NCBI RefSeq assembly: GCF_001887355.1
Contig: NZ_MPIN01000005.1
Coordinates: forward strand, 552,681-616,680
Length of the DNA stretch: 64,000 bases
From: Cystobacter ferrugineus
Lineage (GTDB): Bacteria; Myxococcota; Myxococcia; Myxococcales; Myxococcaceae
Direction of reading: 5' to 3'
Shown: in pieces, positions 1-64,000 of the stretch
Numbering within the stretch: the stretch's first letter is position 1
How the letters are laid out: every line of letters starts with the position of its first letter
Made by a program: the position numbers and the translations under genes
Notes under the pieces: model-generated
Seen by the model: the letters and a program-made list of their open reading frames with translations, nothing else
Databases searched by the model: none
Told to the model about the DNA's origin: nothing

Positions 1-588
1 GTTCTGGAGGTCGGCGGACACGTCGTCGAGCATGGCGACCTCGGTCCAGCCGGCCCGCGCCGGTGGCGCCCCGCGCAGGCTGTCCTCCATCACACGCGAG
101 CGCTGCTCCGCCGACAGCGGCCGGCCCGCCAGCACGCCGATCGCCTGCTCGACGCCGGCCGACGACTCGTAGAGGTGGGTCATCGACCGGCGTGCCTCCG
201 CGGGCACCCCGGTCGGCGTCGCGGGCGCCGGCGCCACCAGCACCAGCGCGCGCAGCCCGGCCGGCCGCCGAGACGCCACGAGCTGTGCCGTCTTGCCGCC
301 CATCGAGTGCCCGACCAGCACATAGTCGTCGAGGCCGAGCGCGCCGATCACCGCTTCGCAGTCATCGGCCAGCCGACGAATGTGATACCCCTCCGGCGTT
401 GGTGCCGCCTCCGAGTCACCCCAGCCCCGGTGGTCGTAGGCGATGCAGCGATGCGAGCCGCGCAGCCGTTCGATCACCTCTCGCCATGTTTTCGAGGAGC
501 CACCCCAGTAGTGAAGGAAGACCAGCGCCGGTCCCCCGCGCCCCTCGTCAGTCACGCTCAGCCGCAGTCCATTTGCCTTGATATGCAC
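1..588 (-). CDS. Alpha/beta-hydrolase fold protein, 3' end beyond the window
   Basis: The reading frame opens at a GTG (588-586) preceded by GGAGG at 596-600 and runs off the left edge, so only the first 196 residues are visible. It has a classic alpha/beta-hydrolase start: an oxyanion-loop HYWGG at residues 26-30, DHRGWGDS at 52-59, and the nucleophile elbow GHSMGG with Ser95. No signal peptide, so probably a cytoplasmic esterase, lactonase or haloperoxidase-like hydrolase; the substrate cannot be told. It is transcribed away from the LysR regulator at 685, with 96 bp between the two starts, the usual arrangement for a LysR-controlled target. The catalytic Asp and His lie outside the visible part. 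Confidence 0.85.
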   Translation of the reverse strand, partial: MHIKANGLRLSVTDEGRGGPALVFLHYWGGSSKTWREVIERLRGSHRCIAYDHRGWGDSEAAPTPEGYHIRRLADDCEAVIGALGLDDYVLVGHSMGGKTAQLVASRRPAGLRALVLVAPAPATPTGVPAEARRSMTHLYESSAGVEQAIGVLAGRPLSAEQRSRVMEDSLRGAPPARAGWTEVAMLDDVSADLQN

Positions 589-684
589 GTTCCTACCTCC
601 TGCACATCAAGCTATTCCCCGTGGCTCCATCCATCATCGGCGCTCTGGTTCCGGGACTCCGCACCGCGAGTGCATAATCGGCGA

Positions 685-1602
685 ATGGACCAGGTGGAGA
701 GCATGAGGGTGTTCGTGCAGGTCATCGGCAGCGGCAGCTTCGCCGGCGCCGCGCGGCGGCTGCGCCTGTCTCCCGGCATGGTCGGCAAGCACGTCCGAGC
801 CCTCGAGGACCGCCTGGGCGCGATGCTGCTGCATCGCACCACGCGCCGGCTTCGGCTGACCGAGGTCGGCGAGCGCTACTACCGTCGGTGCACGGCGATC
901 CTGGCGGACATCGACGACGCCGAGCGCGAGGCGCGCGCGCGCCAGGCCACGCCGCGTGGCCTGGTCCGCTTGAGCGCACCGGTGTCGTTCGGCGTGCTCC
1001 ACCTCGCCGCGGCGCTGGGCGACTTCGTGGCCGCGCACCCGGCGGTCACCCTCGACATCGGCTTGACCGATCAGTTCGTGGACCTGATGGCCGAGGGCCA
1101 CGACCTGGCACTGCGCATCGGGCAGCTCGGCGACTCGAGCCTGATGGCGCGGCGGCTGGCGCCCTGCCGCATGGTGGCGTGCGCATCGCCCGAGTACCTG
1201 CAACGGCACGGCGCCCCCGAGTCACCGGAGGCGCTGGCGCGACACGACTGCCTGTACTACACGGCGACGGCGGGGCCGGGCCGATGGCGCTTCGTGCGCA
1301 AGAAGCGCGAGCACGTCGTGCAGGTCACCGGCGGTGTCATCGCCAACAGCATGGACCTGCTGCGTGTGCTCGCCGTCAGCGGGCGCGGCATCGTCCTCGG
1401 GCCCACGTTCGTACTCGGCGCCGACCTCGCCTCCGGACGCCTGGTGCCGGTGCTCGACGGGTACGAGCTGCCCGCGCTCACCATTCATGCCGTCTATCCG
1501 CCCGGCCGCAACGTGCCGGCCAAGGTGCGTGCGGTCATCGATTTCCTGGCCACGCGGTTCGGACCCGAGCCGAGCTGGGATCGCTGGCGCGGCCGGACCT
1601 GA
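685..1602 (+). CDS. LysR-family transcriptional regulator (CrgA-like subgroup)
   Basis: 305 residues, the normal LysR length. The N-terminal winged HTH spans residues 1-60 (MDQVESMRVFVQVIGSGSFA, then LHRTTRRLRLTEVGERYY), and the rest is a type-2 periplasmic-binding-like effector domain ending in the conserved LxPALTIHAVYPPGRNVPAKVR region of this subgroup. The open frame extends further upstream, but ATG 685 is chosen because the family always starts about 10 residues before VFVxVxxxGSF. It is divergent from the hydrolase at 588 and probably controls it and itself. A TATGCAC/GTGCATA pair (582-588 and 670-676) brackets the shared promoter region, but I do not see a clear T-N11-A box. Confidence 0.93.
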   Translation: MDQVESMRVFVQVIGSGSFAGAARRLRLSPGMVGKHVRALEDRLGAMLLHRTTRRLRLTEVGERYYRRCTAILADIDDAEREARARQATPRGLVRLSAPVSFGVLHLAAALGDFVAAHPAVTLDIGLTDQFVDLMAEGHDLALRIGQLGDSSLMARRLAPCRMVACASPEYLQRHGAPESPEALARHDCLYYTATAGPGRWRFVRKKREHVVQVTGGVIANSMDLLRVLAVSGRGIVLGPTFVLGADLASGRLVPVLDGYELPALTIHAVYPPGRNVPAKVRAVIDFLATRFGPEPSWDRWRGRT

Positions 1603-2132
1603 GTGACGGACGTTCGCCGCAGTCGGCACACTGGTGACGCAGTAACCCCACTCGTTTCGAGTCCTTTGACACCGTCTCTGGGACACCGTCTCTGGAGGCT
1701 CGAGTCCCTCGTTTCGAGTCCTTTGACACCGTCTCTGGACACCGTCTCTGCCCCCACTTAGCGAGGAGTTGGGATTCAGGGGCTGGCACCGGAGCGTGGT
1801 ACGGCCTTCCTTGCGCCCCTCCTCATTGCACGCGGTACTGACTGCCAATGGCGCCCATGGTTCAACGTGCGCGGCCACCTCACCGAGCGTCCGCGTTGGC
1901 CACGCTCTGCACCAGCCCAGGGCTCCGCTCCACAGCGCCCAGCAGAGCAGGGGCGGGACCTCCTCGGGTTCGGCGCTCGCTTCGTCCTGCTCGAGCATGG
2001 GTCGAAAGGCTAGCGAAGCGCCCGGAACGGTCGCCCTCCCCTGGGACGAACGGAGCGCTGGCGGGGACCAACCGGGGCGGGTGTGGAACACCGACATCGT
2101 CTGCCGCAACGAGGCTTCTATAATGAACACAC
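1603..2132. other. 530-bp spacer without a convincing gene
   Basis: Open frames cross this stretch on both strands but none has a family-like sequence, a ribosome-binding site or a plausible codon pattern. It holds the repeat cluster at 1651-1750 and, just before the histidine kinase, a perfect TATAAT at 2119-2124, only 9 bp from the ATG and without a matching -35, so a weak promoter candidate at best. Confidence 0.6.
1651..1750. repeat. Nested direct repeats: 30-bp unit twice, 13-bp unit four times
   Basis: A 30-bp unit (starting CTCGTTTCGAG, ending CCGTCTCTG) occurs at 1651-1680 and exactly again at 1708-1737. Its last 13 bp, GACACCGTCTCTG, are repeated once more after each copy, giving four occurrences at 1668-1680, 1682-1694, 1725-1737 and 1738-1750. 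The array is intergenic, after the LysR gene. The high identity in non-coding DNA suggests recent duplication or a member of a dispersed genomic repeat family; copy number elsewhere in the genome cannot be judged from here. Confidence 0.85.
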
Positions 2133-4049
2133 ATGCACTCGCCTTCGCTCAAGTCATCGCCCTTCACGTTCGTGACGGGATTGCTCGTCTGGGCCATGAT
2201 TGGCTTCCGGCAGTTGGTGCTCGTGGCCGAAAAACCCTCGCTCCTGGAGGAATGGGCGACGCGGGGGTTGCTCGTTTCCTTCACGGCCTTTGGCATGGCC
2301 TTCTGTCTCAACATGCGCAGTCCCCGGGGCTCGCCCTCCCTCCTCGCGGTGCAGAGCCTCGGGGCACTGGGCGTGGTCGCCACGGGCCGTATCGGTCCCG
2401 AAGGAGGACTCCTCGCCCTCGTGGCGGCGCAGGCACCACTCCTCCTGCCGTCGCGACTCGCGGCCCTGTGGGTCGGAGGATTGTTGTTCTCGAATCTGAC
2501 CGTGCACCTGTGCTTCTTCCCACTGACGGTCGCCTGGACAAGATCGCTGGGCTATGCGGTCCTGTCGGCATTCACCTTCTCCGTGGCCCTCCTCCAGCAA
2601 CGAGAAGCGGACGGACGCCGGGAGCTGGCCCGGGTGAACAAGGAACTCGAGGCCGCCCAGGCACTGCTCGCCGAACGCGAGCGCGAACAGGAGCGGCTGC
2701 GCATCGCCCGGGATCTGCACGACTCGCTGGGCCATCACCTCACGGCCCTGTCGCTCAACCTGGAGGCGGCCTCGCACACCACCCAGGGCCCTGGCGTCGA
2801 GCATGTCCAGCGCGCCCGGAAGGTCTCGCGCACCCTGCTGGGCGAGGTGCGCCAGGTGGTGTCCTCCCTGCGCGAGGGCCACACTCAACGAGGGCTCGTG
2901 GACTGGTCCTCGATGAGGATGTCTCCTCCGTCCAGCCCCTTGCTCCTCCTGCGCACGACTGGAGCCGGGCTCTGGGCCATGGTGGGCATCGGTCAGATGG
3001 CACTCCTCGTGGGCGCTCCGTCACGGCTGGCGGAACCTCCGTTGTTGGTGTGGTTGATCTCCTTCCTGTCTTTTGGCGTGGCGTCCTGGCTCAACGTGGA
3101 CGGGCAACGGGGGTCGTCGTGTTTGCTCGGGGTGCAGGGCCTCGGAGTGCTGGGCGTGCTCGCCACCTCCCACGCTGCTTTCGAGGGGGTGCTGCTCTCC
3201 CTCATCGGCGTACGATTGCCTTTTTGCCTACCACCACGGCGCGCGGCCCTGTGGGTCGTGGGGTTGTCGCTCTCGAGCTCGCTCGTGTTCCTGGCCGTCT
3301 TCTCGCCGTGGCCCGCGTGGACGCGGGTGGTCAACAGCACGAGCCTCCTGGTCTTCAGCTTCAACGCGGCCCTCCTCCAGCAACGAGAAGCGGACGGACG
3401 CCGGGAGCTGGCCCGGGTGAACAAGGAACTCGAGGCCGCCCAGGCACTGCTCGCCGAGCGCGAGCGCGAACAGGAGCGGCTGCGCATCGCCCGGGATCTG
3501 CACGACTCGCTGGGCCATCACCTCACGGCCCTGTCGCTCAACCTGGAGGTGGCCTCGCACACCACCCAGGGCCCTGGCATCGAGCATGTCCAGCGCGCCC
3601 GGAAGGTCTCGCGCACCCTGCTGGGCGAGGTGCGCCAGGTGGTGTCCTCCCTGCGCGAGGGCCACACTCACCTGGCCCCCGCCCTGCGCTCTCTGGTACG
3701 CGACGTGCCCGGGCTCGTCATCCACCTGGAAGTCCCGGAGGACCTGTCCCTCTCCAGACCCGAGGCGGCCCACTCCGTCTTCAGTTGCGTGCAGGAAGTC
3801 ATCACCAACACCCTGCGTCATGCGAGCGCGAGCCACTTGTGGATCGAAGTCACCGCCGCCGAGGCGGGGGGCGTCCAGGTGCATGCGAGGGATGACGGGC
3901 GGGGGGCGTTCACGCTCAAGCCCGGCGCGGGCTTGTCCGGCATGCGCGAGCGCTTCACTCGCCTGGGCGGTCGCGTGGAGTTGCACCCCGTGGAGGGACA
4001 AGGCATGGAGCTGGTGGCCTGGCTGCCGGATTCGGCGGTGCTCGGGTGA
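2133..4049 (+). CDS. NarL-type (HisKA_3) histidine kinase with duplicated sensor and DHp units
   Basis: 638 residues. Order: membrane sensor 1 (about residues 10-155), coiled linker and HisKA_3 DHp 1 with His196 (RDLHDSLGHH), a short junction around residue 252, membrane sensor 2 (about 270-410), DHp 2 with His457, and one HATPase_c domain (N-box Asn559 in TNTLRHAS; G1 box DDGRG at 587-591). The ordinary family has one sensor, one DHp and one ATPase domain in 350-450 residues. The DHp-coding segments 2586-2887 and 3369-3670 are almost identical (I see three or four mismatches) with a 783-bp period, while the two sensors have diverged. No response regulator is adjacent, so it is an orphan kinase. 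DHp 1 could only be phosphorylated by the downstream ATPase domain or by a partner subunit. Confidence 0.85.
   Translation: MHSPSLKSSPFTFVTGLLVWAMIGFRQLVLVAEKPSLLEEWATRGLLVSFTAFGMAFCLNMRSPRGSPSLLAVQSLGALGVVATGRIGPEGGLLALVAAQAPLLLPSRLAALWVGGLLFSNLTVHLCFFPLTVAWTRSLGYAVLSAFTFSVALLQQREADGRRELARVNKELEAAQALLAEREREQERLRIARDLHDSLGHHLTALSLNLEAASHTTQGPGVEHVQRARKVSRTLLGEVRQVVSSLREGHTQRGLVDWSSMRMSPPSSPLLLLRTTGAGLWAMVGIGQMALLVGAPSRLAEPPLLVWLISFLSFGVASWLNVDGQRGSSCLLGVQGLGVLGVLATSHAAFEGVLLSLIGVRLPFCLPPRRAALWVVGLSLSSSLVFLAVFSPWPAWTRVVNSTSLLVFSFNAALLQQREADGRRELARVNKELEAAQALLAEREREQERLRIARDLHDSLGHHLTALSLNLEVASHTTQGPGIEHVQRARKVSRTLLGEVRQVVSSLREGHTHLAPALRSLVRDVPGLVIHLEVPEDLSLSRPEAAHSVFSCVQEVITNTLRHASASHLWIEVTAAEAGGVQVHARDDGRGAFTLKPGAGLSGMRERFTRLGGRVELHPVEGQGMELVAWLPDSAVLG
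2586..2887 (+). repeat. First copy of a 302-bp near-identical intragenic repeat
   Basis: It encodes the coiled linker and DHp domain of the kinase and matches 3369-3670 at a fixed offset of 783 bp (261 codons). The few differences I see include an A/G near 2687, C/T in the GCG/GTG codon after LNLE, and G/A in the V/I codon before EHVQ. The flanking sensor-coding DNA is clearly diverged, so similarity stops sharply at the repeat ends. Confidence 0.9.
3369..3670 (+). repeat. Second copy of the 302-bp near-identical intragenic repeat
   Basis: Partner of 2586-2887. It ends at the same GAGGGCCACACTCA sequence, after which this copy continues into the ATPase domain whereas the first copy switches into the second sensor. 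Confidence 0.9.
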
Positions 4050-4292
4050 GCCGCGAACGTCGTTGCACCCAGGCCGCGTGAGCGAGCATTCCGGGCTCAT
4101 CCATTTTTCATGGTTTTAGCGGTTTTCCTTTACAGCCTAGATTTCCCGGTGCCATGTTCCCGGAGCCCCCGGGTTCAGGGGGGGTCCTGACTCTGGCAGC
4201 GCGTCCGCGGCTTCCTTCCGCTCCGATGCCGGGCTCAGCTGATCGGCCTTCACGCGCCCGTCACGCGCATTCCCATTCCGGGAGGTTGTCTC

Positions 4293-7200
4293 ATGTTCGA
4301 GTCTCACCGCCGCCGAGCGAGGTTGCTCGCGACCACGTTGCTCTCCACGGTGGCCGGGGCCGGCCTGTCGGCCCTGCCCGCTCACGCCGCCCTCGGCTCC
4401 GTCACCAGTGCCTCCCTCTCGGGTGACACCCTCACCCTCACTGTCGGCGGCGACAAGCTCCTTGTCCAGGCCCTGCGCCCGGACATCGTCAAGGTGGACT
4501 ACCGCCCCGGTGGCGTCGCCGATCCCCCCACCGCCGTCATCGATCCCGCCAAGACGTGGGCCGCGGGCAACATCACCTCCGCCGACATGGCGTCCAATCC
4601 CATCGTGGTCACCACGGCGCAGCTGACCGTGAAGATCAGCCGGAATCCCGCCCGCCTCTCCGTCTTCGACGCCACGGGAGCGCTGGTGCTGAGCGAGCAG
4701 GCCGCCGAGGGCGTGTATGCGGACGGGGTGAAGTTCAACCATGGGTCCGGACAGGCGTTCTACGGCATCACCGGCAACCCGGTGCCCTGGGCCGAGAAGG
4801 ATCCCAAGCAGAACCTCGCCGAGGGCATGCAGCGCAACGACGGCGGCCGGGTCAACGCCAACATGCAGGGGGACGGTGGGGCTCCGCTCGCCTTCACCAA
4901 CCGTTATGGGTTGCTGGTGGACTCCATCGATGGGGACTTCGCCATCACCGACACCACCCTGGAGTTCAGTGGCGTGTCGACTCGCAACGTCGCGTACTAC
5001 GTCCTGGTCGGTCCGCCCCGGCAGGTGATGGCGGGCGTCGCGGAGATCTCCGGCAAGCCCGCCCTGTCACCCAAGTGGGCCCTGGGGCTCAACAACAGCG
5101 AGTGGGGCACCACGCAGACGGAGGTCACCTCGATCGTCCAGGGCTACCGGGATCGGAAGATCCCCCTGGATGCCTTCACCCTGGACTTCGACTTCAAGGC
5201 CTGGGGCGAGGACGACTATGGCGAGTTCCGGTGGAACTCGACCTCCGCCAGCGGCAACGTGAACCCGAACAAGTTCCCCAGCGGGGCGTCCGGGACGTTC
5301 GCCCGGGACATGGCGGCCAGGGGAGTCATGTTGATGGGGATCATGAAGCCCCGGGTGATCGTCGGGAAGGCGGGCGGAGGCACCACGGCGCAGGGACAGT
5401 GGGCGCGCACCAACAACTGCTTCTACCCGGGCCTGGCCGATTACACCGAGTACTTCTCCGGCCGGCCCGCCAACGACGTCGACTTCTCCAAGCAGACGTG
5501 CCGTGACTGGTATTGGCAGCACTCCCGGACGCTGTTCGACGGGGGCATCGCGGGCTGGTGGAACGACGAGGCCGACGAGGCGAACGGATTCATCTTCAAC
5601 AGCCTCCAGCACACCAACATGCAGCGGTCGCTGTATGACGGGCAGCGGGCGTACTCGGACCGGCGGGTGTTCTCGCTCAACCGCAACTTCTACCTCGGCG
5701 CCCAGCGCTACGGCTACGGCATGTGGTCCGGCGACATCGAATCCGGGTTCGGCAACATGGCCGATCAGCGCACCCGCATGCTCACCAGCATCAACATCGG
5801 CGAGAGCAAATGGGGCATGGACATCGGCGGCTTCTTCGGGGATCCGTCCTCGGAGAACTACGCGCGTTGGATGCAGTTCGGCGCGTTCGTGCCCATCTAC
5901 CGGGTCCATGGCGTAGATGGCAAGCAGCGCCAACCGTGGGTCTACGGGGCCACCGCGGAGAGCGCGGCCAGGCGCGCGATCGAGCTGCGCAGCCGGTTGA
6001 TGCCCTACCTGTATGCCCATGAGCGGATCAACTACGAGACGGGTATCGGTCTGGTGCGGCCCCTGTTCTACGACTACCCCACCGATCCGAACGCCGCGAA
6101 CCTCACCAGCGAGTGGATGTTCGGCGAGTCGCTGCTCGTGGCGCCCGTCGTCGAGCCGGGGGCTGCCAGCAAGCAGGTGTACCTGCCCGCGGGCACCTGG
6201 ATCGACTACACCCGTGGCTCCGTCTACACGGGCCCCCTCACGTTCAACTACCCGGTCAACGCGTCCACCTGGCAGGACATCCCGCTGTTCGTCAAGGCGG
6301 GCGCCATCCTCCCGACCCAGGAGGTGCTGCAGTACGTGAGCGAGAAGCCCGTCAAGCAGATCGACCTCGATGTCTTCCCCACCACGGCCCGGAGCGAGTT
6401 CACCCTCTACGACGACGACGGCCTGACCCGGGCCTATGAGAACGGGGTCTTCTTCAAGCAGCGCATCACCGCGCAGCGCACGAGCACCTCCGTCACCGTG
6501 GAGACCCAGGCGAAGACCGGCAGCTTCAGCCCGGCGCTCACCCACTACATCGTGAAGGTCAACGCCACGACGGGCACGGCGGCGCGGATCAACGGGACCG
6601 CCCCCACCCGCTACGGCGACCTCGCGGCGCTCAAGGCCGCCACGGGCGAGGGGTGGACGACGGGTGTCGATGTCTATGGTCCGTACACCGCGGTGCGCAT
6701 CGCGGCTGGGGTAGCGCGGACGGTCGTGGTCGACGGAACCCCGAGCACTCCCCCCCCTCCCCCCCTGACGAGCGTGCTCGAGGCGGAGGACGCGGCGCTG
6801 TCCTCGGGCGCGATCGCCCTGAGCGACCACCCGGGCTACTCCGGGCGCGGGTTCGTCGCCGGATACTGGAACTCCGGAGCGAGCACCAGGTTCACCTTGC
6901 AGGCCAGCACGGCGGGCACCTACTCCGCGACCCTGAAGTACAGCAACGCCAACGGCTCGGCCAGGACGCTCACCCTGGACGTGAATGGCGCGCGCACCCA
7001 GCTCACCCTGCCCGCGACGGCGAATTGGGACACCTGGTCGACCTACACCGCGCGAATCCCGCTGAACGCGGGCACCAATACCCTCTCCTACGTCTACGCC
7101 CCGGGAGACTCGGCCCACGTCAACCTCGACTCCCTGACGATCTCACCCCTCCCGACGATTGTGCTCGAGGCGGAGGACGCGGTGCTGTCCTCGGGCGCGC

Positions 7201-7538
7201 TCGCCCTGAACGACCACACGGGCTACTCCGGACGCGGGTTCGTCGCCGGGTACTGGAACTCCGGCGCGGCCACCACGTTCTCCTTGCAGGCCAGCACGGC
7301 GGGCACCTACTCCGCGACCCTGAAGTACAGCAACGCCAACGGCTCGGCCAGGACGCTCACCCTGGAGGTGAATGGCGCGCGCACCCAGCTCACCCTGCCC
7401 GCGACGGCGAATTGGGACACCTGGTCGACCTACACCGCGCGAATCCCGCTGAACGCGGGCACCAATACCCTCTCCTACGTCTACGCCCCGGGAGACTCGG
7501 CCCACGTCAACCTCGACTCCTTGACGATCGCACCGTAG
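4293..7538 (+). CDS. Secreted GH31 alpha-glycosidase with two C-terminal CBM35/CBM6-like modules
   Basis: 1081 residues. A Sec signal peptide (RRR, hydrophobic core, cut after PAHA at about residue 32) is followed by a galactose-mutarotase-like N-domain, the GH31 barrel and a Pro-rich linker (TPSTPPPPP). The likely nucleophile is Asp425 in GWWNDEADE, and the acid/base is Asp481 in WSGDIES, followed by the family signature MDIGGFFG. Two roughly 125-residue beta-sandwich CBMs start at residues 828 and 957 (EAEDA...GYSGRGFV...LDSLTI). GH31 enzymes release or transfer alpha-linked glucose or xylose; the exact linkage cannot be read here. GGGAGG upstream supports ATG 4293. A hairpin follows the stop. 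It probably acts outside the cell on glucans. Confidence 0.93.
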   Translation: MFESHRRRARLLATTLLSTVAGAGLSALPAHAALGSVTSASLSGDTLTLTVGGDKLLVQALRPDIVKVDYRPGGVADPPTAVIDPAKTWAAGNITSADMASNPIVVTTAQLTVKISRNPARLSVFDATGALVLSEQAAEGVYADGVKFNHGSGQAFYGITGNPVPWAEKDPKQNLAEGMQRNDGGRVNANMQGDGGAPLAFTNRYGLLVDSIDGDFAITDTTLEFSGVSTRNVAYYVLVGPPRQVMAGVAEISGKPALSPKWALGLNNSEWGTTQTEVTSIVQGYRDRKIPLDAFTLDFDFKAWGEDDYGEFRWNSTSASGNVNPNKFPSGASGTFARDMAARGVMLMGIMKPRVIVGKAGGGTTAQGQWARTNNCFYPGLADYTEYFSGRPANDVDFSKQTCRDWYWQHSRTLFDGGIAGWWNDEADEANGFIFNSLQHTNMQRSLYDGQRAYSDRRVFSLNRNFYLGAQRYGYGMWSGDIESGFGNMADQRTRMLTSINIGESKWGMDIGGFFGDPSSENYARWMQFGAFVPIYRVHGVDGKQRQPWVYGATAESAARRAIELRSRLMPYLYAHERINYETGIGLVRPLFYDYPTDPNAANLTSEWMFGESLLVAPVVEPGAASKQVYLPAGTWIDYTRGSVYTGPLTFNYPVNASTWQDIPLFVKAGAILPTQEVLQYVSEKPVKQIDLDVFPTTARSEFTLYDDDGLTRAYENGVFFKQRITAQRTSTSVTVETQAKTGSFSPALTHYIVKVNATTGTAARINGTAPTRYGDLAALKAATGEGWTTGVDVYGPYTAVRIAAGVARTVVVDGTPSTPPPPPLTSVLEAEDAALSSGAIALSDHPGYSGRGFVAGYWNSGASTRFTLQASTAGTYSATLKYSNANGSARTLTLDVNGARTQLTLPATANWDTWSTYTARIPLNAGTNTLSYVYAPGDSAHVNLDSLTISPLPTIVLEAEDAVLSSGALALNDHTGYSGRGFVAGYWNSGAATTFSLQASTAGTYSATLKYSNANGSARTLTLEVNGARTQLTLPATANWDTWSTYTARIPLNAGTNTLSYVYAPGDSAHVNLDSLTIAP
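6774..7538 (+). repeat. Tandem duplicated CBM-coding unit (387-bp period)
   Basis: Unit 1 begins at GTGCTCGAGGCGGAGGA (6774) and unit 2 at 7161 with the same sequence. Long stretches are identical at DNA level, with only scattered substitutions, so the module was duplicated recently, in frame, at the 3' end of the gene. Confidence 0.9.
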
Positions 7539-7561
7539 CGGACCACGGGATGCTCGTCCTC

Positions 7562-7586
7562 GCCCCCGTCACCGCATGGCGGGGGC
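7562..7586 (+). terminator. Hairpin after the GH31 gene
   Basis: GCCCCCG (7562-7568) pairs with CGGGGGC (7580-7586) across an 11-nt loop, 24 bp after the stop codon. There is no strong T-run, as is common in high-GC genomes. Confidence 0.6.
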
Positions 7587-7919
7587 CCTTCGCTAAAGCC
7601 AGACAGCCTCCAGGCGTTCCCTCCCTCCTGTGATACGGAATGGGACCCATACGAGGTCGATTCCCGCCAACTGCGTCGCTGTCGGCAATCCCTGCCGGGT
7701 TGTTCGCCATCTGAAGCCAGAGGCTCGCTGAACAGGGACATCCAGGCTCGCGTCGAGACGTTCCTCCGCGAGCTTCGGGCTCCAGCATGTCCCATGGCCA
7801 CGTGCCGTCTCTGAGCGCTCACCCCCCGGCCCCGCTCACCCACAAGCGCGGGCTGGACTTTTGTTCAGGCAACGGATACTTCTCTGGCGAATGGCAACCA
7901 GCGGGGATGAGGAACACCC
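7587..7919. other. Spacer between the GH31 gene and the 160-aa gene
   Basis: About 330 bp. One plus-strand frame stays open from roughly 7629 to 7814 but has no start codon or ribosome-binding site and resembles no family I know; it could be decayed coding DNA. No clear promoter is visible. Confidence 0.5.
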
Positions 7920-8402
7920 ATGAGCGCCGAGCGCACGCCTGCCGAGCCCGAAGTCATGGAGCCCACGTTCTGGCGGAAGAACGGCTGGGCGGCCAGGGTC
8001 ATCAAGAACGAGGAGGACGACGGCTGGGCCGTGGAGATCCGCAAGCAGGGGATCTCCGAGCCCGTCCTCATCAGCCCGTGGGTGATGGGCCGCGACAAGA
8101 AGAACCCCAAGCCCTTCGATGCGGCGGCGTTCGCCACCTTCGTGAAGACGGCCTCGGAGGTCCTCGATCGCTCCGCGCGACAGCGCGACCAGGCCTTGAC
8201 CCGGAAGCTCTCCATCGCCTGGGAGGGCCGCTGGTACGAGGTTCGGCTCGAGATCGTGGCCGATGAGTATGAGCCCCACGCGCTGCTCTCGGCCATCGAC
8301 GACGCTGGCGCGACCGTCGCGAAGCATCACGTGCCCGTGAGCTTCAAGTTCACCCGGGACATCGCCAACGAGTGGGTGCGCGGCGGATTCGGCGAGCCCT
8401 GA
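7920..8402 (+). CDS. Conserved-looking hypothetical protein, 160 aa
   Basis: A charged, soluble 160-residue protein without signal peptide or membrane segment. Trp-rich patches (FWRKNGWAARVIKNEEDDGW, WEGRWYEVRLEI) and alternating hydrophobic/charged residues suggest a mixed alpha/beta fold. I do not recognise a family. The ATG has a short AGGA upstream, and the coding pattern matches neighbouring genes, so the gene is probably real. It is convergent with the GST gene, 91 bp away, and belongs to no operon that I can see. Confidence 0.7.
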   Translation: MSAERTPAEPEVMEPTFWRKNGWAARVIKNEEDDGWAVEIRKQGISEPVLISPWVMGRDKKNPKPFDAAAFATFVKTASEVLDRSARQRDQALTRKLSIAWEGRWYEVRLEIVADEYEPHALLSAIDDAGATVAKHHVPVSFKFTRDIANEWVRGGFGEP

Positions 8403-8493
8403 GCGGGCTCCCTGCTCCTCTTCGAGCAGCTTGAGCCAGTATCGGTGTCGAAGAACTCGAGCGACGCGACCTGCAGGAGCCCGAGCAGGGCCC

Positions 8494-9090
8494 TCACCCC
8501 GAGACCGCGCGTCGCGTGGCGGGGCGTTTCGCCTGGCGGAGCGTGTACTCGAACAGCTTCGGGTACCCGTCGAGCAGCTTCAACGTGTGCGCCAGGTGGA
8601 GGATCGACGCCAGGACCACGTCGGCGGCGGTGAACGAGTCGCCCGCGATGAACTCACGGCCGTCGAGCCGGACGTCGAGCACCTCGAGCACGTCATTCAG
8701 GCGTGCGTGTTGCCGCGAGAGGTCCACCTTCTTCTCCTCGGGCAGCTGCGTGTTCCAGTAGTGCTCGAGGACCAACGGATCGAGCGTCACCTCGGCGAAG
8801 ACGATCCACTGGAGATAGGGGCCTCGATCGGCCGAGCCCAGGGGCGGCGCCAGCTTCTTCTCGGGAAAGCGGTCGGCCAGATGGAGGCAGATCGCCAGCG
8901 ACTCGAAGAGCACGGTGGCGCCATCCACCAGCACCGGGACTTCGCCCAGGGGGTGCAACGCCAGGTGGGCCGGGGTCGTGGTCTCTTGTTTCGCGACGTC
9001 GAGCTTCACCAGCTCGTACGGCACTTCGAGCTCCTCGAGCAGCCAGCGGGCGCGGACCGCTCGGGTTCGCGGGGCGAAGTAGAGCTTCAT
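8494..9090 (-). CDS. Glutathione S-transferase
   Basis: 198 residues from MKLYFAPRTRA. Thioredoxin-like N-domain (residues 1-80) with the cis-Pro/gamma-Glu-binding segment GEVPVLVDG and ES motif (VLFESLAICLHLAD), then an all-helical C-domain with SFTAADVVLASIL. It conjugates glutathione to electrophiles or acts as a peroxidase or isomerase in the cytoplasm. The ATG at 9090 is chosen over upstream candidates because AGGAG lies just before it and the family starts directly at the first beta-strand. Divergent from the LysR gene at 9192, its likely regulator. Confidence 0.92.
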   Translation of the reverse strand: MKLYFAPRTRAVRARWLLEELEVPYELVKLDVAKQETTTPAHLALHPLGEVPVLVDGATVLFESLAICLHLADRFPEKKLAPPLGSADRGPYLQWIVFAEVTLDPLVLEHYWNTQLPEEKKVDLSRQHARLNDVLEVLDVRLDGREFIAGDSFTAADVVLASILHLAHTLKLLDGYPKLFEYTLRQAKRPATRRAVSG

Positions 9091-9191
9091 CGGAGAACTC
9101 CTGTGGGGGGTGAGCCGCGACAACATGCAGTCCCTTCCCCCTTGGCGACAATGACCTCGCCCATGGACTCTTTGTCAGGTTATTCTTGACG

Positions 9192-10097
9192 ATGATGATC
9201 TCGCCAGCCGACATGGTCCTCTTCGCGGCGGTCGTGCGTGAGGGCAGCTTCACGCGAGCGGCGCGCCAGTTGGGCATCACCAAGCAGACGGCCAGCGAGC
9301 GGATCGGCAAGTTGGAGGAGCAGCTCGGGGTGCGGCTGCTCGAGCGAACGACGCGGCGCCTGCGGATGACCGAGTCGGGAACCACCTATTACGACCGGTG
9401 CGCCGCGATCGCCGCGCAGATCGACGAGGCCAACAGCGAGGTGCAGCGGCGGCAGGCGGAGCCCGTCGGGCTGCTGCGAGTGGCCTCGCCGATGCTCTAC
9501 GGCCGCCGCTACCTGGCGCCAGTGGTCGCGGACTTCCTCTCCCGCTATCCCAAGGCGAGCGTCGAGCTGGTGCTCGCCGACCGCCGCGTCGACCTCATCG
9601 AGGAGGGGCTGGATCTCGCGATTCGCATCGGGACGATCGATGACTCGTCCCTGGTGGCGCGAAAGCTCGGGGAGGGTCCCAGCTACTTCGTGGCGAGCCC
9701 CGGGTATCTCTCGAAACACGGGATGCCGAGCGCGAAGGAGCTTCGCTCCGCGCGATGCATTGGCTTCAGCCCGTTCGAGACCTGGGAGGCCGAGAACGTG
9801 AAGACGCGGATCGATCCGGTGTTGACCGTGAACGACCTCGAGGTGGCGTGCGAGGCGGCGATCGCCGGTGTCGGCATCGCGCGGGTTCCGGAGATCCTCT
9901 GCCGAGAGGCGCTCCAGGACGGACGGTTGAAGGTCCTCTTCGGACCCAGGCCGGCGATGCTGAGGACCCTGTATGCCGTCTACCCGAGCCGGCTGAATCT
10001 CCCGTCGAAGGTCCGCCTTTTCGTGGACGCGCTGGCGACGCTGACCGAGCCGGTATCGCCGCCTCACCGCGGCGGAGCCAGGCGCAAGCAGCGGTAG
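9192..10097 (+). CDS. LysR-family transcriptional regulator
   Basis: 301 residues: N-terminal HTH (FAAVVREGSFTRAARQLGIT) and effector-binding domain. It shares the LExRTTRRLRxTExGxxYYxRC stretch with the LysR protein at 685, so both belong to the CrgA-like subgroup. Starts are possible at ATG 9192 or 9195, or TTG 9186; I prefer 9192. It sits 101 bp from the divergent GST gene and is the obvious candidate to control it, probably in response to an electrophilic or phenolic compound. The C-terminus carries a basic tail (GGARRKQR). Confidence 0.92.
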   Translation: MMISPADMVLFAAVVREGSFTRAARQLGITKQTASERIGKLEEQLGVRLLERTTRRLRMTESGTTYYDRCAAIAAQIDEANSEVQRRQAEPVGLLRVASPMLYGRRYLAPVVADFLSRYPKASVELVLADRRVDLIEEGLDLAIRIGTIDDSSLVARKLGEGPSYFVASPGYLSKHGMPSAKELRSARCIGFSPFETWEAENVKTRIDPVLTVNDLEVACEAAIAGVGIARVPEILCREALQDGRLKVLFGPRPAMLRTLYAVYPSRLNLPSKVRLFVDALATLTEPVSPPHRGGARRKQR

Positions 10098-10172
10098 TGC
10101 GCCCTCGTCATCCTCACCCCTCATACCCAACGGCGTGGCGGCGCCCGGGGCTCTCGTGAGACACAGGGGCTC

Positions 10173-11036
10173 ATGAAGCTTGGCGGCTATGTCATCCATG
10201 GGAACAACCGCGACACCCTCGGCGCATGCCTGAAGAGTCTGCTCGCCGTCTGCGACGAGGTGGTGGCGCTCGATTCCCGATCCACGGACGGCTCGGTGGA
10301 ACTCGTCCGGGAGGCGGGAGTCCGCTCCGTCTCCCGCCCCTGGCGGGGCTACGGGGCCGCGCGCGCCGCCGCCATGGAGGAACTGGGCGCGTGTGACTAT
10401 GTCTTCTATCTCGACTCGGACGAGCACCTGACGCCCGGGGCCGTCCACGCCCTCCAGGCCTGGCGCGCCTCGGGGCCGACGGCACCCGCCTACCTCCTGC
10501 CCCGCGAGGACTGGGCTGAGCTGGACGGACACCGCTTCCGCTACCGCACGGAATGGCGCGCGCGCCTGGTCCGCCGTGACAAGGCCCTCTGGCGTCCAGA
10601 GATGATCGTCCACGAGGCCCTGCCCCGGATGCGCGCCGAGCGCCTGTACGCGCCCATCGAGCACCGCTTCGCCACCTCGCTCGAGGGACGGGAGTCGAAG
10701 GAGGAACGGTATGCCCTGCTGTGGGCGGTGCGCGCCTTCGCCGAGGGCAAACGCCTCAAGCCCGCCGCCCTCCAGCGTCCGGCGCACTTGATCCGCGACT
10801 GCCTCGTGCATGGGGCGCTCTGGCGCGGGGGACTCGATGCGCTGCGTCTGGCCTGGGCGGTGTCCGTCTACCACTCGGCCAAGTACCGCCACCTGGGGGC
10901 CTTGCGACGGGGAGCCTTCCCCGAGTTGCGGCGGGCCTTCTCCGAGGGGCGCTACGAGGAGGTGTTCGCGCTCGTGCGTGAGCAGCCCCGGCTCCCCATG
11001 GCGCCCGGGCCGGTCAGAAACGACCGGACAGGGTGA
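10173..11036 (+). CDS. Family 2 glycosyltransferase
   Basis: 287 residues. GT-A nucleotide-sugar motifs: VIHGNNRDTLGACLKSL at the N-terminus, the nucleotide-binding DSRSTDGS near residue 35, and the metal-binding YLDSDE near residue 93. The overall plan resembles the short lipopolysaccharide-core glucosyltransferases (WaaE/KdtX type), including a helical C-terminal part rich in Arg. It probably adds a sugar to a cell-surface polysaccharide or LPS on the inner face of the cytoplasmic membrane. It stands alone, without other glycan genes next to it, so the acceptor is unknown. Confidence 0.85.
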   Translation: MKLGGYVIHGNNRDTLGACLKSLLAVCDEVVALDSRSTDGSVELVREAGVRSVSRPWRGYGAARAAAMEELGACDYVFYLDSDEHLTPGAVHALQAWRASGPTAPAYLLPREDWAELDGHRFRYRTEWRARLVRRDKALWRPEMIVHEALPRMRAERLYAPIEHRFATSLEGRESKEERYALLWAVRAFAEGKRLKPAALQRPAHLIRDCLVHGALWRGGLDALRLAWAVSVYHSAKYRHLGALRRGAFPELRRAFSEGRYEEVFALVREQPRLPMAPGPVRNDRTG

Positions 11037-11172
11037 AGCCGCCGAGGTTGCCCGTCATCCGCGGGACACGCTCGACGCCTGGCGCGTGGAGGCATGTGTA
11101 ACCCCGCGTTTTTTCAGCATTTCCCAGCTCCTCGCAACATCGCACCTCATTTGCCGAGAATAGAGAGTTCGA

Positions 11173-11202
11173 TCGGTCCAAAATGACCTCACGGTCGGTC
11201 CA
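11173..11202 (+). promoter_or_regulatory. Direct-repeat operator candidate
   Basis: TCGGTCCA occurs at 11173-11180 and 11195-11202, 22 bp apart (about two helical turns), just upstream of the ribosome-binding site of the 639-aa gene. This spacing fits a dimeric regulator or activator site; no regulator is adjacent. Confidence 0.35.
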
Positions 11203-11222
11203 TCGATCAGGGAGATGACACC

Positions 11223-13142
11223 ATGAGTGCTGGACGCATAGGGGATGGAGGCGCGGCGGCGGCGGCAGCGGCACGACGCGCGGCGGCGGAGGCGGCGCGA
11301 AGGGCGGCGGAGGCCGCGGCGCGAAGGGCGGCGGAGGCCGCGGCTCGGCGGGCGGCGGAGGCCGAGGCTCGGCAGCCGTCGCAGCAGAAGTCCACCTTCG
11401 AGCCGGCTGGCGCGAAGAACAAGCTGAGCCTGGACGGCCAGGGTGCACCCGCGTCCTCGCTGTTCACCGAGAACTCGAAGGACGGCCAGGTCAACTGCCT
11501 CGACAAGGCAGCGGACTGGGTGAACAACAGCTCCCCCGAGCAGCAGCGCCGCTCGGAGCTGGTGTTCCTCGAGGACTCGCGCGCGGGCGCCGAGGGCCAG
11601 ACGGGCCACGTGGTGGTGCGCGAGGGCGAGCGCGTGCTCGACCCGAGCAGCGGCAAGAGCTACGAGGACATGAACGCCTACCTGCGCGAGCAGCCGCACT
11701 ACAGCGAGGTCGGCGCCATGTCGGGCACGGCGGCCGCGAAGGTCTTCTCCACCGAGCCCGGCTCCCTCGAGCGCGCCGAGGCCCTGGCCGACGCGAAGGT
11801 GTCTCCCGAGCTTCAGCGGATGATGGTCGCCGACCCGCCCGTCCCCGAGCTCGCGCCCGACCCCGCCACCGTCGAGCCGCGGAACGTCACCGTCCCCGGC
11901 CAGGCCGGACCGGTGTCCGTGGAGTTCAGCGACACGCTCGAGAAGGACGTGAAGAAGGAGGACGGCTACGTCACCGTCTCCATCAACGCCGAGACGAAGA
12001 TCTCCGCCTCCGGCTCGGTGGAGTTCGGCAAGGCGAGGGTGGGCGCGTCCGTGGGTGGCGGCGTCTCCGCGGGCAAGGACATGTCGTACGAAGTGAAGAT
12101 GAAGGAGGCGGACTTCGAGAAGCTCAAGCGCGGCGAGATTCCTCCGCCCCACCCGCTCAACCCGGAGACGCTGCCGGACGGGGCCTCCATCAAGATGGAG
12201 CAGCGCCAGTTCAAGGGCTACTCCATGGAGGCGGGTGTGAACTACCACGCGGTGGAGCTGGGCATGTCCGGCGAGGTGACGGAAGGCAAGGGCATGTCCG
12301 TCGAGGTCAGCCGGAAGGGTGACAAGGTGCAGGTGACGGCGGGCCCCACCGAGTTCATCGAGAACGACGGCAAGGTGAGCATCGGTGCCGGGCCGGTGTC
12401 CGTGAGCGCGGGCCGCACCGACACGCTCGAGGAGTACAAGCTGCGCACCGCCGAGTTCGACCTGTCCAACCCGGAGGGCCAGAAGGCCTTCGAGTCCTTC
12501 CGCAAGGACGGCCGCATGCCGGAGAAGGAAGGGCCGGGCGTGTCCAACACCCTGCGCTTCGACAAGGTCAGCTACGAGTCGGTGGGCGGCAAGTTCGGCA
12601 TCGAGGTGGGTCCCTTCAGCGCGGAGTCCGAGGGCACCACCAACACCGGCGACTACCTCATCACCCACCACCCGGACGGGACGAAGTCGCTCACCATGGA
12701 CGTCACCTACGGCGGAGATCACCCGGATCTCACCTTCGAGCAGAAGTACGACAAGGACGGCAAGCCCATTCCGGGCACGGACAAGTACGCGCTGAAGTTC
12801 GACACCAAGGACGACAACGCCCGCGAGCTGCTCGTCCACGCGTACACGGGCGACCAGGCCCAGGCGAAGGCCGCGCGGGGGAATGACGACCCCATCACCG
12901 TCAACCTCACCGCCGCCGACGTGCGGGAGCTCCAGCGCCGCGCCGCGGACCAGCCCATGGCCCACATGGGAATCAACGTCCTGCTCACCGACTACGACGG
13001 CAAGCCGGTGGACCCGTTGATGGCGGTGCGCACCATGGCCTGCTCGCCGACGTACAACGAGTACCGGCTGGCCCAGAGCCTCTTCGGCATCATGATGCAG
13101 GATGGGCGCAAGCCCATCCCCGGCGAGGTCAAGGTCGGCTGA
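11223..13142 (+). CDS. Large unknown protein, Ala/Arg-rich N-terminus and Cys/His/Asp N-domain
   Basis: 639 residues without a Sec signal. Residues 10-50 are a repetitive (RRAAEAA)n stretch likely to form a charged helix. Residues 85-165 carry a conserved-looking block: Cys92 in NCLDKAADWV, His129 in GHVVV, Asp140 in DPSSGKSY. The spacing and order recall papain-like or NlpC-like folds. The remaining 450 residues are rich in beta-strand and in Gly/Ser/Thr/Glu, with repeated phrases such as GPxSVSAGRTDTLEEYK and GPFSAESEGTTNTGDY, suggesting a long beta-solenoid or beta-sheet body. AGGGAG precedes the ATG. I recall similar N-terminal blocks in several myxobacterial paralogues, but no function. 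Its partner genes are not nearby. Confidence 0.8.
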   Translation: MSAGRIGDGGAAAAAAARRAAAEAARRAAEAAARRAAEAAARRAAEAEARQPSQQKSTFEPAGAKNKLSLDGQGAPASSLFTENSKDGQVNCLDKAADWVNNSSPEQQRRSELVFLEDSRAGAEGQTGHVVVREGERVLDPSSGKSYEDMNAYLREQPHYSEVGAMSGTAAAKVFSTEPGSLERAEALADAKVSPELQRMMVADPPVPELAPDPATVEPRNVTVPGQAGPVSVEFSDTLEKDVKKEDGYVTVSINAETKISASGSVEFGKARVGASVGGGVSAGKDMSYEVKMKEADFEKLKRGEIPPPHPLNPETLPDGASIKMEQRQFKGYSMEAGVNYHAVELGMSGEVTEGKGMSVEVSRKGDKVQVTAGPTEFIENDGKVSIGAGPVSVSAGRTDTLEEYKLRTAEFDLSNPEGQKAFESFRKDGRMPEKEGPGVSNTLRFDKVSYESVGGKFGIEVGPFSAESEGTTNTGDYLITHHPDGTKSLTMDVTYGGDHPDLTFEQKYDKDGKPIPGTDKYALKFDTKDDNARELLVHAYTGDQAQAKAARGNDDPITVNLTAADVRELQRRAADQPMAHMGINVLLTDYDGKPVDPLMAVRTMACSPTYNEYRLAQSLFGIMMQDGRKPIPGEVKVG

Positions 13143-13149
13143 GCTTCAC

Positions 13150-14517
<1,368 letters not shown>

Positions 14518-14638
14518 ACGCGGGTAGGCATATCAGACCGAGGGCATGACCCGTACTCGGGTATCGGGGCGCGCCCCCCCCCCGGGGCCGAGGGGCACTG
14601 GGGCGAGACCGCACCGCCCCGCGTGCTAGGTTGAGCGC

Positions 14639-15856
14639 ATGTCTCCCGACCGTCGCCCCTGGCTGGCCGTGATGGTGGCCGCGCTTGGCTACTTCGTCGA
14701 CATGTTCGACCTCGTCATGTTCTCGATCCTGCGCATCCCCTCGCTGCGCGGCATCGGCGTGACGGACCCCGAGGAGCTGGCCCGGCTCGGCAAGCACCTG
14801 CTGGACATGCAGCTCATCGGCATGCTGCTCGGGGGCTTCGCCTTCGGGGCCGCGGGAGATCGCTTCGGCCGGACGCGCACCCTCTACGCCTCCATCGCGC
14901 TCTACTCGACCGCGAACCTGCTCAACGCCTTCGTCACCAACGTGGAGGCATACGCCGTGCTGCGGGCCCTGGCGGGCTTCGGGCTCGCGGGAGAGCTCGG
15001 CGCGGGCATCACCCTGGTGGGCGAGCTGCTCCCCACCCGGCTGCGCGGCGTGGGCACCACCCTCGTCGCCTCGGTGGGGCTGCTCGGCGCCGTGGTGGCG
15101 GGCGCCACCGCCGAGCTGCTGGGCTGGAAGACCTGCTATGTGCTCGGCGGGGTGCTCGGCTTCGTGCTGCTCGCCATGCGCCTGGGCGTGGCCGAGAGCG
15201 GCCTGTTCGAGCAGATGGCCCAGAGCACCGCGCCCCGAGGCAATCCGCTGGGACTGCTCTGGCCCTCGGAGCGGCTGGTGCGCTTTGGCTGCATCGTGCT
15301 GAGCGCCATGCCCATCTGGTTCGCCACCGGCGTGCTCTTCGTGTTCGCGCCCGAGCTGGGCAGGGCCATGGGCCTGTCCGAGGCCATCCAGCCCGGCCGC
15401 GTCATCGGCTTCGCCTACGGCGGCGTGGTGGTGGGCAACTTCTCGAGCGGCTGGCTCAGCCAGGTGTTGCGCAGCCGCAAGCGGGCCATCGGGGCCTTCC
15501 TCGTCGCGCTCGCCGTCTCCATGCTCGTGTTCCTCGAGGTGGCCCCGCTCGGCCCCATGCCGTTCTACGCGATGATTTTCGTGGTGGGCGCGGCCACCGG
15601 CTACTGGTCCGTCTTCGTCACCACGGCGAGCGAGCTGTTCGGGACGAACCTGCGCGCCACCGCCGCCACGAGCGCGCCCAACGTGGTGCGGGGCCTGGCC
15701 GTCCCCATCACCTCGCTCTGGTTCGCCCTCAAGCCCACGCTCGGAGTGCTCCCCGCCACGCGCATGCTGGCCCTGGGCTGCTGCGCCATCGGGCTGGTGT
15801 GCACCCTCATGCTGCGCGAGACGTTCCACCGGGATCTCGACTTCACCGAGTCCTGA
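14639..15856 (+). CDS. Major facilitator superfamily transporter
   Basis: 405 residues with about 12 hydrophobic helices. Motif A is visible between helices 2 and 3 as GAAGDRFGRTRTLY. The N-terminal helix (GYFVDMFDLVMFSILRIPSL) resembles metabolite:proton symporters of the sugar/phosphate/aromatic-acid type. The substrate is not clear. The inner-membrane protein is divergent from the DAHP synthase gene with 121 bp between starts. That spacer includes a run of nine or more C residues near 14573-14582, which could be slippery in replication or sequencing but lies outside coding DNA. Confidence 0.9.
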   Translation: MSPDRRPWLAVMVAALGYFVDMFDLVMFSILRIPSLRGIGVTDPEELARLGKHLLDMQLIGMLLGGFAFGAAGDRFGRTRTLYASIALYSTANLLNAFVTNVEAYAVLRALAGFGLAGELGAGITLVGELLPTRLRGVGTTLVASVGLLGAVVAGATAELLGWKTCYVLGGVLGFVLLAMRLGVAESGLFEQMAQSTAPRGNPLGLLWPSERLVRFGCIVLSAMPIWFATGVLFVFAPELGRAMGLSEAIQPGRVIGFAYGGVVVGNFSSGWLSQVLRSRKRAIGAFLVALAVSMLVFLEVAPLGPMPFYAMIFVVGAATGYWSVFVTTASELFGTNLRATAATSAPNVVRGLAVPITSLWFALKPTLGVLPATRMLALGCCAIGLVCTLMLRETFHRDLDFTES

Positions 15857-16042
15857 GCACGGCTCGCTCGGGCCGATGACTCCGGTTCCAACCATTTCAT
15901 TGTCAATTCCGGCTCTCCCATCGGCCGTCCACGGCCCTCCCCTCAACAGGGCCCCCCTCCTCCCATACGCCCCTGGTCCAAGTCCTGCACGGGGCCACGT
16001 GCCGCCTCGGTCCCGTCCTGACGCCGTGAGTGGCCCGTCCTC

Positions 16043-17575
16043 ATGCGACCCTCGTTCCTCTCCTGGATGTCCCTCCTGAAGTCCTCGTCCCGCCATCCCA
16101 ACGGCCCGAGACCGTGGCCGCGAGGACACGTGGTCCCCAGGCCACGGGCTTCGTGGATTCAGGCCCTGTTCGCGTCAGCACTGCTCCTGGCACCCGGTGC
16201 GCTCGCCCAGCAGCCGGCGCCTCGCGTCCCGCTCCACCACATCCGCATTCCGGCGTTGAACCTGGAAGTGGAGCACCACTCGGGACAAGAGCTGGATTTC
16301 CGCTGTGGGGACAGTCCCTGGTGGCGGGTCGAGCTGAGCGTCAATCTCACGCAGTCGGACTCCTGCTCGAGGAAGATCATCCAGCAATCGGTGAGGGTGG
16401 TGGACGGGAGCACGCGCAACTGGCTGTGGTACACGCGCTCCCTCACCGAGGGAAATCAGCCCCCCGGAACCGCGCCGGAGCTCGAACTGGTGTGCCAAGG
16501 AGACACCGCCCAGGTGCGGATGGGCACACTGCCGGTGGCCATCCTCTCCCAGCCACTGCCCGACAGCGGCGCGCGGCCCGCCCTGGATGCCTCCGTGACC
16601 CGGGAGTTGGAGCGGCGGCTGACCCGGCCCGCCCGAGGTCAACCCCGAGAGGCGGAAGCGCTGCGCGCGCTCCTCGCCGACATGGTCGACGCCGACCTCC
16701 GGACCCTGCTGCTCGCGGACCTCGATGCGCAGCGTGAGGCGTTCGCCTCGGGCGATTGGCGTCCCGTGGGTCGCGCCGACAGCCTGTGGAAGGACGGGGC
16801 CGCGCCGCGGGAGTTGCAGGACGCCATGCCGCGGCTGGTGCGGGAGGTCAAGCAGGCCCGCGAGCGCAGCCAGCCCTGGCGCGCCATCGAGCCGCACCGG
16901 GTGGGCGAGCTGCGGTGGCCCTCGCGACTGCCCCCCTTCAAGGAATCGACGCTCTTCTGGCGTGGGCCGTCCCTGTGCGTGCAGCAGGAGGACGAGACGC
17001 CGGACGGCACCTCGCCCAAGACCATGCGCTGCCTCGACCCGGCGGAGCGCCAGTGGAGCGAGCCCCAGGTGCTCCCTTCCCCCTCGTCCCGGACGCTCTA
17101 TTGGAACGAGTATGGCTGCGGCGCCATCTGCTCCGAGGCCGGGGTGTGCGTGCCGCCAGAGGAGCGCGCCATCGGAGGCATTCCCGACCAGGGCATCCTC
17201 TCGCGCCAGGAAGGCCGCTGGGTCCTGACGTCCCGGGGCATGAAGGAGCGCACCCTGTCACCCGCGACGGTGAACGCCGAGCTGGCCCAGGGCCCCGGGG
17301 GGCCGGTGCTGGGCGACGGCCGCTACCTGCTGACGGGCGAGGGCGACAGCTTCGTTCCGCTCGACGACTCGGATCGGCGCAAGTGGTACCTCCTCGAGGC
17401 GCCGCCTCCCGAGGGGCAGTGGTTGAACGCCGTGGTGTCCCCCGATCAGCGCTGGGTGGCCGTGCTCTCCGGAGACAAGCACGAGGTGGAATCCTCGCTG
17501 AATCCGCCAGCCGTTCAGCTCTGGGTTGCGCGCCTGGTCCCGACTTCCTCCCCTCCTGGAGCCCGTTCCCCATGA
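16043..17575 (+). CDS. Secreted protein of unknown function
   Basis: 510 residues. An unusually long Arg-rich N-terminus precedes a hydrophobic core and a cleavage site around ALA/QQ (residue 55), so the true start may be an internal Met such as position 9. The mature part has many Cys (about 10) and Trp residues, suggesting a disulfide-stabilised periplasmic or extracellular protein; no family is recognised. Its stop overlaps the ATG of the next gene by 4 bp (ATGA at 17572), so the two are translationally coupled and probably act together. Confidence 0.7.
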   Translation: MRPSFLSWMSLLKSSSRHPNGPRPWPRGHVVPRPRASWIQALFASALLLAPGALAQQPAPRVPLHHIRIPALNLEVEHHSGQELDFRCGDSPWWRVELSVNLTQSDSCSRKIIQQSVRVVDGSTRNWLWYTRSLTEGNQPPGTAPELELVCQGDTAQVRMGTLPVAILSQPLPDSGARPALDASVTRELERRLTRPARGQPREAEALRALLADMVDADLRTLLLADLDAQREAFASGDWRPVGRADSLWKDGAAPRELQDAMPRLVREVKQARERSQPWRAIEPHRVGELRWPSRLPPFKESTLFWRGPSLCVQQEDETPDGTSPKTMRCLDPAERQWSEPQVLPSPSSRTLYWNEYGCGAICSEAGVCVPPEERAIGGIPDQGILSRQEGRWVLTSRGMKERTLSPATVNAELAQGPGGPVLGDGRYLLTGEGDSFVPLDDSDRRKWYLLEAPPPEGQWLNAVVSPDQRWVAVLSGDKHEVESSLNPPAVQLWVARLVPTSSPPGARSP

Positions 17576-19071
17576 TCCCCTTGCCGAGAATTTCCTGGTG
17601 CGCGCTGAGCCTGCTCATCGGGCTGCATGCGCTGGACGTGCGAGCCCAATCAGACGACGGTGAGGAGTCCTGCCGTGTCGTCAGTCAGGACGGCGCGCCG
17701 GCCCGACTCGATCCGCCGGGTGAGCGGACCCAGCGCGCCTGCTCGGCGAAGTGGTGCGCGGGGCTGAACCATTACAACATGGGATACAGCCACTTCATCA
17801 CCTGTCTGTATGTCACGGACAAGGCGGGTACTCCCACCAGTACCCTCTCCCTCGACCATGGCATGGAGGGACTCAAGACGGTCCGGTTCCTGGCCGATGA
17901 CCGGATCGAGCTGTCCTATTCGACCTGTGACCGCTCCTGGTCCGAGGTCTACGCGCTCGATGCGCGCGGACAACTGCCGCGTCCGCGGCCTCCGCCGCCT
18001 CCCTCGGCGCGGCAGCGGCACGAGCAGCAGGTATTGAAGCGGAAGCAGGAGGCCGAGTACTCCCGGCGATTGGAGCTGGAGGCCCGGTCGAGTTGCCAGC
18101 ATCTGGACGAGGAACCGAGTTGCGGGGAGCAGTCCCTCCCGGAGGAGGTGCGAGAGCGCCTCGGTCAGGCCTGTGGGCAACCCGCCGGGGGCATCCTGGG
18201 CGTGTGCTCGAAGGCGGGATGCATGGGGCTCGTGCGGACCCACACGGGTGAAGCCCGCTCCTACTGCATCGCCTGGGCTCCCCAGCGGGGACCCGCGATC
18301 GTGGTGCCCACGGCCTCGGAGGACCTCAGGTCGATCATCCTCGACGGCTCGTTCATCTGTCTGAACAAAGTGCGGTCCATCAATGGTTGGACGGCCTACT
18401 CCATGGAGGAGTGCGTGGACATGTCGGGGCCCGTCGCGCGCCTGGTGCGCGAGCCACCCGGAAAGGTGAGCGGCAACGCGGACTATGAGATCCTCCCCTA
18501 CCGGGGCGAGGCGCCGCTCATCGATGGCAAGGCCCTGGAACTGGAGTGGAAGGCACCCACGTTGGAGATCGCGACGGCCGCCCTGGTGGGCGAAGGGCTC
18601 GAGGCGTGGCGGGACGCACGAGATGCCTCGGCGGAGTGGATCTTCCGCTCACGAGACGAGGAGTTGCTCTTCCTCTTGCGCGTGCATGACGACCAGGTCG
18701 TCGCGGGGGAGTTGCCCGAGCACAACGATGGGGTGAGCCTGAAGTTCTTCCAGGGAGAGGAGTCGTCGCACGAGCTACGCGTGCTCCTGGCGCCAGCGGG
18801 ACGGGTGAGCACGACCGGGGCCTCCCATGCCCGGTGTGCCTGGAGCGCAACGGGGGATGGCTACCGGATGGAGTGTGCCGTCCCCCTGAAGGAACTGGGT
18901 CTGCCACGAGTCCCCTCGGCCTGGACGGTCCGGGTCGGCGTGGAGGATCGGGACGGGCGTGGCGAGCCGCTCACGCGATTGAGCACCTTCAACCGCCTCG
19001 TCGCATGGAGTGAGTTTCCCCCGCCCTGGAACGAGGCCGCGCGGCTGTCCCCCTGGGAGCCCTGCCCATAG
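17572..19071 (+). CDS. Secreted protein with C-terminal CBM9-like domain
   Basis: 499 residues. Signal peptide (MIPLPRISWCALSLLIGLHA, cut after VRA), a Cys-rich N-domain, a basic Gln/Glu/Arg linker (RQRHEQQVLKRKQEAEYSRR) and a C-terminal domain of about 170 residues. The last matches the carbohydrate-binding family 9-like pattern: ALELEWKAP, AEWIFRSRDEELLFLLRVHD, HNDGVSLKFF, GYRMECAVPLKELG, WTVRVGVEDRDG. The longer upstream frame is only read-through of the preceding gene's DNA in another frame; ATG 17572 overlaps that gene's stop and fits the signal peptide. It likely binds a polysaccharide or glycan outside the cell. Confidence 0.75.
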   Translation: MIPLPRISWCALSLLIGLHALDVRAQSDDGEESCRVVSQDGAPARLDPPGERTQRACSAKWCAGLNHYNMGYSHFITCLYVTDKAGTPTSTLSLDHGMEGLKTVRFLADDRIELSYSTCDRSWSEVYALDARGQLPRPRPPPPPSARQRHEQQVLKRKQEAEYSRRLELEARSSCQHLDEEPSCGEQSLPEEVRERLGQACGQPAGGILGVCSKAGCMGLVRTHTGEARSYCIAWAPQRGPAIVVPTASEDLRSIILDGSFICLNKVRSINGWTAYSMEECVDMSGPVARLVREPPGKVSGNADYEILPYRGEAPLIDGKALELEWKAPTLEIATAALVGEGLEAWRDARDASAEWIFRSRDEELLFLLRVHDDQVVAGELPEHNDGVSLKFFQGEESSHELRVLLAPAGRVSTTGASHARCAWSATGDGYRMECAVPLKELGLPRVPSAWTVRVGVEDRDGRGEPLTRLSTFNRLVAWSEFPPPWNEAARLSPWEPCP

Positions 19072-19143
19072 AGTTTCAGCACTCCCCCTCGACACGGCTC
19101 CCATGCGTCCTTCACGGCCGGGCACGGCCGCGTACGACACCGC

Positions 19144-21000
19144 TCAGGGCTCGAACTGCACGACGTAGACGCCCCACCGCGCCAGCCTCTCACCGGAGTC
19201 GCGGGCGATCTGCAGTTGCGTGGACGAGTTGAACTCGAACGCGCCGAGGGATTCGCCGATGAGATCATTGCCCGAGTAGGCCGACTCGCCTCCTCCCTGG
19301 CCGTTCATGGCCTGCCCGCTGGCGAACGACACCGTGCGCGATTCATCCACCGAGGAAATGTTGGCCTGGGTGTCGTTCTCGCCCGGGCCGATGGACACCG
19401 TGAGCGCCTGCACCTTCGCGAGCGTCCCGAAGTCGATCCGCTCCCAGGCGATCTCATCGATGACCGCCGTCGTGCATCCCGTGGTGGTGCCCGCGCCCCG
19501 CGAGAAGGAGACCCCCGTGCTCGAGGACATCTCGCCTCGCAGGACCCGGTCACACAGGTTCGCCGAGGCCACGTTGGACACCCGGTAGGTGAAGAGCAGC
19601 GCACTGGAGGCGAGATTCACGGCCGGCTGAGAGGTATAGGCCGCCTGGGTTCCGGACATCGTCCCCGTGCCCCGGTAGACCTGGATTCCGTCCGCCTCCA
19701 CGACCTGGAGCGAGCCTTTCCAGGCGGTGCTGCAGGCGGTGGAGAACCGCAGCTCCACCTTGTCGGTATCGGTCAGCTTCGCCGTGTAGAAGTTATCTCC
19801 CAGCATCGAGCCGCTCACCTCGCTCGACACCAACAAAAAGGTCTTCGAGGGTGTCACGGGCTCGATGGAGACCGGGATGGTGTTCCCCCCCTGGCAGGTG
19901 GGCTCCAGTTGCTGGACCTTCAGCCCGGACCCCAATTCCACGGTCTTCCACACGATGTAGACGTAGACCCCGGCTTGATTGCGGCCACAGGTGAGGGCGT
20001 CCTTGGCCGACAGCCAGCAGCGCAAGCTCGCGGCATCGGGACTGGTTCCCCCGGGATTGGCCTGGACGAACAGGATCGTCTTCGACAAATCGATCTGACC
20101 CGGAGAGATGGTGCAGGTCACCGAATATTTATCGGAGGGCATGTCACAAAAGCCCGTGCGCACCACGGGCCGGATGATCTGCTCCTGCCTCACCGTGCTC
20201 AGCCCCGACACCGCCGCGGAGAGCGTGATCGTCCCGCTCGTCCTGCCCTTGAAATAAAAGGCGGAGCGCGTCGCGCCCGCGGCGAACACCGGATTGGACA
20301 ACGGCGTGGCGCACGCCTCGTCGGAGAAGAACGAGAGCCCCGTTCCCGACAGCGTCAGGCTTCTCGGGGTGGAGAAGACGACGGGGTTGGCGCCGCTGTC
20401 GCGCGCCTCTAGCTCCACCTTGCCCGAGCATCCCCTCGTGGCCAGCGTCTGGGCCGCGGAGACGAAAGCCACGCTCACCGGCCCGGTGCGGATGATCTCG
20501 TCCTGCGACGCGGAGGTGAGTCCGGAAGCAGACGCGGTGACACGCACGGTCCGCGCCGTGCTGCCCCGGAAGTAGAAGGTCGCCTGGCTGCCGCCGACGC
20601 TCACCGTCACGGTGGTGGTGGACATCGAGCAGGCCGCGTCACGGAAGAAGCTCAGGCCCATGGCGGGCTCGGCGTTCAGGGTGATCGTCGTGGCGCTCGC
20701 CACTGGGGCGGCTACTCCCGCGTCCGTACGCGTCTCGAGCGTCACGGCCGCCGAGCACTGCCCCGTATCCGACGTCCGCGCGTCGGTGACGAAGCCCAAC
20801 TGGGTGGGCGGACCGCCCCCCGCGTCCGGGCCCTCGGGCCCCGGGGAGCGCTGACACATGCCAGCGAGGCAGGCGAAGCCCGAGACACACTCGTCATCCT
20901 GGGTGCAGGCGTAGCGCCGGGTGTCGGCGCCGGTGGAACCGGAGGGGCATCCCGGCAAGATGACCAGAAGCACCAGGACCAGCCAGAAGCAACGATTCAT
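19144..21000 (-). CDS. Lipoprotein with repeated beta-sandwich domains, function unknown
   Basis: 618 residues from MNRCFWLVLVLLVILPGC, a short type II signal with the lipobox Cys at residue 18. A small Cys-rich region follows (YACTQDDECVSGFACLAGMC), as in many myxobacterial lipoproteins. Then come two similar domains of about 105 residues, each with a GLSFF-(R/S)-D-(E/A)-AC motif, a Thr/Ser-rich strand and a SGLxxxxQ(D/E)xIIR end, which look like Ig/invasin-type repeats. The C-terminal half has no recognisable family. ATG 21000 is chosen because it directly starts the signal peptide. Probably an outer-membrane or surface lipoprotein. Convergent with the CBM9-like gene. Confidence 0.75.
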   Translation of the reverse strand: MNRCFWLVLVLLVILPGCPSGSTGADTRRYACTQDDECVSGFACLAGMCQRSPGPEGPDAGGGPPTQLGFVTDARTSDTGQCSAAVTLETRTDAGVAAPVASATTITLNAEPAMGLSFFRDAACSMSTTTVTVSVGGSQATFYFRGSTARTVRVTASASGLTSASQDEIIRTGPVSVAFVSAAQTLATRGCSGKVELEARDSGANPVVFSTPRSLTLSGTGLSFFSDEACATPLSNPVFAAGATRSAFYFKGRTSGTITLSAAVSGLSTVRQEQIIRPVVRTGFCDMPSDKYSVTCTISPGQIDLSKTILFVQANPGGTSPDAASLRCWLSAKDALTCGRNQAGVYVYIVWKTVELGSGLKVQQLEPTCQGGNTIPVSIEPVTPSKTFLLVSSEVSGSMLGDNFYTAKLTDTDKVELRFSTACSTAWKGSLQVVEADGIQVYRGTGTMSGTQAAYTSQPAVNLASSALLFTYRVSNVASANLCDRVLRGEMSSSTGVSFSRGAGTTTGCTTAVIDEIAWERIDFGTLAKVQALTVSIGPGENDTQANISSVDESRTVSFASGQAMNGQGGGESAYSGNDLIGESLGAFEFNSSTQLQIARDSGERLARWGVYVVQFEP

Positions 21001-21098
21001 ATGGGGTGAGACCTTCCGATGCTCACAGCCAACCCCCTTCAAGGAAGTCGCGCAAGGAGCTGAGGAGTATGCCATGGGAGGAGCACCAGGGACTCGAA

Positions 21099-21146
21099 GG
21101 GGGGCGCCGTGCTCGCGGTGGGCCTCAGTGTCTGTCTCTATTCAAG
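21099..21146 (+). pseudogene. Fragment of a kinase-tail membrane-segment gene
   Basis: This stretch repeats, with about five mismatches, the DNA of the membrane segment of the intact gene at 44435 (matching 44854-44900): GGGGGGCGCCGTGCTCGCGG, then CTGTCTGTCTCTA. No other part of that gene is detectable here, so it is a short remnant of a lost paralogue. Confidence 0.55.
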
Positions 21147-21203
21147 AGGAGAAGGGCAGAAATCGCGCGGCGCTCGCCTCGCCCGCCGCGCCGTGACGGT
21201 GGC

Positions 21204-21998
21204 TCAACCCGGGAACGCCGTAGCGACGCTCGCGGCGACGCGGGCATGGGCCTCGTCGCGCAGCGGCTCGCCGTGGGCGCTGATCAGGTGGCGGAACGGC
21301 AGCGCGAGCAGGCGGCGGAAGTCGTCCGCGCGCGGCTTGCAGGCGTCGATCCACGTCGACGGGAGGTTCGCGGGGCGGATCAGCCCCTGCGCGGCGAACA
21401 TCGCCCCGCACTCCGGCGAGAAGAAGCGGTCGACGTGCGTCCAGTTCTGGATCGCGTCGCAGGTGATCAAGATGCCGCCCTCGCGGGCGAGCAGGACCGC
21501 GGCCTCGGGAAAGCGCGCCGACGCGAACACGAACACCGCGCCGTTCGCGAACGGGAACGGGCCGCCCTCGGCCAGCGGGCACCCAGTCGCGCGGCCGTCG
21601 GCGTGGGTCGCCGCTGGCAGCGCCCACAGCGTCGCGCCGTAGCGGTCGCAGTAGAACGGGTCGTCGCGGCCGTGGAACGCCCCCAGTCGGACGACGTGGC
21701 GGACCTCGCCGAGTCCCTCGAGCGCGCGCAGCCCGTCGTCGTCGAGGCGGACCGTGTTCAGCAGCGTCAGCGCGCCAGCCTCGCGGACCACGGTCATCGT
21801 CCGGCTGGTCTGCAAGTCGATGCCAGCGTGGGACGTCTTGTTGGTCCCGACGACGACGAACACCTCGGGGAACGCGGCCTCGAGCGCTCCGTGCGGCCAG
21901 GCCGGACTGTACTCGAACATCGGCGGCACCTCGCGCGCGAAGATGCCGCGACCGCCGCCCACCGTCAAACCGGAGCAGAACGTCGTTCTCAGAGTCAC
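21204..21998 (-). CDS. Metallo-beta-lactamase-fold-like protein
   Basis: 264 residues from GTG 21998 (GGAG six bases upstream). Longer starts (ATG 22018, ATG 22064) would lie inside the operator cluster and have no ribosome-binding site; ATG 21920 is a shorter option. MBL-fold elements are visible as alternating strands (TMTVVREAGALTLLNTVRL), GAFHGRDDPFY, GGILITCDAIQNW and LISAHGEPL. The usual zinc ligands HxHxDH are not present in canonical form (HGRDD instead), so it may be non-catalytic or bind metal differently. Divergent from the SDR gene with three GTCA-N3-TGAC sites between them, so the pair is probably co-regulated. Confidence 0.7.
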   Translation of the reverse strand: MTLRTTFCSGLTVGGGRGIFAREVPPMFEYSPAWPHGALEAAFPEVFVVVGTNKTSHAGIDLQTSRTMTVVREAGALTLLNTVRLDDDGLRALEGLGEVRHVVRLGAFHGRDDPFYCDRYGATLWALPAATHADGRATGCPLAEGGPFPFANGAVFVFASARFPEAAVLLAREGGILITCDAIQNWTHVDRFFSPECGAMFAAQGLIRPANLPSTWIDACKPRADDFRRLLALPFRHLISAHGEPLRDEAHARVAASVATAFPG

Positions 21999-22049
21999 AT
22001 TGACTCCATCCCTGGTCATTATGACTTCATGTGTTGCAGTCATAATGAC
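21994..22049. promoter_or_regulatory. Cluster of three GTCA-N3-TGAC operators
   Basis: Three perfect palindromes with the same half-sites: GTCACATTGAC at 21994-22004 (within the longer GAGTCACATTGACTC, 21992-22006), GTCATTATGAC at 22015-22025 and GTCATAATGAC at 22039-22049. The centres are 21 and 24 bp apart, about two helical turns. They sit between the divergent MBL-fold and SDR genes and would block or activate both promoters. No regulator gene is adjacent, so the protein acts in trans. Confidence 0.7.
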
Positions 22050-22166
22050 CACGACAGTCATCAAGCCCTTGATTTCAAAGGCCTGCTTTTCTGGCGCGAT
22101 TCTTGTTCTCGAAGCTCGCGTCGCGGCGATGCCGTGACGACCTCTCTTCTGGAACAGGAAAGTGCC

Positions 22167-22913
22167 ATGTCACCACACGAATTCGAGAATCGCCTTGCCG
22201 TCGTCACCGGTGCCAGCTCCGGCATCGGGCTGGCCGTCGTGGAGCGCCTGCTGGAACAAGGCGCCCAGGTCCTGGCCATGAGTCGGCGCCCAGGGGAGTT
22301 GGCGGGACTGCAAGCTCGTTTCGGCAAGCGGCTGCAGTGGCAGGCCGGCGACGTCACCCAGGCGGCCGATCGGGCCGCGCTGGCTCGGTTGGCGCGGGAC
22401 TTCGGCCCCGTCCACTACCTGGTTCCCAACGCCGGGATCGCCCGCCTCGCCGATGGCCTGGAGGCATCGGCCTTCGACTCGCAGTGGGCGGTCAACGGCG
22501 CTGGCGCCCTCGACACCCTGGCGGCACTGAACAACCAGTTGGCGGCGTCCGCCTCGGTCGTGTTCATCGGGACCTTCCTCTCGCAGGTGACCTTCCCGGG
22601 CCTGGCTGCCTATATCGCCTCGAAGGCCGCGCTGAAGGCCCACGTACGCACCCTGGCGGTGGAAATGGCGGCTCGTGGCGTGCGCCTGAACATGGTGTCC
22701 CCCGGACCGACCGATACCCCCATCTGGTCCACCCTGGGTCTGGGCAACGACGAACTCGCCGCGGTGGCTGGCAGCGTCAATCAGCGTCTGCTGGGCGGCC
22801 GCTTCCTCGAACCCGGCGCGGTGGCCGATACCATTCTCTTCCTGCTGTCCCAAGCCGCGCGCGGCCTCTACGGCCAGGACCTGGTGGTGGACGCCGGCTA
22901 TACCCTGCGCTGA
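22167..22913 (+). CDS. Short-chain dehydrogenase/reductase
   Basis: 248 residues, a classical SDR. The Rossmann motif TGASSGIG is at residues 14-21 and supports NADP(H) or NAD(H) binding, followed by PNAG and the active-site YIASK with Tyr and Lys. The position normally held by the catalytic Ser, 13 residues before Tyr, is Thr (IGTFLSQ), which is uncommon. MVSPGPTDTPIW and DLVVDAGYTLR follow the family pattern. It likely oxidises or reduces a small alcohol or ketone. The ATG is preceded by AGGAAA. It faces the MBL-fold gene across the operator cluster and ends at a strong hairpin. Confidence 0.93.
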   Translation: MSPHEFENRLAVVTGASSGIGLAVVERLLEQGAQVLAMSRRPGELAGLQARFGKRLQWQAGDVTQAADRAALARLARDFGPVHYLVPNAGIARLADGLEASAFDSQWAVNGAGALDTLAALNNQLAASASVVFIGTFLSQVTFPGLAAYIASKAALKAHVRTLAVEMAARGVRLNMVSPGPTDTPIWSTLGLGNDELAAVAGSVNQRLLGGRFLEPGAVADTILFLLSQAARGLYGQDLVVDAGYTLR

Positions 22914-22920
22914 ACCCGAT

Positions 22921-22943
22921 GCCCCCGCCCTGGTGGCGGGGGC
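22921..22943 (+). terminator. Strong hairpin after the SDR gene
   Basis: GCCCCCGCC (22921-22929) pairs perfectly with GGCGGGGGC (22935-22943) over a 5-nt loop, 7 bp after the stop. This separates the SDR transcript from the VOC gene. Confidence 0.75.
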
Positions 22944-23006
22944 ACGCAGTTGCAGCATCAGCAGGTGCTTGAGGGCTCGAAGCCCGGCGCGATATGCGTA
23001 TCGAAT

Positions 23007-23435
23007 ATGGAAACCAACATGCTTCATCGGGGCCGTCTCATCGACCATCTCCAGTTGGTCGTGCGAGACCTCGCGGCGAGCAAGCGCTTCTACTCGGCTG
23101 TTCTCGGCGCGCTGGGCATTCCTCTCGGCGGAGAAGGCGCGGATTACTTCTGGGCAGACGAGCTGTTCGTCTCCTCCGAGAATTCGCGCGCGGCGGCCGG
23201 AGCACTGACCGGTCGGATGCACTTCGCCTTTCAGGCGACATCTCGCGAGGCTGTCGAGCGCTTCCACGTCGCCGGTCTGGAGAACGGCGGCCGGGACAAC
23301 GGAGCTCCGGGCGTCCGTCCCTACCATCCCGGCTACTACGCGGCCTTCCTGCTCGACCCTGACGGGAACAACGTGGAGGCGGTGTTCCATGGGCCCGCGA
23401 GTCGAAGCGCCGAGTCGATTGTCGTGAAGTTCTGA
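23007..23435 (+). CDS. VOC-family (glyoxalase/dioxygenase-fold) protein
   Basis: 142 residues from ATG 23007 (ATG 23019 is also possible; neither has a clear ribosome-binding site). The VOC pattern is clear: IDHLQLVVRDLAASKRFYSAVLGALG at the start, HFAFQATSREAVERFH in the middle, and YYAAFLLDPDGNNVEAVFH at the end with the metal-ligand Glu. Such small proteins act as dimeric glyoxalase-like enzymes or resistance proteins in the cytoplasm; the substrate is unknown. It follows the SDR gene but is separated from it by a terminator. Confidence 0.9.
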   Translation: METNMLHRGRLIDHLQLVVRDLAASKRFYSAVLGALGIPLGGEGADYFWADELFVSSENSRAAAGALTGRMHFAFQATSREAVERFHVAGLENGGRDNGAPGVRPYHPGYYAAFLLDPDGNNVEAVFHGPASRSAESIVVKF

Positions 23436-23474
23436 ACCCGATTCCGCCTGGGCCAGGGCCGAGGTCGTTCCGAT

Positions 23475-23510
23475 GTGACGAGCCCGTCACACACCTGCAA
23501 GAAGCAGGTG
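23475..23510 (+). terminator. Two adjacent hairpins after the VOC gene
   Basis: GTGACG-AGCC-CGTCAC (23475-23490) is followed directly by CACCTGC-AAGAA-GCAGGTG (23492-23510). The second is a good terminator stem for the VOC gene; the first could be an operator for the VWA lipoprotein gene downstream. Confidence 0.5.
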
Positions 23511-23592
23511 AGTTGAGTCGTGGACGGTTGAGGAGGTGGCGGCGCTGCGTCACACAGTCGTGGCAAAGGTGCCCGAGGGGAGGACCGTCCGG

Positions 23593-25293
23593 ATGTGGAA
23601 GCCGTGGTGGGGAGTGCTCGCGGTGGTGGTGCTGCTGGCGGCCTGCAAGGAGTCGAGCCAGGGGACTTCCAGTGCACCCGATGCCACGCGCGAGCCCCAG
23701 GCGGCGAGCGGCGGGCGGCCCGTGGTGCTGACGGTGGCCTACGGCAGTGAGAAGAAGAGCTGGTTCGAGGAGCAGTCGCGAGCCTTCGAGCGCAGCGGGG
23801 CGAAGACGAAGTCGGGCCGGCCCATCCGGGTGGAGGGCCAGGCGATGGGCTCGGGCGAGGCGGTGCAGGACATTGTCTCCGGCAGGCTCCGGGCGCACGT
23901 CTACAGCCCGGCCTCCAGCGCGTACCTGTCGCTGCTCAACAACGCGTGGATGACGTCCAAGGGCAAGACGACGCCGGTGGTGAGCGAGGGCGAGCCGCTG
24001 CTGCTCTCGCCCATCGTCATCGCCATGTGGAAGCCCATGGCACAGGCGCTGGGCTGGCCGGGCAGGCCCCTTGGCTGGGCGGACCTGATGAAGGTGGCGG
24101 CGGGCAAGCGGGGCTGGGGCGCGTACGGGCATCCCGAGTGGGGCCGCTTCAAGCTGGGCCACACCCACCCGGACTCCTCCAACTCGGGCCTGCTGTCGGT
24201 GCTGGCCGAGGCCTACGCGGGCTCGGGCAAGACGCGCGGGCTGACGGTGGCGGACGTGGAGAGCAAGAAGACGAAGGCGCTGCTGACAGAGATCGAGGGC
24301 ACGGTGGTGCACTACGGCAAGTCCACCGGCTTCTTCTCGGACAAGATGCTGCAGCGAGGGCCGGGCTACCTGTCGGCGGCGGTGCTGTACGAGAACCTGG
24401 TCATCGAGTCCCACGGCAAGCAGACAGACGCGCCGTTCCCGCTGGTATCCATCTACCCGGTGGAGGGCACCTTCTGGTCGGATCATCCGTACGCGGTGCT
24501 GAACGCGGACTGGGTGGGCCCCGAGGAGCGCGAGGCGGCGCGGGCCTTCCTGGCCTTCCTCAAGGCGCGGCCGGCACAGGAGCGCGCGCTGGCTCTGGGC
24601 TTCCGTCCGGCGAACCCCGCGGTGGCCATCACGGCGCCGGTGGACGCGGAGCACGGCGCGGATCCCAAGCAGCCACGGACGCTGCTGGAGGTGCCCGGCG
24701 CGGACGTGCTGGAGAAGCTGCTGGCCGTGTGGCGCGAGACGAAGAAACCCACGGACGTCACCTTCGTCTTCGACAAGTCCGGCAGCATGACGGGCCTCCC
24801 GCTCACCGAGGCCAAGGTGGGGGCGAAGCGCTTCCTGGAGGCGCTGTCGGACCGGGACGAGGTGACGCTCGTCCTCTTCGACAACAACGTGTACCCGCCC
24901 CTGGGCCCCATGGCGCTCGGCAAGGGCCGCGCGGAGCTGCTCGGCCACGTCGACAACATCATCGCCGACGGGGGCACGGCCCTCTATTCGGCCACCCAGA
25001 CCGCCTACACGCTCGCTCGGGAACGGGCACGGAAGGAGCCGGGGAAGATCCACGCCGTGGTGGTGATGACGGACGGCATGGACGATAGCAGCACCATCAC
25101 GCTGGGGGACCTGGAGCAGGGCCTGAACACTTCGAGTGGGGAGAACCCAGTGCGCATCTTCACCATCGCCTACGGCGAAGACGCCGAGGGCAAGGTGCTC
25201 GAACGCATCGCCGAGGCGGCCAAGGGCTCTAGTTCGAAGGGCGGCGTGGAGGACATCGTCCAGGTGTACCGGGACATGGCGTCCTTCTTCTGA
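23593..25293 (+). CDS. Lipoprotein joining a solute-binding domain to a VWA domain
   Basis: 566 residues. Type II signal MWKPWWGVLAVVVLLAACKE with the lipobox Cys at residue 18. Residues 45-370 are a bilobal extracellular solute-binding-protein domain (VAYGSEKKSWFEEQSRAFE, HTHPDSSNSGLLSVLAEAYA, YPVEGTFWSDHPYAVLN). Residues 388-560 form a von Willebrand A domain with an intact MIDAS DKSGS at Asp394 and downstream GGTALY and MTDGMDD. GGGGAGGA upstream favours ATG 23593 over an in-frame start at 23536. This architecture is known from uncharacterised bacterial proteins. It probably displays a metal-dependent adhesion or chaperone-like module on the membrane. No ABC permease or ATPase genes are next to it, so it is not an ordinary importer component. 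Confidence 0.88.
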   Translation: MWKPWWGVLAVVVLLAACKESSQGTSSAPDATREPQAASGGRPVVLTVAYGSEKKSWFEEQSRAFERSGAKTKSGRPIRVEGQAMGSGEAVQDIVSGRLRAHVYSPASSAYLSLLNNAWMTSKGKTTPVVSEGEPLLLSPIVIAMWKPMAQALGWPGRPLGWADLMKVAAGKRGWGAYGHPEWGRFKLGHTHPDSSNSGLLSVLAEAYAGSGKTRGLTVADVESKKTKALLTEIEGTVVHYGKSTGFFSDKMLQRGPGYLSAAVLYENLVIESHGKQTDAPFPLVSIYPVEGTFWSDHPYAVLNADWVGPEEREAARAFLAFLKARPAQERALALGFRPANPAVAITAPVDAEHGADPKQPRTLLEVPGADVLEKLLAVWRETKKPTDVTFVFDKSGSMTGLPLTEAKVGAKRFLEALSDRDEVTLVLFDNNVYPPLGPMALGKGRAELLGHVDNIIADGGTALYSATQTAYTLARERARKEPGKIHAVVVMTDGMDDSSTITLGDLEQGLNTSSGENPVRIFTIAYGEDAEGKVLERIAEAAKGSSSKGGVEDIVQVYRDMASFF

Positions 25294-25316
25294 GACGCGG
25301 TCCGTCCTGGCCCTTC

Positions 25317-26468
25317 TCACCCGATTGGCTGTCTCAGCTCGCTGAGCGGCACGATCAGGAGCGCGCGCGAGACAAAGGAGCCGATCCAGAGCTCGTCACC
25401 GACGACGATGGCGCTCGTGCCCCCACTGAAGGTCTCGTTCGCGCCTCGCTTGAAGAGCGTGGTCGCCTGGAAGGTGGTCGGATCGACGCGGGCCACCTCC
25501 GTGTCAACGCCGCACATCACGACGAATCCACACAGGGCAACGATGGCGATGGAATTCGGGTGCCCTGTCGCGAGAATGGAGCCGTCGGGCGCGAACCGGA
25601 TGTTGTCTGGATGAAAGCCAAGGTCGACGGACCGGGGGGGCGTGGCGGCTCCATCGAGGGGGACTTCGTGCACCTTGCTGTTGTTGTACTCGTTCACGTA
25701 CAGGCGCGTGCCGTCCGGCGACACGAGGATGCCGTTGTCTCCTTTGAGGCGGGTCCCCGGAACCTCGCTCCAACCGCCGCCAGGCCCCCACCGCAACACC
25801 GCACCTTCTGAGTCTGACGAAGACGGAAGGTGCGGAATGGTGACGACGATGCCGCCGTCCGGCAGTGGTGCGATGGAGTTGGCCGCATGCTCCGCGGGCA
25901 GCACGACACAGCCGGTCCAGGTCAGCTCGGGCCCCTCGGCGGAAACCCGGACGTCGAACACCTCGATCGACTCGCGACCGCCGTGGTTGACCGCGTAGAG
26001 CGTGTGCTCTCCCTCGCCGCGGGCACGGAGCGCAATCCCGTGCGCGGAGAAGAGCTTCGGATCGGGCGCCCCGGGGCAGTCTCGGTAGGTCGGCGCGCTC
26101 GGGCGCGAGAACTCGGGTGTCAGGGCGCGGAAGGCTTCGTCGCTCATCCTGACGGCGAACAGGCCGCCCCCGACCCAATCGTCGTTCCCCATATTGCCCG
26201 CTATGACCCAATCACTGTCCCCGAGGCGCAGCATGTCCTCTGGCTTGTTGAGCCCACACACGGCGTGGACGCCGCTCGTGAGCTCGCACTCCCTGCCCTC
26301 CCCTCGCCCGGCCGGCCATAGCTTCCAGTAGAGAGCGAACGCCGCAACGAACACCAGAAAAGCGAGGAGGCCGCGTGCGGCGATGCGCACGCCCCTCCTG
26401 CTGAAAAAGCGACGGGGGGCGGCGGGTGCCCGTGTCGCATCCCCGCCAGGTGTCGGAATGTCTTTCAC
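25317..26468 (-). CDS. Membrane-anchored paraoxonase/SMP-30-like beta-propeller
   Basis: 383 residues from GTG 26468, which has AAGGAG six bases upstream; an ATG at 26489 would place that sequence inside the gene. A basic N-terminus and one membrane helix (GLLAFLVFVAAFALYWKLW) anchor it with the body outside. The propeller carries paraoxonase-type motifs: AHGIALR followed by LYAVNHGGRESIEVFDV, NGILVSPDGTRLYVNEY, and HPDNIRFAPDGSILATGHPN, where Asn and Asp residues bind calcium in the family. Likely a lactonase or arylesterase-like enzyme in the periplasm. Convergent with the VWA lipoprotein gene. Confidence 0.82.
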   Translation of the reverse strand: MKDIPTPGGDATRAPAAPRRFFSRRGVRIAARGLLAFLVFVAAFALYWKLWPAGRGEGRECELTSGVHAVCGLNKPEDMLRLGDSDWVIAGNMGNDDWVGGGLFAVRMSDEAFRALTPEFSRPSAPTYRDCPGAPDPKLFSAHGIALRARGEGEHTLYAVNHGGRESIEVFDVRVSAEGPELTWTGCVVLPAEHAANSIAPLPDGGIVVTIPHLPSSSDSEGAVLRWGPGGGWSEVPGTRLKGDNGILVSPDGTRLYVNEYNNSKVHEVPLDGAATPPRSVDLGFHPDNIRFAPDGSILATGHPNSIAIVALCGFVVMCGVDTEVARVDPTTFQATTLFKRGANETFSGGTSAIVVGDELWIGSFVSRALLIVPLSELRQPIG

Positions 26469-26537
26469 CCAGATCTCCTTTTTTCGCATGTCAAAAGAAC
26501 CAGCAGGGTCGCGCCACGAGCCCCCGGATGCCTGCGC

Positions 26538-29062
26538 TCAGCCCTGCAACTCGCGCAGCGTCACCGAGGGTGGCGCGTCCAGCACCCGCCGGGTGGCGAA
26601 CATGCCCGCGCTCACCGCCGCGAGCACCCCCATCCCGCCACCCACTCCCACCAGCCGCCAGTCCGCCTGCCATGGCAGTCCGAACACCTGCGTGGCGATG
26701 ACTCCGGCCAGGACGGAGGCGGCGAACGCCGCGGTGAGGCCCGACAGCAGGCCAATGGCCGCGAACTCCGAGGCCTGCGCGAGCCGCAACTGCCGGCGGC
26801 TGCCACCCAGCACCCGCATCACGCCACCTTCCAGCAGGCGCTCGTCCTGACTGGCGCTGACCGCGGCCATCAGCACCAGCAGGCCCGCGAGCAGCGAGAA
26901 GTAGAACACCACTTCCACTACGGTGGAGACCTGGTCCGCGGTGCCGCGCACCTGCTCGAGCATCGCATCCACATCCACCACCGAGAGGTTGGGGAAGCGG
27001 GACACCAGCTCCGCGGTGAAGCGCGTGCGCTCGGGGGGCACGTGCATCGCGGTGATGTAGCTGGCCGCATAGCCCGCGAGCGAGCCCGGCGACACCAGCA
27101 CGATGAAGTTCGGCCGGAAGCTCTCCCACTCCACCTCGCGCAGGCTGGTGACGGTGGCCTCGAGCCGCTGGCCCGCGATGTCGAAGGCCACGCGGTCTCC
27201 GAGCTTCCAGCCCATCGAGGAGGCGAAACCCTCCTCCACGGAGAGCTCTGGCTTCTCCGGGCGTTGCGGTCCCCAGAACGTGCCCGCGGTGATGCGGTTG
27301 TCGTCGCGAAGCGTGGTGGCGCTGGAGAGGTTGTACTCGCGGTCCCTCCGCCGCTGCTCGCGACGCTCCTCCTCGGTGCTGGCGGCCCCCTCGGCGGGCG
27401 TGGCCTTCACCGGCTCGCCGTTGTGCGCCACCAGGCGGCCGCGCACCATGGGGAAGAGGTCCGGCGCGGACAGTCCCTGCTCGGCCATGAACGCACGCAC
27501 CGGCTCGAGCTGATCCTCCTGCACGTTGACGATGAAGCGGTTGGGGGCCTCCTTGGCGAGCGCCACCTGCCAGCGGTCGAGCAGGTCGGTGCGCACGAAG
27601 GTGAGCAGCAGCAGCGCCATCAGCCCCAGGCCGAGCGCCGACACCTGCGCGACGCTGGTGGCCGCGCGCCGGCTCACATTGGCCAGCCCGTAGCGCAGGC
27701 TCCCGCGCAGCCGCGAGCGCAGCCGCCGCACGACGGAGATGAGCCCCCACGCCAGGGCGGCCAGCACGCCCAGCGTGGCGACGATGCCGAGCAGCATCGC
27801 GGACGCCAGCCCCGCCGAGCCGGCCTTCCACCACAGCAGCGCGGTCAGCCCCGCCACGCCCGCGAGCCCCACCAGCCAGGAGCTCGGCTCGGTGCGGTCG
27901 AGGTCCCGGCGCAACACGCGCAGCGCGGGCACCCGGCGCAGCGCGAGGATGGGGGGTGCTCCGAAGGTCAGCAGGACCACCAGCCCCACCCCATACCCCT
28001 GCACCGCCGGCACCCAGCCGGCCGCCGGGATGTCCAGCTTCAGCGCCTCGGAGAGCCACCTGCCCACCAACCCCTGCAGGAGGAAGGCGAGCAGGACGCC
28101 GACGGAGCTCGCGATGAGGCCGGCGAGGAGCAGCTCGCCCCCGTGGGTGGCCACCAGCGTGCGCTGGCTCGCGCCCAGACACCGCATCACCGCGGTGCTC
28201 GACAGGTGCCGCTCGCTGTGCCGGCGCGCCGCCATGGCCACCGCCACCGCCGCCAGCACCACCGACACCAACGCCGCCAGGCTCAAGAAGCGATCGGCCC
28301 TGTCGAGCGCGGAGCGCATCTCCGGACGCGCGTCCTTCACCGTCTCCAGGCGCTGGCCCCGCGCGAGCCCCTCACGCGCGGTGCGCACGAAGCGCTCCAC
28401 CGCATCCGGTTCTCCGGCGACCACCAGGCGGTAGCGCAGCCGGCTGCCCTCCTGCACCAGCCCCGTCGCGGGCAGATCGGCGAGGTTGAGGAACACCCGG
28501 GGCGCGATGTTGAAGTAGTCGATCGCCGCGTCCGGCTCCTGCACCACCAACGCGGAGAGCCGTAGCTGCGACTCGCCAATGCCAATCATGTCCCCCAGTC
28601 TGGCATCCAGCGCTTCCGCGCCAGCGCGGCTCAGCCACACGCTGCCCCGCTCGGGAATGCCCGTGGCGTCGCGCTCGGGGCCGTCCACCGAGTCCATGAT
28701 GCGGAAGCGGCCCCGCAGGGGAAAGCCCTCCGCGAGCGCCCGGAGTTCTCCGAGCTTGAGCCGCTCATCGTCCGCGTCGCCGACCCGGATCATGGTGGGC
28801 AGCTCCTGCGTCTCGGTGCTTCGCAGCCCGGGCGCATTCGCCGCCTCGCGCACCACCCCCTCGAGGGGCGTGTCGCCGAGCACCACCGCATCTCCGCCGA
28901 GCAGCCGGTTGGCCTCGAGGGCCAGCGCGCGCTCGGCGCGGTCGGTGACGAAGCCGATGGCCGTCACGGCCAACACCGCGAGCACCAGGGCGGCGAGGAG
29001 GATGCGGAGTTCTCCGGCGGCGAAGTCACGGCGTAGCTGGCGCCAGGCCATCTTGAGCAGTC

Positions 29063-29066
<4 letters not shown>
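26538..29066 (-). CDS. ybbP: ABC transporter permease, YbbP/FtsX type
   Basis: 842 residues. An N-terminal membrane helix, a periplasmic MacB-like core domain, an FtsX block of three helices (about residues 265-380), further helices, a second periplasmic domain and a last FtsX block (about 715-835) with VMRVLGGSRRQLRLAQASEF. This matches YbbP, the permease partner of YbbA, thought to pull lipids or lipophilic molecules from the inner membrane rather than transport a classical solute. The ATG overlaps the ybbA stop by 4 bp, so the two are translationally coupled. With the divergent tesA the cluster reproduces the enterobacterial tesA-ybbA-ybbP arrangement. Confidence 0.93.
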
Positions 29067-29794
<728 letters not shown>

Positions 29795-29868
29795 ATTGGG
29801 GTTCTTCGTCAGGGGAGCGTCTGCTCGCGGAGCAGGCTTGTAACGGCGGACCGGAGGAGTTGCAGCGG

Positions 29869-30534
29869 ATGAGCCAAGGATACATGGGGGAGCGCACCCG
29901 GACCGCCGGTGTGCTCGGTTATATGGTGGTGGCGCTGGCCGTGGGGCTGGCCACGCTGGGAGCATCGGTCGCGGAGGCCGGGCCCGTGCGGACGGTGCTG
30001 GTGATGGGGGACTCGCTGTCCGCCGCCTACGGGCTCGCGTCAGAGGAGGGCTGGGTGGCGCTGACGGCCGAGCGGATGGCCAAGGAGACGCCTGGCTGGC
30101 GGGTGGTGAACGCCAGCGTCAGTGGTGAAACCACCGCGGGCGGAGCCTCACGAATCGAAGGGGAGCTCGCGCGCAACCAGCCAGCGGTGGTGGTCATCGC
30201 CCTGGGCGGCAACGACGGGCTGCGGGGCCTGCCGCTCAAGCAGACCCGGGCCAACCTGGAGAAGATGGTGAGCGCGGCCAGGGCCTCTGGAGCCCGGGTG
30301 TTGCTGGTGGGCATGCGCATGCCGCCCAACCTGGGGAAGACCTACACGGAGGGCTTCGCGGCCAACTACCGAGCCGTGGCCGAGGCGCACAAGGTGTCCC
30401 TGCTCCCGTTCCTGCTGGAGCCCATCGCCATGGAGCGCGCCTCCTTCCAGGCCGACAACATCCACCCCGTCGCCGCCGTGCAGCCCAAGCTGCGCGACCA
30501 TGTCTGGCCCGCGCTGGCGCCGCTGCTGAAGTGA
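29869..30534 (+). CDS. tesA: Periplasmic SGNH lipase/thioesterase I-like (TesA)
   Basis: 221 residues with signal peptide (VVALAVGLATLGASVAEAGP). SGNH blocks: block I GDSLS with Ser49, block II Gly in VSGETT, block III GGND, and block V DNIHP with Asp196 and His199. It hydrolyses acyl-thioesters, lysophospholipids or aryl esters in the periplasm. GGAGGAG at 29853-29859 supports ATG 29869 over the TTG at 29860. Divergent from ybbA-ybbP, a conserved neighbourhood that links this esterase to membrane lipid handling. Confidence 0.94.
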   Translation: MSQGYMGERTRTAGVLGYMVVALAVGLATLGASVAEAGPVRTVLVMGDSLSAAYGLASEEGWVALTAERMAKETPGWRVVNASVSGETTAGGASRIEGELARNQPAVVVIALGGNDGLRGLPLKQTRANLEKMVSAARASGARVLLVGMRMPPNLGKTYTEGFAANYRAVAEAHKVSLLPFLLEPIAMERASFQADNIHPVAAVQPKLRDHVWPALAPLLK

Positions 30535-30583
30535 AGGCCCTCGTGCCCCTCGGTCCCTCGAGGCCCGCGGCTGTGCACCAGCT

Positions 30584-31474
30584 TCAGTCCAACAACTGGC
30601 GCAGGCCGCGGGCCAGTTTCTCGGCTCGCCAGCGTTGAAGCTCGCGAGCGGTATGTGCGGCGCGCTCGGCCCGCTCGTCGCGCACGCGCTCGAGCAGGTG
30701 GCGCGCGGCGGTGCGCTCGGTGGCGGTGCCCTCGGCGGCGAAGCCCTCGAGCAGTCCGAGCCGCACATCCGCGTCGTGCAGCTCGCCCAGCAACTCCTGC
30801 AGGGGCACGAGGGCCTCCAGCAGGGATTGCATCCTGCGGCGCAGGGCGGGACGGAAGATCTCCGCCTCGTAGCGCAGCTTCTTCACCATCTTGCGCATCT
30901 CGTGGGCCGTCAGTGCATCCGGCGCGGCCGCGTAGTCGAGCATGAGCCGTTCCAGTGAGCGCAGGCGGCGGCGCAATTGCTCGCGGACGCGCCGGCCACC
31001 GTAGCGTCCGGGGCCGTCCAACCGCTTCGCCTCGCTCAGCAGCGCGGGGATGGTCTTCTCGTCCCAGCGCTTCAGCTCCCGGCGCAGCCGCTTCTCCTTC
31101 GCGCCGAGCTGGGACTCCACGCTCGAGCGCAGGGCCTCGACGCTGGCGCGCTTCGAGGGCTTCTCCTTCCGGGCCTCCTGTTTCAACCAGGCGCCCTGCA
31201 CGTGCACGTCCCGCACCTGGCCGAGCGCGTCCTGGAGCTTCTTCACCTCGCGCTCCAGCGGCTCCAGGTCGCCCAGGGAGCGGAACACCTTCAGCGCCGC
31301 GCGCAGGCGGCGGGTGGACACGCGCATGTCGTGCACACCGTCATCGGTGAGCCCGCCGGCGAGCGCGTCCTCTTCATGGCGAACATCGGCGAGCCGGCTG
31401 GTGAGCAGGCGGCGGGCGGCCTCGGCGAGCCTGCTGTCGGGGCCGAGCCCGCGCATGGGCGTGGGGCGGGACAT
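30584..31474 (-). CDS. CHAD-domain protein
   Basis: 296 residues, all helical and very rich in Arg, Lys, Glu and Leu. Two CHAD halves are visible: VHDMRVSTRRLRAALKVF near residue 48 and HEMRKMVKKLRYEAEIFRP near 190, with the conserved His-xx-R(K)xxxR(K) pattern. CHAD domains bind inorganic polyphosphate and often bring proteins to polyphosphate granules. No CYTH domain is fused here. GGAGAG precedes the ATG, only 12 bp after the stop of the pyrophosphatase gene, so the two form an operon concerned with poly- and pyrophosphate. Confidence 0.9.
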   Translation of the reverse strand: MSRPTPMRGLGPDSRLAEAARRLLTSRLADVRHEEDALAGGLTDDGVHDMRVSTRRLRAALKVFRSLGDLEPLEREVKKLQDALGQVRDVHVQGAWLKQEARKEKPSKRASVEALRSSVESQLGAKEKRLRRELKRWDEKTIPALLSEAKRLDGPGRYGGRRVREQLRRRLRSLERLMLDYAAAPDALTAHEMRKMVKKLRYEAEIFRPALRRRMQSLLEALVPLQELLGELHDADVRLGLLEGFAAEGTATERTAARHLLERVRDERAERAAHTARELQRWRAEKLARGLRQLLD

Positions 31475-31486
31475 GACACGGCTCTC

Positions 31487-32035
31487 CTAACGCCCGGCCT
31501 TCCGCGAGAACGTGGCGGCGGCCTCCTCCACCATCCGCTCGGCCGCCTCGGGGCCCTCCCAGCCGAGAATCCGCACGTCCTTGTCCGCGAAGGCGACGGC
31601 GGCGGTGAAGAAGTGCTCCAGTTCCTCGCGCTCGCGGCGGGAGAGCTCCTTCACGGAGTGGAGATTCTGCGCGCGCGCGGCGATGACGGGGACGGCGAGC
31701 AGCCGGTCATTGCGTTCGCGGCCCGTGCCGCGCTTCTTCTTCTGGTCCACCTTCAGCACGCCGAGCGCTCGGCAGGGCAGCACCACGCCCGGGTAGGTGG
31801 ACTGGTCCCAGTACACGAGCGCGTCGAGCGGATCTCCATCCGAGGCCTCGGTGCTGGGGATGAAACCCCAGTCGAAGGGGTAGCGCAACCCGTGCACCAG
31901 GGGCCGGGAGACGGTGAAGGCGCCGAGCTCCGGCTCGTACTTGAGCTTCACCGTGGTGCCCTGGGGCGACTCGACGACGACGTGGAAGGCGCCGTCCCTG
32001 CCATGCAGCGGAATGCGGGTGAGGTCCGTGGTCAT
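31487..32035 (-). CDS. ppa: Inorganic pyrophosphatase, family I
   Basis: 182 residues from MTTDLTRIPLHG (an earlier in-frame Met exists at residue 5 of a 194-residue version). The family I signature is clear: DGDPLDALV, with the three Mg-binding Asp, preceded by LKYEPELGAF and YPFDWGFIPST, and followed by KVDQKKKRGTGRERNDRLLAVP. It hydrolyses pyrophosphate to drive biosynthesis. The last 60 residues are more divergent than in the E. coli enzyme. It is the first gene of a two-gene unit with the CHAD protein, suggesting a link to polyphosphate turnover. Confidence 0.9.
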   Translation of the reverse strand: MTTDLTRIPLHGRDGAFHVVVESPQGTTVKLKYEPELGAFTVSRPLVHGLRYPFDWGFIPSTEASDGDPLDALVYWDQSTYPGVVLPCRALGVLKVDQKKKRGTGRERNDRLLAVPVIAARAQNLHSVKELSRREREELEHFFTAAVAFADKDVRILGWEGPEAAERMVEEAAATFSRKAGR

Positions 32036-32197
32036 GGTGTCGAAGCTCGGACGAACCATCCCCGGGGACAAGTGCGCGCGGCAGCGAGTTTCACTTCGGC
32101 AACCTTCGGGCTCCGAGAGGGAGTCTGCGTGCTCCTTCTATGGACGACGGGACGAATGCTATCCTTCCAATCCCCCCTGTTGTTCAGGAGCCTCTGA

Positions 32198-33604
32198 ATG
32201 AAGCTGAGCATCATGACGAGTCAGGGAGAGATCGGTCCCAATCGCCTCTTGTACGAGCTGGATCGCGCGGTGGGAGACGTCATCAACACGCATGCTCAGA
32301 GGCCAGCAAGCAGCAACGTCCGGGGCTCGAGAGTTCTCGAGATGACCCATGGCCGGCACTGGCTCTACACGGCGGGCAAGCTGGCCATCACCGGGGAGAA
32401 CAGGGCGTCTTGCCTCGTTCCCAGCATCCTGTCCGTGGGTGAGCCCTCGCAGGCCATCCTCATTCCCGTGAAGTCGGAGAAGGACACCGGGCGGGTCTGG
32501 TCCGAGCGGGTCTTCTTCCTGGGCCATCCCATCAGGGGCGTCAGTACGAAGGCGGACCTCAACTACAAGATCGTCGCCAATGAGTTTGGCCGCCTGTTTC
32601 CGCACATTGATGACTCCCGCATCGCACAAGACATTGTCATGCGGATGGTGGGCCGCGCGAGCCAGCAGACCTTCAACGAAAACCAGCGGAACTTCGTCGC
32701 GGGCATGACCGCGCTCATGTTTGGTGTCGAAGCCTCCCGCTTTCCATCCTCCCTGGCCACGAGCCTCTTCCTGCTCGACCTCATCATCTACGGCATGGGT
32801 TACGGGAGGGAGGGAACCAAGAAGTTCACGCTCGCGAAGTCCTTCCACTCGGGCGACTGGGACAATGGTGAATGGTACGGAGGCAAGTACCCTTATGCCG
32901 TCCATGGCACCGGAAGTGGCAACATGAGGATGCGCTCACGCATCGCCGTCCGCGATCAGCCAGCTCACTTCGACAACCTGGTCAACCTTCCCCAGCGCCA
33001 TGCCGTACCGCGTAGAGAAGTGACGCTGCTCATCCACTGGCTCGAGGCGAATCTGTCCAAGCAACAACTGGTCGCCCTGACTCCAGACGCGGTATTTGAT
33101 CTCATCAAGGCACGGCTCGAGCTTTCGTATGTGGCTCAAGAGCTGGCGGCGCCCTTCGACCATGCGCCACGCCGATTCACGGGTGTTCACGCTCATGCCT
33201 TGGATCAACGTCCATCGTTGGTGAGCTCTGGAGGGATTGTCTTCTGGTATGACGGAGGCTCGTTCTACCACGTCGATCCGAAGTGCAAGACGCTCCCAGG
33301 CTATCAGGCCCGACCTCCCACTCCAGTGCCGGCCCCGGGTCTGCCGGGAACCAAGCTCCTCGTGCCCAAGCCTCCCGTTCCTCAGGAACTGTTCGTCGGG
33401 GAGTTCCTTCCCAAGGACGGGGATTTCAATGCACTGAGGCGCTATGGTTACGATCGACTGCGCGATGACCAGAAGCGGCGCATCGACAAACACGACGAAA
33501 TGACCAACAAGGCCGATCAGTACCTTCACATCCGTTCTGGCTCGGTCGCCACGGCGAGTGGGCCTTTCAACAAAAAACGCCAATGTCCCGTCTGTTTGAC
33601 GTAG
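32198..33604 (+). CDS. Orphan protein of unknown function, lower G+C
   Basis: 468 residues, no signal peptide or membrane segment, AGGAG at 32186-32190 before the ATG. I recognise no domain. Visible traits: HGRHWLYTAGKLAITGENRA near residue 50, a block NENQRNFVAGMTALMFGVEA with a helical stretch after it, FHSGDWDNGEWYGGKYPYAV and HGTGSGNMRMRSR in the middle, a Pro-rich linker near 370-390 (PPTPVPAPG), a basic region RRYGYDRLRDDQKRRIDKHD, and a C-terminal CPVCLT. Base composition is visibly less GC-rich than in its neighbours, a sign of transfer. It is followed by a decayed gene fragment. A polymorphic-toxin or nuclease-like role is possible but unsupported. Confidence 0.7.
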   Translation: MKLSIMTSQGEIGPNRLLYELDRAVGDVINTHAQRPASSNVRGSRVLEMTHGRHWLYTAGKLAITGENRASCLVPSILSVGEPSQAILIPVKSEKDTGRVWSERVFFLGHPIRGVSTKADLNYKIVANEFGRLFPHIDDSRIAQDIVMRMVGRASQQTFNENQRNFVAGMTALMFGVEASRFPSSLATSLFLLDLIIYGMGYGREGTKKFTLAKSFHSGDWDNGEWYGGKYPYAVHGTGSGNMRMRSRIAVRDQPAHFDNLVNLPQRHAVPRREVTLLIHWLEANLSKQQLVALTPDAVFDLIKARLELSYVAQELAAPFDHAPRRFTGVHAHALDQRPSLVSSGGIVFWYDGGSFYHVDPKCKTLPGYQARPPTPVPAPGLPGTKLLVPKPPVPQELFVGEFLPKDGDFNALRRYGYDRLRDDQKRRIDKHDEMTNKADQYLHIRSGSVATASGPFNKKRQCPVCLT

Positions 33605-33699
33605 ACACTTGAGCGCGTCGACAGTGCTGCATCGAGCGAGCGGCTCGCCGCGCGCACCTGACACCTCGGCGAGCCCGCTCCCGTCGTGCGCGCGAGGGC

Positions 33700-34156
33700 T
33701 CAGGGCATGGTGCGCAACTCGAGGTTGTCGAACCAGATGTCGCCCACGCCGCCGTCGGAGCCCTGGCCGAAGCGGACCATGACCTGCTTGCCCAGGGGAA
33801 CGCCGGAGGCAGGGGCGACGAAGGTCAGCACCCAGTCCGCACCCACCGCGATGCGGGCCGTCACGAGCGCCACGAAGGAGGAGGGCGTGTTGTCGATCGC
33901 CGCGTAGCCGATCTGGTAGGGCACGACGCCGGTGTTGTCTCCCCCGCCCTGGGCATGGCTGCGGAAGGTGTAGCTCTTGTTGGCCTGGAAGCGCAGCGCG
34001 GGGATGAGCTGACCCACCGTCTCCTGGGTGCCGGCCGAGTAGTAGCCGAAGCGGGCACCCAGGCCCGCGTTGCCGTTGCGCGGAGACTGGGCGTGCGACG
34101 CCCAGGCACCGTTGGGGCCCCAATTGGCGATGGTGCCGTACTGGGAATGGCCGGCC
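33700..34156 (-). pseudogene. 5'-truncated gene for a carbohydrate-binding-like beta-sandwich domain
   Basis: A minus-strand frame encodes about 150 residues with a good domain pattern: IANWGPNGAWASHAQS, GLGARFGYYSAGTQETVGQL, FQANKSYTFRSHAQGGGDNTG, GKQVMVRFGQGSD, then DIWFDNLELRTMP and a stop at 33700. Such FDNL-ending sheets are typical of galactose-binding-like or CBM modules in secreted enzymes. There is no ATG, signal peptide or ribosome-binding site; the frame simply emerges from the chitinase terminator. The rest of the original gene is gone. A GTG at 34017 could at most make a 105-residue stub. Confidence 0.6.
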
Positions 34157-34183
34157 GGGGCACACTCCGGTGGAGTGTGCCCC
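34157..34183 (-). terminator. Perfect hairpin after the chitinase gene
   Basis: GGGGCACACTCC (34157-34168) pairs with GGAGTGTGCCCC (34172-34183): a 12-bp perfect stem with a 3-nt loop, 24 bp after the chitinase stop codon. Confidence 0.8.
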
Positions 34184-34207
34184 TCGTCAGCTCGGCGAGT
34201 ACGGCGG

Positions 34208-36601
34208 CTACTTGATGCTCTGGTTGAGCTGCGCGCACTCCGCGGCGGTCACGTTCTCACCGCAGACCGCGATCTGATCCTGAGGCTTCGCGTCCGACAG
34301 GTTGCTCACCAGCGCGTTGCCGAGCACGTGGTTGAGGGCGTTGAGGTTGTAGCCGTTGTCCTGCTCCATCTGCCATCCGAACACGCCGGCCAGGCCGTTC
34401 GCCTTCGCGTAGGCGGCCTTGAGCGCCACGGTGCGCGGCGTCTCGAGGGTGATGAACGAGCCGATCGGGTTGACCAGGTAGTCCGCATTGGAGGCCTTGT
34501 CCGTGTAGAGGTGGTAGCCGTTCCTGGGCTTCAGGTCCTTGTCGAGGAAGTTCTGATACAGGTCATAGCCCTCCACCACACCGGCCTCCCACGAGCCGAC
34601 GCCGGCAACGCCCAGGACGAGCCCGACGCCGGTGGCGTTCAGGTCGCCGAAGGTGGAGCTCCCCCTCAGGCCTTGGGTGTACTCGGAGATGTCGCCGGGT
34701 TTGATGGCCTTGGCGCGGTGGTAGTTGGCAATGCCAATCATGATCTTGTTCGCCGGCGCGCCCTCCTGCCTCAGCGTCTGGACCGCCGCGTTCACGGAGA
34801 GGGGCGCGGTGTTCCCCTGGGCATCCTTGAAGTTGGGGTTGGTGAGCAGCGGCGTGTGGTGACTGAACTGACGCTCCCAGGCACCGGAGAAGTCGTACGT
34901 CATCAGGTACAGGCGGTCGAGGTACTTGCTCGTCTCCGCCCAGTCGATGAGCGTCAGCTTGCTCGGGATCGCCGCGATGGCGCTGGAGAGGCGATACTGC
35001 TTGCCGGTCTTCCTGCTCAACCAGTCCATGCCGGCGCGCAGATCCTTCAGCAGTTGCAGGTAGTTCTGCGGGTCGTCCGGGCGGGACATCCCGGGCACCG
35101 CGCCGTCGGAGCCCGGGTACTCCCAGTCGATGTCGATGCCATCGAAGTCGAACTGCTCCAGGAAGCGGACCACCGAGTCCACGAACGCCTTGCGCCGCGT
35201 CGGGTCGTGCGCCATCCACGGGAAGCCCTCGCTCAGGGTCCACCCGCCAATCGACAGGTCCAGCTTCAGGTGCGGGTTCTCCTGACGCAGCTTGTAGAGG
35301 ACGCCGAACACGCCCGCCACGTCCTTCGGGTCCAGGTCATACATGGGCTCCGTGCCCGTCACCTTGCCTCCGGTCTGGCCCGGCAGAACGCGCAGGAAGG
35401 CCGCCTCGAAGTCCGCGACCGCCATCGCGCCGTCCGGCAGGTGGCTCTGCTTGCACGTCCGATTGACCGCCGCGGGCGCGGTGGTGGGAAAGCCCGGGTC
35501 CTGCGTGTTCTTCGCGGCCGGGTAGCAGATGCCCGCGAACCCATAGACGAGCCGGTGCACGTTCTTCACCGGCAGCTTGTTGAAGTCGAAGCGACGGCCA
35601 TAGATGGCCCAGTCCCCGAGATACTCGACGATCTCCTGTCCGGAGCTCAGTTGATACACGTTGTGCTGGAGTGGCAGCGTCCCGGGAGCAAGCTTGGAGA
35701 CGCGCGCGCCCGTGTCCGCGTCGAAGCCGGGGTGGTTGCCTCCCGGATCCCTCGAGGGATCGATACCACCCCGGGTGCCGCCGCTGCCGGTGCCGGAGAC
35801 CGGATGGGCCGCGCTGATGGGCCCCGAAGGCGCGGTGCTGCCCGCGCGCTCGTTGCCCGTCACCACCGACGGCTGGCCGTAGTCGATGGTGTTGGGAATG
35901 GACACCGGGCACAGGGCCTCGTCCGGAACGCCGACGAGCTCCCACATGTTGTAGGTGGTGTCGTCGGGCCTGATTCCGTGCACGTCGGCCAGAGCGCGGT
36001 AGGCCCTGCTGCTGTATCCGACGACCTTCCCCTTCGCGTAGATCTTGGTGGCCACCCACGCGGGTGCGCAGAAGGGCGTCGTGGGGCCGCCACCTCCCCC
36101 CGTGTCGGACGGAGCCACCTTCCACAGGGTGGGAGTGTTGGACGGCTCCCAGCCTGGCGCGGAGGTGTGGGCGAAGATGCACTGGTACTTCACACCATTG
36201 TAGGAGACGAGGTCGCCCACGGCGTACCGCGTGTTGGCGGCCCAGGGGCTGGCCGTGCTGGTGCCCGCATCCGTGCTGGTGCCTGCATCCGTGCCGCCCA
36301 CACCTCCGTCGGCGCTTCCTCCACCGCAGCTCCCTCCTGGCTGCCAGAGAGTGGTCGTATCCCTGGGGTTCCAATTGGCCCCGGGATATGCGGTGTGGGC
36401 CACCCGTGCGGTGTACGTCGCGCCCTGGTAGGTCACCACCTGCCCGGCCGTGTAGCTCGTCCCTTCGGCCCACTCGGTGCAGGCCGAGGCCAACGAACTC
36501 TCACTCGTCGCCAGCACGGGGGCGTCACGCTCACCGCAGGCTGTTCCCAGAAACAGGATGGCCGCCACCGTGGCGGACAAACCACACGCACGACGTCGCA
36601 T
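34208..36601 (-). CDS. Secreted GH18 chitinase with N-terminal chitin-binding modules
   Basis: 797 residues from ATG 36601 (GGGAGG just upstream; a TTG four codons earlier is unlikely). A signal peptide ending near LGTACGE may be lipoprotein-type but the lipobox is weak. Three CBM5/12-like modules follow: EWAEGTSYTAGQVVTYQGATY...LWQPG, SPWAANTRYAVGDLVSYNG...LWKVA, and a looser one, AWVATKIYAKGKVV...WELVG, joined by Gly/Thr/Asp linkers. The GH18 barrel has the catalytic DGIDIDWEYPG with Glu494 as proton donor and SIGGWTLS upstream. It cleaves chitin or related GlcNAc polymers outside the cell, useful against fungi and for recycling cell walls. Confidence 0.95.
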   Translation of the reverse strand: MRRRACGLSATVAAILFLGTACGERDAPVLATSESSLASACTEWAEGTSYTAGQVVTYQGATYTARVAHTAYPGANWNPRDTTTLWQPGGSCGGGSADGGVGGTDAGTSTDAGTSTASPWAANTRYAVGDLVSYNGVKYQCIFAHTSAPGWEPSNTPTLWKVAPSDTGGGGGPTTPFCAPAWVATKIYAKGKVVGYSSRAYRALADVHGIRPDDTTYNMWELVGVPDEALCPVSIPNTIDYGQPSVVTGNERAGSTAPSGPISAAHPVSGTGSGGTRGGIDPSRDPGGNHPGFDADTGARVSKLAPGTLPLQHNVYQLSSGQEIVEYLGDWAIYGRRFDFNKLPVKNVHRLVYGFAGICYPAAKNTQDPGFPTTAPAAVNRTCKQSHLPDGAMAVADFEAAFLRVLPGQTGGKVTGTEPMYDLDPKDVAGVFGVLYKLRQENPHLKLDLSIGGWTLSEGFPWMAHDPTRRKAFVDSVVRFLEQFDFDGIDIDWEYPGSDGAVPGMSRPDDPQNYLQLLKDLRAGMDWLSRKTGKQYRLSSAIAAIPSKLTLIDWAETSKYLDRLYLMTYDFSGAWERQFSHHTPLLTNPNFKDAQGNTAPLSVNAAVQTLRQEGAPANKIMIGIANYHRAKAIKPGDISEYTQGLRGSSTFGDLNATGVGLVLGVAGVGSWEAGVVEGYDLYQNFLDKDLKPRNGYHLYTDKASNADYLVNPIGSFITLETPRTVALKAAYAKANGLAGVFGWQMEQDNGYNLNALNHVLGNALVSNLSDAKPQDQIAVCGENVTAAECAQLNQSIK

Positions 36602-36743
36602 AACGCCTCCCAAATGCTCGCTGTCTGGTCGAGCGGCCCTGCTCGGGCCACACCGCCAGGTTCAACCAGACAGGAAGGAGGCCGGTGGCTGATTTTCCGG
36701 GTTATCGCGAGGATGCCGTTTCCATCCCCTCTCCGGCGCGAGG

Positions 36744-38216
36744 CTACGGCCCCCAGTAGAAGCCGGTACCGTCCACGGCCACGCTCCAGACCTCGTCCGG
36801 CGACAACGCCTCGAGGCTCGTGAAGCCCTGCGTGCCGAAGCGGAAGTCCAGCCACTGCGTCCCGTCGAAGCGGACGATGTCATCCGTGTCCAGGCGGCCG
36901 AGAACGGAGCCCCTCCCGAAGGACACCACGTCGAGGATGTCCGGGGCGACACCTCCGTCCACGTAGATGGGGTACGGGGGCTTCGTGCTCCACGTGCCTC
37001 CCTCGCGCTCCAACAGCAGCCCCTGGTCTCCCGAGGCGTAGGCGAGACCCGGGCTCACCACGTGCACGGACTGGAGGGCGTACTGCCCCGCGGAGGTCTG
37101 TGGCAGCGGCTCCCGCAGCCACGTGCCACCATCCGGGTTGGCGTGGTAGGCGACCGGCTCCTCGCTCCTGGCCGTTCCCACGGCGATGAGCGTCCGCGGG
37201 TCGAGCCCGTGGATGGAGCGCAGGTCCGCGTCCACGTGCGCCACCCGCACCGGGTCCGCCGGGTAGTCCCAACGGAGGATGTCCCCGGACTCGCTCACCG
37301 CGTAGAGCGTCGTGCCCCCGTCTCCCTCGAACCCCACGAGGTCCTGGATGGCCGCGCCCGCCCCATCGAAGGGCGTCAGCGTGCAGGGCTGCCCGACGAC
37401 GGTCGTCCGCGTGGCGAGCCGACCCTGCCAGGAGCCCACGAACACGCGCCCGTCGCTCGGCCGTGCCCAGGCGGTGGACCACTCCCCCTTGCAGTCGGAG
37501 AACCGCCGCACGTCGAAGCCGCCGTCCGCCTCGCGGCTGACGTAGGCGAGCACGTCACTGTTGTCGCTCACGAACCAGGCCCGGCCGCGCGCGTGCGGGG
37601 CCACGTCCCGGAGGGCCACTCCGCTGAGGGGCGGTGTCGTCCTCCAATCGACGCCGGCGCAGACGGGCGCCGGGTCCACGCGGGAGTCGCAGTTGTTGTC
37701 GAGGAAGTCGCAGCGCTCCTCCAGGCCGGGTGCGATGGAGGCGGAGTGGTCGTCGCAGTCCGTGCCCCCGGAGGTGGCACTCACGTAGCCGTCCCCATCC
37801 TCGTCGCGCGCGCCCAGGTCCAGGGAGACCTCCGCCGACCCCTTGTCGGGAACGTCCACCCGGGCCGTCGCGGTGGCCACCTCCAGTCCCGCGCACGAGT
37901 GCTCGCGCGCGGAGGCCGTCACCACCACGGTGTGGCTCCAGCCGGCCTTGCGGATGAAGCCCACCTCGCGGGTGCCCTTCCCCTCCAACACCGGAGGATC
38001 CACCGGGAGCTCCAGCGTCCTCGAGGACGCCTCCGCGTCCGCGAGCCGCAGCGTGACGCAGCCCGGACGGAAGCCGTCGTAGGACAGCAGCACGCGGACC
38101 TGGCAGGGGTGGTCCGCGTCACAGGCACTCGGGCGCTCGGCCTCGAGCTCTTCGATGTCCGGCACGGTGCAGGTGATACAGAGCAACCCGAGTCCCACGG
38201 CCAGGGCGCGCGTCAT
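36744..38216 (-). CDS. Lipoprotein with MopE-type metal-binding motif and beta-propeller
   Basis: 490 residues. Type II signal MTRALAVGLGLLCITC with the lipobox Cys at 16. Residues about 30-135 form an Ig-like region. Residues 138-185 carry the putative metal-binding motif: DEDGDGYVS, GGTDCDD, then ERCDFLDNNCDSRVD, as in MopE-like and many myxobacterial secreted proteins, where Asp residues hold calcium and Cys pairs stabilise the loop. The C-terminal 300 residues have repeated blades (SGDILRWDYP, GLAYASGDQGLLLEREGGTW, LDTDDIVRFDGTQW) of a propeller. Surface-exposed; the ligand is unknown. It starts inside the 3' end of the preceding gene (4-bp overlap), so both are co-translated. Confidence 0.82.
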   Translation of the reverse strand: MTRALAVGLGLLCITCTVPDIEELEAERPSACDADHPCQVRVLLSYDGFRPGCVTLRLADAEASSRTLELPVDPPVLEGKGTREVGFIRKAGWSHTVVVTASAREHSCAGLEVATATARVDVPDKGSAEVSLDLGARDEDGDGYVSATSGGTDCDDHSASIAPGLEERCDFLDNNCDSRVDPAPVCAGVDWRTTPPLSGVALRDVAPHARGRAWFVSDNSDVLAYVSREADGGFDVRRFSDCKGEWSTAWARPSDGRVFVGSWQGRLATRTTVVGQPCTLTPFDGAGAAIQDLVGFEGDGGTTLYAVSESGDILRWDYPADPVRVAHVDADLRSIHGLDPRTLIAVGTARSEEPVAYHANPDGGTWLREPLPQTSAGQYALQSVHVVSPGLAYASGDQGLLLEREGGTWSTKPPYPIYVDGGVAPDILDVVSFGRGSVLGRLDTDDIVRFDGTQWLDFRFGTQGFTSLEALSPDEVWSVAVDGTGFYWGP

Positions 38217-38980
38217 GGCGACACCTCCGCCCGCGGCGACGGCGTCCTGTCCGCGAGGAACCAGGTGACGGCCGCCCCAGCGGCGGCGGTGACGGCCGCG
38301 CCCAGGAGGACGTTGGCCGCGAGCGCCTGTCCCCTCGCGCTGTCCAGGTGCGCCTGCCGATCGCTGTAGAAGGCGGCCGCGCGCGCGTCGCTCACGCTGC
38401 CGCGTGACTTCAGGCCGAAGTAGCCGCCCACGCCACCGAGCACCACGCCCGCTCCCAGCAGCGCCAATGGGAGCACCGGAGTGGAGCGCGAGGTGCGCAC
38501 CTCCGCTTCCGCCCCGGCGGAGGGGATGAGCGCGGGAGCTGGCGTCTGCGCGAGCTTCGCGCCCGGCACCGCGCGCGGCGCGTCCGACGGTGCGCGCGGG
38601 TTGCGAGCCAGCTCGCGCTGGACTTCACCGCGCACCTTCTCGAAGTCGCGCGCCACCTTGGGGGAGACCTTCACCGGGAGGCTCGCATCGGGCCACAGCG
38701 TCAGGCCGGCGCGGAAGGCCGCCATGGACTCATCGCGCCGCCTCAGGTCCCCGAGCACGAGGCCCCGGTAGATGGCCACCCGGGCCCGCTCTCCATCGTT
38801 GCGCGCGAGGATGCTGGCGCCTTCGAGCTCCACGAGCGCGCGCTCGTAGTCGAGGTCCTCATAGGCACGCGCCGTGGCCGCCATACGGCCCTCGAAGTCC
38901 GGGACAGTGGAGGCCGACGGCTGGCTCCACGCTGGCGACGCCAGCATCAGCACAAGGCCGAGCACGATTCGCAGTTTCAT
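38213..38980 (-). CDS. Exported protein with TPR-like N-domain and two C-terminal membrane helices
   Basis: 255 residues from MKLRIVLG; the Sec signal is cut after PAWSQ. Residues 30-120 look like one or two tetratricopeptide-type helix pairs (ARAYEDLDYERALVELEGAS, ARVAIYRGLVLGDLRRRDES). A Pro/Ala linker leads to two Gly/Ala-rich membrane helices (VLPLALLGAGVVLGGVGGYF and LAANVLLGAAVTAAAGAAVT) separated by a short charged loop. This plan is common in uncharacterised myxobacterial envelope proteins. Its stop overlaps the ATG of the MopE-like lipoprotein gene. The 40-bp element at 39090 lies 110 bp upstream of its start and may be its control region. Confidence 0.75.
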   Translation of the reverse strand: MKLRIVLGLVLMLASPAWSQPSASTVPDFEGRMAATARAYEDLDYERALVELEGASILARNDGERARVAIYRGLVLGDLRRRDESMAAFRAGLTLWPDASLPVKVSPKVARDFEKVRGEVQRELARNPRAPSDAPRAVPGAKLAQTPAPALIPSAGAEAEVRTSRSTPVLPLALLGAGVVLGGVGGYFGLKSRGSVSDARAAAFYSDRQAHLDSARGQALAANVLLGAAVTAAAGAAVTWFLADRTPSPRAEVSP

Positions 38981-39089
38981 GGGCGCGCAAGATACCACCT
39001 GGCTCCAAACGGCGAGACGTTCCGTCTCCATGGTGCAGTTGTCACCGACGCTGTAACGCCGTGGCAGACACACGGCACGGCCCTCATGC

Positions 39090-39129
39090 TTTTCAAATCA
39101 ATCACCACGCTCAATGATAGGCATTAGCC
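39090..39129 (-). promoter_or_regulatory. Conserved 40-bp intergenic element, copy A
   Basis: TTTTCAAATCAATCACCACG continuing through CAATGATAGGCATTAGCC. It is about 85% identical to copy B at 51554-51592. In both places it lies 108-110 bp upstream of a minus-strand envelope gene (here 38980), so it is probably read on the minus strand. Its core AATGATAGGCATTA resembles a Fur box (12 of 14 positions of AATGATAATCATTA). Confidence 0.5.
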
Positions 39130-39130
39130 C

Positions 39131-39225
39131 CTCGCTGGACGACATGAAGATCAACCGCTTGTCTGGCGGCGGGACTTCTACTCCCGCGACATCGATGGCC
39201 ACATCTGGGAGGTCCTCACCCCCAC
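39131..39225 (+). pseudogene. C-terminal fragment of a VOC/glyoxalase gene
   Basis: The frame from 39131 reads LVWRRDFYSRDIDGHIWEVL and then TP, matching the end of VOC-family proteins (FYxRDPDGHxWEVL). It has no start codon and a stop shortly upstream, and no other part of the gene is present. After the motif the frame drifts into unrelated sequence and ends inside tauA. Confidence 0.6.
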
Positions 39226-39304
39226 CTGCGTCCGAGACGGGACGGGGCCACGGCATCCGCCGTCATATGCTCATGCGAAAAGGTTATTTAGCTCCGGACG
39301 AATT

Positions 39305-39334
39305 CTCGAACACGCTGCTTACTCCGTGTTCGAG
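39305..39334 (+). promoter_or_regulatory. Leader inverted repeat overlapping the tauA ribosome-binding site
   Basis: CTCGAACACG (39305-39314) and CGTGTTCGAG (39325-39334) are perfect 10-bp arms with a 10-nt loop. The right arm covers the first part of GAGGAG (39332-39337), the tauA ribosome-binding site. It can be a regulator operator or an mRNA hairpin that hides the site. Confidence 0.6.
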
Positions 39335-39345
39335 GAGTGTCCCAC

Positions 39346-40326
39346 ATGAGCGCACCCCTGTTTCCCCACCGGCTGCTGGCGGTCCTGGTTGGGGGCTGTC
39401 TGGCGCTGTCCGCCCAGGCGGCTGACATCGTCATCGGATACCAGACCGGCATCGACCCGACCAAGGTGCCGCAAGCCGACGGCACCTACGAGAAGGCCAT
39501 CGGCCAGAAGCTCGACTGGCGGCGATTCAACAGCGGCGCGGAGGTGATCACCGCCATGGCCTCCGGCGCCGTGCAGCTCGGCAACCTCGGCTCCAGCCCG
39601 TTGGCCGCTGCCGCCACCCGGGGCCTGCCGATCGTCACCTTCCTGGTCTCCGCGCAGATCAACTCCGCCGAGGCCCTGGTGGTACGCCAGGGCAGCAACA
39701 TCAACACCCCCCAGGATCTGGTCGGCAGGACCATCGCCACCCCATTCGTCTCCACCTCCCACTACAGCCTGCTCGGCGCGCTCAAGCACTGGAAGCTGGA
39801 CGCGAACAAGGTGAAGGTGATCAACCTCAACCCCACCGAGATCGCCGCCGCCTGGAAGCGCGGTGATATCGACGGTGCCTTCGTCTGGTCACCGGCTCTC
39901 GGCGAGATCAAGAAGAGCGGCAAGGTGCTCACCACCGCCGCGGAAGTCGGCTCCTGGGGCGCGCCGACCTTCGAGGTCTGGGTCGCGCGCAAGGACTTCG
40001 CTGAAAAGCACCCCGAGGTGCTCGCCCGTTTCGCCCGGGTCAGCCTGGAAGCCTTCGCCGACTACGCCGCCCACAAGGACGCCTGGACCGCCCAATCCGA
40101 GCCGGTGCGGAAGATCGCCAGGCTGACCGGCGCGAACCCGGAGGACGTGCCGGAACTGCTGGCGGGCTCCAGCTTCCCGGATGCCAGGGCCCAGGAACGG
40201 CTGCTCGGCGGAGAGACCACCAAGGCCATTGCCGCCACCGCCCTGTTCCTCAAGGAGCAAGGCAAGACCGACACGGTACGGCCCGACTACTCGCCCTACG
40301 TCAGCGCGAAGTACTTGAAGGACTGA
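39346..40326 (+). CDS. tauA: Taurine ABC transporter, periplasmic binding protein
   Basis: 326 residues from ATG 39346 (GAGGAG 8 bp upstream). Signal peptide cut after LSAQA, then the SsuA/TauA-type binding protein: ADIVIGYQTGIDPTKVPQAD, TAMASGAVQLGNLGSSPLAA, NLNPTEIAAAWKRGDIDGAF, ending in YSPYVSAKYLKD. It captures taurine (2-aminoethanesulfonate) in the periplasm for import as a sulfur source. First gene of tauABCD. Operon order and protein sequence resemble the Pseudomonas type more than typical myxobacterial genes, so transfer is likely. Confidence 0.95.
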   Translation: MSAPLFPHRLLAVLVGGCLALSAQAADIVIGYQTGIDPTKVPQADGTYEKAIGQKLDWRRFNSGAEVITAMASGAVQLGNLGSSPLAAAATRGLPIVTFLVSAQINSAEALVVRQGSNINTPQDLVGRTIATPFVSTSHYSLLGALKHWKLDANKVKVINLNPTEIAAAWKRGDIDGAFVWSPALGEIKKSGKVLTTAAEVGSWGAPTFEVWVARKDFAEKHPEVLARFARVSLEAFADYAAHKDAWTAQSEPVRKIARLTGANPEDVPELLAGSSFPDARAQERLLGGETTKAIAATALFLKEQGKTDTVRPDYSPYVSAKYLKD

Positions 40327-40359
40327 CGCCGTCTGGCCCCTCCCCTCCCCGAGACGAAG

Positions 40360-41142
40360 ATGGCCCTACTGCAACTGGAGCGCATCAGCGCACGCTACCC
40401 CGGAGCGGCCGGTCCGGTCCTGACAGACATCTCCCTCAGTCTCGGGCCGCGGCAGTTGCTGGTCGCACTCGGCCCATCCGGCAGTGGAAAGACCACGTTG
40501 CTCAACCTGATCGCCGGCTTCGTGCCGCCCAGCGGCGGACGCATCACCCTCGACGGCGTCCCGGTGCACGGCCCCAGCGCCGAGCGCGGCGTGGTCTTCC
40601 AGGACGACGCCCTGCTGCCCTGGCAGGACGTGCTGAGCAACGTCGCCTTTGGCCTCGAGCTGGCCGGCATGCCGCGTGACCAGCGCGAGGCCAGGGCCCG
40701 CGAAATGCTCGCCCTGGTCGACCTGGCCGGTTTCGACACGCGGCGAATCTGGCAGCTCTCCGGTGGCCAGAAGCAGCGCGTCGGCATCGCCCGCGCCCTC
40801 GCCGCGGACCCGCGCGTCCTGCTGATGGATGAACCCTTCGGCGCGCTGGACGCCTTCACCCGCGAGCAGATGCAGGAACTCCTGCTCCAGGTGTGGACGC
40901 GCACGTCCAAGCCGGTGTTCCTGATCACCCACGACATCGAGGAGGCGGTGTTCCTCGCCACCGAGCTGATCCTCCTGTCTCCCCATCCGGGACGCATCAG
41001 CGAACGCCTCGAGCTCGACTTCGGCCAGCGCCATGCCGCCGGAGAGAGCGCACGGGCGATCAAATCCGACCCGCGCTTCATCGAAACCCGCGAACACGTC
41101 CTGGCCCAGGTCTTCGCCGAGCGGAAGAGGAGGACGGCATGA
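40360..41142 (+). CDS. tauB: Taurine ABC transporter, ATP-binding protein
   Basis: 260 residues. Walker [11 protein letters not shown]-loop [12 protein letters not shown], signature [15 protein letters not shown], Walker [13 protein letters not shown], and the H-loop in [13 protein letters not shown]. The C-terminal part ([20 protein letters not shown]) is typical of the nitrate/sulfonate/taurine class. It energises import through TauC. The gene starts 33 bp after tauA, and its stop overlaps the tauC start by 4 bp (ATGA). Confidence 0.96.
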
Positions 41143-41972
41143 GCAGCCTCGAACTTCCAGCCGTGGCGAACGGCCCCGAGCCCACGGCCCGGCCCCCGCG
41201 CCGGCCGCTGAGCCTCACGGTCATCAGCGCCCTGACGGTCTCCACCCTGTTGTTCCTGTGGTGGGCGGTGACCACCTCCGGGTTGATCGAGCCCCTGTTC
41301 CTGCCTGCCCCACAAGCCGTGGCGCGAAAGGGCTGGGAGCTGGTGACCCAGGGCTACATGGACGCCAGCCTGTGGCAGCACCTGGGTGCCAGCCTGGGGC
41401 GCATCGGCGTGGCCCTGCTCGCCGCCGTGCTGACCGCGATTCCCCTGGGCATCGCCATGGGTCGCAGCCGCGTGGCCCGAGGAATCTTCGATCCGTTGAT
41501 CGAGTTCTACCGGCCGATTCCCCCGCTGGCCTACCTGCCGCTGATCGTCATCTGGTGCGGCATCGGCGAGCTGTCCAAGGTGCTGCTGATCTTCCTGGCC
41601 ATCTTCGCGCCCATTGCCATCGCCACCGCCGCCGGCGTGCGCCATGTCGATCCGACCCGGCTGCGTGCCGCGCAATCCCTGGGCGCCACCCAGGCGCAGC
41701 TCATCCGCCATGTCATCCTGCCCAGTGCCCTGCCGGACATCCTCACCAGTGTGCGCATTGGCCTGGGTGTGGGGTGGTCCACCCTGGTGGCCTCCGAGCT
41801 GATCGCCGCCACCAGTGGCCTCGGCTTCATGGTGCAGTCGGCGGCGCAATTCCTGGTCACGGACGTGGTGATCCTCGGCATCCTGGTCATCGCCCTGATC
41901 GCCTTCGCCCTGGAGCTCGGCCTTCGCGCCCTGCAACGCAGGCTGGTGCCCTGGCATGGGCAGAGTCACTGA
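41139..41972 (+). CDS. tauC: Taurine ABC transporter, permease
   Basis: 277 residues from ATG 41139; a longer open frame upstream lies inside tauB and is not used. About six membrane helices. The cytoplasmic EAA-type loop that contacts TauB is visible as [20 protein letters not shown], followed by [20 protein letters not shown]. Forms the homodimeric taurine channel in the inner membrane. Translationally coupled to tauB. Confidence 0.95.
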
Positions 41973-41994
41973 ACCTTCAGAAGAGGTAGAGAAG

Positions 41995-42828
41995 ATGTCC
42001 CTGAACATCACCCCCTTGAATCCCGCCCTCGGTGCGGTCGTCGAAGGCATCAACCTGCGCGACCCCCTGAGCGACTCCCACCGTGACGCCATCGAGCAAG
42101 CCCTGCTGCGGCACCAGGTGCTGTTCTTCCGCGACCAGCCCCTGACTCCTCAGCAGCAGGCCGCCTTCGCCGCGCGCTTCGGAGAGCTGCACATCCACCC
42201 CATCTACCCGAACATCCCCGAGCAGCCACAAGTGCTGGTGCTCGATACCGCCGTCACCGACGTGCGTGACAACGCCATCTGGCACACCGACGTCACCTTC
42301 CTGGAAACCCCAGCCCTCGGCGCCGTGCTCGCCGCCAAGAAACTGCCCCCCTATGGTGGCGATACCCTGTGGGCCAGCAGCAGCGCGGCCTTCGACGCCT
42401 TGTCGAAGCCGATGCAGAAACTGCTCGACGGCCTCACCGCCCTCCACGACATCACCCGCTCCTTCCCACTGGAGCGCTTCGGCGCCACCCCGGAAGATCT
42501 CGCCCGGTACGAGGAAGCCAAGCGGAAGAACCCACCGCGACCCCACCCGGTGGTGCGCACCCACCCGGTGACCGGACGCAAGGGATTGTTCATCAACGAC
42601 GGCTTCACCACTCGCATCAATGAACTGGAGCCGGCGGAGAGCGATGCCCTGCTGCGCTTCCTCTTCGCCCACAGCACCCGCCCGGAGTTCTCCATCCGCT
42701 GGCGCTGGCAGGAAAACGACGTGGCCTTCTGGGACAACCGCATCACCCAGCACTACGCGGTCGACGACTACCGCCCGCAGCGGCGGGTGATGCACCGCGC
42801 CACCATCCTCGGTGACAAGCCGTTCTGA
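41995..42828 (+). CDS. tauD: Taurine dioxygenase, Fe(II)/2-oxoglutarate-dependent
   Basis: 277 residues from [20 protein letters not shown]; the AAGAGG-type site upstream supports ATG 41995. The facial triad is intact: His97 and Asp99 in WHTDVTF, and His253 in [19 protein letters not shown], which also holds the 2-oxoglutarate-binding Arg. It hydroxylates taurine at C1 (EC 1.14.11.17), releasing sulfite and aminoacetaldehyde during sulfur starvation. Last gene of the operon. No Cbl/CysB-type regulator is in the window. Confidence 0.96.
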
Positions 42829-42934
42829 CCCGGAGGGGAGTCTCGTCCCAGTGCGGGCGCAGGGGGCGACCCAGGGCGTCGAAGGACTTCCATCATGGAG
42901 GGGACCGGGCCGGGCCGCTGCACGGGAGCGCACC

Positions 42935-43912
42935 TCACGCCGCGGCGCTGGTGACGACGATCTTCCCCCGGGCGTGACCTCCTTCGAGATAGCGAACGGC
43001 TCCACGGCCTTCGCTCAGCGGGAACGTCCTGTCGATGACCGGCATGACCTTGCCGGCCTCGATGAGCTCCTTCAGTACCTCCAGGTCCTCCTTGCGAGCC
43101 AGCGCGACCAGCAGCCGGAGCCTGTGGCTCACGAAGGGTGCGAGCATGAGCACCCGGAGTTGACGGTCGAGACCTCCGAACCACCGTCCTCCGCCTTCTC
43201 CGCCAACGATCACGAGGGTTCCCTTGGGAGTGAGCGCACGCCGGAGGAGAGGCAGCTCACGGTTGCCCGCGGTGTCGAGGATGAGGTCATAACGCGGCCC
43301 CATCTCCGTGAAGTCCTGGCGCGTGTAGTCAATGACGTCGTCCGCCCCGATCGAGCGGACCAGTTCCACCTTCGTGGTGCTGCACACGCCGGTGACATGC
43401 GCTCCGAATGCCTTGGCCAGCTGCACCGCGAACAAGCCCACGCCGCCGGCCGCGCCGATGATCAAGACCTTCTGCCCCGGCTGAACCTGCCCCTGGTCGC
43501 GCAACGCCTGCAGGGCGGTGGCGGCGGAGGTCGGGACCGCCGCGGCCTGCTCGAACGAGAGGTTGGACGGCTTGTGCAGGAGCTTGTCCTCCCGGGCACA
43601 CGCGTACTCGGCGAGCGCGCCGTCGCAGGTGCCGAACACCTCGTCGCCTGGCTGAAACCGTGTCACGCCCTTGCCGACCGCCTCGACACGCCCCGAGACG
43701 TCCATCCCGCGAACGGACGTCTTCGGGCCACGCCATCCGAAGCCGAGGCGCAGCAGGTACGGCATGCCGGTCATCAGGTGCCAATCTCCAATGTGGAGAG
43801 CGGTCGCGTGAACGCGCAGGAGCACCTGGCCCTCCCCGGCCACGGGCTTGTCGATGTCTCGGAGGTGCAGGACATCGGACGAGCCATACGTGTCTTGGAC
43901 GATCGCCTTCAT
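42935..43912 (-). CDS. MDR-family NAD(P)-dependent alcohol dehydrogenase/quinone reductase
   Basis: 325 residues, medium-chain dehydrogenase/reductase fold. GroES-like N-domain (MKAIVQDTYGSSDVLHLRDI, GMDVSGRVEAVGKGVTRFQPGDEVFG), NADPH-binding GAAGGVGLFAVQLAKAFGAHV, and an IDRTFPLSEGRGAVRYLEGGHARGKIVV ending typical of quinone-oxidoreductase relatives. The structural-zinc Cys cluster is absent, so it is the zinc-independent subgroup. It reduces quinones, enones or similar electrophiles in the cytoplasm. Its ATG overlaps the stop of the XRE regulator by 4 bp, so it is co-expressed with and probably repressed by it. Confidence 0.92.
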   Translation of the reverse strand: MKAIVQDTYGSSDVLHLRDIDKPVAGEGQVLLRVHATALHIGDWHLMTGMPYLLRLGFGWRGPKTSVRGMDVSGRVEAVGKGVTRFQPGDEVFGTCDGALAEYACAREDKLLHKPSNLSFEQAAAVPTSAATALQALRDQGQVQPGQKVLIIGAAGGVGLFAVQLAKAFGAHVTGVCSTTKVELVRSIGADDVIDYTRQDFTEMGPRYDLILDTAGNRELPLLRRALTPKGTLVIVGGEGGGRWFGGLDRQLRVLMLAPFVSHRLRLLVALARKEDLEVLKELIEAGKVMPVIDRTFPLSEGRGAVRYLEGGHARGKIVVTSAAA

Positions 43913-44139
43913 GGATCCTGCCTTTCACTGTCCGAGTACTGGAACACTTCTTCGAGCGGGACCTTGAACACCCGCGCGATCTGGAACGCCATCTCGAGCG
44001 AAGGCGAGTAGCGGCCTTGTTCGATGGCGATGATGGTCTGCCGGGTCACGCCGATGCGCTGTGCCAGATCGGCCTGGGTCATCTCTCCGTGTGCGAATCG
44101 GAGTGCGCGGATGGCATTCGTGATGTGGGTTCGATTCAC
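43909..44139 (-). CDS. XRE/Cro-CI family regulator
   Basis: About 76 residues from GTG 44139 (GTG 44142 equally possible). A single HTH: ALRFAHGEMTQADLAQRIGV then TRQTIIAIEQGRYSPSLEMA and the conserved FKVPLEEVFQY end, as in the small YgzD-type regulators. A longer version from TTG 44205 would begin at or upstream of the predicted transcript start, so it is less likely. First gene of an operon with the MDR reductase. A palindrome between the -35 and -10 of its own promoter suggests autorepression. Confidence 0.88.
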   Translation of the reverse strand: MNRTHITNAIRALRFAHGEMTQADLAQRIGVTRQTIIAIEQGRYSPSLEMAFQIARVFKVPLEEVFQYSDSERQDP

Positions 44140-44213
44140 CACGGATGAAAACCCAGGTGGTAGGCCACGATCTTCGTCGCGGACCCGAGGAGCGAAGAAA
44201 TCCAACGTTTCCA

Positions 44214-44242
44214 GAAGTAAAGTATCCTTTACATGATGTCAA
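44214..44242 (-). promoter_or_regulatory. Promoter with internal operator for the XRE-MDR operon
   Basis: On the minus strand a consensus -35 TTGACA (44242-44237) is followed, 17 bp on, by TACTTC (44219-44214) as -10. Between and overlapping them lies the perfect palindrome GTAAAG-N4-CTTTAC (44217-44232), placed where a bound repressor would block RNA polymerase. Confidence 0.65.
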
Positions 44243-44434
44243 GAATCTTTGACTCGGACAAGGTCGGCTGTCTCGACCCCTGCCCTGCCGGGAGGTGATG
44301 TCTGGGACGAGACCGAACCTCCCAGGACCCATGGTCCACCTTGACTTGTCTGGTCGAATCCGCTCCCCTGAGGACTCAGGAGATGGACGCGCGCACCGCG
44401 GTCTGGTGCCTGGGGCCAATGTAAGGAGCCACGC

Positions 44435-45214
44435 ATGGCGAACGAGAAGAACGAGAAAGAGGATGGAGCGGGGTCCTTCCAGTGGGGCAGGTGCTACGAG
44501 GTGGATCCCCGCCTGGGACGCCTCCACGAGGCGTGGAACGTGGTCACCGGCACTCCGGCCCTGACGCTCGTCCCGGGGGCCGGCGTGGCCTGGCAACCCG
44601 AGGGGCCCTGCCGGATGAGTCTCATCTACGAGCCGGAGCGGGCCTCCGTGACGCTGGATCTGGAGCAGGCGCCCGCCTCGGTGCGGACCTCCGAGCTGAC
44701 CAACCTCTTCGTCTTGATGGCTGGCGCGCTCCAACGCGTGGAGGATGATGCGCAAGTGGACGCCCACCTCGCGGGGGGACCGGTAGGGGCTGGGGTTCCT
44801 GGGGTCTCGCCCGTGCGTCGGCTCTGGCGTTTCAGGACGGGGCTCGCCGCCGCGGGGGGCGCCGTGCTCGCGGTGAGCCTCGCTGTCTGTCTCTACTCGA
44901 GGCTGGACGCCGCGCATTCCCATGTCGGCCATCGCGTCTGGGCCATCGAGGATGCGCTGCGACGGGAGTCGGACTTCGTCATCCGGAGCAATCCGGACTC
45001 GGAGGCCATCGCCTACCCTCTCCCCGAAAAGCCCTGGACGAAACAGGCCGTGCCCCCCTGTGAGACCAACAAGGGCGAGGTGGAGATCAACAAGGGCTGC
45101 TGGGTGGAACTCGCGAAGAAGCCCCCCTGCTACAGCAATCAGGCCGAGTACCAGGGCAAGTGTTACATGCCCGTGCGCAAACAGGACCCCGTGCCGCGAT
45201 CCGTGCAGCCGTGA
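44435..45214 (+). CDS. Membrane protein with the CWVE/PPC/YQGKCYMP tail of kinase-linked myxobacterial proteins
   Basis: 259 residues; AAGGAG just upstream. Soluble N-part of about 125 residues, one membrane helix (GLAAAGGAVLAVSLAVCLYS, near 150-170), then an exported C-tail with the pattern PPCETNKGEVEINKGCWVEL followed by PPC, then EYQGKCYMPV. This tail is usual in myxobacterial Ser/Thr protein kinases or their companions, where it may form a small disulfide-rich domain. No kinase domain is fused here and none is adjacent, so it is a stand-alone relative. A fragment of a second copy survives at 21099. Confidence 0.75.
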   Translation: MANEKNEKEDGAGSFQWGRCYEVDPRLGRLHEAWNVVTGTPALTLVPGAGVAWQPEGPCRMSLIYEPERASVTLDLEQAPASVRTSELTNLFVLMAGALQRVEDDAQVDAHLAGGPVGAGVPGVSPVRRLWRFRTGLAAAGGAVLAVSLAVCLYSRLDAAHSHVGHRVWAIEDALRRESDFVIRSNPDSEAIAYPLPEKPWTKQAVPPCETNKGEVEINKGCWVELAKKPPCYSNQAEYQGKCYMPVRKQDPVPRSVQP

Positions 45215-45226
45215 GCCCGGTCAACA

Positions 45227-45243
45227 GAGCGCGACGCGCGCTC
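45227..45243. terminator. Bidirectional hairpin between convergent genes
   Basis: GAGCGCG (45227-45233) pairs with CGCGCTC (45237-45243) over a 3-nt loop between the stops of the kinase-tail gene and the PNPOx-family gene; its right arm overlaps the latter's stop codon. Confidence 0.55.
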
Positions 45244-46264
45244 AGTAGAGGTTGGTCTTGTAATCCTTGTCCAAGCCCTTCTGCAAAAGGCCGGTAACGC
45301 CGGGAACGGACAGGACCGCGCTCGCCAGCCTGGCCCCAAGGCCCTTATCGCTATTCAGCTTGACGTGCGTGACGAACACCTTGGCCACGTCGATGCCTTC
45401 GGGACGCGCTTTGACGGGCCAGAGATTGGCGCGGACGAGTGTGGGGCTCTCGCGCAGGTCGATGGTTGGCTCGTCGATGCCGGTGACCAGCACCGGCGTC
45501 TTGCCCTGAACGACGAATCGCGCGCGCACCGCCTCATCGGTCGTGAGCCACGCGCTTCCCGATAGATGGGCGACGTGCGTCGAGCCGGGAATCAGGAGCG
45601 CGGCGGCGACGTGCGGCTGGACGATGATGTTGCGGAAGCTGTCCACGCGGCGGTTTCCCGGACGCTCGGCGAACCAGGCCCTGCCATCTTCGAGACTCGC
45701 CATCGTTCCAGCCGGATCGCCCTTGGGGCTGAGGTCGGCGCGTCCCTGCGCGTCGATCGTCGCCAGCGCCATGAAGCGGCTGGCGGAAAGGAAGGCCGCG
45801 GCGTCCCGCGGCGTGGCCGCGCCAGGCGAAGCAGCCCAGAAGTCCGAGCGGATCAGCGCCTTGGCGCAATGCCCATAGCATTCCTCGACCGCGATGCGGA
45901 TCTCGCCCTCGTCCGCCTTCACCACCCTGCCGTTGACGCGCAGGGTCTCGCCGATTCCGGGGAGCGGGAACAGCGAGCCGAACCCCATGCCTGGCCGGGC
46001 CAGCGTCGGGTCATCGAGCAGCGCGGTGGGCAGTCGCAGCTCGTGAGCGTCGCCCCCAGCGAAACCGGGGTGGCCGCCGCCGAGGGTGACGCCGATGCGG
46101 GGAGCCTCCCCGAACCCGGCGAAGACAAGGGGCGACGCGGCGATCCAGCGCAGCGCTCCCTCGTCCAGATGATCGATGACCTTGAGGTTCACCGGCGCCG
46201 GCGCCTTGCCAATGCAGGCTTCCAGCGCGTCGACCGTGTCGATTGAGCCGCTCGTCCTCCGCAC
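45242..46264 (-). CDS. Pyridoxamine 5'-phosphate oxidase-family flavoprotein
   Basis: 340 residues from a GTG with GGAG upstream. Two halves; the C-terminal half shows the split-barrel FMN-binding pattern (FMALATIDAQGRADLSPKGD, LEDGRAWFAERPGNRRVDSF, NIIVQPHVAAALLIPG). The N-terminal half, with IRIAVEECYGHCAKALIRS, matches the linker seen in this MSMEG-type subgroup. It probably uses FMN or F420 to reduce or oxidise a small molecule rather than making pyridoxal phosphate. Divergent from the AraC gene, its likely activator; a GTGACC-N5-GGTCAC palindrome lies between. Confidence 0.88.
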   Translation of the reverse strand: MRRTSGSIDTVDALEACIGKAPAPVNLKVIDHLDEGALRWIAASPLVFAGFGEAPRIGVTLGGGHPGFAGGDAHELRLPTALLDDPTLARPGMGFGSLFPLPGIGETLRVNGRVVKADEGEIRIAVEECYGHCAKALIRSDFWAASPGAATPRDAAAFLSASRFMALATIDAQGRADLSPKGDPAGTMASLEDGRAWFAERPGNRRVDSFRNIIVQPHVAAALLIPGSTHVAHLSGSAWLTTDEAVRARFVVQGKTPVLVTGIDEPTIDLRESPTLVRANLWPVKARPEGIDVAKVFVTHVKLNSDKGLGARLASAVLSVPGVTGLLQKGLDKDYKTNLY

Positions 46265-46296
46265 GATGTCCGCTCCTTCTGATGAGGACGGAAGGC

Positions 46297-46313
46297 GTGA
46301 CCGTGGTGGTCAC
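46297..46313. promoter_or_regulatory. Palindromic operator candidate between PNPOx and AraC genes
   Basis: GTGACC-GTGGT-GGTCAC with perfect 6-bp arms, 33 bp upstream of the PNPOx start and 114 bp before the AraC start. Confidence 0.4.
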
Positions 46314-46426
46314 CAGGACCCGTTCCGCTCTCCATGCCTTCAACCTGTCCTGATTTTCGCTTGACCGCATTACGCAACCTGGTCAACTTGTTTCGAGATT
46401 CGGCCACGGCGCTGAATCGACCCCGA

Positions 46427-47248
46427 ATGAGCCTCCCGGACCGCCCCTCCCACCGTCTCGATGTCGATCCGGATGAGGTCACCCGGCCTGTCCTGGCGGT
46501 CGGGATGGAAATGGTGACCGGGGAGATGGAGCTGGACTTTCACACCCACCGCAAGGCCCAGTTGCTCTTCATCATCCGTGGGGAGGTGACTTGTGAGGCG
46601 TCAAATGCCCTGTGGCTCATTCCCCCCCAGTCGGCGCTGTGGATTCCAGGCAATACCAACCACAGCATCAAGGGCCGGGCACCTCTCGAGGGGATCGGGC
46701 TGTTCGTGGAACCCAACGTGGTCTCCACATTGCCCAGGGAATGCTGTGCGGTTTCAGTCAGCCCTCTGCTCCGGGAGCTGCTGTTCCGCGCCGCGACGCT
46801 GCCAGCACTGTATCCACTCGACGGGCCCGAGGCCCGGCTGGTCACCGTGCTGCTCGACGAGCTGGCGGCGGCTCAGGTGGAGAATCTGCGGCTTCCCATG
46901 CCCACGGACGCGCGGCTTCGACGACTCGTCGAGATGATCACCGCCCATCCGGCGGACGGCTCGACCATGAAGGAATGGGCGAGGCGGATGGGCGTGGGTG
47001 AGCGAACGCTGAGCCGCCTGATTGTTCAGGAGACCGGCATGAGCTTTGGCCGGTGGCGCCAGCAACTCCACATCATCCTGGCGCTGCAATGGCTCACGCG
47101 GGGAGCCTCCGTGCAGAGCGTGGCCATCGACCTGGGCTACGAAAGCGCGAGCAGCTTCGTGACCATGTTTCGAAAGGCGCTCGGCTCATCGCCCGCGCGG
47201 TACATCTCGCGGCGGCTCGACCTCGCCAGATCCGACGCTGGCGACTGA
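46427..47248 (+). CDS. AraC-family transcriptional regulator with cupin sensor
   Basis: 273 residues from MSLPDRPSHR (longer frame to 46334 possible). N-terminal cupin-like sensor (FHTHRKAQLLFIIRGEVTCE, WIPGNTNHSIKG), then two HTH motifs: MKEWARRMGVGERTLSRLIV and VQSVAIDLGYESASSFVTMF, followed by RKALGSSPARYI. It resembles NimR/YqhC-type activators. Divergent from the PNPOx-family gene, which is the natural target. Confidence 0.93.
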   Translation: MSLPDRPSHRLDVDPDEVTRPVLAVGMEMVTGEMELDFHTHRKAQLLFIIRGEVTCEASNALWLIPPQSALWIPGNTNHSIKGRAPLEGIGLFVEPNVVSTLPRECCAVSVSPLLRELLFRAATLPALYPLDGPEARLVTVLLDELAAAQVENLRLPMPTDARLRRLVEMITAHPADGSTMKEWARRMGVGERTLSRLIVQETGMSFGRWRQQLHIILALQWLTRGASVQSVAIDLGYESASSFVTMFRKALGSSPARYISRRLDLARSDAGD

Positions 47249-47381
47249 CGGCTCGTGGGTCACTTGTTTGGATCAGTCCGTGGACCCACCGAGTGGCTGG
47301 AAACGGAGGGATGGGAACGGAGGGCCTGTTATAAGGAGGCGCCTTACCCCGACAACGTCGTCACAACGAGGAGTTTCGTCC

Positions 47382-50300
47382 ATGTGGTTGCTCCGCAAGA
47401 GAAGAATGGCAGGTCTGGCGGTTGCCGCACTGCTCGCCGGATGCAAGAGCCCCGAGCCCCCACCGATCGACGAGCCAGATGTCCCGGGGGGAGATGAGCC
47501 CGCCGAGGTGGATCCCACCCCATTCGTCAATCCCTTCATCGGCACCCAGAACTTCGGCAATACCTTTCCCGGCGCGAGTGCGCCCTTCGGGATGGTGCAG
47601 GTCAGCCCGGACACGGGCGGACAGGGCGGATACGACTACCAGCAGGATTCCATCTATGGGTTCAGCCAGACGCATCTGTCCGGTGTCGGCTGCGGCGTCA
47701 TGGGTGAATTGCCGATCATGCCCACGACCGGCGCTGTCGAGACCGTCGACGTCAATGGCTACAAGTCGAAGTACTCGCATGACGACGAGGAGGCCACGCC
47801 CGGGTACTACCGCGTCGGCCTCTCCCGCTACGGCATCAAGGCCGAGCTCACCGCCACCGAGCGGACCGGCTGGTTGCGCTTCACCTTCCCGGCCACGGCC
47901 GCCGCGAATGTCCTGTTCAACACCGGGAAGGCCAACCAGGCGGTTCAGGACTCGGAAGTCCACGTCGTCGGGGACCGGACCCTCGAGGGCCGGGTCAGGG
48001 CCGGCGGCTTCTGCGCCGGGCGGGACCAGCACACGGTGTACTTCACGGCCACGTTCGACCGGCCCTTCGCGTCCCACGGCACCTGGCGCGGCTCCACCCG
48101 GACACCCGGTTCGCGGGACGCGGCCGGTACAGGGGGCAACGGGGCCTGGGTGACGTTCGACGCCACCACGGATCACGACGTCACGGTGAAGGTCGGGCTG
48201 TCCTATACCGGGCTCGACGGAGCCAGACGGAATCTCGCGAAGGAAACGGGCGAGTCCTTCGACTTCGATGCCACGCGGACCCGGCTGCATGACGCGTGGG
48301 TCGACAAGCTCGGGTCGATCAAGATCGACGGAGGCTCCCGCGACCGGCAGGTCGCCTTCTACACCGCGCTGTACCATGCGCAGTTGCACCCGAACCTGGC
48401 CGGCGACGTGGACGGCCGGTACATCGGTTTCGACAACCAGGTGCACACCGCGAGCGGCTACACGCCGTACCAGAACTTCTCGTTGTGGGACACGTACCGC
48501 CCCCAGAACCAGTTGCTGGAGCTGCTCGAGCCCCAGGTCGCCCGGGACGTCGCGCTGTCGATCCTCGCCATTGGCCGGGAAGGGGGCTGGCTGCCACGCT
48601 GGGCGCTCGCCAGCAGCGAGACCAACATCATGACCGGGGATCCGGTCACGCCCTTCCTCGTCGAGGCCTGGGCCCGGGGGCTCCTCGAGGGCCATGAACA
48701 AGAGGCCTACGCGCTGCTGCGCAAGAACGCGCTGAGCACTCCGCCCTCCGATTCGCCCTACAACGGCCGCTCGGGTGTCGAGTACTACAACGCCCGCGGA
48801 TACCTCCCGTCCGGTCTGAGCCTGGGCGTCGACTGCGCGCACAAGGGGGGTGACAACGACTGCGTGCACCCGGCGTCGGCGACGCTCGAATACTCGGCGG
48901 CCGACGCGGCGCTCGCGTTGATGGCGCGGGGGCTCGGGCACGAGGACGATGCACGGATGTTCGCCGAGCGCGGGCAGTGGTACCGCAACCTGTGGGACTC
49001 CTCCATCGGCCAGTTCCGTCCGCGCACGGCCGACGGCACGTGGCTGACGCCGTACGATCCGGTGGCGGCCTCCCACCAGTTCCACGAGGGAGGGGCCTAC
49101 CAATATCAGTGGTTGGTGCCCCAGGACCCCGCCGGGCTGGTCGCGCTCATGGGCGGTGAGCGCGCGACCGAGCAGCGGTTGGACGCCTTCTTCGCCTACG
49201 ACAAGCTGCTCGCCGATCCCGCGGGAACCGCTCGCGGTGATTGGATCACCCAGCCCTACGACTACTACGGTAAGCCCACGTACAACCCCAACAACGAGCC
49301 CGACCTGCTCGCACCCTACATGTACCTGTGGGCGGGAGCACCCGCCAAGACGGCCACGGTCGTGCGCGCGGCGATGACGTTGTTCACCACGGGGCCGGAC
49401 GGAATGACGGGCAACGACGACCTGGGCACGATGTCCGCGTGGTACGTGTTCTCCTCGCTCGGGCTGTACCCGACGATGAGTGGCGCGAACTTCCTCGCCC
49501 TGTCCAGCCCCCAGTTCGAGTCCGCCGTGGTCCGCATCGGGTCCTTCGGCACCCGCCAGGGCGGCACGCTGAACATCACGGCGCCCGGCGCCAGCGATAC
49601 CCAACGGTACATCCAGCGCGTGACGCTCGACGGACAGGATGTCTCACGGACCTACCTGGAGTGGAGCGAGCTCGCGCGGGGTGGAACCCTGGCGCATACG
49701 CTCGGCGGTGAGCCCTCGAGCTGGGGAACCGCGAGCGCCGCGAGGCCACCGTCGGTCAATCAGGCCGAGTGGGACTCCCGCAGTCACGTCGACGCGTCCG
49801 TGCGGCCTTCCTCGGCTGTCATCGCGGCGAGCAACGCGGCCCAGACGGTCGAGCTGACCCTGGACGTGCTCGGCCAGGCGCCTGTTGGGTTGGACGTCTC
49901 CGTGACGCCGACCGTACCGGCGGGCTGGTCCGCCACGGCGCCCTCGTTCCAGTTGTCGTCACAGCGCCTTCCCGTGCAGTGGACGGGGCCACTCACCCTC
50001 ACCGTGCCCGCGAACACTCCGCTGGGTGTGTATCCGCTCCAGGTGGCCGTCTCGGCGGACGGCGCGAACACCGTGACCCGAAACGTGTCCATCGAGGTAC
50101 GGCCGGCGGGGGCCTGCCTGCCCGACATTCCCTCGCAATGCGCCGTGGATCTGACGCATGAGCGCAACCATGACGGCACCGCGACGGTCTCCCAATCAGG
50201 AGAGGGCAACTTCGACGGCGGGGGCTGGAGCTTCGACGGAGACCTGTTCCCCGCGGCCGGATCCATCACCTGGTCGGGCGTGACGTATTCGGCGCCCGAT

Positions 50301-50681
50301 CCGAGCGGGAGCGCGAACAACTTCGTGGAGGCTCGCGGTCAGGGAATCCTTCTTCCGCGGGGCAATTATCAAACACTTCACCTGGTCTCCGTGTCTCACC
50401 ATGGTCCCGTGACGACGACGATCACCGTCCGGTACTCGGATGGCAGCCAGACGGACATCCCGGTCACGGCGGGCGACTGGGCGGGAAGCGCGCCGTCCGG
50501 CACCACCGTGGTGCTCGACATGCCTCATCGGATCAAGGCCGGGAGCGGCGAGGACGGGCCACCGGTGCGGCTGTTCGGCCAGTCACTCGCACTCGACCCG
50601 GCGAAGCAGGTGCACTCCATGACCCTGCCGAACGACGCACGGTTCGAGGTGTACGCGGTCTCGCTCAGCGAACCCAGGTGA
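47382..50681 (+). CDS. GH92 alpha-1,2-mannosidase lipoprotein with C-terminal accessory domains
   Basis: 1099 residues from ATG 47382 (GAGGAG upstream). Type II signal with lipobox LLAGC at about residue 20. GH92 markers run through residues 45-770: NPFIGTQNFGNTFPGASAPF, DSIYGFSQTHLSGVG, DTYRPQNQLLELL, and GNDDLGTMSAWYVFSSLGLY. These calcium-dependent exo-mannosidases use inverting chemistry on N-glycan or yeast mannan. Then follows an NEW3/alpha-galactosidase-type Ig domain (VELTLDVLGQAPVGLDVSV...GVYPLQVAVSADG) and a beta-sandwich of about 150 residues (NFDGGGWSFDGD, NYQTLHLVSVSHHG). Lipid-anchored at the surface, it would trim fungal or other glycoprotein mannans. Confidence 0.94.
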   Translation: MWLLRKRRMAGLAVAALLAGCKSPEPPPIDEPDVPGGDEPAEVDPTPFVNPFIGTQNFGNTFPGASAPFGMVQVSPDTGGQGGYDYQQDSIYGFSQTHLSGVGCGVMGELPIMPTTGAVETVDVNGYKSKYSHDDEEATPGYYRVGLSRYGIKAELTATERTGWLRFTFPATAAANVLFNTGKANQAVQDSEVHVVGDRTLEGRVRAGGFCAGRDQHTVYFTATFDRPFASHGTWRGSTRTPGSRDAAGTGGNGAWVTFDATTDHDVTVKVGLSYTGLDGARRNLAKETGESFDFDATRTRLHDAWVDKLGSIKIDGGSRDRQVAFYTALYHAQLHPNLAGDVDGRYIGFDNQVHTASGYTPYQNFSLWDTYRPQNQLLELLEPQVARDVALSILAIGREGGWLPRWALASSETNIMTGDPVTPFLVEAWARGLLEGHEQEAYALLRKNALSTPPSDSPYNGRSGVEYYNARGYLPSGLSLGVDCAHKGGDNDCVHPASATLEYSAADAALALMARGLGHEDDARMFAERGQWYRNLWDSSIGQFRPRTADGTWLTPYDPVAASHQFHEGGAYQYQWLVPQDPAGLVALMGGERATEQRLDAFFAYDKLLADPAGTARGDWITQPYDYYGKPTYNPNNEPDLLAPYMYLWAGAPAKTATVVRAAMTLFTTGPDGMTGNDDLGTMSAWYVFSSLGLYPTMSGANFLALSSPQFESAVVRIGSFGTRQGGTLNITAPGASDTQRYIQRVTLDGQDVSRTYLEWSELARGGTLAHTLGGEPSSWGTASAARPPSVNQAEWDSRSHVDASVRPSSAVIAASNAAQTVELTLDVLGQAPVGLDVSVTPTVPAGWSATAPSFQLSSQRLPVQWTGPLTLTVPANTPLGVYPLQVAVSADGANTVTRNVSIEVRPAGACLPDIPSQCAVDLTHERNHDGTATVSQSGEGNFDGGGWSFDGDLFPAAGSITWSGVTYSAPDPSGSANNFVEARGQGILLPRGNYQTLHLVSVSHHGPVTTTITVRYSDGSQTDIPVTAGDWAGSAPSGTTVVLDMPHRIKAGSGEDGPPVRLFGQSLALDPAKQVHSMTLPNDARFEVYAVSLSEPR

Positions 50682-50687
50682 AGAGCA

Positions 50688-50719
50688 GCGCACCCAATGG
50701 ACCGGCTCATTGGGTGCGC
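50688..50719 (+). terminator. Strong hairpin after the GH92 gene
   Basis: GCGCACCCAATG (50688-50699) pairs perfectly with CATTGGGTGCGC (50708-50719), 12-bp stem, 8-nt loop, 6 bp after the stop. Confidence 0.8.
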
Positions 50720-50768
50720 ACTTGCTTCTCATGAAGTGAACCGGACTGCACACCGTGCACCGGACGGC

Positions 50769-51446
50769 TCAGAAGTGTCCTCCCCATCCCAGCATCGCGC
50801 CGTGCGCGGAGAAGGACACCATGGGCTGAAGGAAGGGCCGCGAAGCCACCTTCGCGGGCGCGGGCCGCTGGAACAGCTCATAGCCGAGGTGGGAGCCCAG
50901 CATGACCGACGCGAGGACGACGAGGGGGAGCACCGTGAGCGAAGGGTACGCCGCTACCATCACGACGGTGCTCAGCACCGCTCCCAGGTTCGCGCCGAGG
51001 AGCGTGTGCAGCAGATGGCCATCCCCGCCCATGACCTCTCCACCCCACCAGACGCCCAACCCGTAGCCCTCCACGATCCCCAGCACCGCCCCCAGGATCA
51101 GGCCCTGACCGCACTCGAGGTCGCCACTCACTCCCCTGCCCACGCCCCACCTGTCGCAGAGCCAGAAGCCGGCCAGTCCCCCCACCGCTCCCCCCGCCAG
51201 GGCCGTGACGATGCCCGCCCCCACCTCCGTGATCATGCGCTGTCCCAAGGGGGCGCGGAACCGCATCGGCGTTTCCTGGGACGTGCCGGTGACCGGTGCC
51301 TCGGGGTCCGCCAGGGGTCCACTCAGAGACAGGCGCGGGGCGGCCAGAGGTACATCCTGCGCGGCGAGCCCCACACCAGGCAGAGCCCCCCACGACAGGA
51401 ACGAGAGCAGCGACAGCAACGAACCGATACGAGAGTGAGTGCGCAT
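50769..51446 (-). CDS. Exported membrane protein of unknown function
   Basis: 225 residues from ATG 51446 (GGAG upstream); the upstream extension in this frame is not convincing. Signal peptide (LLSLLSFLSWGALPGVGLAA), a Pro-rich segment, then four Gly-rich hydrophobic helices (ALAGGAVGGLAGFWLCD, LILGAVLGIVEGYGLGVWW, LGANLGAVLSTVVMVAAY, LPLVVLASVMLGSHLGYELF) and a short tail ending MLGWGGHF. I recognise no family. The 40-bp element copy B lies 108 bp upstream of the start, as it does for the envelope gene at 38980, so both may be controlled by the same factor. Confidence 0.7.
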   Translation of the reverse strand: MRTHSRIGSLLSLLSFLSWGALPGVGLAAQDVPLAAPRLSLSGPLADPEAPVTGTSQETPMRFRAPLGQRMITEVGAGIVTALAGGAVGGLAGFWLCDRWGVGRGVSGDLECGQGLILGAVLGIVEGYGLGVWWGGEVMGGDGHLLHTLLGANLGAVLSTVVMVAAYPSLTVLPLVVLASVMLGSHLGYELFQRPAPAKVASRPFLQPMVSFSAHGAMLGWGGHF

Positions 51447-51768
51447 GTCTCCGGCACTGTGCAACACCGGAGCCAGCCCGCTCGATGCATCATCCACCAT
51501 TCCAGTGTCTCGGCTTCTCTCCTCTCTCCCGCATCCCTCCAGAACCCCCATCCTTTTCAAACCAAGCACCACGCGCAATGATAAGCGTTGCCTCTTCGAC
51601 CTCGACTCCGAGCAAGACATAGCGCACGCCGCCACACGCGCGGCCCCCCTGTGATGGCGCTCACTCTCCGGGTGTTGACGCCGTCACAGCCGCCCGGTGG
51701 CCTCCAGGGCAGAGTGCTTCGTGTCAGGGCGCGAATCCCACACACGACGCCCCGGCATCGAGGCCGCC
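51447..51768. other. 322-bp divergent spacer
   Basis: Between the membrane protein gene (minus) and the cNMP-binding gene (plus). Contains element copy B (51554-51592). No other structure recognised. Confidence 0.6.
51554..51592 (-). promoter_or_regulatory. Conserved 40-bp intergenic element, copy B
   Basis: TTTTCAAACCAAGCACCACG continuing through CAATGATAAGCGTTGCC, homologous to copy A at 39090-39129. The central GCAATGATAAGCGTTGC is an imperfect palindrome resembling a Fur-type site. It is positioned 108 bp upstream of the minus-strand start at 51446. Confidence 0.5.
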
Positions 51769-52803
51769 ATGTCCCGCATCACGAGCACCGAGGTCATCCT
51801 CCCCTCCTCCCTGTCCACCGAGGCGCGGCACCAGCTCACCGACAGCCTCTACGCCGTCCACGCTCGGCTCTTCGAGTCGGAGGAGGAGCGCGAGGCGTGG
51901 GCCCCCCGCGACAGGTCCGAGGCGCTCTACTTCCTCGAGACCGCCACGGGCCATGCCGAAGGGCACGGGCTGTTGACGGTGGCGCCCATCACCCTGGAGA
52001 CCGTGCTGAGCATGGCGCGTGCCCTGCTGAAGCGGCGGCTGTGCCAGTCCATGGGGAGGCTGGCGGCGCGGGTGCTGGGCACGCGGCTCGGGGCGCGCCT
52101 GGGCCGCTCCCTGGTCATCCACGCGTTGCGCCACGTGCCGCTCTTCGCCCAGTTCGGCGAGGCCACCCTGCTCCGCCTGGCCGAGCGCGCGGAACTCCTC
52201 GTGCTGCCCGCGGGCAGGGATGTCTTCCAGGCGGGAAGCGCCAGTGACGAGCTGTACCTGCTGGAAAGCGGTGTGGTCCATGTGCTGGCCCAGGGAGAAA
52301 AGCTCATGGACGAGCTGGGCAGTGGTGCCGTGTTCGGGGAGCTGGCCCTGCTCACCCGTGATCGCCGCTCGGCGACCGTCCGCACGGCGACGGACTCGAC
52401 GCTCATCCGCATTCCCCGCTCGGCGCTCCTGCCGCTGCTCGAGGGGAATGACCGCCTGCGCGAGCGGATGTGGAAGACGCTCGCCGAGCGGCGCTTCGAT
52501 GATGTGGTGCGGGGGCTGGAGGGCTACGGACACCTGGGGCGCGCGCGCCGGCTCTCCCTGCTGCGCTCCGGAGAGCACCGCGAGCTGCGGCCGCAGGAGT
52601 GGCAGAAGATCGAGGCGGGCACCCACCTGTTCGTGCTGTCGGGCGCGGTGGACTTCGAGCACGCGGGGCTGGTGGTGACCCAGCGGGACTCCACGCTCCT
52701 GGAGGTTGGCCAGCCGCTCTGGGTGAGGGCCCGGGAAGCCACGCGGCTCGTGCTCCTGAATCCGCGGGCGGAGGATGCCTCGTCCCCGCGCCTCGCGTCG
52801 TAA
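51769..52803 (+). CDS. Cyclic-nucleotide-binding-domain protein without an HTH
   Basis: 344 residues from MSRITSTEVILPSSLSTEAR. Residues 115-235 are a cNMP-binding domain: HVPLFAQFGEATLLRLAERA, LLVLPAGRDVFQAGSASDEL, GSGAVFGELALLTRDRRSAT, where GELALL and the R-S-A-T phosphate-binding cassette are intact. The C-terminal 110 residues are not the Crp winged helix; they look like a second, degenerate beta-roll (LFVLSGAVDFEHAGLVVT). The N-terminal 110 residues are unknown. It may sense cAMP or c-di-GMP and act through protein contacts. No gene partner is evident. Confidence 0.82.
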   Translation: MSRITSTEVILPSSLSTEARHQLTDSLYAVHARLFESEEEREAWAPRDRSEALYFLETATGHAEGHGLLTVAPITLETVLSMARALLKRRLCQSMGRLAARVLGTRLGARLGRSLVIHALRHVPLFAQFGEATLLRLAERAELLVLPAGRDVFQAGSASDELYLLESGVVHVLAQGEKLMDELGSGAVFGELALLTRDRRSATVRTATDSTLIRIPRSALLPLLEGNDRLRERMWKTLAERRFDDVVRGLEGYGHLGRARRLSLLRSGEHRELRPQEWQKIEAGTHLFVLSGAVDFEHAGLVVTQRDSTLLEVGQPLWVRAREATRLVLLNPRAEDASSPRLAS

Positions 52804-52942
52804 GAGGCCCCTCGGACCCGCCGCCGCTGGAGTGTCCCGAGGATGTCACGGCGACGTCACGAGGGCCCGGTTTAGGGTGGAGACACGCGCTTCCCCCGTT
52901 CAGGCGGAGTGCCAGGGCCGGGGGGGTGCCCAGGAGCGCTCA

Positions 52943-53842
52943 ATGAATCCGCTGGATTGGAATGGGCAGCAGTTCCTCGGCATGTACGGGCCGTTCCTCC
53001 TTCTCGCCTTCGTGGGGGCGGTGTTCTGGAAGAAATGGCTCAACCAACCGCAGGGCTCCCCCACCGTGGTCGAGCTGGACATGGACCCCTATCAGGTGGC
53101 CGCACTGGAGGGCGAGGACGCGACAGTGAAGGCGGCCGTGGTGGCGCTCGTGCACGGCGGTGCCCTGCGCTTCGAGGAAGCGCAATTGAGCGTCGCCAAC
53201 GCCCCGCCCGCGGGGGCTTCGGGGATCGAGCGCGCCGTGCATGCCGCGGTGGCCGCGGGTCAGGGCTCGCTCTGGGAGCTGCGCGAGGCGGCGCGGGCGG
53301 AGTTCTCCTGGCTCGAGGAGTCCCTGCGCAAGCGGGGTTTCCTGCGCACGCCCGAGCAGGACACCGCATACACCCGATATCCCCAGTGGTTCTTCGGTGC
53401 GGTGCTCGGCCTCGGAGCGATGAAGCTCGTGGTGGGCGTGATTCGCCTCAAGCCCGTGGAGATGCTCGTGCTGCTGCTCCTGCTGGGAGTGTTCGGGCTG
53501 TGGCTCCTGGGCAGGCACCAGCGGCGCACCGGCCGCGGGCAGAAGGCGCTGGCGATGCTCCGCGAGCTGCATGAGCCCCTGCGGCTCACCGCCTCTTCCG
53601 AGGGCAGTGCCGAGACGATGCGCCCGCGCGACGTGGCGCTGGCCATGGGGCTCTTCGGCCTGGGCGCGCTCGCCCTGCTCGACCTCCATCCCCTGCGCGA
53701 CTACCTGATGCCCCCGGCCGGGCCGGCAGGAGGCGGTGGTTCCGGGGGGGATGGTGGGAGCAGTTGCGGCAGCTCGAGCAGTTGCGGCAGCTCGAGCAGT
53801 TGCGGCGGGGGCTGCGGGGGCTGCGGCGGCGGCGGGGATTGA
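52943..53842 (+). CDS. TIGR04222-like membrane protein with Cys/Gly-rich tail
   Basis: 299 residues from MNPLDWNGQQFLGMYG (AGGAG at 52932). One N-terminal helix, then the compact domain VVELDMDPYQVAALEGEDAT, VKAAVVALVHGGALRFEE, ERAVHAAVAA, typical of the TIGR04222 group. Three further hydrophobic helices (near 150-165, 175-195 and 235-250) lead to a low-complexity tail in which CGSSS units repeat and the last Cys-Gly-Gly run is almost pure CGG. The function of the family is unknown; some members sit near peptide-modification genes, but none are present here. Confidence 0.8.
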   Translation: MNPLDWNGQQFLGMYGPFLLLAFVGAVFWKKWLNQPQGSPTVVELDMDPYQVAALEGEDATVKAAVVALVHGGALRFEEAQLSVANAPPAGASGIERAVHAAVAAGQGSLWELREAARAEFSWLEESLRKRGFLRTPEQDTAYTRYPQWFFGAVLGLGAMKLVVGVIRLKPVEMLVLLLLLGVFGLWLLGRHQRRTGRGQKALAMLRELHEPLRLTASSEGSAETMRPRDVALAMGLFGLGALALLDLHPLRDYLMPPAGPAGGGGSGGDGGSSCGSSSSCGSSSSCGGGCGGCGGGGD

Positions 53843-53923
53843 CCTGCCCTGGGGCTCTGGACGTCCAATCCAACCCGTGAGAAACGACTCTGGCGGGAGA
53901 ACGTCCTGTGCAAGGAGGCACTC

Positions 53924-54310
53924 ATGAAAAGGCGATTCGCGGCATTGCTCATCACCCTGACCGCCACAGCAGCCGTCGCCGCCAGCGTGAGTTTCAAGGG
54001 AAATGGGGATTTGAGATATTACAATGCTGCTGGCTATGGAGCCTGCGGCACCCAGATCAATGGCGCCAAGGAATTGTTCGCCGCCGTCCCCTCTCGATAC
54101 TGGACAGCCAGCAACCCCAACAAGGATCCTCTCTGCAAACAGTTGGTCCTCGTCACGTATGACGGGAAGTCCATCAAGGTGCCCGTGAAGGACAAGTGCC
54201 CGGGGTGCTCCGCGAACACGCTCGACCTCAGCCAGCCGGCATTCCAACAACTTGGAAATCTGGATCTCGGAATACTCAAGGGCGCGAGCTGGTCCATTGT
54301 CCCTCGCTGA
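53924..54310 (+). CDS. Small secreted double-psi beta-barrel (expansin/RlpA-like) protein
   Basis: 128 residues with a strong AAGGAGG site. Signal peptide cut near AVAAS. The mature 105 residues follow the DPBB pattern: NGDLRYYNAAGYGACGT, DPLCKQLVLVTYDGKSIKVP, VKDKCPGCSANTLDLSQPAF, LGNLDLGILKGASW. The Cys pairs and the VKDKCPGC...LDLS block are like those of expansin-type and barwin-type proteins, and no C-terminal CBM is fused. It probably loosens or binds wall polysaccharides outside the cell. The gene is less GC-rich than its neighbours, so it may have been acquired. Confidence 0.85.
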   Translation: MKRRFAALLITLTATAAVAASVSFKGNGDLRYYNAAGYGACGTQINGAKELFAAVPSRYWTASNPNKDPLCKQLVLVTYDGKSIKVPVKDKCPGCSANTLDLSQPAFQQLGNLDLGILKGASWSIVPR

Positions 54311-54354
54311 CGCGTCCAGCCCGACACCTCGAGCCGGGTGCGCTCCCGTTCACT

Positions 54355-54435
54355 GGTGACTTCGCCGAGAAAGCCCCTTGCCTCCCAGCACCCGCGGCCT
54401 GCTGAGAGGCATTGATTCCGGCCGGCGAAGTCACC
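54355..54435. repeat. Long-range inverted repeat between convergent genes
   Basis: GGTGACTTCGCCG (54355-54367) and CGGCGAAGTCACC (54423-54435) are perfect 13-bp arms 55 nt apart, in the 177-bp gap between the expansin-like and the lectin/PQQ-type genes. Possibly a bidirectional terminator. Confidence 0.55.
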
Positions 54436-54487
54436 CGGCGGCCCCCACTCGAGGGAGCCGCCAGGGCGCCGGGGCCTGGGACGTTCC

Positions 54488-56581
54488 CTACTGCCCGAGA
54501 ACGACGCGGAAGATCTTCTCGTTGCTGTTGTTGGGGATGCTGTCCTTGTCGCCCTGGTTGGTGGTGGTCAGCCACAGGTTGCCGTCGGGGGTCGGCTCGA
54601 CGGTGCGCAGCCGGCCATAGGTGCCGACGAAGAACTGCTGCACGTTGGTCAAGCTGGAGCCGCTGATGACCTCGCGGTAGAGACGTGTGCCGCGGGCACA
54701 GGCCACGTAGAGGACGTCGCGGACCACCGCGATGCCGGAGCAGGAGCCTTCCGCCGTGGAGTAGGTCTGCTTCGGGGCGATGTACCCGGCCGTCGCGCAG
54801 CCCGAGCCGCCCTGGGACACCGTTCCTTCACAGTTCGGCCAGCCGTAGTTGCCGCCCTTCTGGATGAGGTTGGTCTCGTCCATCACGGAGTTGCCGAACT
54901 CCTGCTCCCAAAGGCGGCCCTGAGAGTCGAAGGCCAGCCCCTGCGGGTTGCGGTGGCCGTAGCTCCACACGTAATTGCCGAAGGGGTTGTCGGACGGAAC
55001 ACTGCCGTCGGGATTGAGCCGCAACACCTTGCCGGCCAGGTTGTTGAGGTCCTGCGCGTAGGCGCCGTTCTGGGCATCCCCGGTCGCCGCGTAGAGCTTC
55101 CCGTCCGGTCCAAAGCGCAGGCGCCCGCCGTTGTGGAACTTGTTGCGGCCGATGCCCTGGACCAGCACCTGGAGCGAGGCGGTGTCGAGGGCGCCGTTCT
55201 CGTACCGCAGGCGTACGATGCGGTTGTCGGTCGGGGAGGTGTGCATCACGTACAGCCAGCGGTCGCTGGAGAAGGTGGGGGAGAGGGCCAGCCCCATCAG
55301 CCCGCCCTCGCCGTCGGTGCTCTGCACGTTGGGGATGGTTCCCACCGACGTCTTCTGGCCCGTCGCCGGGTCCAGGCGAACGATGTTCTGCGCGTCTCTG
55401 CGTCCGTAGAGCACCGAGCCGTCCGGCAGGTTCACCAGTCCCCACGGGATATCCGTGTCGGTGGCGACCTGGATGACGGAACAGACGGCGTTCGCGCAGG
55501 CCTGGCCGGTGGTGACCGTCACGGCCGCACTCTGGGCCGACGCATTGCCCTGGGCGTCACGGGCGAGCACGGCGTAGGCGTAGGTCGTGTTCGGGGAGAG
55601 GCCGCTGTCGACGAAAGACGTCCCGGGCGGCGAGCCGGACACCGTTCCGATCTTCACGCCCCCTCGGAACACGTCGTACGCGCTCACGCCCAGGTTGTCG
55701 GTCGACGCGCTCCAGCTCACGGTCACGCTGGTGCCCAGGGCGGTGGCGGTGACGCCGGTTGGGACGCTGGGGGGCTGGGTGTCCACCTGGCACGGCGGCG
55801 GGGTGATGGAGAGCGTGGCGCTGCCTTGAGAGACGTTGCCCGCCGCATCCCGCGCGTTCACGTACAGGCCCCAGGTCGCGCCGGGGACCACGGTCAGAAC
55901 GGTCGACACCGTGGCGCCGGAGACGCTCTTCATGAGCTGGCCGTCGTGGTAGACGTCGTAGAAGGCGACCCCCTCGTTGTCCGTGGACGGGGACCACGAG
56001 AGCGTGGCCGAGTTGCACGTCACGTTGGACAGGGAGAGCCCGGTGGGCACGGTGGGGGGCTGGGCATCGGGCGGCAGCGACCACTGCTGGTTCGTCTGGG
56101 CGTTGCAATTCCAGAGGATCACCGGCGAGCTGTTGGTGGTGGCCTGGTCGGACACGTCGAGGCACAGCGAGGACGGCGTATGGATCACCGCGCCGTTGGC
56201 GTTGCGGACCCACCGCTGGTTCGCCGCTCCGGTGCAGGCGCCGATGACCGCCCGTGCCCCGGCGCTGGCGGTCGCGGGCTGGACACACCAGGCGCCGTCG
56301 AACACGCGCAGTTCGCCCTCGGGCGTGAACAGGAACCGCTGGTTCGCCTCCCCGTGGCAGTCATAGATGTTGAGCCCTTGCCCCGGCGTCTGGCTGTTCT
56401 GGGCCACGTCGAGGCAGCGGCCGGACTGCACGCCGATGAGCCGGGTGCCCGCGGTGAGCGCGGCGGTTCGCGTTTGGAGTTCGGGGTCGTTCTCCGGCTT
56501 CACCCCACAGGCAACGACGGCGGCGAAGACCATGGCTGGTCCGGTGCGGCGAACGACGACGGGCAGGTGACGAAGATCCAT
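54488..56581 (-). CDS. Secreted PQQ-type sugar dehydrogenase with ricin-B lectin and two Fn3 domains
   Basis: 697 residues from MDLRHLPVVV (AGGAG upstream). Signal ending in VVACG, possibly a lipobox. Residues 45-170 are a ricin-B beta-trefoil (SGRCLDVAQN, QTNQQW, with Q-x-W repeats). Two fibronectin III domains follow (TVPTGLSLSNVTCNSATLSW, SVPTGVTATALGTSVTVSW). The C-terminal 330 residues are a six-bladed propeller of the glucose/sorbosone dehydrogenase class: DIPWGLVNLPDGSVLYG, EGGLMGLALSP, FHNGGRLRFGPDGKLYAATG, and YGHRNPQGLAFDSQGRLWEQ. PQQ and calcium are the expected cofactors. It may oxidise a sugar on the polymer that the lectin holds. Confidence 0.93.
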   Translation of the reverse strand: MDLRHLPVVVRRTGPAMVFAAVVACGVKPENDPELQTRTAALTAGTRLIGVQSGRCLDVAQNSQTPGQGLNIYDCHGEANQRFLFTPEGELRVFDGAWCVQPATASAGARAVIGACTGAANQRWVRNANGAVIHTPSSLCLDVSDQATTNSSPVILWNCNAQTNQQWSLPPDAQPPTVPTGLSLSNVTCNSATLSWSPSTDNEGVAFYDVYHDGQLMKSVSGATVSTVLTVVPGATWGLYVNARDAAGNVSQGSATLSITPPPCQVDTQPPSVPTGVTATALGTSVTVSWSASTDNLGVSAYDVFRGGVKIGTVSGSPPGTSFVDSGLSPNTTYAYAVLARDAQGNASAQSAAVTVTTGQACANAVCSVIQVATDTDIPWGLVNLPDGSVLYGRRDAQNIVRLDPATGQKTSVGTIPNVQSTDGEGGLMGLALSPTFSSDRWLYVMHTSPTDNRIVRLRYENGALDTASLQVLVQGIGRNKFHNGGRLRFGPDGKLYAATGDAQNGAYAQDLNNLAGKVLRLNPDGSVPSDNPFGNYVWSYGHRNPQGLAFDSQGRLWEQEFGNSVMDETNLIQKGGNYGWPNCEGTVSQGGSGCATAGYIAPKQTYSTAEGSCSGIAVVRDVLYVACARGTRLYREVISGSSLTNVQQFFVGTYGRLRTVEPTPDGNLWLTTTNQGDKDSIPNNSNEKIFRVVLGQ

Positions 56582-56728
56582 TGTGATGAGACGCTCCTTT
56601 GCGGCCGCCTCCTTCCCGGTCTTCGGGGTTGGATTCAAGTGAACTTTGTGGGTCCGCATCACCTGATGTTGAACCCCGAGCAACAGGCGCCCACAGACCC
56701 AAACCCCCCGCCGTCCCCCTCATGGGCT

Positions 56729-57409
56729 TTACTGGGTATAGGCGTCGAGGATGGGCGCTTGCTGCGCCGTGCCGAAGAAATCAGGGTAGACGGCGACGAA
56801 GTGGTTGCCCTGCAGGAGCGCGGAGGGAGGAGTGTTGGGGCCTGGCTCCGCGGAGAGCCAGTTGCCGCTCAGGGGGCCATGCACCTGGAGATGGTCAGGG
56901 TAAAGGATGAGCTCCCCCAGGGAGGTGGTGCCGGGGAACCCGGCTTCACCTGGAGCCGCGTGGAAGCTTCCCAACACGGTCGACTTCCTCGTGGTGTCCA
57001 ACCGCAGCGGATCCACCGGGCTCGGGTTCAGGGAATGAATGCTGACGCGACCCCATGCGCCCACGAATCGAACGTACGTTGCCCAGGAATAAGCAGCCAC
57101 GAGTCCCGCGGAGTTGGCCGCGATCGCCACCTGTGGCTCGTACTCGGAGGTCGCCAACTCCTCGATGGTGGGCGCCAACAGGCACGTGCTGGACGGGCTG
57201 CTCTCACGCTGAACGACGATTTTGTAACGAGTCACGGTGCCGTATGGATCCCGAGGATCCGTACTCGGCTCGGTGTAGGCCTGCGACCTGATTGAGTACG
57301 TGCAGCCCTGCCAGACAGCCTGGGGGCCCCCGAGAACAGGCGGATCGGCATGAGCCGATGAGCCGAGCAACGTGACCATCCCAACGACAATCGAACCGAG
57401 TATGCGCAT
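56729..57409 (-). CDS. Secreted protein of unknown function
   Basis: 226 residues from ATG 57409 (GGAGA upstream). Signal peptide MRILGSIVVGMVTLLGSSAHA. The mature part has two Cys, many Ser/Pro/Tyr and alternating strands (TVTRYKIVVQRESS, GLVAAYSWATYVRFVGAWGR). No family is recognised. It lies upstream of the lectin dehydrogenase gene on the same strand, 147 bp away, which may or may not mean co-transcription. Confidence 0.65.
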   Translation of the reverse strand: MRILGSIVVGMVTLLGSSAHADPPVLGGPQAVWQGCTYSIRSQAYTEPSTDPRDPYGTVTRYKIVVQRESSPSSTCLLAPTIEELATSEYEPQVAIAANSAGLVAAYSWATYVRFVGAWGRVSIHSLNPSPVDPLRLDTTRKSTVLGSFHAAPGEAGFPGTTSLGELILYPDHLQVHGPLSGNWLSAEPGPNTPPSALLQGNHFVAVYPDFFGTAQQAPILDAYTQ

Positions 57410-57572
57410 GGATGCGGTCTCCAGCAGGTGAGCTCCGTAATGCAACGAACCGTACGCCATTCGACTCCGGAGCGCATGTGCCGGAAGTCATAGATGCCCT
57501 GCTCTCATACCCTTTCCAGAGGGAAAGGAGTTGAGGCCAACGATGAGCACCCTCACCCGGAACGGGCCTGGC

Positions 57573-57917
57573 TCAGCCATGCACGGTGCGACTGTCCGCG
57601 GGTACTCCCGCCCGGTCCGTCAAGCCGTAATCCCTGACGACATGGGCCACGCGCAGACGATAGTCGCGGAACACGCCTCCCCGGCCCTCGCCCTGGGCTT
57701 CCCGATGGGCTTCCTGGCGCCGCCATTCCGCCACCGCCGCCTCGTCACGCCAGTAGGACAGCGACAGCAACTTGCCTGGATCGCCGAGGCTCTGGAAGCG
57801 CTCGATGGAGATGAAACCGTCGATACCCGACAGCAGGGGCCGCAAGGCCGCGGCGAGATCGAGATACCGCTGGCGATGGTCCTCGTGGGTCCAGACCTCG
57901 AAGATGACGGCAATCAT
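57573..57917 (-). CDS. Antibiotic biosynthesis monooxygenase (ABM)-domain protein
   Basis: 114 residues with GGGAGG before the ATG. Ferredoxin-like ABM fold: MIAVIFEVWTHEDHRQRYLD, LRPLLSGIDGFISIERFQSL, LLSLSYWRDEAAVAEWRRQE, AHREAQ. Members bind and oxidise aromatic or haem-like substrates without metal. Its ATG shares one base with the stop of the P450 gene (TGATG), so the two are tightly coupled. Confidence 0.92.
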   Translation of the reverse strand: MIAVIFEVWTHEDHRQRYLDLAAALRPLLSGIDGFISIERFQSLGDPGKLLSLSYWRDEAAVAEWRRQEAHREAQGEGRGGVFRDYRLRVAHVVRDYGLTDRAGVPADSRTVHG

Positions 57918-59059
57918 CACAGACCTCCCAGGATGCGCGCATTGGTGGAGGCGCGCCAGGTGATGGACTTCGACAGCGGGGTGAGCTCCAGGCCACTCGC
58001 GAGGATGCGCTCCACCGCCGCGGAGACCATCGTCACCGCGAGTTCCTGGCCCGGACAGACATGGGCACCCAGGCCGAAGGTGAAGGTCTGGCGGTCGGGG
58101 CGGCGTGGAAGGAACGCATCGGGTTGGGGATTCACCCGGGGATCGCGGTTCGCGGCGGCGAGCACGACGACCACCGTCGCCCCCGCTTCCAACTCCTGAT
58201 TCGCGACGGTCGCGCGCGCGTGGACGAAGCGCCGGGTGTTCTGGATGGGGGGCTCGTGGCGCGCCGCCTCCCGGACCACGTCGTCGATGGAGCACTCGCC
58301 CCGCTCGAGCTGTTCCCTCAGCGCGGGCATCCGGGCGAAGGCGAGCAGCGTGGCACCCAGGAGGCCGGCGGTCGCCTCATACGCCTGGGTGAGGAGTCCC
58401 ACCGCGTTGGGAACCAGTGCCTCCAGCGGACCGTCCCCTTCGCGCATCCGCGAAGAGAAGGCACCGAGCAGCTCCGGTGCTCGGGGCTTCGCCTGGAGAC
58501 AGGCCGTCACGCGCTCGACGAGCCGTGCGGCGCCCAGGGCCCCCTCGGCGCTCAGCTCCGGCCAGGCCACCGAACGGACGTACGCATCCACCTCCCGCAC
58601 GCTCTCCTCCAGGGAGTCCTCCGGGAATCCCAGCAGGGAGCCGAGCACGAACACGGGAAGCTGGAGCGCCTTCTCCGGCAGGAGGGACAGGCGCGGCTCG
58701 GAGAAGAGCCGGGCCGACCAACGGCGGCTTTCCGCTTCCACGCTCCGCATCACCGTCGGAAGCGCGGAGGCCAGAGCGTGTTTCACAACGGTGGAAGGTG
58801 CTCCGTCGTTCATCCGCACGAGCCGCCCGAAGAGCGCGCCAGCGGGGGTGCCGGTCAGGTGCGGAGGGACGGGCTCCGCCTGGGGGCGCACCCGGCAGGC
58901 CTCGCTCGTGAGCACGGCTCGCACCGTGGCGGCATCCGCCGCGATCCAGGGCTCGAAGCCCGCGATGCGTTGCAGACCTCCTCGGGCACACAGGCTCGCG
59001 TAGTACGGGTAGGGGTCGGGGTGCGTGACGGCCTGATATGGGTCTGTGGGGGGTGTCAT
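57917..59059 (-). CDS. Cytochrome P450
   Basis: 380 residues from MTPPTDPYQAV. The haem loop is FGLGAHVCPGQELA with the axial ligand Cys335. The K-helix EAAR and the I-helix region (LTQAYEATAGLLG) are present, the I-helix acid/alcohol pair being replaced by Glu-Ala-Thr, which is unusual. Soluble class I type, so it needs a ferredoxin and reductase encoded elsewhere. It lies between the ArsR-like gene (divergent, 62 bp) and the ABM gene (overlapping) in a compact oxidative module. The substrate is unknown. Confidence 0.94.
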   Translation of the reverse strand: MTPPTDPYQAVTHPDPYPYYASLCARGGLQRIAGFEPWIAADAATVRAVLTSEACRVRPQAEPVPPHLTGTPAGALFGRLVRMNDGAPSTVVKHALASALPTVMRSVEAESRRWSARLFSEPRLSLLPEKALQLPVFVLGSLLGFPEDSLEESVREVDAYVRSVAWPELSAEGALGAARLVERVTACLQAKPRAPELLGAFSSRMREGDGPLEALVPNAVGLLTQAYEATAGLLGATLLAFARMPALREQLERGECSIDDVVREAARHEPPIQNTRRFVHARATVANQELEAGATVVVVLAAANRDPRVNPQPDAFLPRRPDRQTFTFGLGAHVCPGQELAVTMVSAAVERILASGLELTPLSKSITWRASTNARILGGL

Positions 59060-59121
59060 CGGTCCTCGCGCGGGAGACAGTGCCCGTCTTGGCCTCACCG
59101 TGTGCTAGGAAACGGTTCGTC

Positions 59122-59805
59122 ATGGAACGAACGATGAGCGCGGGACCGGACCTCGCGGAACTGGCGGGTGCCGTGGGGGATGCCACGCGGATCCGGATGT
59201 TGGAACTGCTCATGGAGGGCCGGTCGCTCGTCGCCAAGGAATTGGCCTTCGGCACTGGCGTGAGCCCCGCGACGGCGACGGTCCACCTCCGAAAGCTGGA
59301 GCAGGCCCGGTTGATCCGCTCGACCCGACAGGGGCGCAACAAGGTGTTCCGGCTCGCCACGCCCACCGTGGCGCGCATGGTGGAAGCGCTGATGACGGTG
59401 GCGGTCCGGGGGCCTCGCGCGTCGGCGACACCGGAGCCCCTTCGGGCGGCGCGCTACTGCTATGACCATCTCGCGGGACGGCTCGGGATGGGCATCACCG
59501 ATGCGCTGCTACGAAACGGACACCTCTCCCTCCGGCGGCGAGCCTTCGCACTGACACCCAGCGGTGAGGAGTGGTTCGAGGCCTTTGGAGTCGAAGTGGC
59601 CCCCTTGCGCGAGCAGCGGCGCCAGTTCGCCCACCGCTGCCTCGACTGGAGCGAACGGAGGGATCACCTCGCCGGTGCGCTCGGGGCGGCGCTCGCCTCA
59701 CGGGTGTTCGAGTTGGGCTGGGTCGAGCGTCAACCCGACTCGCGTGGACTCATCGTCACACCCGCGGGCCAGCGGGGACTGCGTCGTCACTTCGGCGCGC
59801 CGTGA
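59122..59805 (+). CDS. ArsR-like winged-helix regulator
   Basis: 227 residues from ATG 59122. N-terminal winged HTH: LAGAVGDATRIRMLELLMEG, VSPATATVHLRKLEQARLI, and the wing STRQGRNKVFRLA. The C-terminal 120 residues are an all-helical extension (YCYDHLAGRLGMGITDALLR, WFEAFGVEVAPLREQRRQFA, RCLDWSERRDHLAGALGAAL) seen in the YtrA/ArsR relatives that contain CLDWSER. It lacks Cys metal sites of true ArsR, so it senses an organic ligand. Divergent from the P450-ABM operon with 62 bp between starts; it is the probable repressor. Confidence 0.9.
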   Translation: MERTMSAGPDLAELAGAVGDATRIRMLELLMEGRSLVAKELAFGTGVSPATATVHLRKLEQARLIRSTRQGRNKVFRLATPTVARMVEALMTVAVRGPRASATPEPLRAARYCYDHLAGRLGMGITDALLRNGHLSLRRRAFALTPSGEEWFEAFGVEVAPLREQRRQFAHRCLDWSERRDHLAGALGAALASRVFELGWVERQPDSRGLIVTPAGQRGLRRHFGAP

Positions 59806-59815
59806 TTCGAAGGCG

Positions 59816-60724
59816 TCACGCCAGGAATTGCACCGCCAGGAGCGCGAGGGAGCCCACGAAGTAGAGCAGCGCGCAGGTGATTTCCACGAAGCGCCGGATG
59901 CCTCGCGCGCGGCGTGGAGACAGCCACGTTCCCCCCGAGGCCAACACCTCCGCGGGCACGCGCAGAATCGCGGCGTACACGACGAGCGCCGCGCCGAAGT
60001 ACACCCAGTAGGTGAAGAAGCTTTGCAGGTAGGGCCCAAGTCCATACATGCGGTACTGCGCGAATGGCCCACCATAGGTGATGTATTGATTGGCCCGGAA
60101 CATGATGCCGCCGGGGATGAGCGGAAACAGGAGGAACTTGAACGCGAGCAGGAGCGCCCCCGGGCGCAGCACCGTCGCCCGGGCATGAGCGAAGGTGGTG
60201 AGCGGATGCCGTGCCTCCTCCCGCACCTGGGCATGCTCCTGGCCGAGCGCTTCCAGCACGGGGAGCGGATCCTCCACCTGGACGCCATATTGGAAACTCT
60301 TCCCCGAACGCATCCGCAGAGCGAGGCCCGCGACCGGCAGCGGCAACCGCCACCCGCGAACGGACTCCACCGAGGCGGTGGGAATCTCGAACCGGTCCCC
60401 GCGGCGCTCCAGCACGAGCCGCTCGGGTTCCACCTGGAGGGTGGCGGCCGAGCGCCAGCGCAACAGGCGGAGGAACACATACAGGCCCAGCGCGAGCAAC
60501 GCGAGCACGCCGGCCCGAAGCGGGGGCGTCGGATTGCCCTCGCCCTCGAAAGTGAAGAGGAGGATGAGCACCGCGGCGGCGAGGACCGCGGCCACGATCA
60601 GCGCCTGGAGCACGGCGTCGGCGAGCCGTTGCGGTGCCGTCCAGGCGCGAACGAGGAAGCCGGGAAGGGAAGCCTGACGCGGAGCGGCAGACGCCGTGGT
60701 GGCATCGGCATGCGGAGAGGACAT
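59816..60724 (-). CDS. Multi-pass membrane protein of unknown function
   Basis: 302 residues from MSSPHADATT. At least four membrane segments: two adjacent near residues 40-85 (ALIVAAVLAAAVLILLFTF and AGVLALLALGLYVFLRLL) and more in the C-terminal half (ALLLAFKFLLFPLIPGGIMF, VYFGAALVVYAAILRV, CALLYFVGSLALLAVQFL). The middle (QVEPERLVLERRGDRFEIPT) is a PH-like or YdbS-like strand-rich stretch facing the cytoplasm. Function unknown. Convergent with the regulator at 59805. Confidence 0.75.
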   Translation of the reverse strand: MSSPHADATTASAAPRQASLPGFLVRAWTAPQRLADAVLQALIVAAVLAAAVLILLFTFEGEGNPTPPLRAGVLALLALGLYVFLRLLRWRSAATLQVEPERLVLERRGDRFEIPTASVESVRGWRLPLPVAGLALRMRSGKSFQYGVQVEDPLPVLEALGQEHAQVREEARHPLTTFAHARATVLRPGALLLAFKFLLFPLIPGGIMFRANQYITYGGPFAQYRMYGLGPYLQSFFTYWVYFGAALVVYAAILRVPAEVLASGGTWLSPRRARGIRRFVEITCALLYFVGSLALLAVQFLA

Positions 60725-60789
60725 GGGGGACGGATTGCCCGGGAGGCGAGGGGTCCGTAGCATACGGGGCCCGGAGAACAGGGGCGAGA

Positions 60790-61413
60790 ATGGCTTCGCG
60801 GCCTCCAACCTATGAGCGGCACGTCGATGGTGACGGCGTGGTCCGCATCCAGAAAAAGAACACGTCCCAGGGCACCTGGCTCATCTGGCTGGCACTCGGC
60901 TTCACCGCCGGCTGCGCGGCCCTGTGCGCGTGGCTGCTGTGGCCCGAGGACCCTTCCCCCACGCCGGAGCGCGCCGCGCCCGCACGCGCCATGGCGACCC
61001 CTCCTCCTCCGCCGCCACCGCGCACGAGCAACACGCCCGCTCCCCTCCCCCACGCCGAAGCCCCGCCCGCCCCCACTCCGGAGCCCGTGGCGCCGCGGGA
61101 CGAGCCCGAGGAACCCTCGGACGGCGTCCACCTGTATCGCCCGGGAACCAAGCCCCTCAAGCAGGGCCTCGTCGTGCCCGAGGGCTTCGAGCTGCCCCCC
61201 GGCTACGTGCGCCACTACCAGTCCACGGATGACGGGCAGGCCGTGAAGCCCATCCTCATGTTCCATCCGGACTACCACCCCACCGACTCGAACGGACAGC
61301 CGGTGGAGTTGCCCGCCAACCGCGTCGTCCCGATGGAGCTGGCGCCCCCGGGCATGCCCCTGGAAGTCCTGGAGCTTCCCGAGGGGCCCGAAGGAGTGGA
61401 GCCCCTGCCATGA
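60790..61413 (+). CDS. Membrane-anchored Pro-rich protein coupled to lnt
   Basis: 207 residues. One membrane helix (TWLIWLALGFTAGCAALCAW, near 29-50), an extended Pro/Ala spacer, then a soluble part of about 95 residues (VHLYRPGTKPLKQGLVVPEG, PGYVRHYQSTDDGQ). No family recognised. Its stop overlaps the lnt start by 4 bp (ATGA at 61410), which suggests the two work together, for example a periplasmic assistant of lipoprotein maturation. Confidence 0.7.
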   Translation: MASRPPTYERHVDGDGVVRIQKKNTSQGTWLIWLALGFTAGCAALCAWLLWPEDPSPTPERAAPARAMATPPPPPPPRTSNTPAPLPHAEAPPAPTPEPVAPRDEPEEPSDGVHLYRPGTKPLKQGLVVPEGFELPPGYVRHYQSTDDGQAVKPILMFHPDYHPTDSNGQPVELPANRVVPMELAPPGMPLEVLELPEGPEGVEPLP

Positions 61414-63032
61414 GCGGATGGGCGGCACGCGCGGGGCGCTGGGGGCCCGCGCTGCTCGGCATCCTGGCGAGCACCGCCCTCCTCGCGTGGTTCGCGCGCC
61501 TGGAGCCGCGATGGGTGGCGCTCGGCTGGGTGGAGCTCGTTCCCTGGCTGTGGGTGTTGGATCGCACGCGCTCCGGGAAGGAGGCCGTCCTCGCGGGCAC
61601 GGTGCTCGCCATGACCTTCACCGCGGCCATCTTCGGCTGGTTCCCCGAGGCGCTACACCGCTACTCCCAGGCGCCCCTCGCGGTGTGCTGGCTCGCCGTG
61701 CTGCTGCTGGCGCCGCTCATGGAGTTGCAGTTCATCACCTTCGCGCTCGTGCGCCACCACCTGCGACGCACCTCCACGCCCCCCCTCTCCTTCTGGCGCA
61801 TCACCCTCACGAGTGCCCTCGTGTACGTGGGCACCGAGTGGCTGTGCCCCAAGCTCTTCGCGGAGACCCTGGGCCAGGGTTTCTACGCCTCCGAGTCCCT
61901 CCGGCAGCTCGCGGACCTCGCCGGAGCGCACGGGCTCACCTTCCTGCTGCTCATCGGCAACGAGTGCGTGCTCGCCGCGGGAAAGGCGCTCGCGGCGCGG
62001 GAGGCCCCCCGGCGCGTGGCGGTGCCGCTGGCCGTGCTGGCGGTGCTCCTCCTGGCGGGGACGGGGTATGGGCGGCTTCGAATCTGGCAGGTGGCGCGAG
62101 AGACGGCGCGCGAACCCGCCCTGAAGGTGGGCGTCGTCCAGGCGAACATCACCAGTTACGACAAGCTCGCGGCGGAGACGGGCATGTACGAGGTGGTGCG
62201 GATGATCCTCGACACGCACTACCGGCTGTCGGACGAGCTGCTCCAGGGCCGGGGGGTGGATCTGCTCATCTGGCCCGAGACGGTGTACCCGACGACGTAC
62301 GGCTCGCCCAAGAGCGAGGCAGGCGCCGAGTTCGACGCGGACCTCTCCGGGTTCATCTCCGAGCGCCGGGTGCCGCTGCTCTTCGGCACCTACGAGCTCG
62401 AGCAGGAGCGCGAGTACAACGCCGCCGTGTTCGTGGGACCGGGACGCGGAGGCGAGCTGACGCGCTCGGCCTACCGCAAGACGATGCTCTTTCCCCTCAC
62501 CGAGTGGGTGCCCGAGTCACTCGACTCGCCGTGGCTGCGCGAGCGTCTGCCATGGACGGGCTACTGGAAGCGGGGGCCAGGACCGCGCGCGCTGGAGCTG
62601 ACCCTGCGAGAGGGCCGACGGCTCACCATCGCGCCGCTCATCTGCTACGAGTCCATCTTCCCCGGCTACGTCGCCGAGGAGGCACGGCGAGGCGCGGAGC
62701 TCATCGTGACGCTGTCCAACGACTCCTGGTTCCAGGGGACGCCCGGGCCGAAGCTGCACCTGATGCACGCGGCGTTTCGCAGCATCGAGACGCGGCTACC
62801 GCAGGTGCGCGTCACCAACTCGGGCATCTCCGCCCTCATCAGCGCCACGGGCGAGGTGCTCACCGAGGTGCCCGATGACCACCGCGCGAGCCTCGCGCTG
62901 AGCGTGCCGCCCCCGCCGCGGCTGACCACCCTCCTGGTGGCCTGGGGGGATTGGTTGGGTCCCACGGCCCTGGTGCTCGCGGGGCTCCTGCTGCTCGGAC
63001 GCGCCCTTCCCTTCCGGCGCCGGGCCCCTTGA
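61410..63032 (+). CDS. lnt: Apolipoprotein N-acyltransferase
   Basis: 540 residues. N-terminal block of several membrane helices, then a nitrilase-like domain with the catalytic triad Glu290 (IWPETVYP), Lys357 (YRKTMLFPL) and Cys412 (ICYESIFPG), and a final membrane helix. It transfers an acyl chain from phospholipid to the amino group of the N-terminal Cys of lipoproteins (EC 2.3.1.269). Essential for outer-membrane sorting in most Gram-negative bacteria, and relevant to the several lipoproteins coded in this window. Confidence 0.96.
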   Translation: MSGWAARAGRWGPALLGILASTALLAWFARLEPRWVALGWVELVPWLWVLDRTRSGKEAVLAGTVLAMTFTAAIFGWFPEALHRYSQAPLAVCWLAVLLLAPLMELQFITFALVRHHLRRTSTPPLSFWRITLTSALVYVGTEWLCPKLFAETLGQGFYASESLRQLADLAGAHGLTFLLLIGNECVLAAGKALAAREAPRRVAVPLAVLAVLLLAGTGYGRLRIWQVARETAREPALKVGVVQANITSYDKLAAETGMYEVVRMILDTHYRLSDELLQGRGVDLLIWPETVYPTTYGSPKSEAGAEFDADLSGFISERRVPLLFGTYELEQEREYNAAVFVGPGRGGELTRSAYRKTMLFPLTEWVPESLDSPWLRERLPWTGYWKRGPGPRALELTLREGRRLTIAPLICYESIFPGYVAEEARRGAELIVTLSNDSWFQGTPGPKLHLMHAAFRSIETRLPQVRVTNSGISALISATGEVLTEVPDDHRASLALSVPPPPRLTTLLVAWGDWLGPTALVLAGLLLLGRALPFRRRAP

Positions 63033-63247
63033 GGCCCACATTTCCCACCCTGGACAATCCGCGCTCCGTCCCCCTGTCCGTCTGCCCGGAGGGGGTTGCC
63101 CCTGGGCGGGAGGATGGTCATGGGGTGGGGAAGCGAGGTGGCATGAATACTCCGCTCCGACGGACGTCCTCACCTCCACAGATTCCAAGCCCGGGCACGC
63201 TCCGTTCGTGCGACGACGGGCCAGGACCGAATGGACTGGAGAGCGTC

Positions 63248-64000
63248 ATGACTCCTCGGTGGTGGATGTGTCTGATGATCGGGTTGGCGGCCCCCGTCGT
63301 TCACGGGCAGACCGCGCCCTCCTATTCGCAGGATGCCGCGCAGGGGTACTACGGCGAGGATGACTATGAGGAGGAGACGGGCCCCCTGGCCCCCTACGCT
63401 CCCCCGGCCCTGCCCAACGAGACGCAGACGGCCCGCCCCTTCCGCGACGCGGTGTGGGCCTCCGGCCACTGGTACTGGGACGGCAACGAGTGGCGCTTCA
63501 ATCCGGGCACCTGGATCGCCTCCATGCCGGGCTACCAGTTCATCAACGGCTACTGGCAGCAGGAGGCTTCGGGCTGGCGATGGATCTCCGGTGGCTGGGC
63601 GCGGCCCGGCTCGACCCAGGTGGAGATTCCCATCGCCGTCACCAATGAGGAGGTCGTCGCCTCCCAGGCCCCTCCGGCGCCCCAGATGGAGACGCCTCCC
63701 CCCGCGCCCGCGCCTTCCTACACGTGGGCCCCCGGGTACTGGTACTGGAGCGGGGCCAACTGGTCCTGGGTGTCCGGAAGCTGGATGGCTCCGCCCCGTC
63801 CGGGCCTCGTCTTCGTCACGCCGCGCTGGGTGCGTCGTGGTCCCTCCTGGTACTTCGTGGGTGGAGGCTGGGCGGTCCATGGCTCGACCCGGGTCGTCGT
63901 GCCGGAGTACCGATACGCGCGGATCTCCGTGGGTTGGGGCCGGCCGAGCTACTTCGTGCACACCTGGCGGCGCTACCCGATGTTCCACTGGAGCCGGCCG
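63248..64000 (+). CDS. Secreted YXWGXW-type repeat protein, cut by the right edge
   Basis: The ATG at 63248 opens a frame that runs through the end of the window (251 codons, no stop). Signal peptide MTPRWWMCLMIGLAAPVVHG, then a Trp/Tyr/Pro-rich region of repeated W-x-G-x-W units: ASGHWYWDGNEWRFNPGTW, NGYWQQEASGWRWISGGW, PGYWYWSGANWSWVSGSWM, GPSWYFVGGGWAVHGS. Such repeats are widespread in uncharacterised exported proteins of proteobacteria. The 3' part is missing. Confidence 0.8.
   Translation, partial: MTPRWWMCLMIGLAAPVVHGQTAPSYSQDAAQGYYGEDDYEEETGPLAPYAPPALPNETQTARPFRDAVWASGHWYWDGNEWRFNPGTWIASMPGYQFINGYWQQEASGWRWISGGWARPGSTQVEIPIAVTNEEVVASQAPPAPQMETPPPAPAPSYTWAPGYWYWSGANWSWVSGSWMAPPRPGLVFVTPRWVRRGPSWYFVGGGWAVHGSTRVVVPEYRYARISVGWGRPSYFVHTWRRYPMFHWSRP

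Follow-up and report, generated by a model that had tools for sequence, protein, structure and literature searches.

The gene at positions 2133–4049 (+ strand) of the window, by which we mean the whole 64,000-nucleotide stretch of DNA analysed, encodes a DesK-like (HisKA_3) membrane histidine kinase in which the half made up of the sensor and the DHp domain is doubled in frame. Its 638-codon open reading frame is uninterrupted throughout and, as read from the ORF and Pfam, runs in the order sensor 1, DHp 1, sensor 2, DHp 2 and CA; the stop-to-stop frame around it measures 640 codons, and therefore no additional N-terminal part is concealed upstream. The initial annotation had described a pair of membrane sensors and a pair of HisKA_3 domains with a single HATPase_c domain in this chain, and Pfam confirmed the domain composition in the 638-residue product, with two HisKA_3 stretches (66.7 and 66.4 bits against a cut-off of 24; whole-protein E 2e-31) and a single HATPase_c match at residues 549–633 (33.2 bits against a cut-off of 26.4).

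Along the + strand, sensor unit 1 (2133–2588, residues 1–152), supported by the structure model, hydropathy and invariant residues, is followed by DHp 1 with its coiled coil (2585–2887; His196 at 2718–2720). A short junction (2888–2912) then leads into sensor unit 2 (2913–3371), which begins at a probable former start codon, Met261, and is followed by DHp 2 with its coiled coil (3368–3670; His457 at 3501–3503). The sole HATPase_c, or CA, domain (3777–4031) closes the chain with the alignment motifs Asn559, DDGRG at 587–591 and GAGLSGMRERF; both histidines, Asn559 and DDGRG occupy the positions first assigned to them. The N and G boxes and the HATPase_c domain lie behind DHp 2, and none of these follows DHp 1. 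With two DHps in one chain by Pfam, the window kinase breaks the rule of one DHp per chain for HisKA_3 kinases.

Histidine may substitute for Q in the DxxxQ motif, and H stands at that position in both DHps, which read HDSLGH, and in the aligned relatives, which read HDS[LV]GH. DxxxQ following the His has been described as a phosphatase motif (PMC3510030). All 32 of the 32 family-invariant DHp columns of a 28-row family alignment are retained by both copies, a test that is independent for DHp 1 only, since the alignment counts unit 2 among its rows; with this retention, DHp 1 as a degenerate copy was ruled out. Sensor 1 retains 8/8 invariant and 10/12 nearly invariant sensor residues and sensor 2 retains 8/8 (by construction) and 9/12, and third-position G+C lies between 0.81 and 0.89 across all parts of the ORF; the flanks have 0.61 and 0.65. 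The original reading of function, one ATPase domain for two phospho-acceptor sites, stands, and an integration of two inputs by the two sensors is plausible from the sequence; the suggestion that DHp 1 serves as a dominant-negative platform finds no support, DHp 1 being intact and nearly identical to DHp 2.

Relatives of the kinase occur in 40 of 96 family genomes, its own included (whole-protein search, E ≤ 1e-25). When 34 single-unit relatives were screened with a DHp profile, every one had an ORF with one DHp, and none (0/34) had two. A wider genome scan confirmed at least 576 relatives, and among the best 80 of these at least 576, the profile screen returned a DHp-bearing ORF in 80/80 and two DHps in 0/80; as a control, the window kinase was run alongside the 34 and the 80 and gave two DHps. 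The profile screen was used instead of a strict N-box pattern, which passed 16 ORFs of the 80 loci, and the sets of 34 and 80 may overlap in species. Fifteen of the best 80 relatives belong to the Myxococcaceae, at 44–53% (including Corallococcus, Myxococcus, Pyxidicoccus and Citreicoccus). The other 65 come mostly from Xanthomonadales-type bacteria (L104–L168; 38–48% in the best segment), where the kinase family recurs far from the Myxococcaceae. In the 96 genomes, the window ORF is the sole frame with two PF07730 (HisKA_3) matches among the matches listed. None of three congeners has the double form (0/3): G002 and G003 hold the single-unit paralogue only (E ≤ 1e-25), and G001 gave no kinase match at E ≤ 1e-25. 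The double form was found in one genome only.

A predicted structure of modest confidence (mean pLDDT 73, pTM 0.45, linker below 50), whose alignment has stray residues only and no rows over unit 1, assigns one and the same arrangement of helices to the two units, namely six helices of which the sixth continues as a long coiled coil. In the model, this coiled coil runs into DHp helix 1 and then helix 2, and a CA fold follows the second unit only. The modelled helices of sensor 1 comprise residues 10–33, 37–62, 68–83, 88–104, 107–128 and 131 onward, and the hydropathy maxima of the helices range from 1.12 to 1.82 in sensor 1 and from 1.58 to 2.11 in sensor 2. Six membrane helices per sensor are therefore likely on the model, which would place both DHps on the cytoplasmic side. 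The count is likely rather than proven because a plain hydropathy scan (cut-off 1.5) finds fewer peaks, two in sensor 1, four in sensor 2 and two to four in three relatives.

At the DNA level, a feature that the initial annotation does not mention, the two DHps are underlain by a direct repeat, 2585–2887 against 3368–3670, with 3 mismatches in 303 bp (300/303 identical) and a period of 783 bp, equal to 261 codons. The edges of the repeat are sharp: identity is at chance level directly behind it and about 60% before it, the latter as expected because the sensors are related. Divergence between the DHp copies is dN 0.014 and dS 0.012 (NG86), while the two sensors agree at 68 of 155 aligned residues, indicating that the sensors split long ago and that the DHps were copied recently. 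Six amino-acid states are common to both DHps and absent from the 33 relatives compared, a count that leaves out the distant relative L013. DNA identity between the window DHps and the DHp of this genome's paralogous kinase is 79–81%. The simplest reading of these values would be a recent gene conversion between the two DHps, and their near-identity may have come from chance conversion without selection. For the gene as a whole, the best reading appears to be a partial tandem duplication in frame, in which the sensors are old and the DHps recently homogenised.

The single-unit pairs of Myxococcaceae have the same sensor family and the same DHp as the window kinase and differ from it in having one unit and a regulator directly behind. 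In 32 of the 34 relatives, the kinase is followed on its own strand by a NarL-type regulator no more than 150 nt away; in one of the remaining two the distance is 215 nt, and in the other the kinase stands at a contig end. The neighbours of the window kinase are a LysR regulator (685–1602) and a GH31 glycosidase with CBMs (4293–7538). That no response regulator is adjacent, as first noted, was borne out by tblastn with the family regulator over the whole window (best E = 6), which also gave no remnant of a lost regulator near the kinase. Similarly, we found no remnant of a lost first CA near the kinase, the best match in the window besides the gene itself having E 0.059 at 44268. In one relative, from G010, the phospho-acceptor His segment is missing and the kinase runs in one frame into its own regulator (L016:928–2550); this 541-residue frame holds a sensor, a HATPase_c match under the cut-off, a receiver and a LuxR HTH.

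The genome that carries the double kinase also holds an intact single-unit kinase–regulator pair on contig C23 (C23:4455–6253), whose kinase shares 56% identity with the unit 2 plus CA portion of the window kinase. Between the window DHps and that of C23, 76–77 of 100 residues are identical, and the block around the His (LHDSLGHHLTALSLN) is fully identical. A close regulator of its own elsewhere in the genome was considered and rejected: with 150 of 299 candidates scored, the only close subfamily regulator was the neighbour of the C23 kinase, and the C9 regulator came next with 43% identity. The simplest guess would be crosstalk from the window kinase to the C23 regulator, a partner that we infer from family membership alone. 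The region behind the C23 pair (L073:2752–2876 and 2905–4358) holds a Tox-REase-2 protein, another ORF of no clear family and then, in two pieces with 88% and 94% identity, a further copy of the last 41 residues of the regulator; perhaps an insertion at the 3' end of the regulator duplicated that end.

By sequence (PDB, E 5.7e-17) and by fold, the closest solved relative is DesK of Bacillus subtilis (DesK–DesR), the fold matches having 23–28% identity; the phmmer match to DesK covers residues 422–631 only, and the solved full DHp–CA chains are 197–224 residues long. Like the window kinase, DesK joins a HisKA_3 DHp and a CA to a polytopic membrane sensor, and a NarL-type regulator is common to the DesK system and to the relatives of the window kinase. 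DesK has one sensor and one DHp, against two of each here, and is described as having five transmembrane helices (PMC8301901), against six per window sensor in the model. It works as a dimer whose phosphotransfer state is reported to be asymmetric, in that one CA touches helix 1 of the partner chain, its counterpart stays free and one regulator is bound per dimer (PMC5231405). Because one DesK CA is engaged in this state while the other is free, one CA can suffice, and by analogy one CA per DHp pair would be compatible with the chemistry.

In domain content, the closest precedent is the engineered EnvZ[AAB], with two DHps and one CA per chain, of which the window kinase is a natural look-alike; EnvZ[AAB] differs in being hand-made, in being HisKA rather than HisKA_3 and in having no second membrane sensor between its DHps. 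The form is reportedly traced to Qin et al. 2000, and its phosphate is said to be carried by the first DHp. In mammalian cells, EnvZm2[AAB], with the extra DHp fused in front, is described as giving an output above wild type and EnvZm1[AAB] a lower output, suggesting phosphatase activity; the m1 and m2 variants seem to bear further substitutions (PMC8971529). TodS, RedCDEF and other two-transmitter proteins or loci likewise have two phospho-acceptor domains per chain or locus, but, unlike the window kinase, they carry receivers between the two transmitters (TRT; T1-R1R2-T2-R3), and two transmitter domains are reported in only two of 15,704 non-hybrid kinases (PMC3018481). Myxobacterial two-component fusions arising by tandem duplication and gene fusion are on record (STAUR_6958, TRTTRT), as is a T,TR/TT change involving Adeh_1473 (PMC4603909). 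In the portions of the open-licence literature covered, we found no naturally occurring kinase that combines two DHps with a single CA; what turned up there was the EnvZ construct and a 'tandem DHp and CA' of an unrelated kind.

For the working of the protein, we tentatively favour an intrachain pseudo-dimer over a homodimer through DHp 2, with His196 as the acceptor and a signal passing to the C23 regulator; pairing, acceptor and partner are all conjectural, and we give this combination somewhat less than an even chance. The nearly identical DHp 1 and DHp 2, borne on the same coiled coil to the membrane, would form a four-helix bundle within one chain, with helix 2 of DHp 1 ending close to the membrane and a linker of about 20 residues returning into sensor 2. 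The CA behind DHp 2 would then reach over to the opposite side of this bundle to phosphorylate His196 of DHp 1, as the DesK CA engages the other protomer, while His457 would remain as the docking or phosphatase side. The phosphate would go to the C23 regulator, the sole close one found in the genome, and the long-diverged sensors 1 and 2 would act as two non-identical halves of one receptor. A broader form of the proposal, which we hold more loosely, is that the two sensors make up a single asymmetric receptor, with the DHps held identical by conversion for pairing, a one-way signal through His196 and a borrowed regulator.

An ordinary homodimer is the alternative that survives best, and we still consider it unlikely. 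Here DHp 2 would pair with DHp 2 (and DHp 1 with DHp 1) and the CA would phosphorylate His457, like its counterpart in the single-unit relatives, leaving sensor 1 and DHp 1 as an accessory input or as a regulator-binding or phosphatase module. Unit 2 plus CA is a complete family kinase with its motifs, and the sequence is compatible with DHp 2–DHp 2 pairing in that nothing forbids it; however, DHp 1 is near-identical to DHp 2 and adjacent to it, which would make its local concentration very high and pairing within the chain a strong competitor.

Duplicated kinases are expected to become insulated, and sensors that diverge while the pairing domain is held identical would represent the reverse of that insulation. 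Histidine kinases are mostly dimers of equal chains that are asymmetric in action (DesK: PMC5231405); in a naturally occurring chain that has a pair of acceptor domains but a single motor, this asymmetry would be built into the gene. Such a chain would allow the acceptor His, the share of each sensor and the choice between cis and trans phosphorylation to be studied one at a time, with no need for heterodimers.

It seems improbable that the gene is a decaying orphan, in other words an accidental fusion that has lost its regulator and is becoming a pseudogene. A distribution limited to one species, the lack of a regulator beside the kinase and the loss of the His-bearing segment in the G010 relative would all fit such decay, but the 638 codons are open with uniform third-position G+C, sensor 1 retains its invariant residues and the DHp and CA motifs are intact.

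The junction at 2888–2912 probably represents the 5' leader that unit 2 once had. The paralogous kinase genes of this genome and of two congeners (3/3; L002, L009, L010) all have GGGCTCGTAGACTGG followed by nine bases and the start codon, a leader not seen in the G010 relative L016. In the window, GGGCTCGTGGACTGG stands at 2892–2906, four bases past the repeat, and is followed by six bases and then ATG AGG; it matches the leader of the paralogous gene at 14/15 positions. Searching the window for the leader with the variable base open and two mismatches allowed gave 2 matches, of which only 2892–2906 is exact, with 0.69 expected by chance at this laxity. Protein matches to the C23 kinase and the congener kinases start at residue 252–254, ahead of the old start. 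Taken together, the leader match and the protein matches that begin ahead of Met261 suggest that unit 2 was most likely once an independent gene with its leader, in front of which unit 1 was joined in frame; the fusion could have come about either by partial tandem duplication of leader, sensor and DHp or by deletion between two tandem genes. In the sensor tree, sensors 1 and 2 are sisters with support of 98/83, both on long branches about which the program warns; when either is left out, in trees without the distant L013, the remaining sensor groups with those same relatives (SH-aLRT 92 and 89). An origin of unit 1 from another kinase family was rejected, since its sensor shares a clade with unit 2.

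At the junction, the former leader and its start codon seem to have been retained, which would suit a second start at Met261 giving a normal kinase that is modulated by the long form; we regard two such products as slightly less credible still than a decaying gene, given that a promoter scan of 1600–4320 returned 0 promoter-like sites (0.1 expected) and that TAGACT, a possible −10 element in the leader of the paralogues, is TGGACT in the window. On sequence reading, TATAAT at 2119–2124 (+ strand), 8 nt before the ATG of the long form, may be a −10 element of a near-leaderless start.

We also looked for a mis-join with a separate full kinase upstream, against which both the DHp matches in the assembly and the position of the junction speak. 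Elsewhere in the assembly, the DHp DNA has one long match, at 81% and inside a complete single-unit kinase on another contig, together with three matches of 26–40 bp; a third close copy (≥98%) is absent from the assembly, which has the two window copies only, and a mis-join is unlikely for this reason. The step from DHp 1 to unit 2 (2888) lies outside the repeat. An artefact merging two kinase genes via the 303-bp repeat, whose length is about that of a short read or read pair in a draft genome of 42 contigs, is highly improbable, since a join through the repeat would yield sensor 1–DHp–CA, not DHp 1 followed by the leader of unit 2, and since neither a stray CA nor, among the 150 of 299 candidates scored, a second close regulator was found in the assembly.

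By comparison with the congeners, the kinase gene occupies a variable spot. About 22 kb separates the flanking LysR (97%) and GH31 (95%) genes in G002; homology to the window ends at 1613 and restarts at 4113–4273, with no G002 match between 1613 and 4113 except short intergenic repeats. G003 matches the window on the GH31 side, starting at 4113, but its best LysR is only 47% identical, and G001 has a close match to neither flank. The G002 interval (G002:C1, approximately 4.930–4.951 Mb; L086 and L087) holds other ORFs in its roughly 22 kb, against 2.7 kb in the window, marking the stretch between LysR and GH31 as a site of gene turnover. The gap between LysR and the kinase contains short direct repeats, GAGTCCTTTGACACCGTCTC (window 1651–1750), which occur with at most 1 mismatch at 5 sites of the genome, each time on the + strand of the contig concerned, and also in the 22-kb G002 interval. 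At its C-terminal end (6746–7534), the GH31 protein carries two tandem carbohydrate-binding modules, apparently near-identical repeats, and cross-matches of the window copies to the other copy in G002 reach 92.8 and 93.3%.
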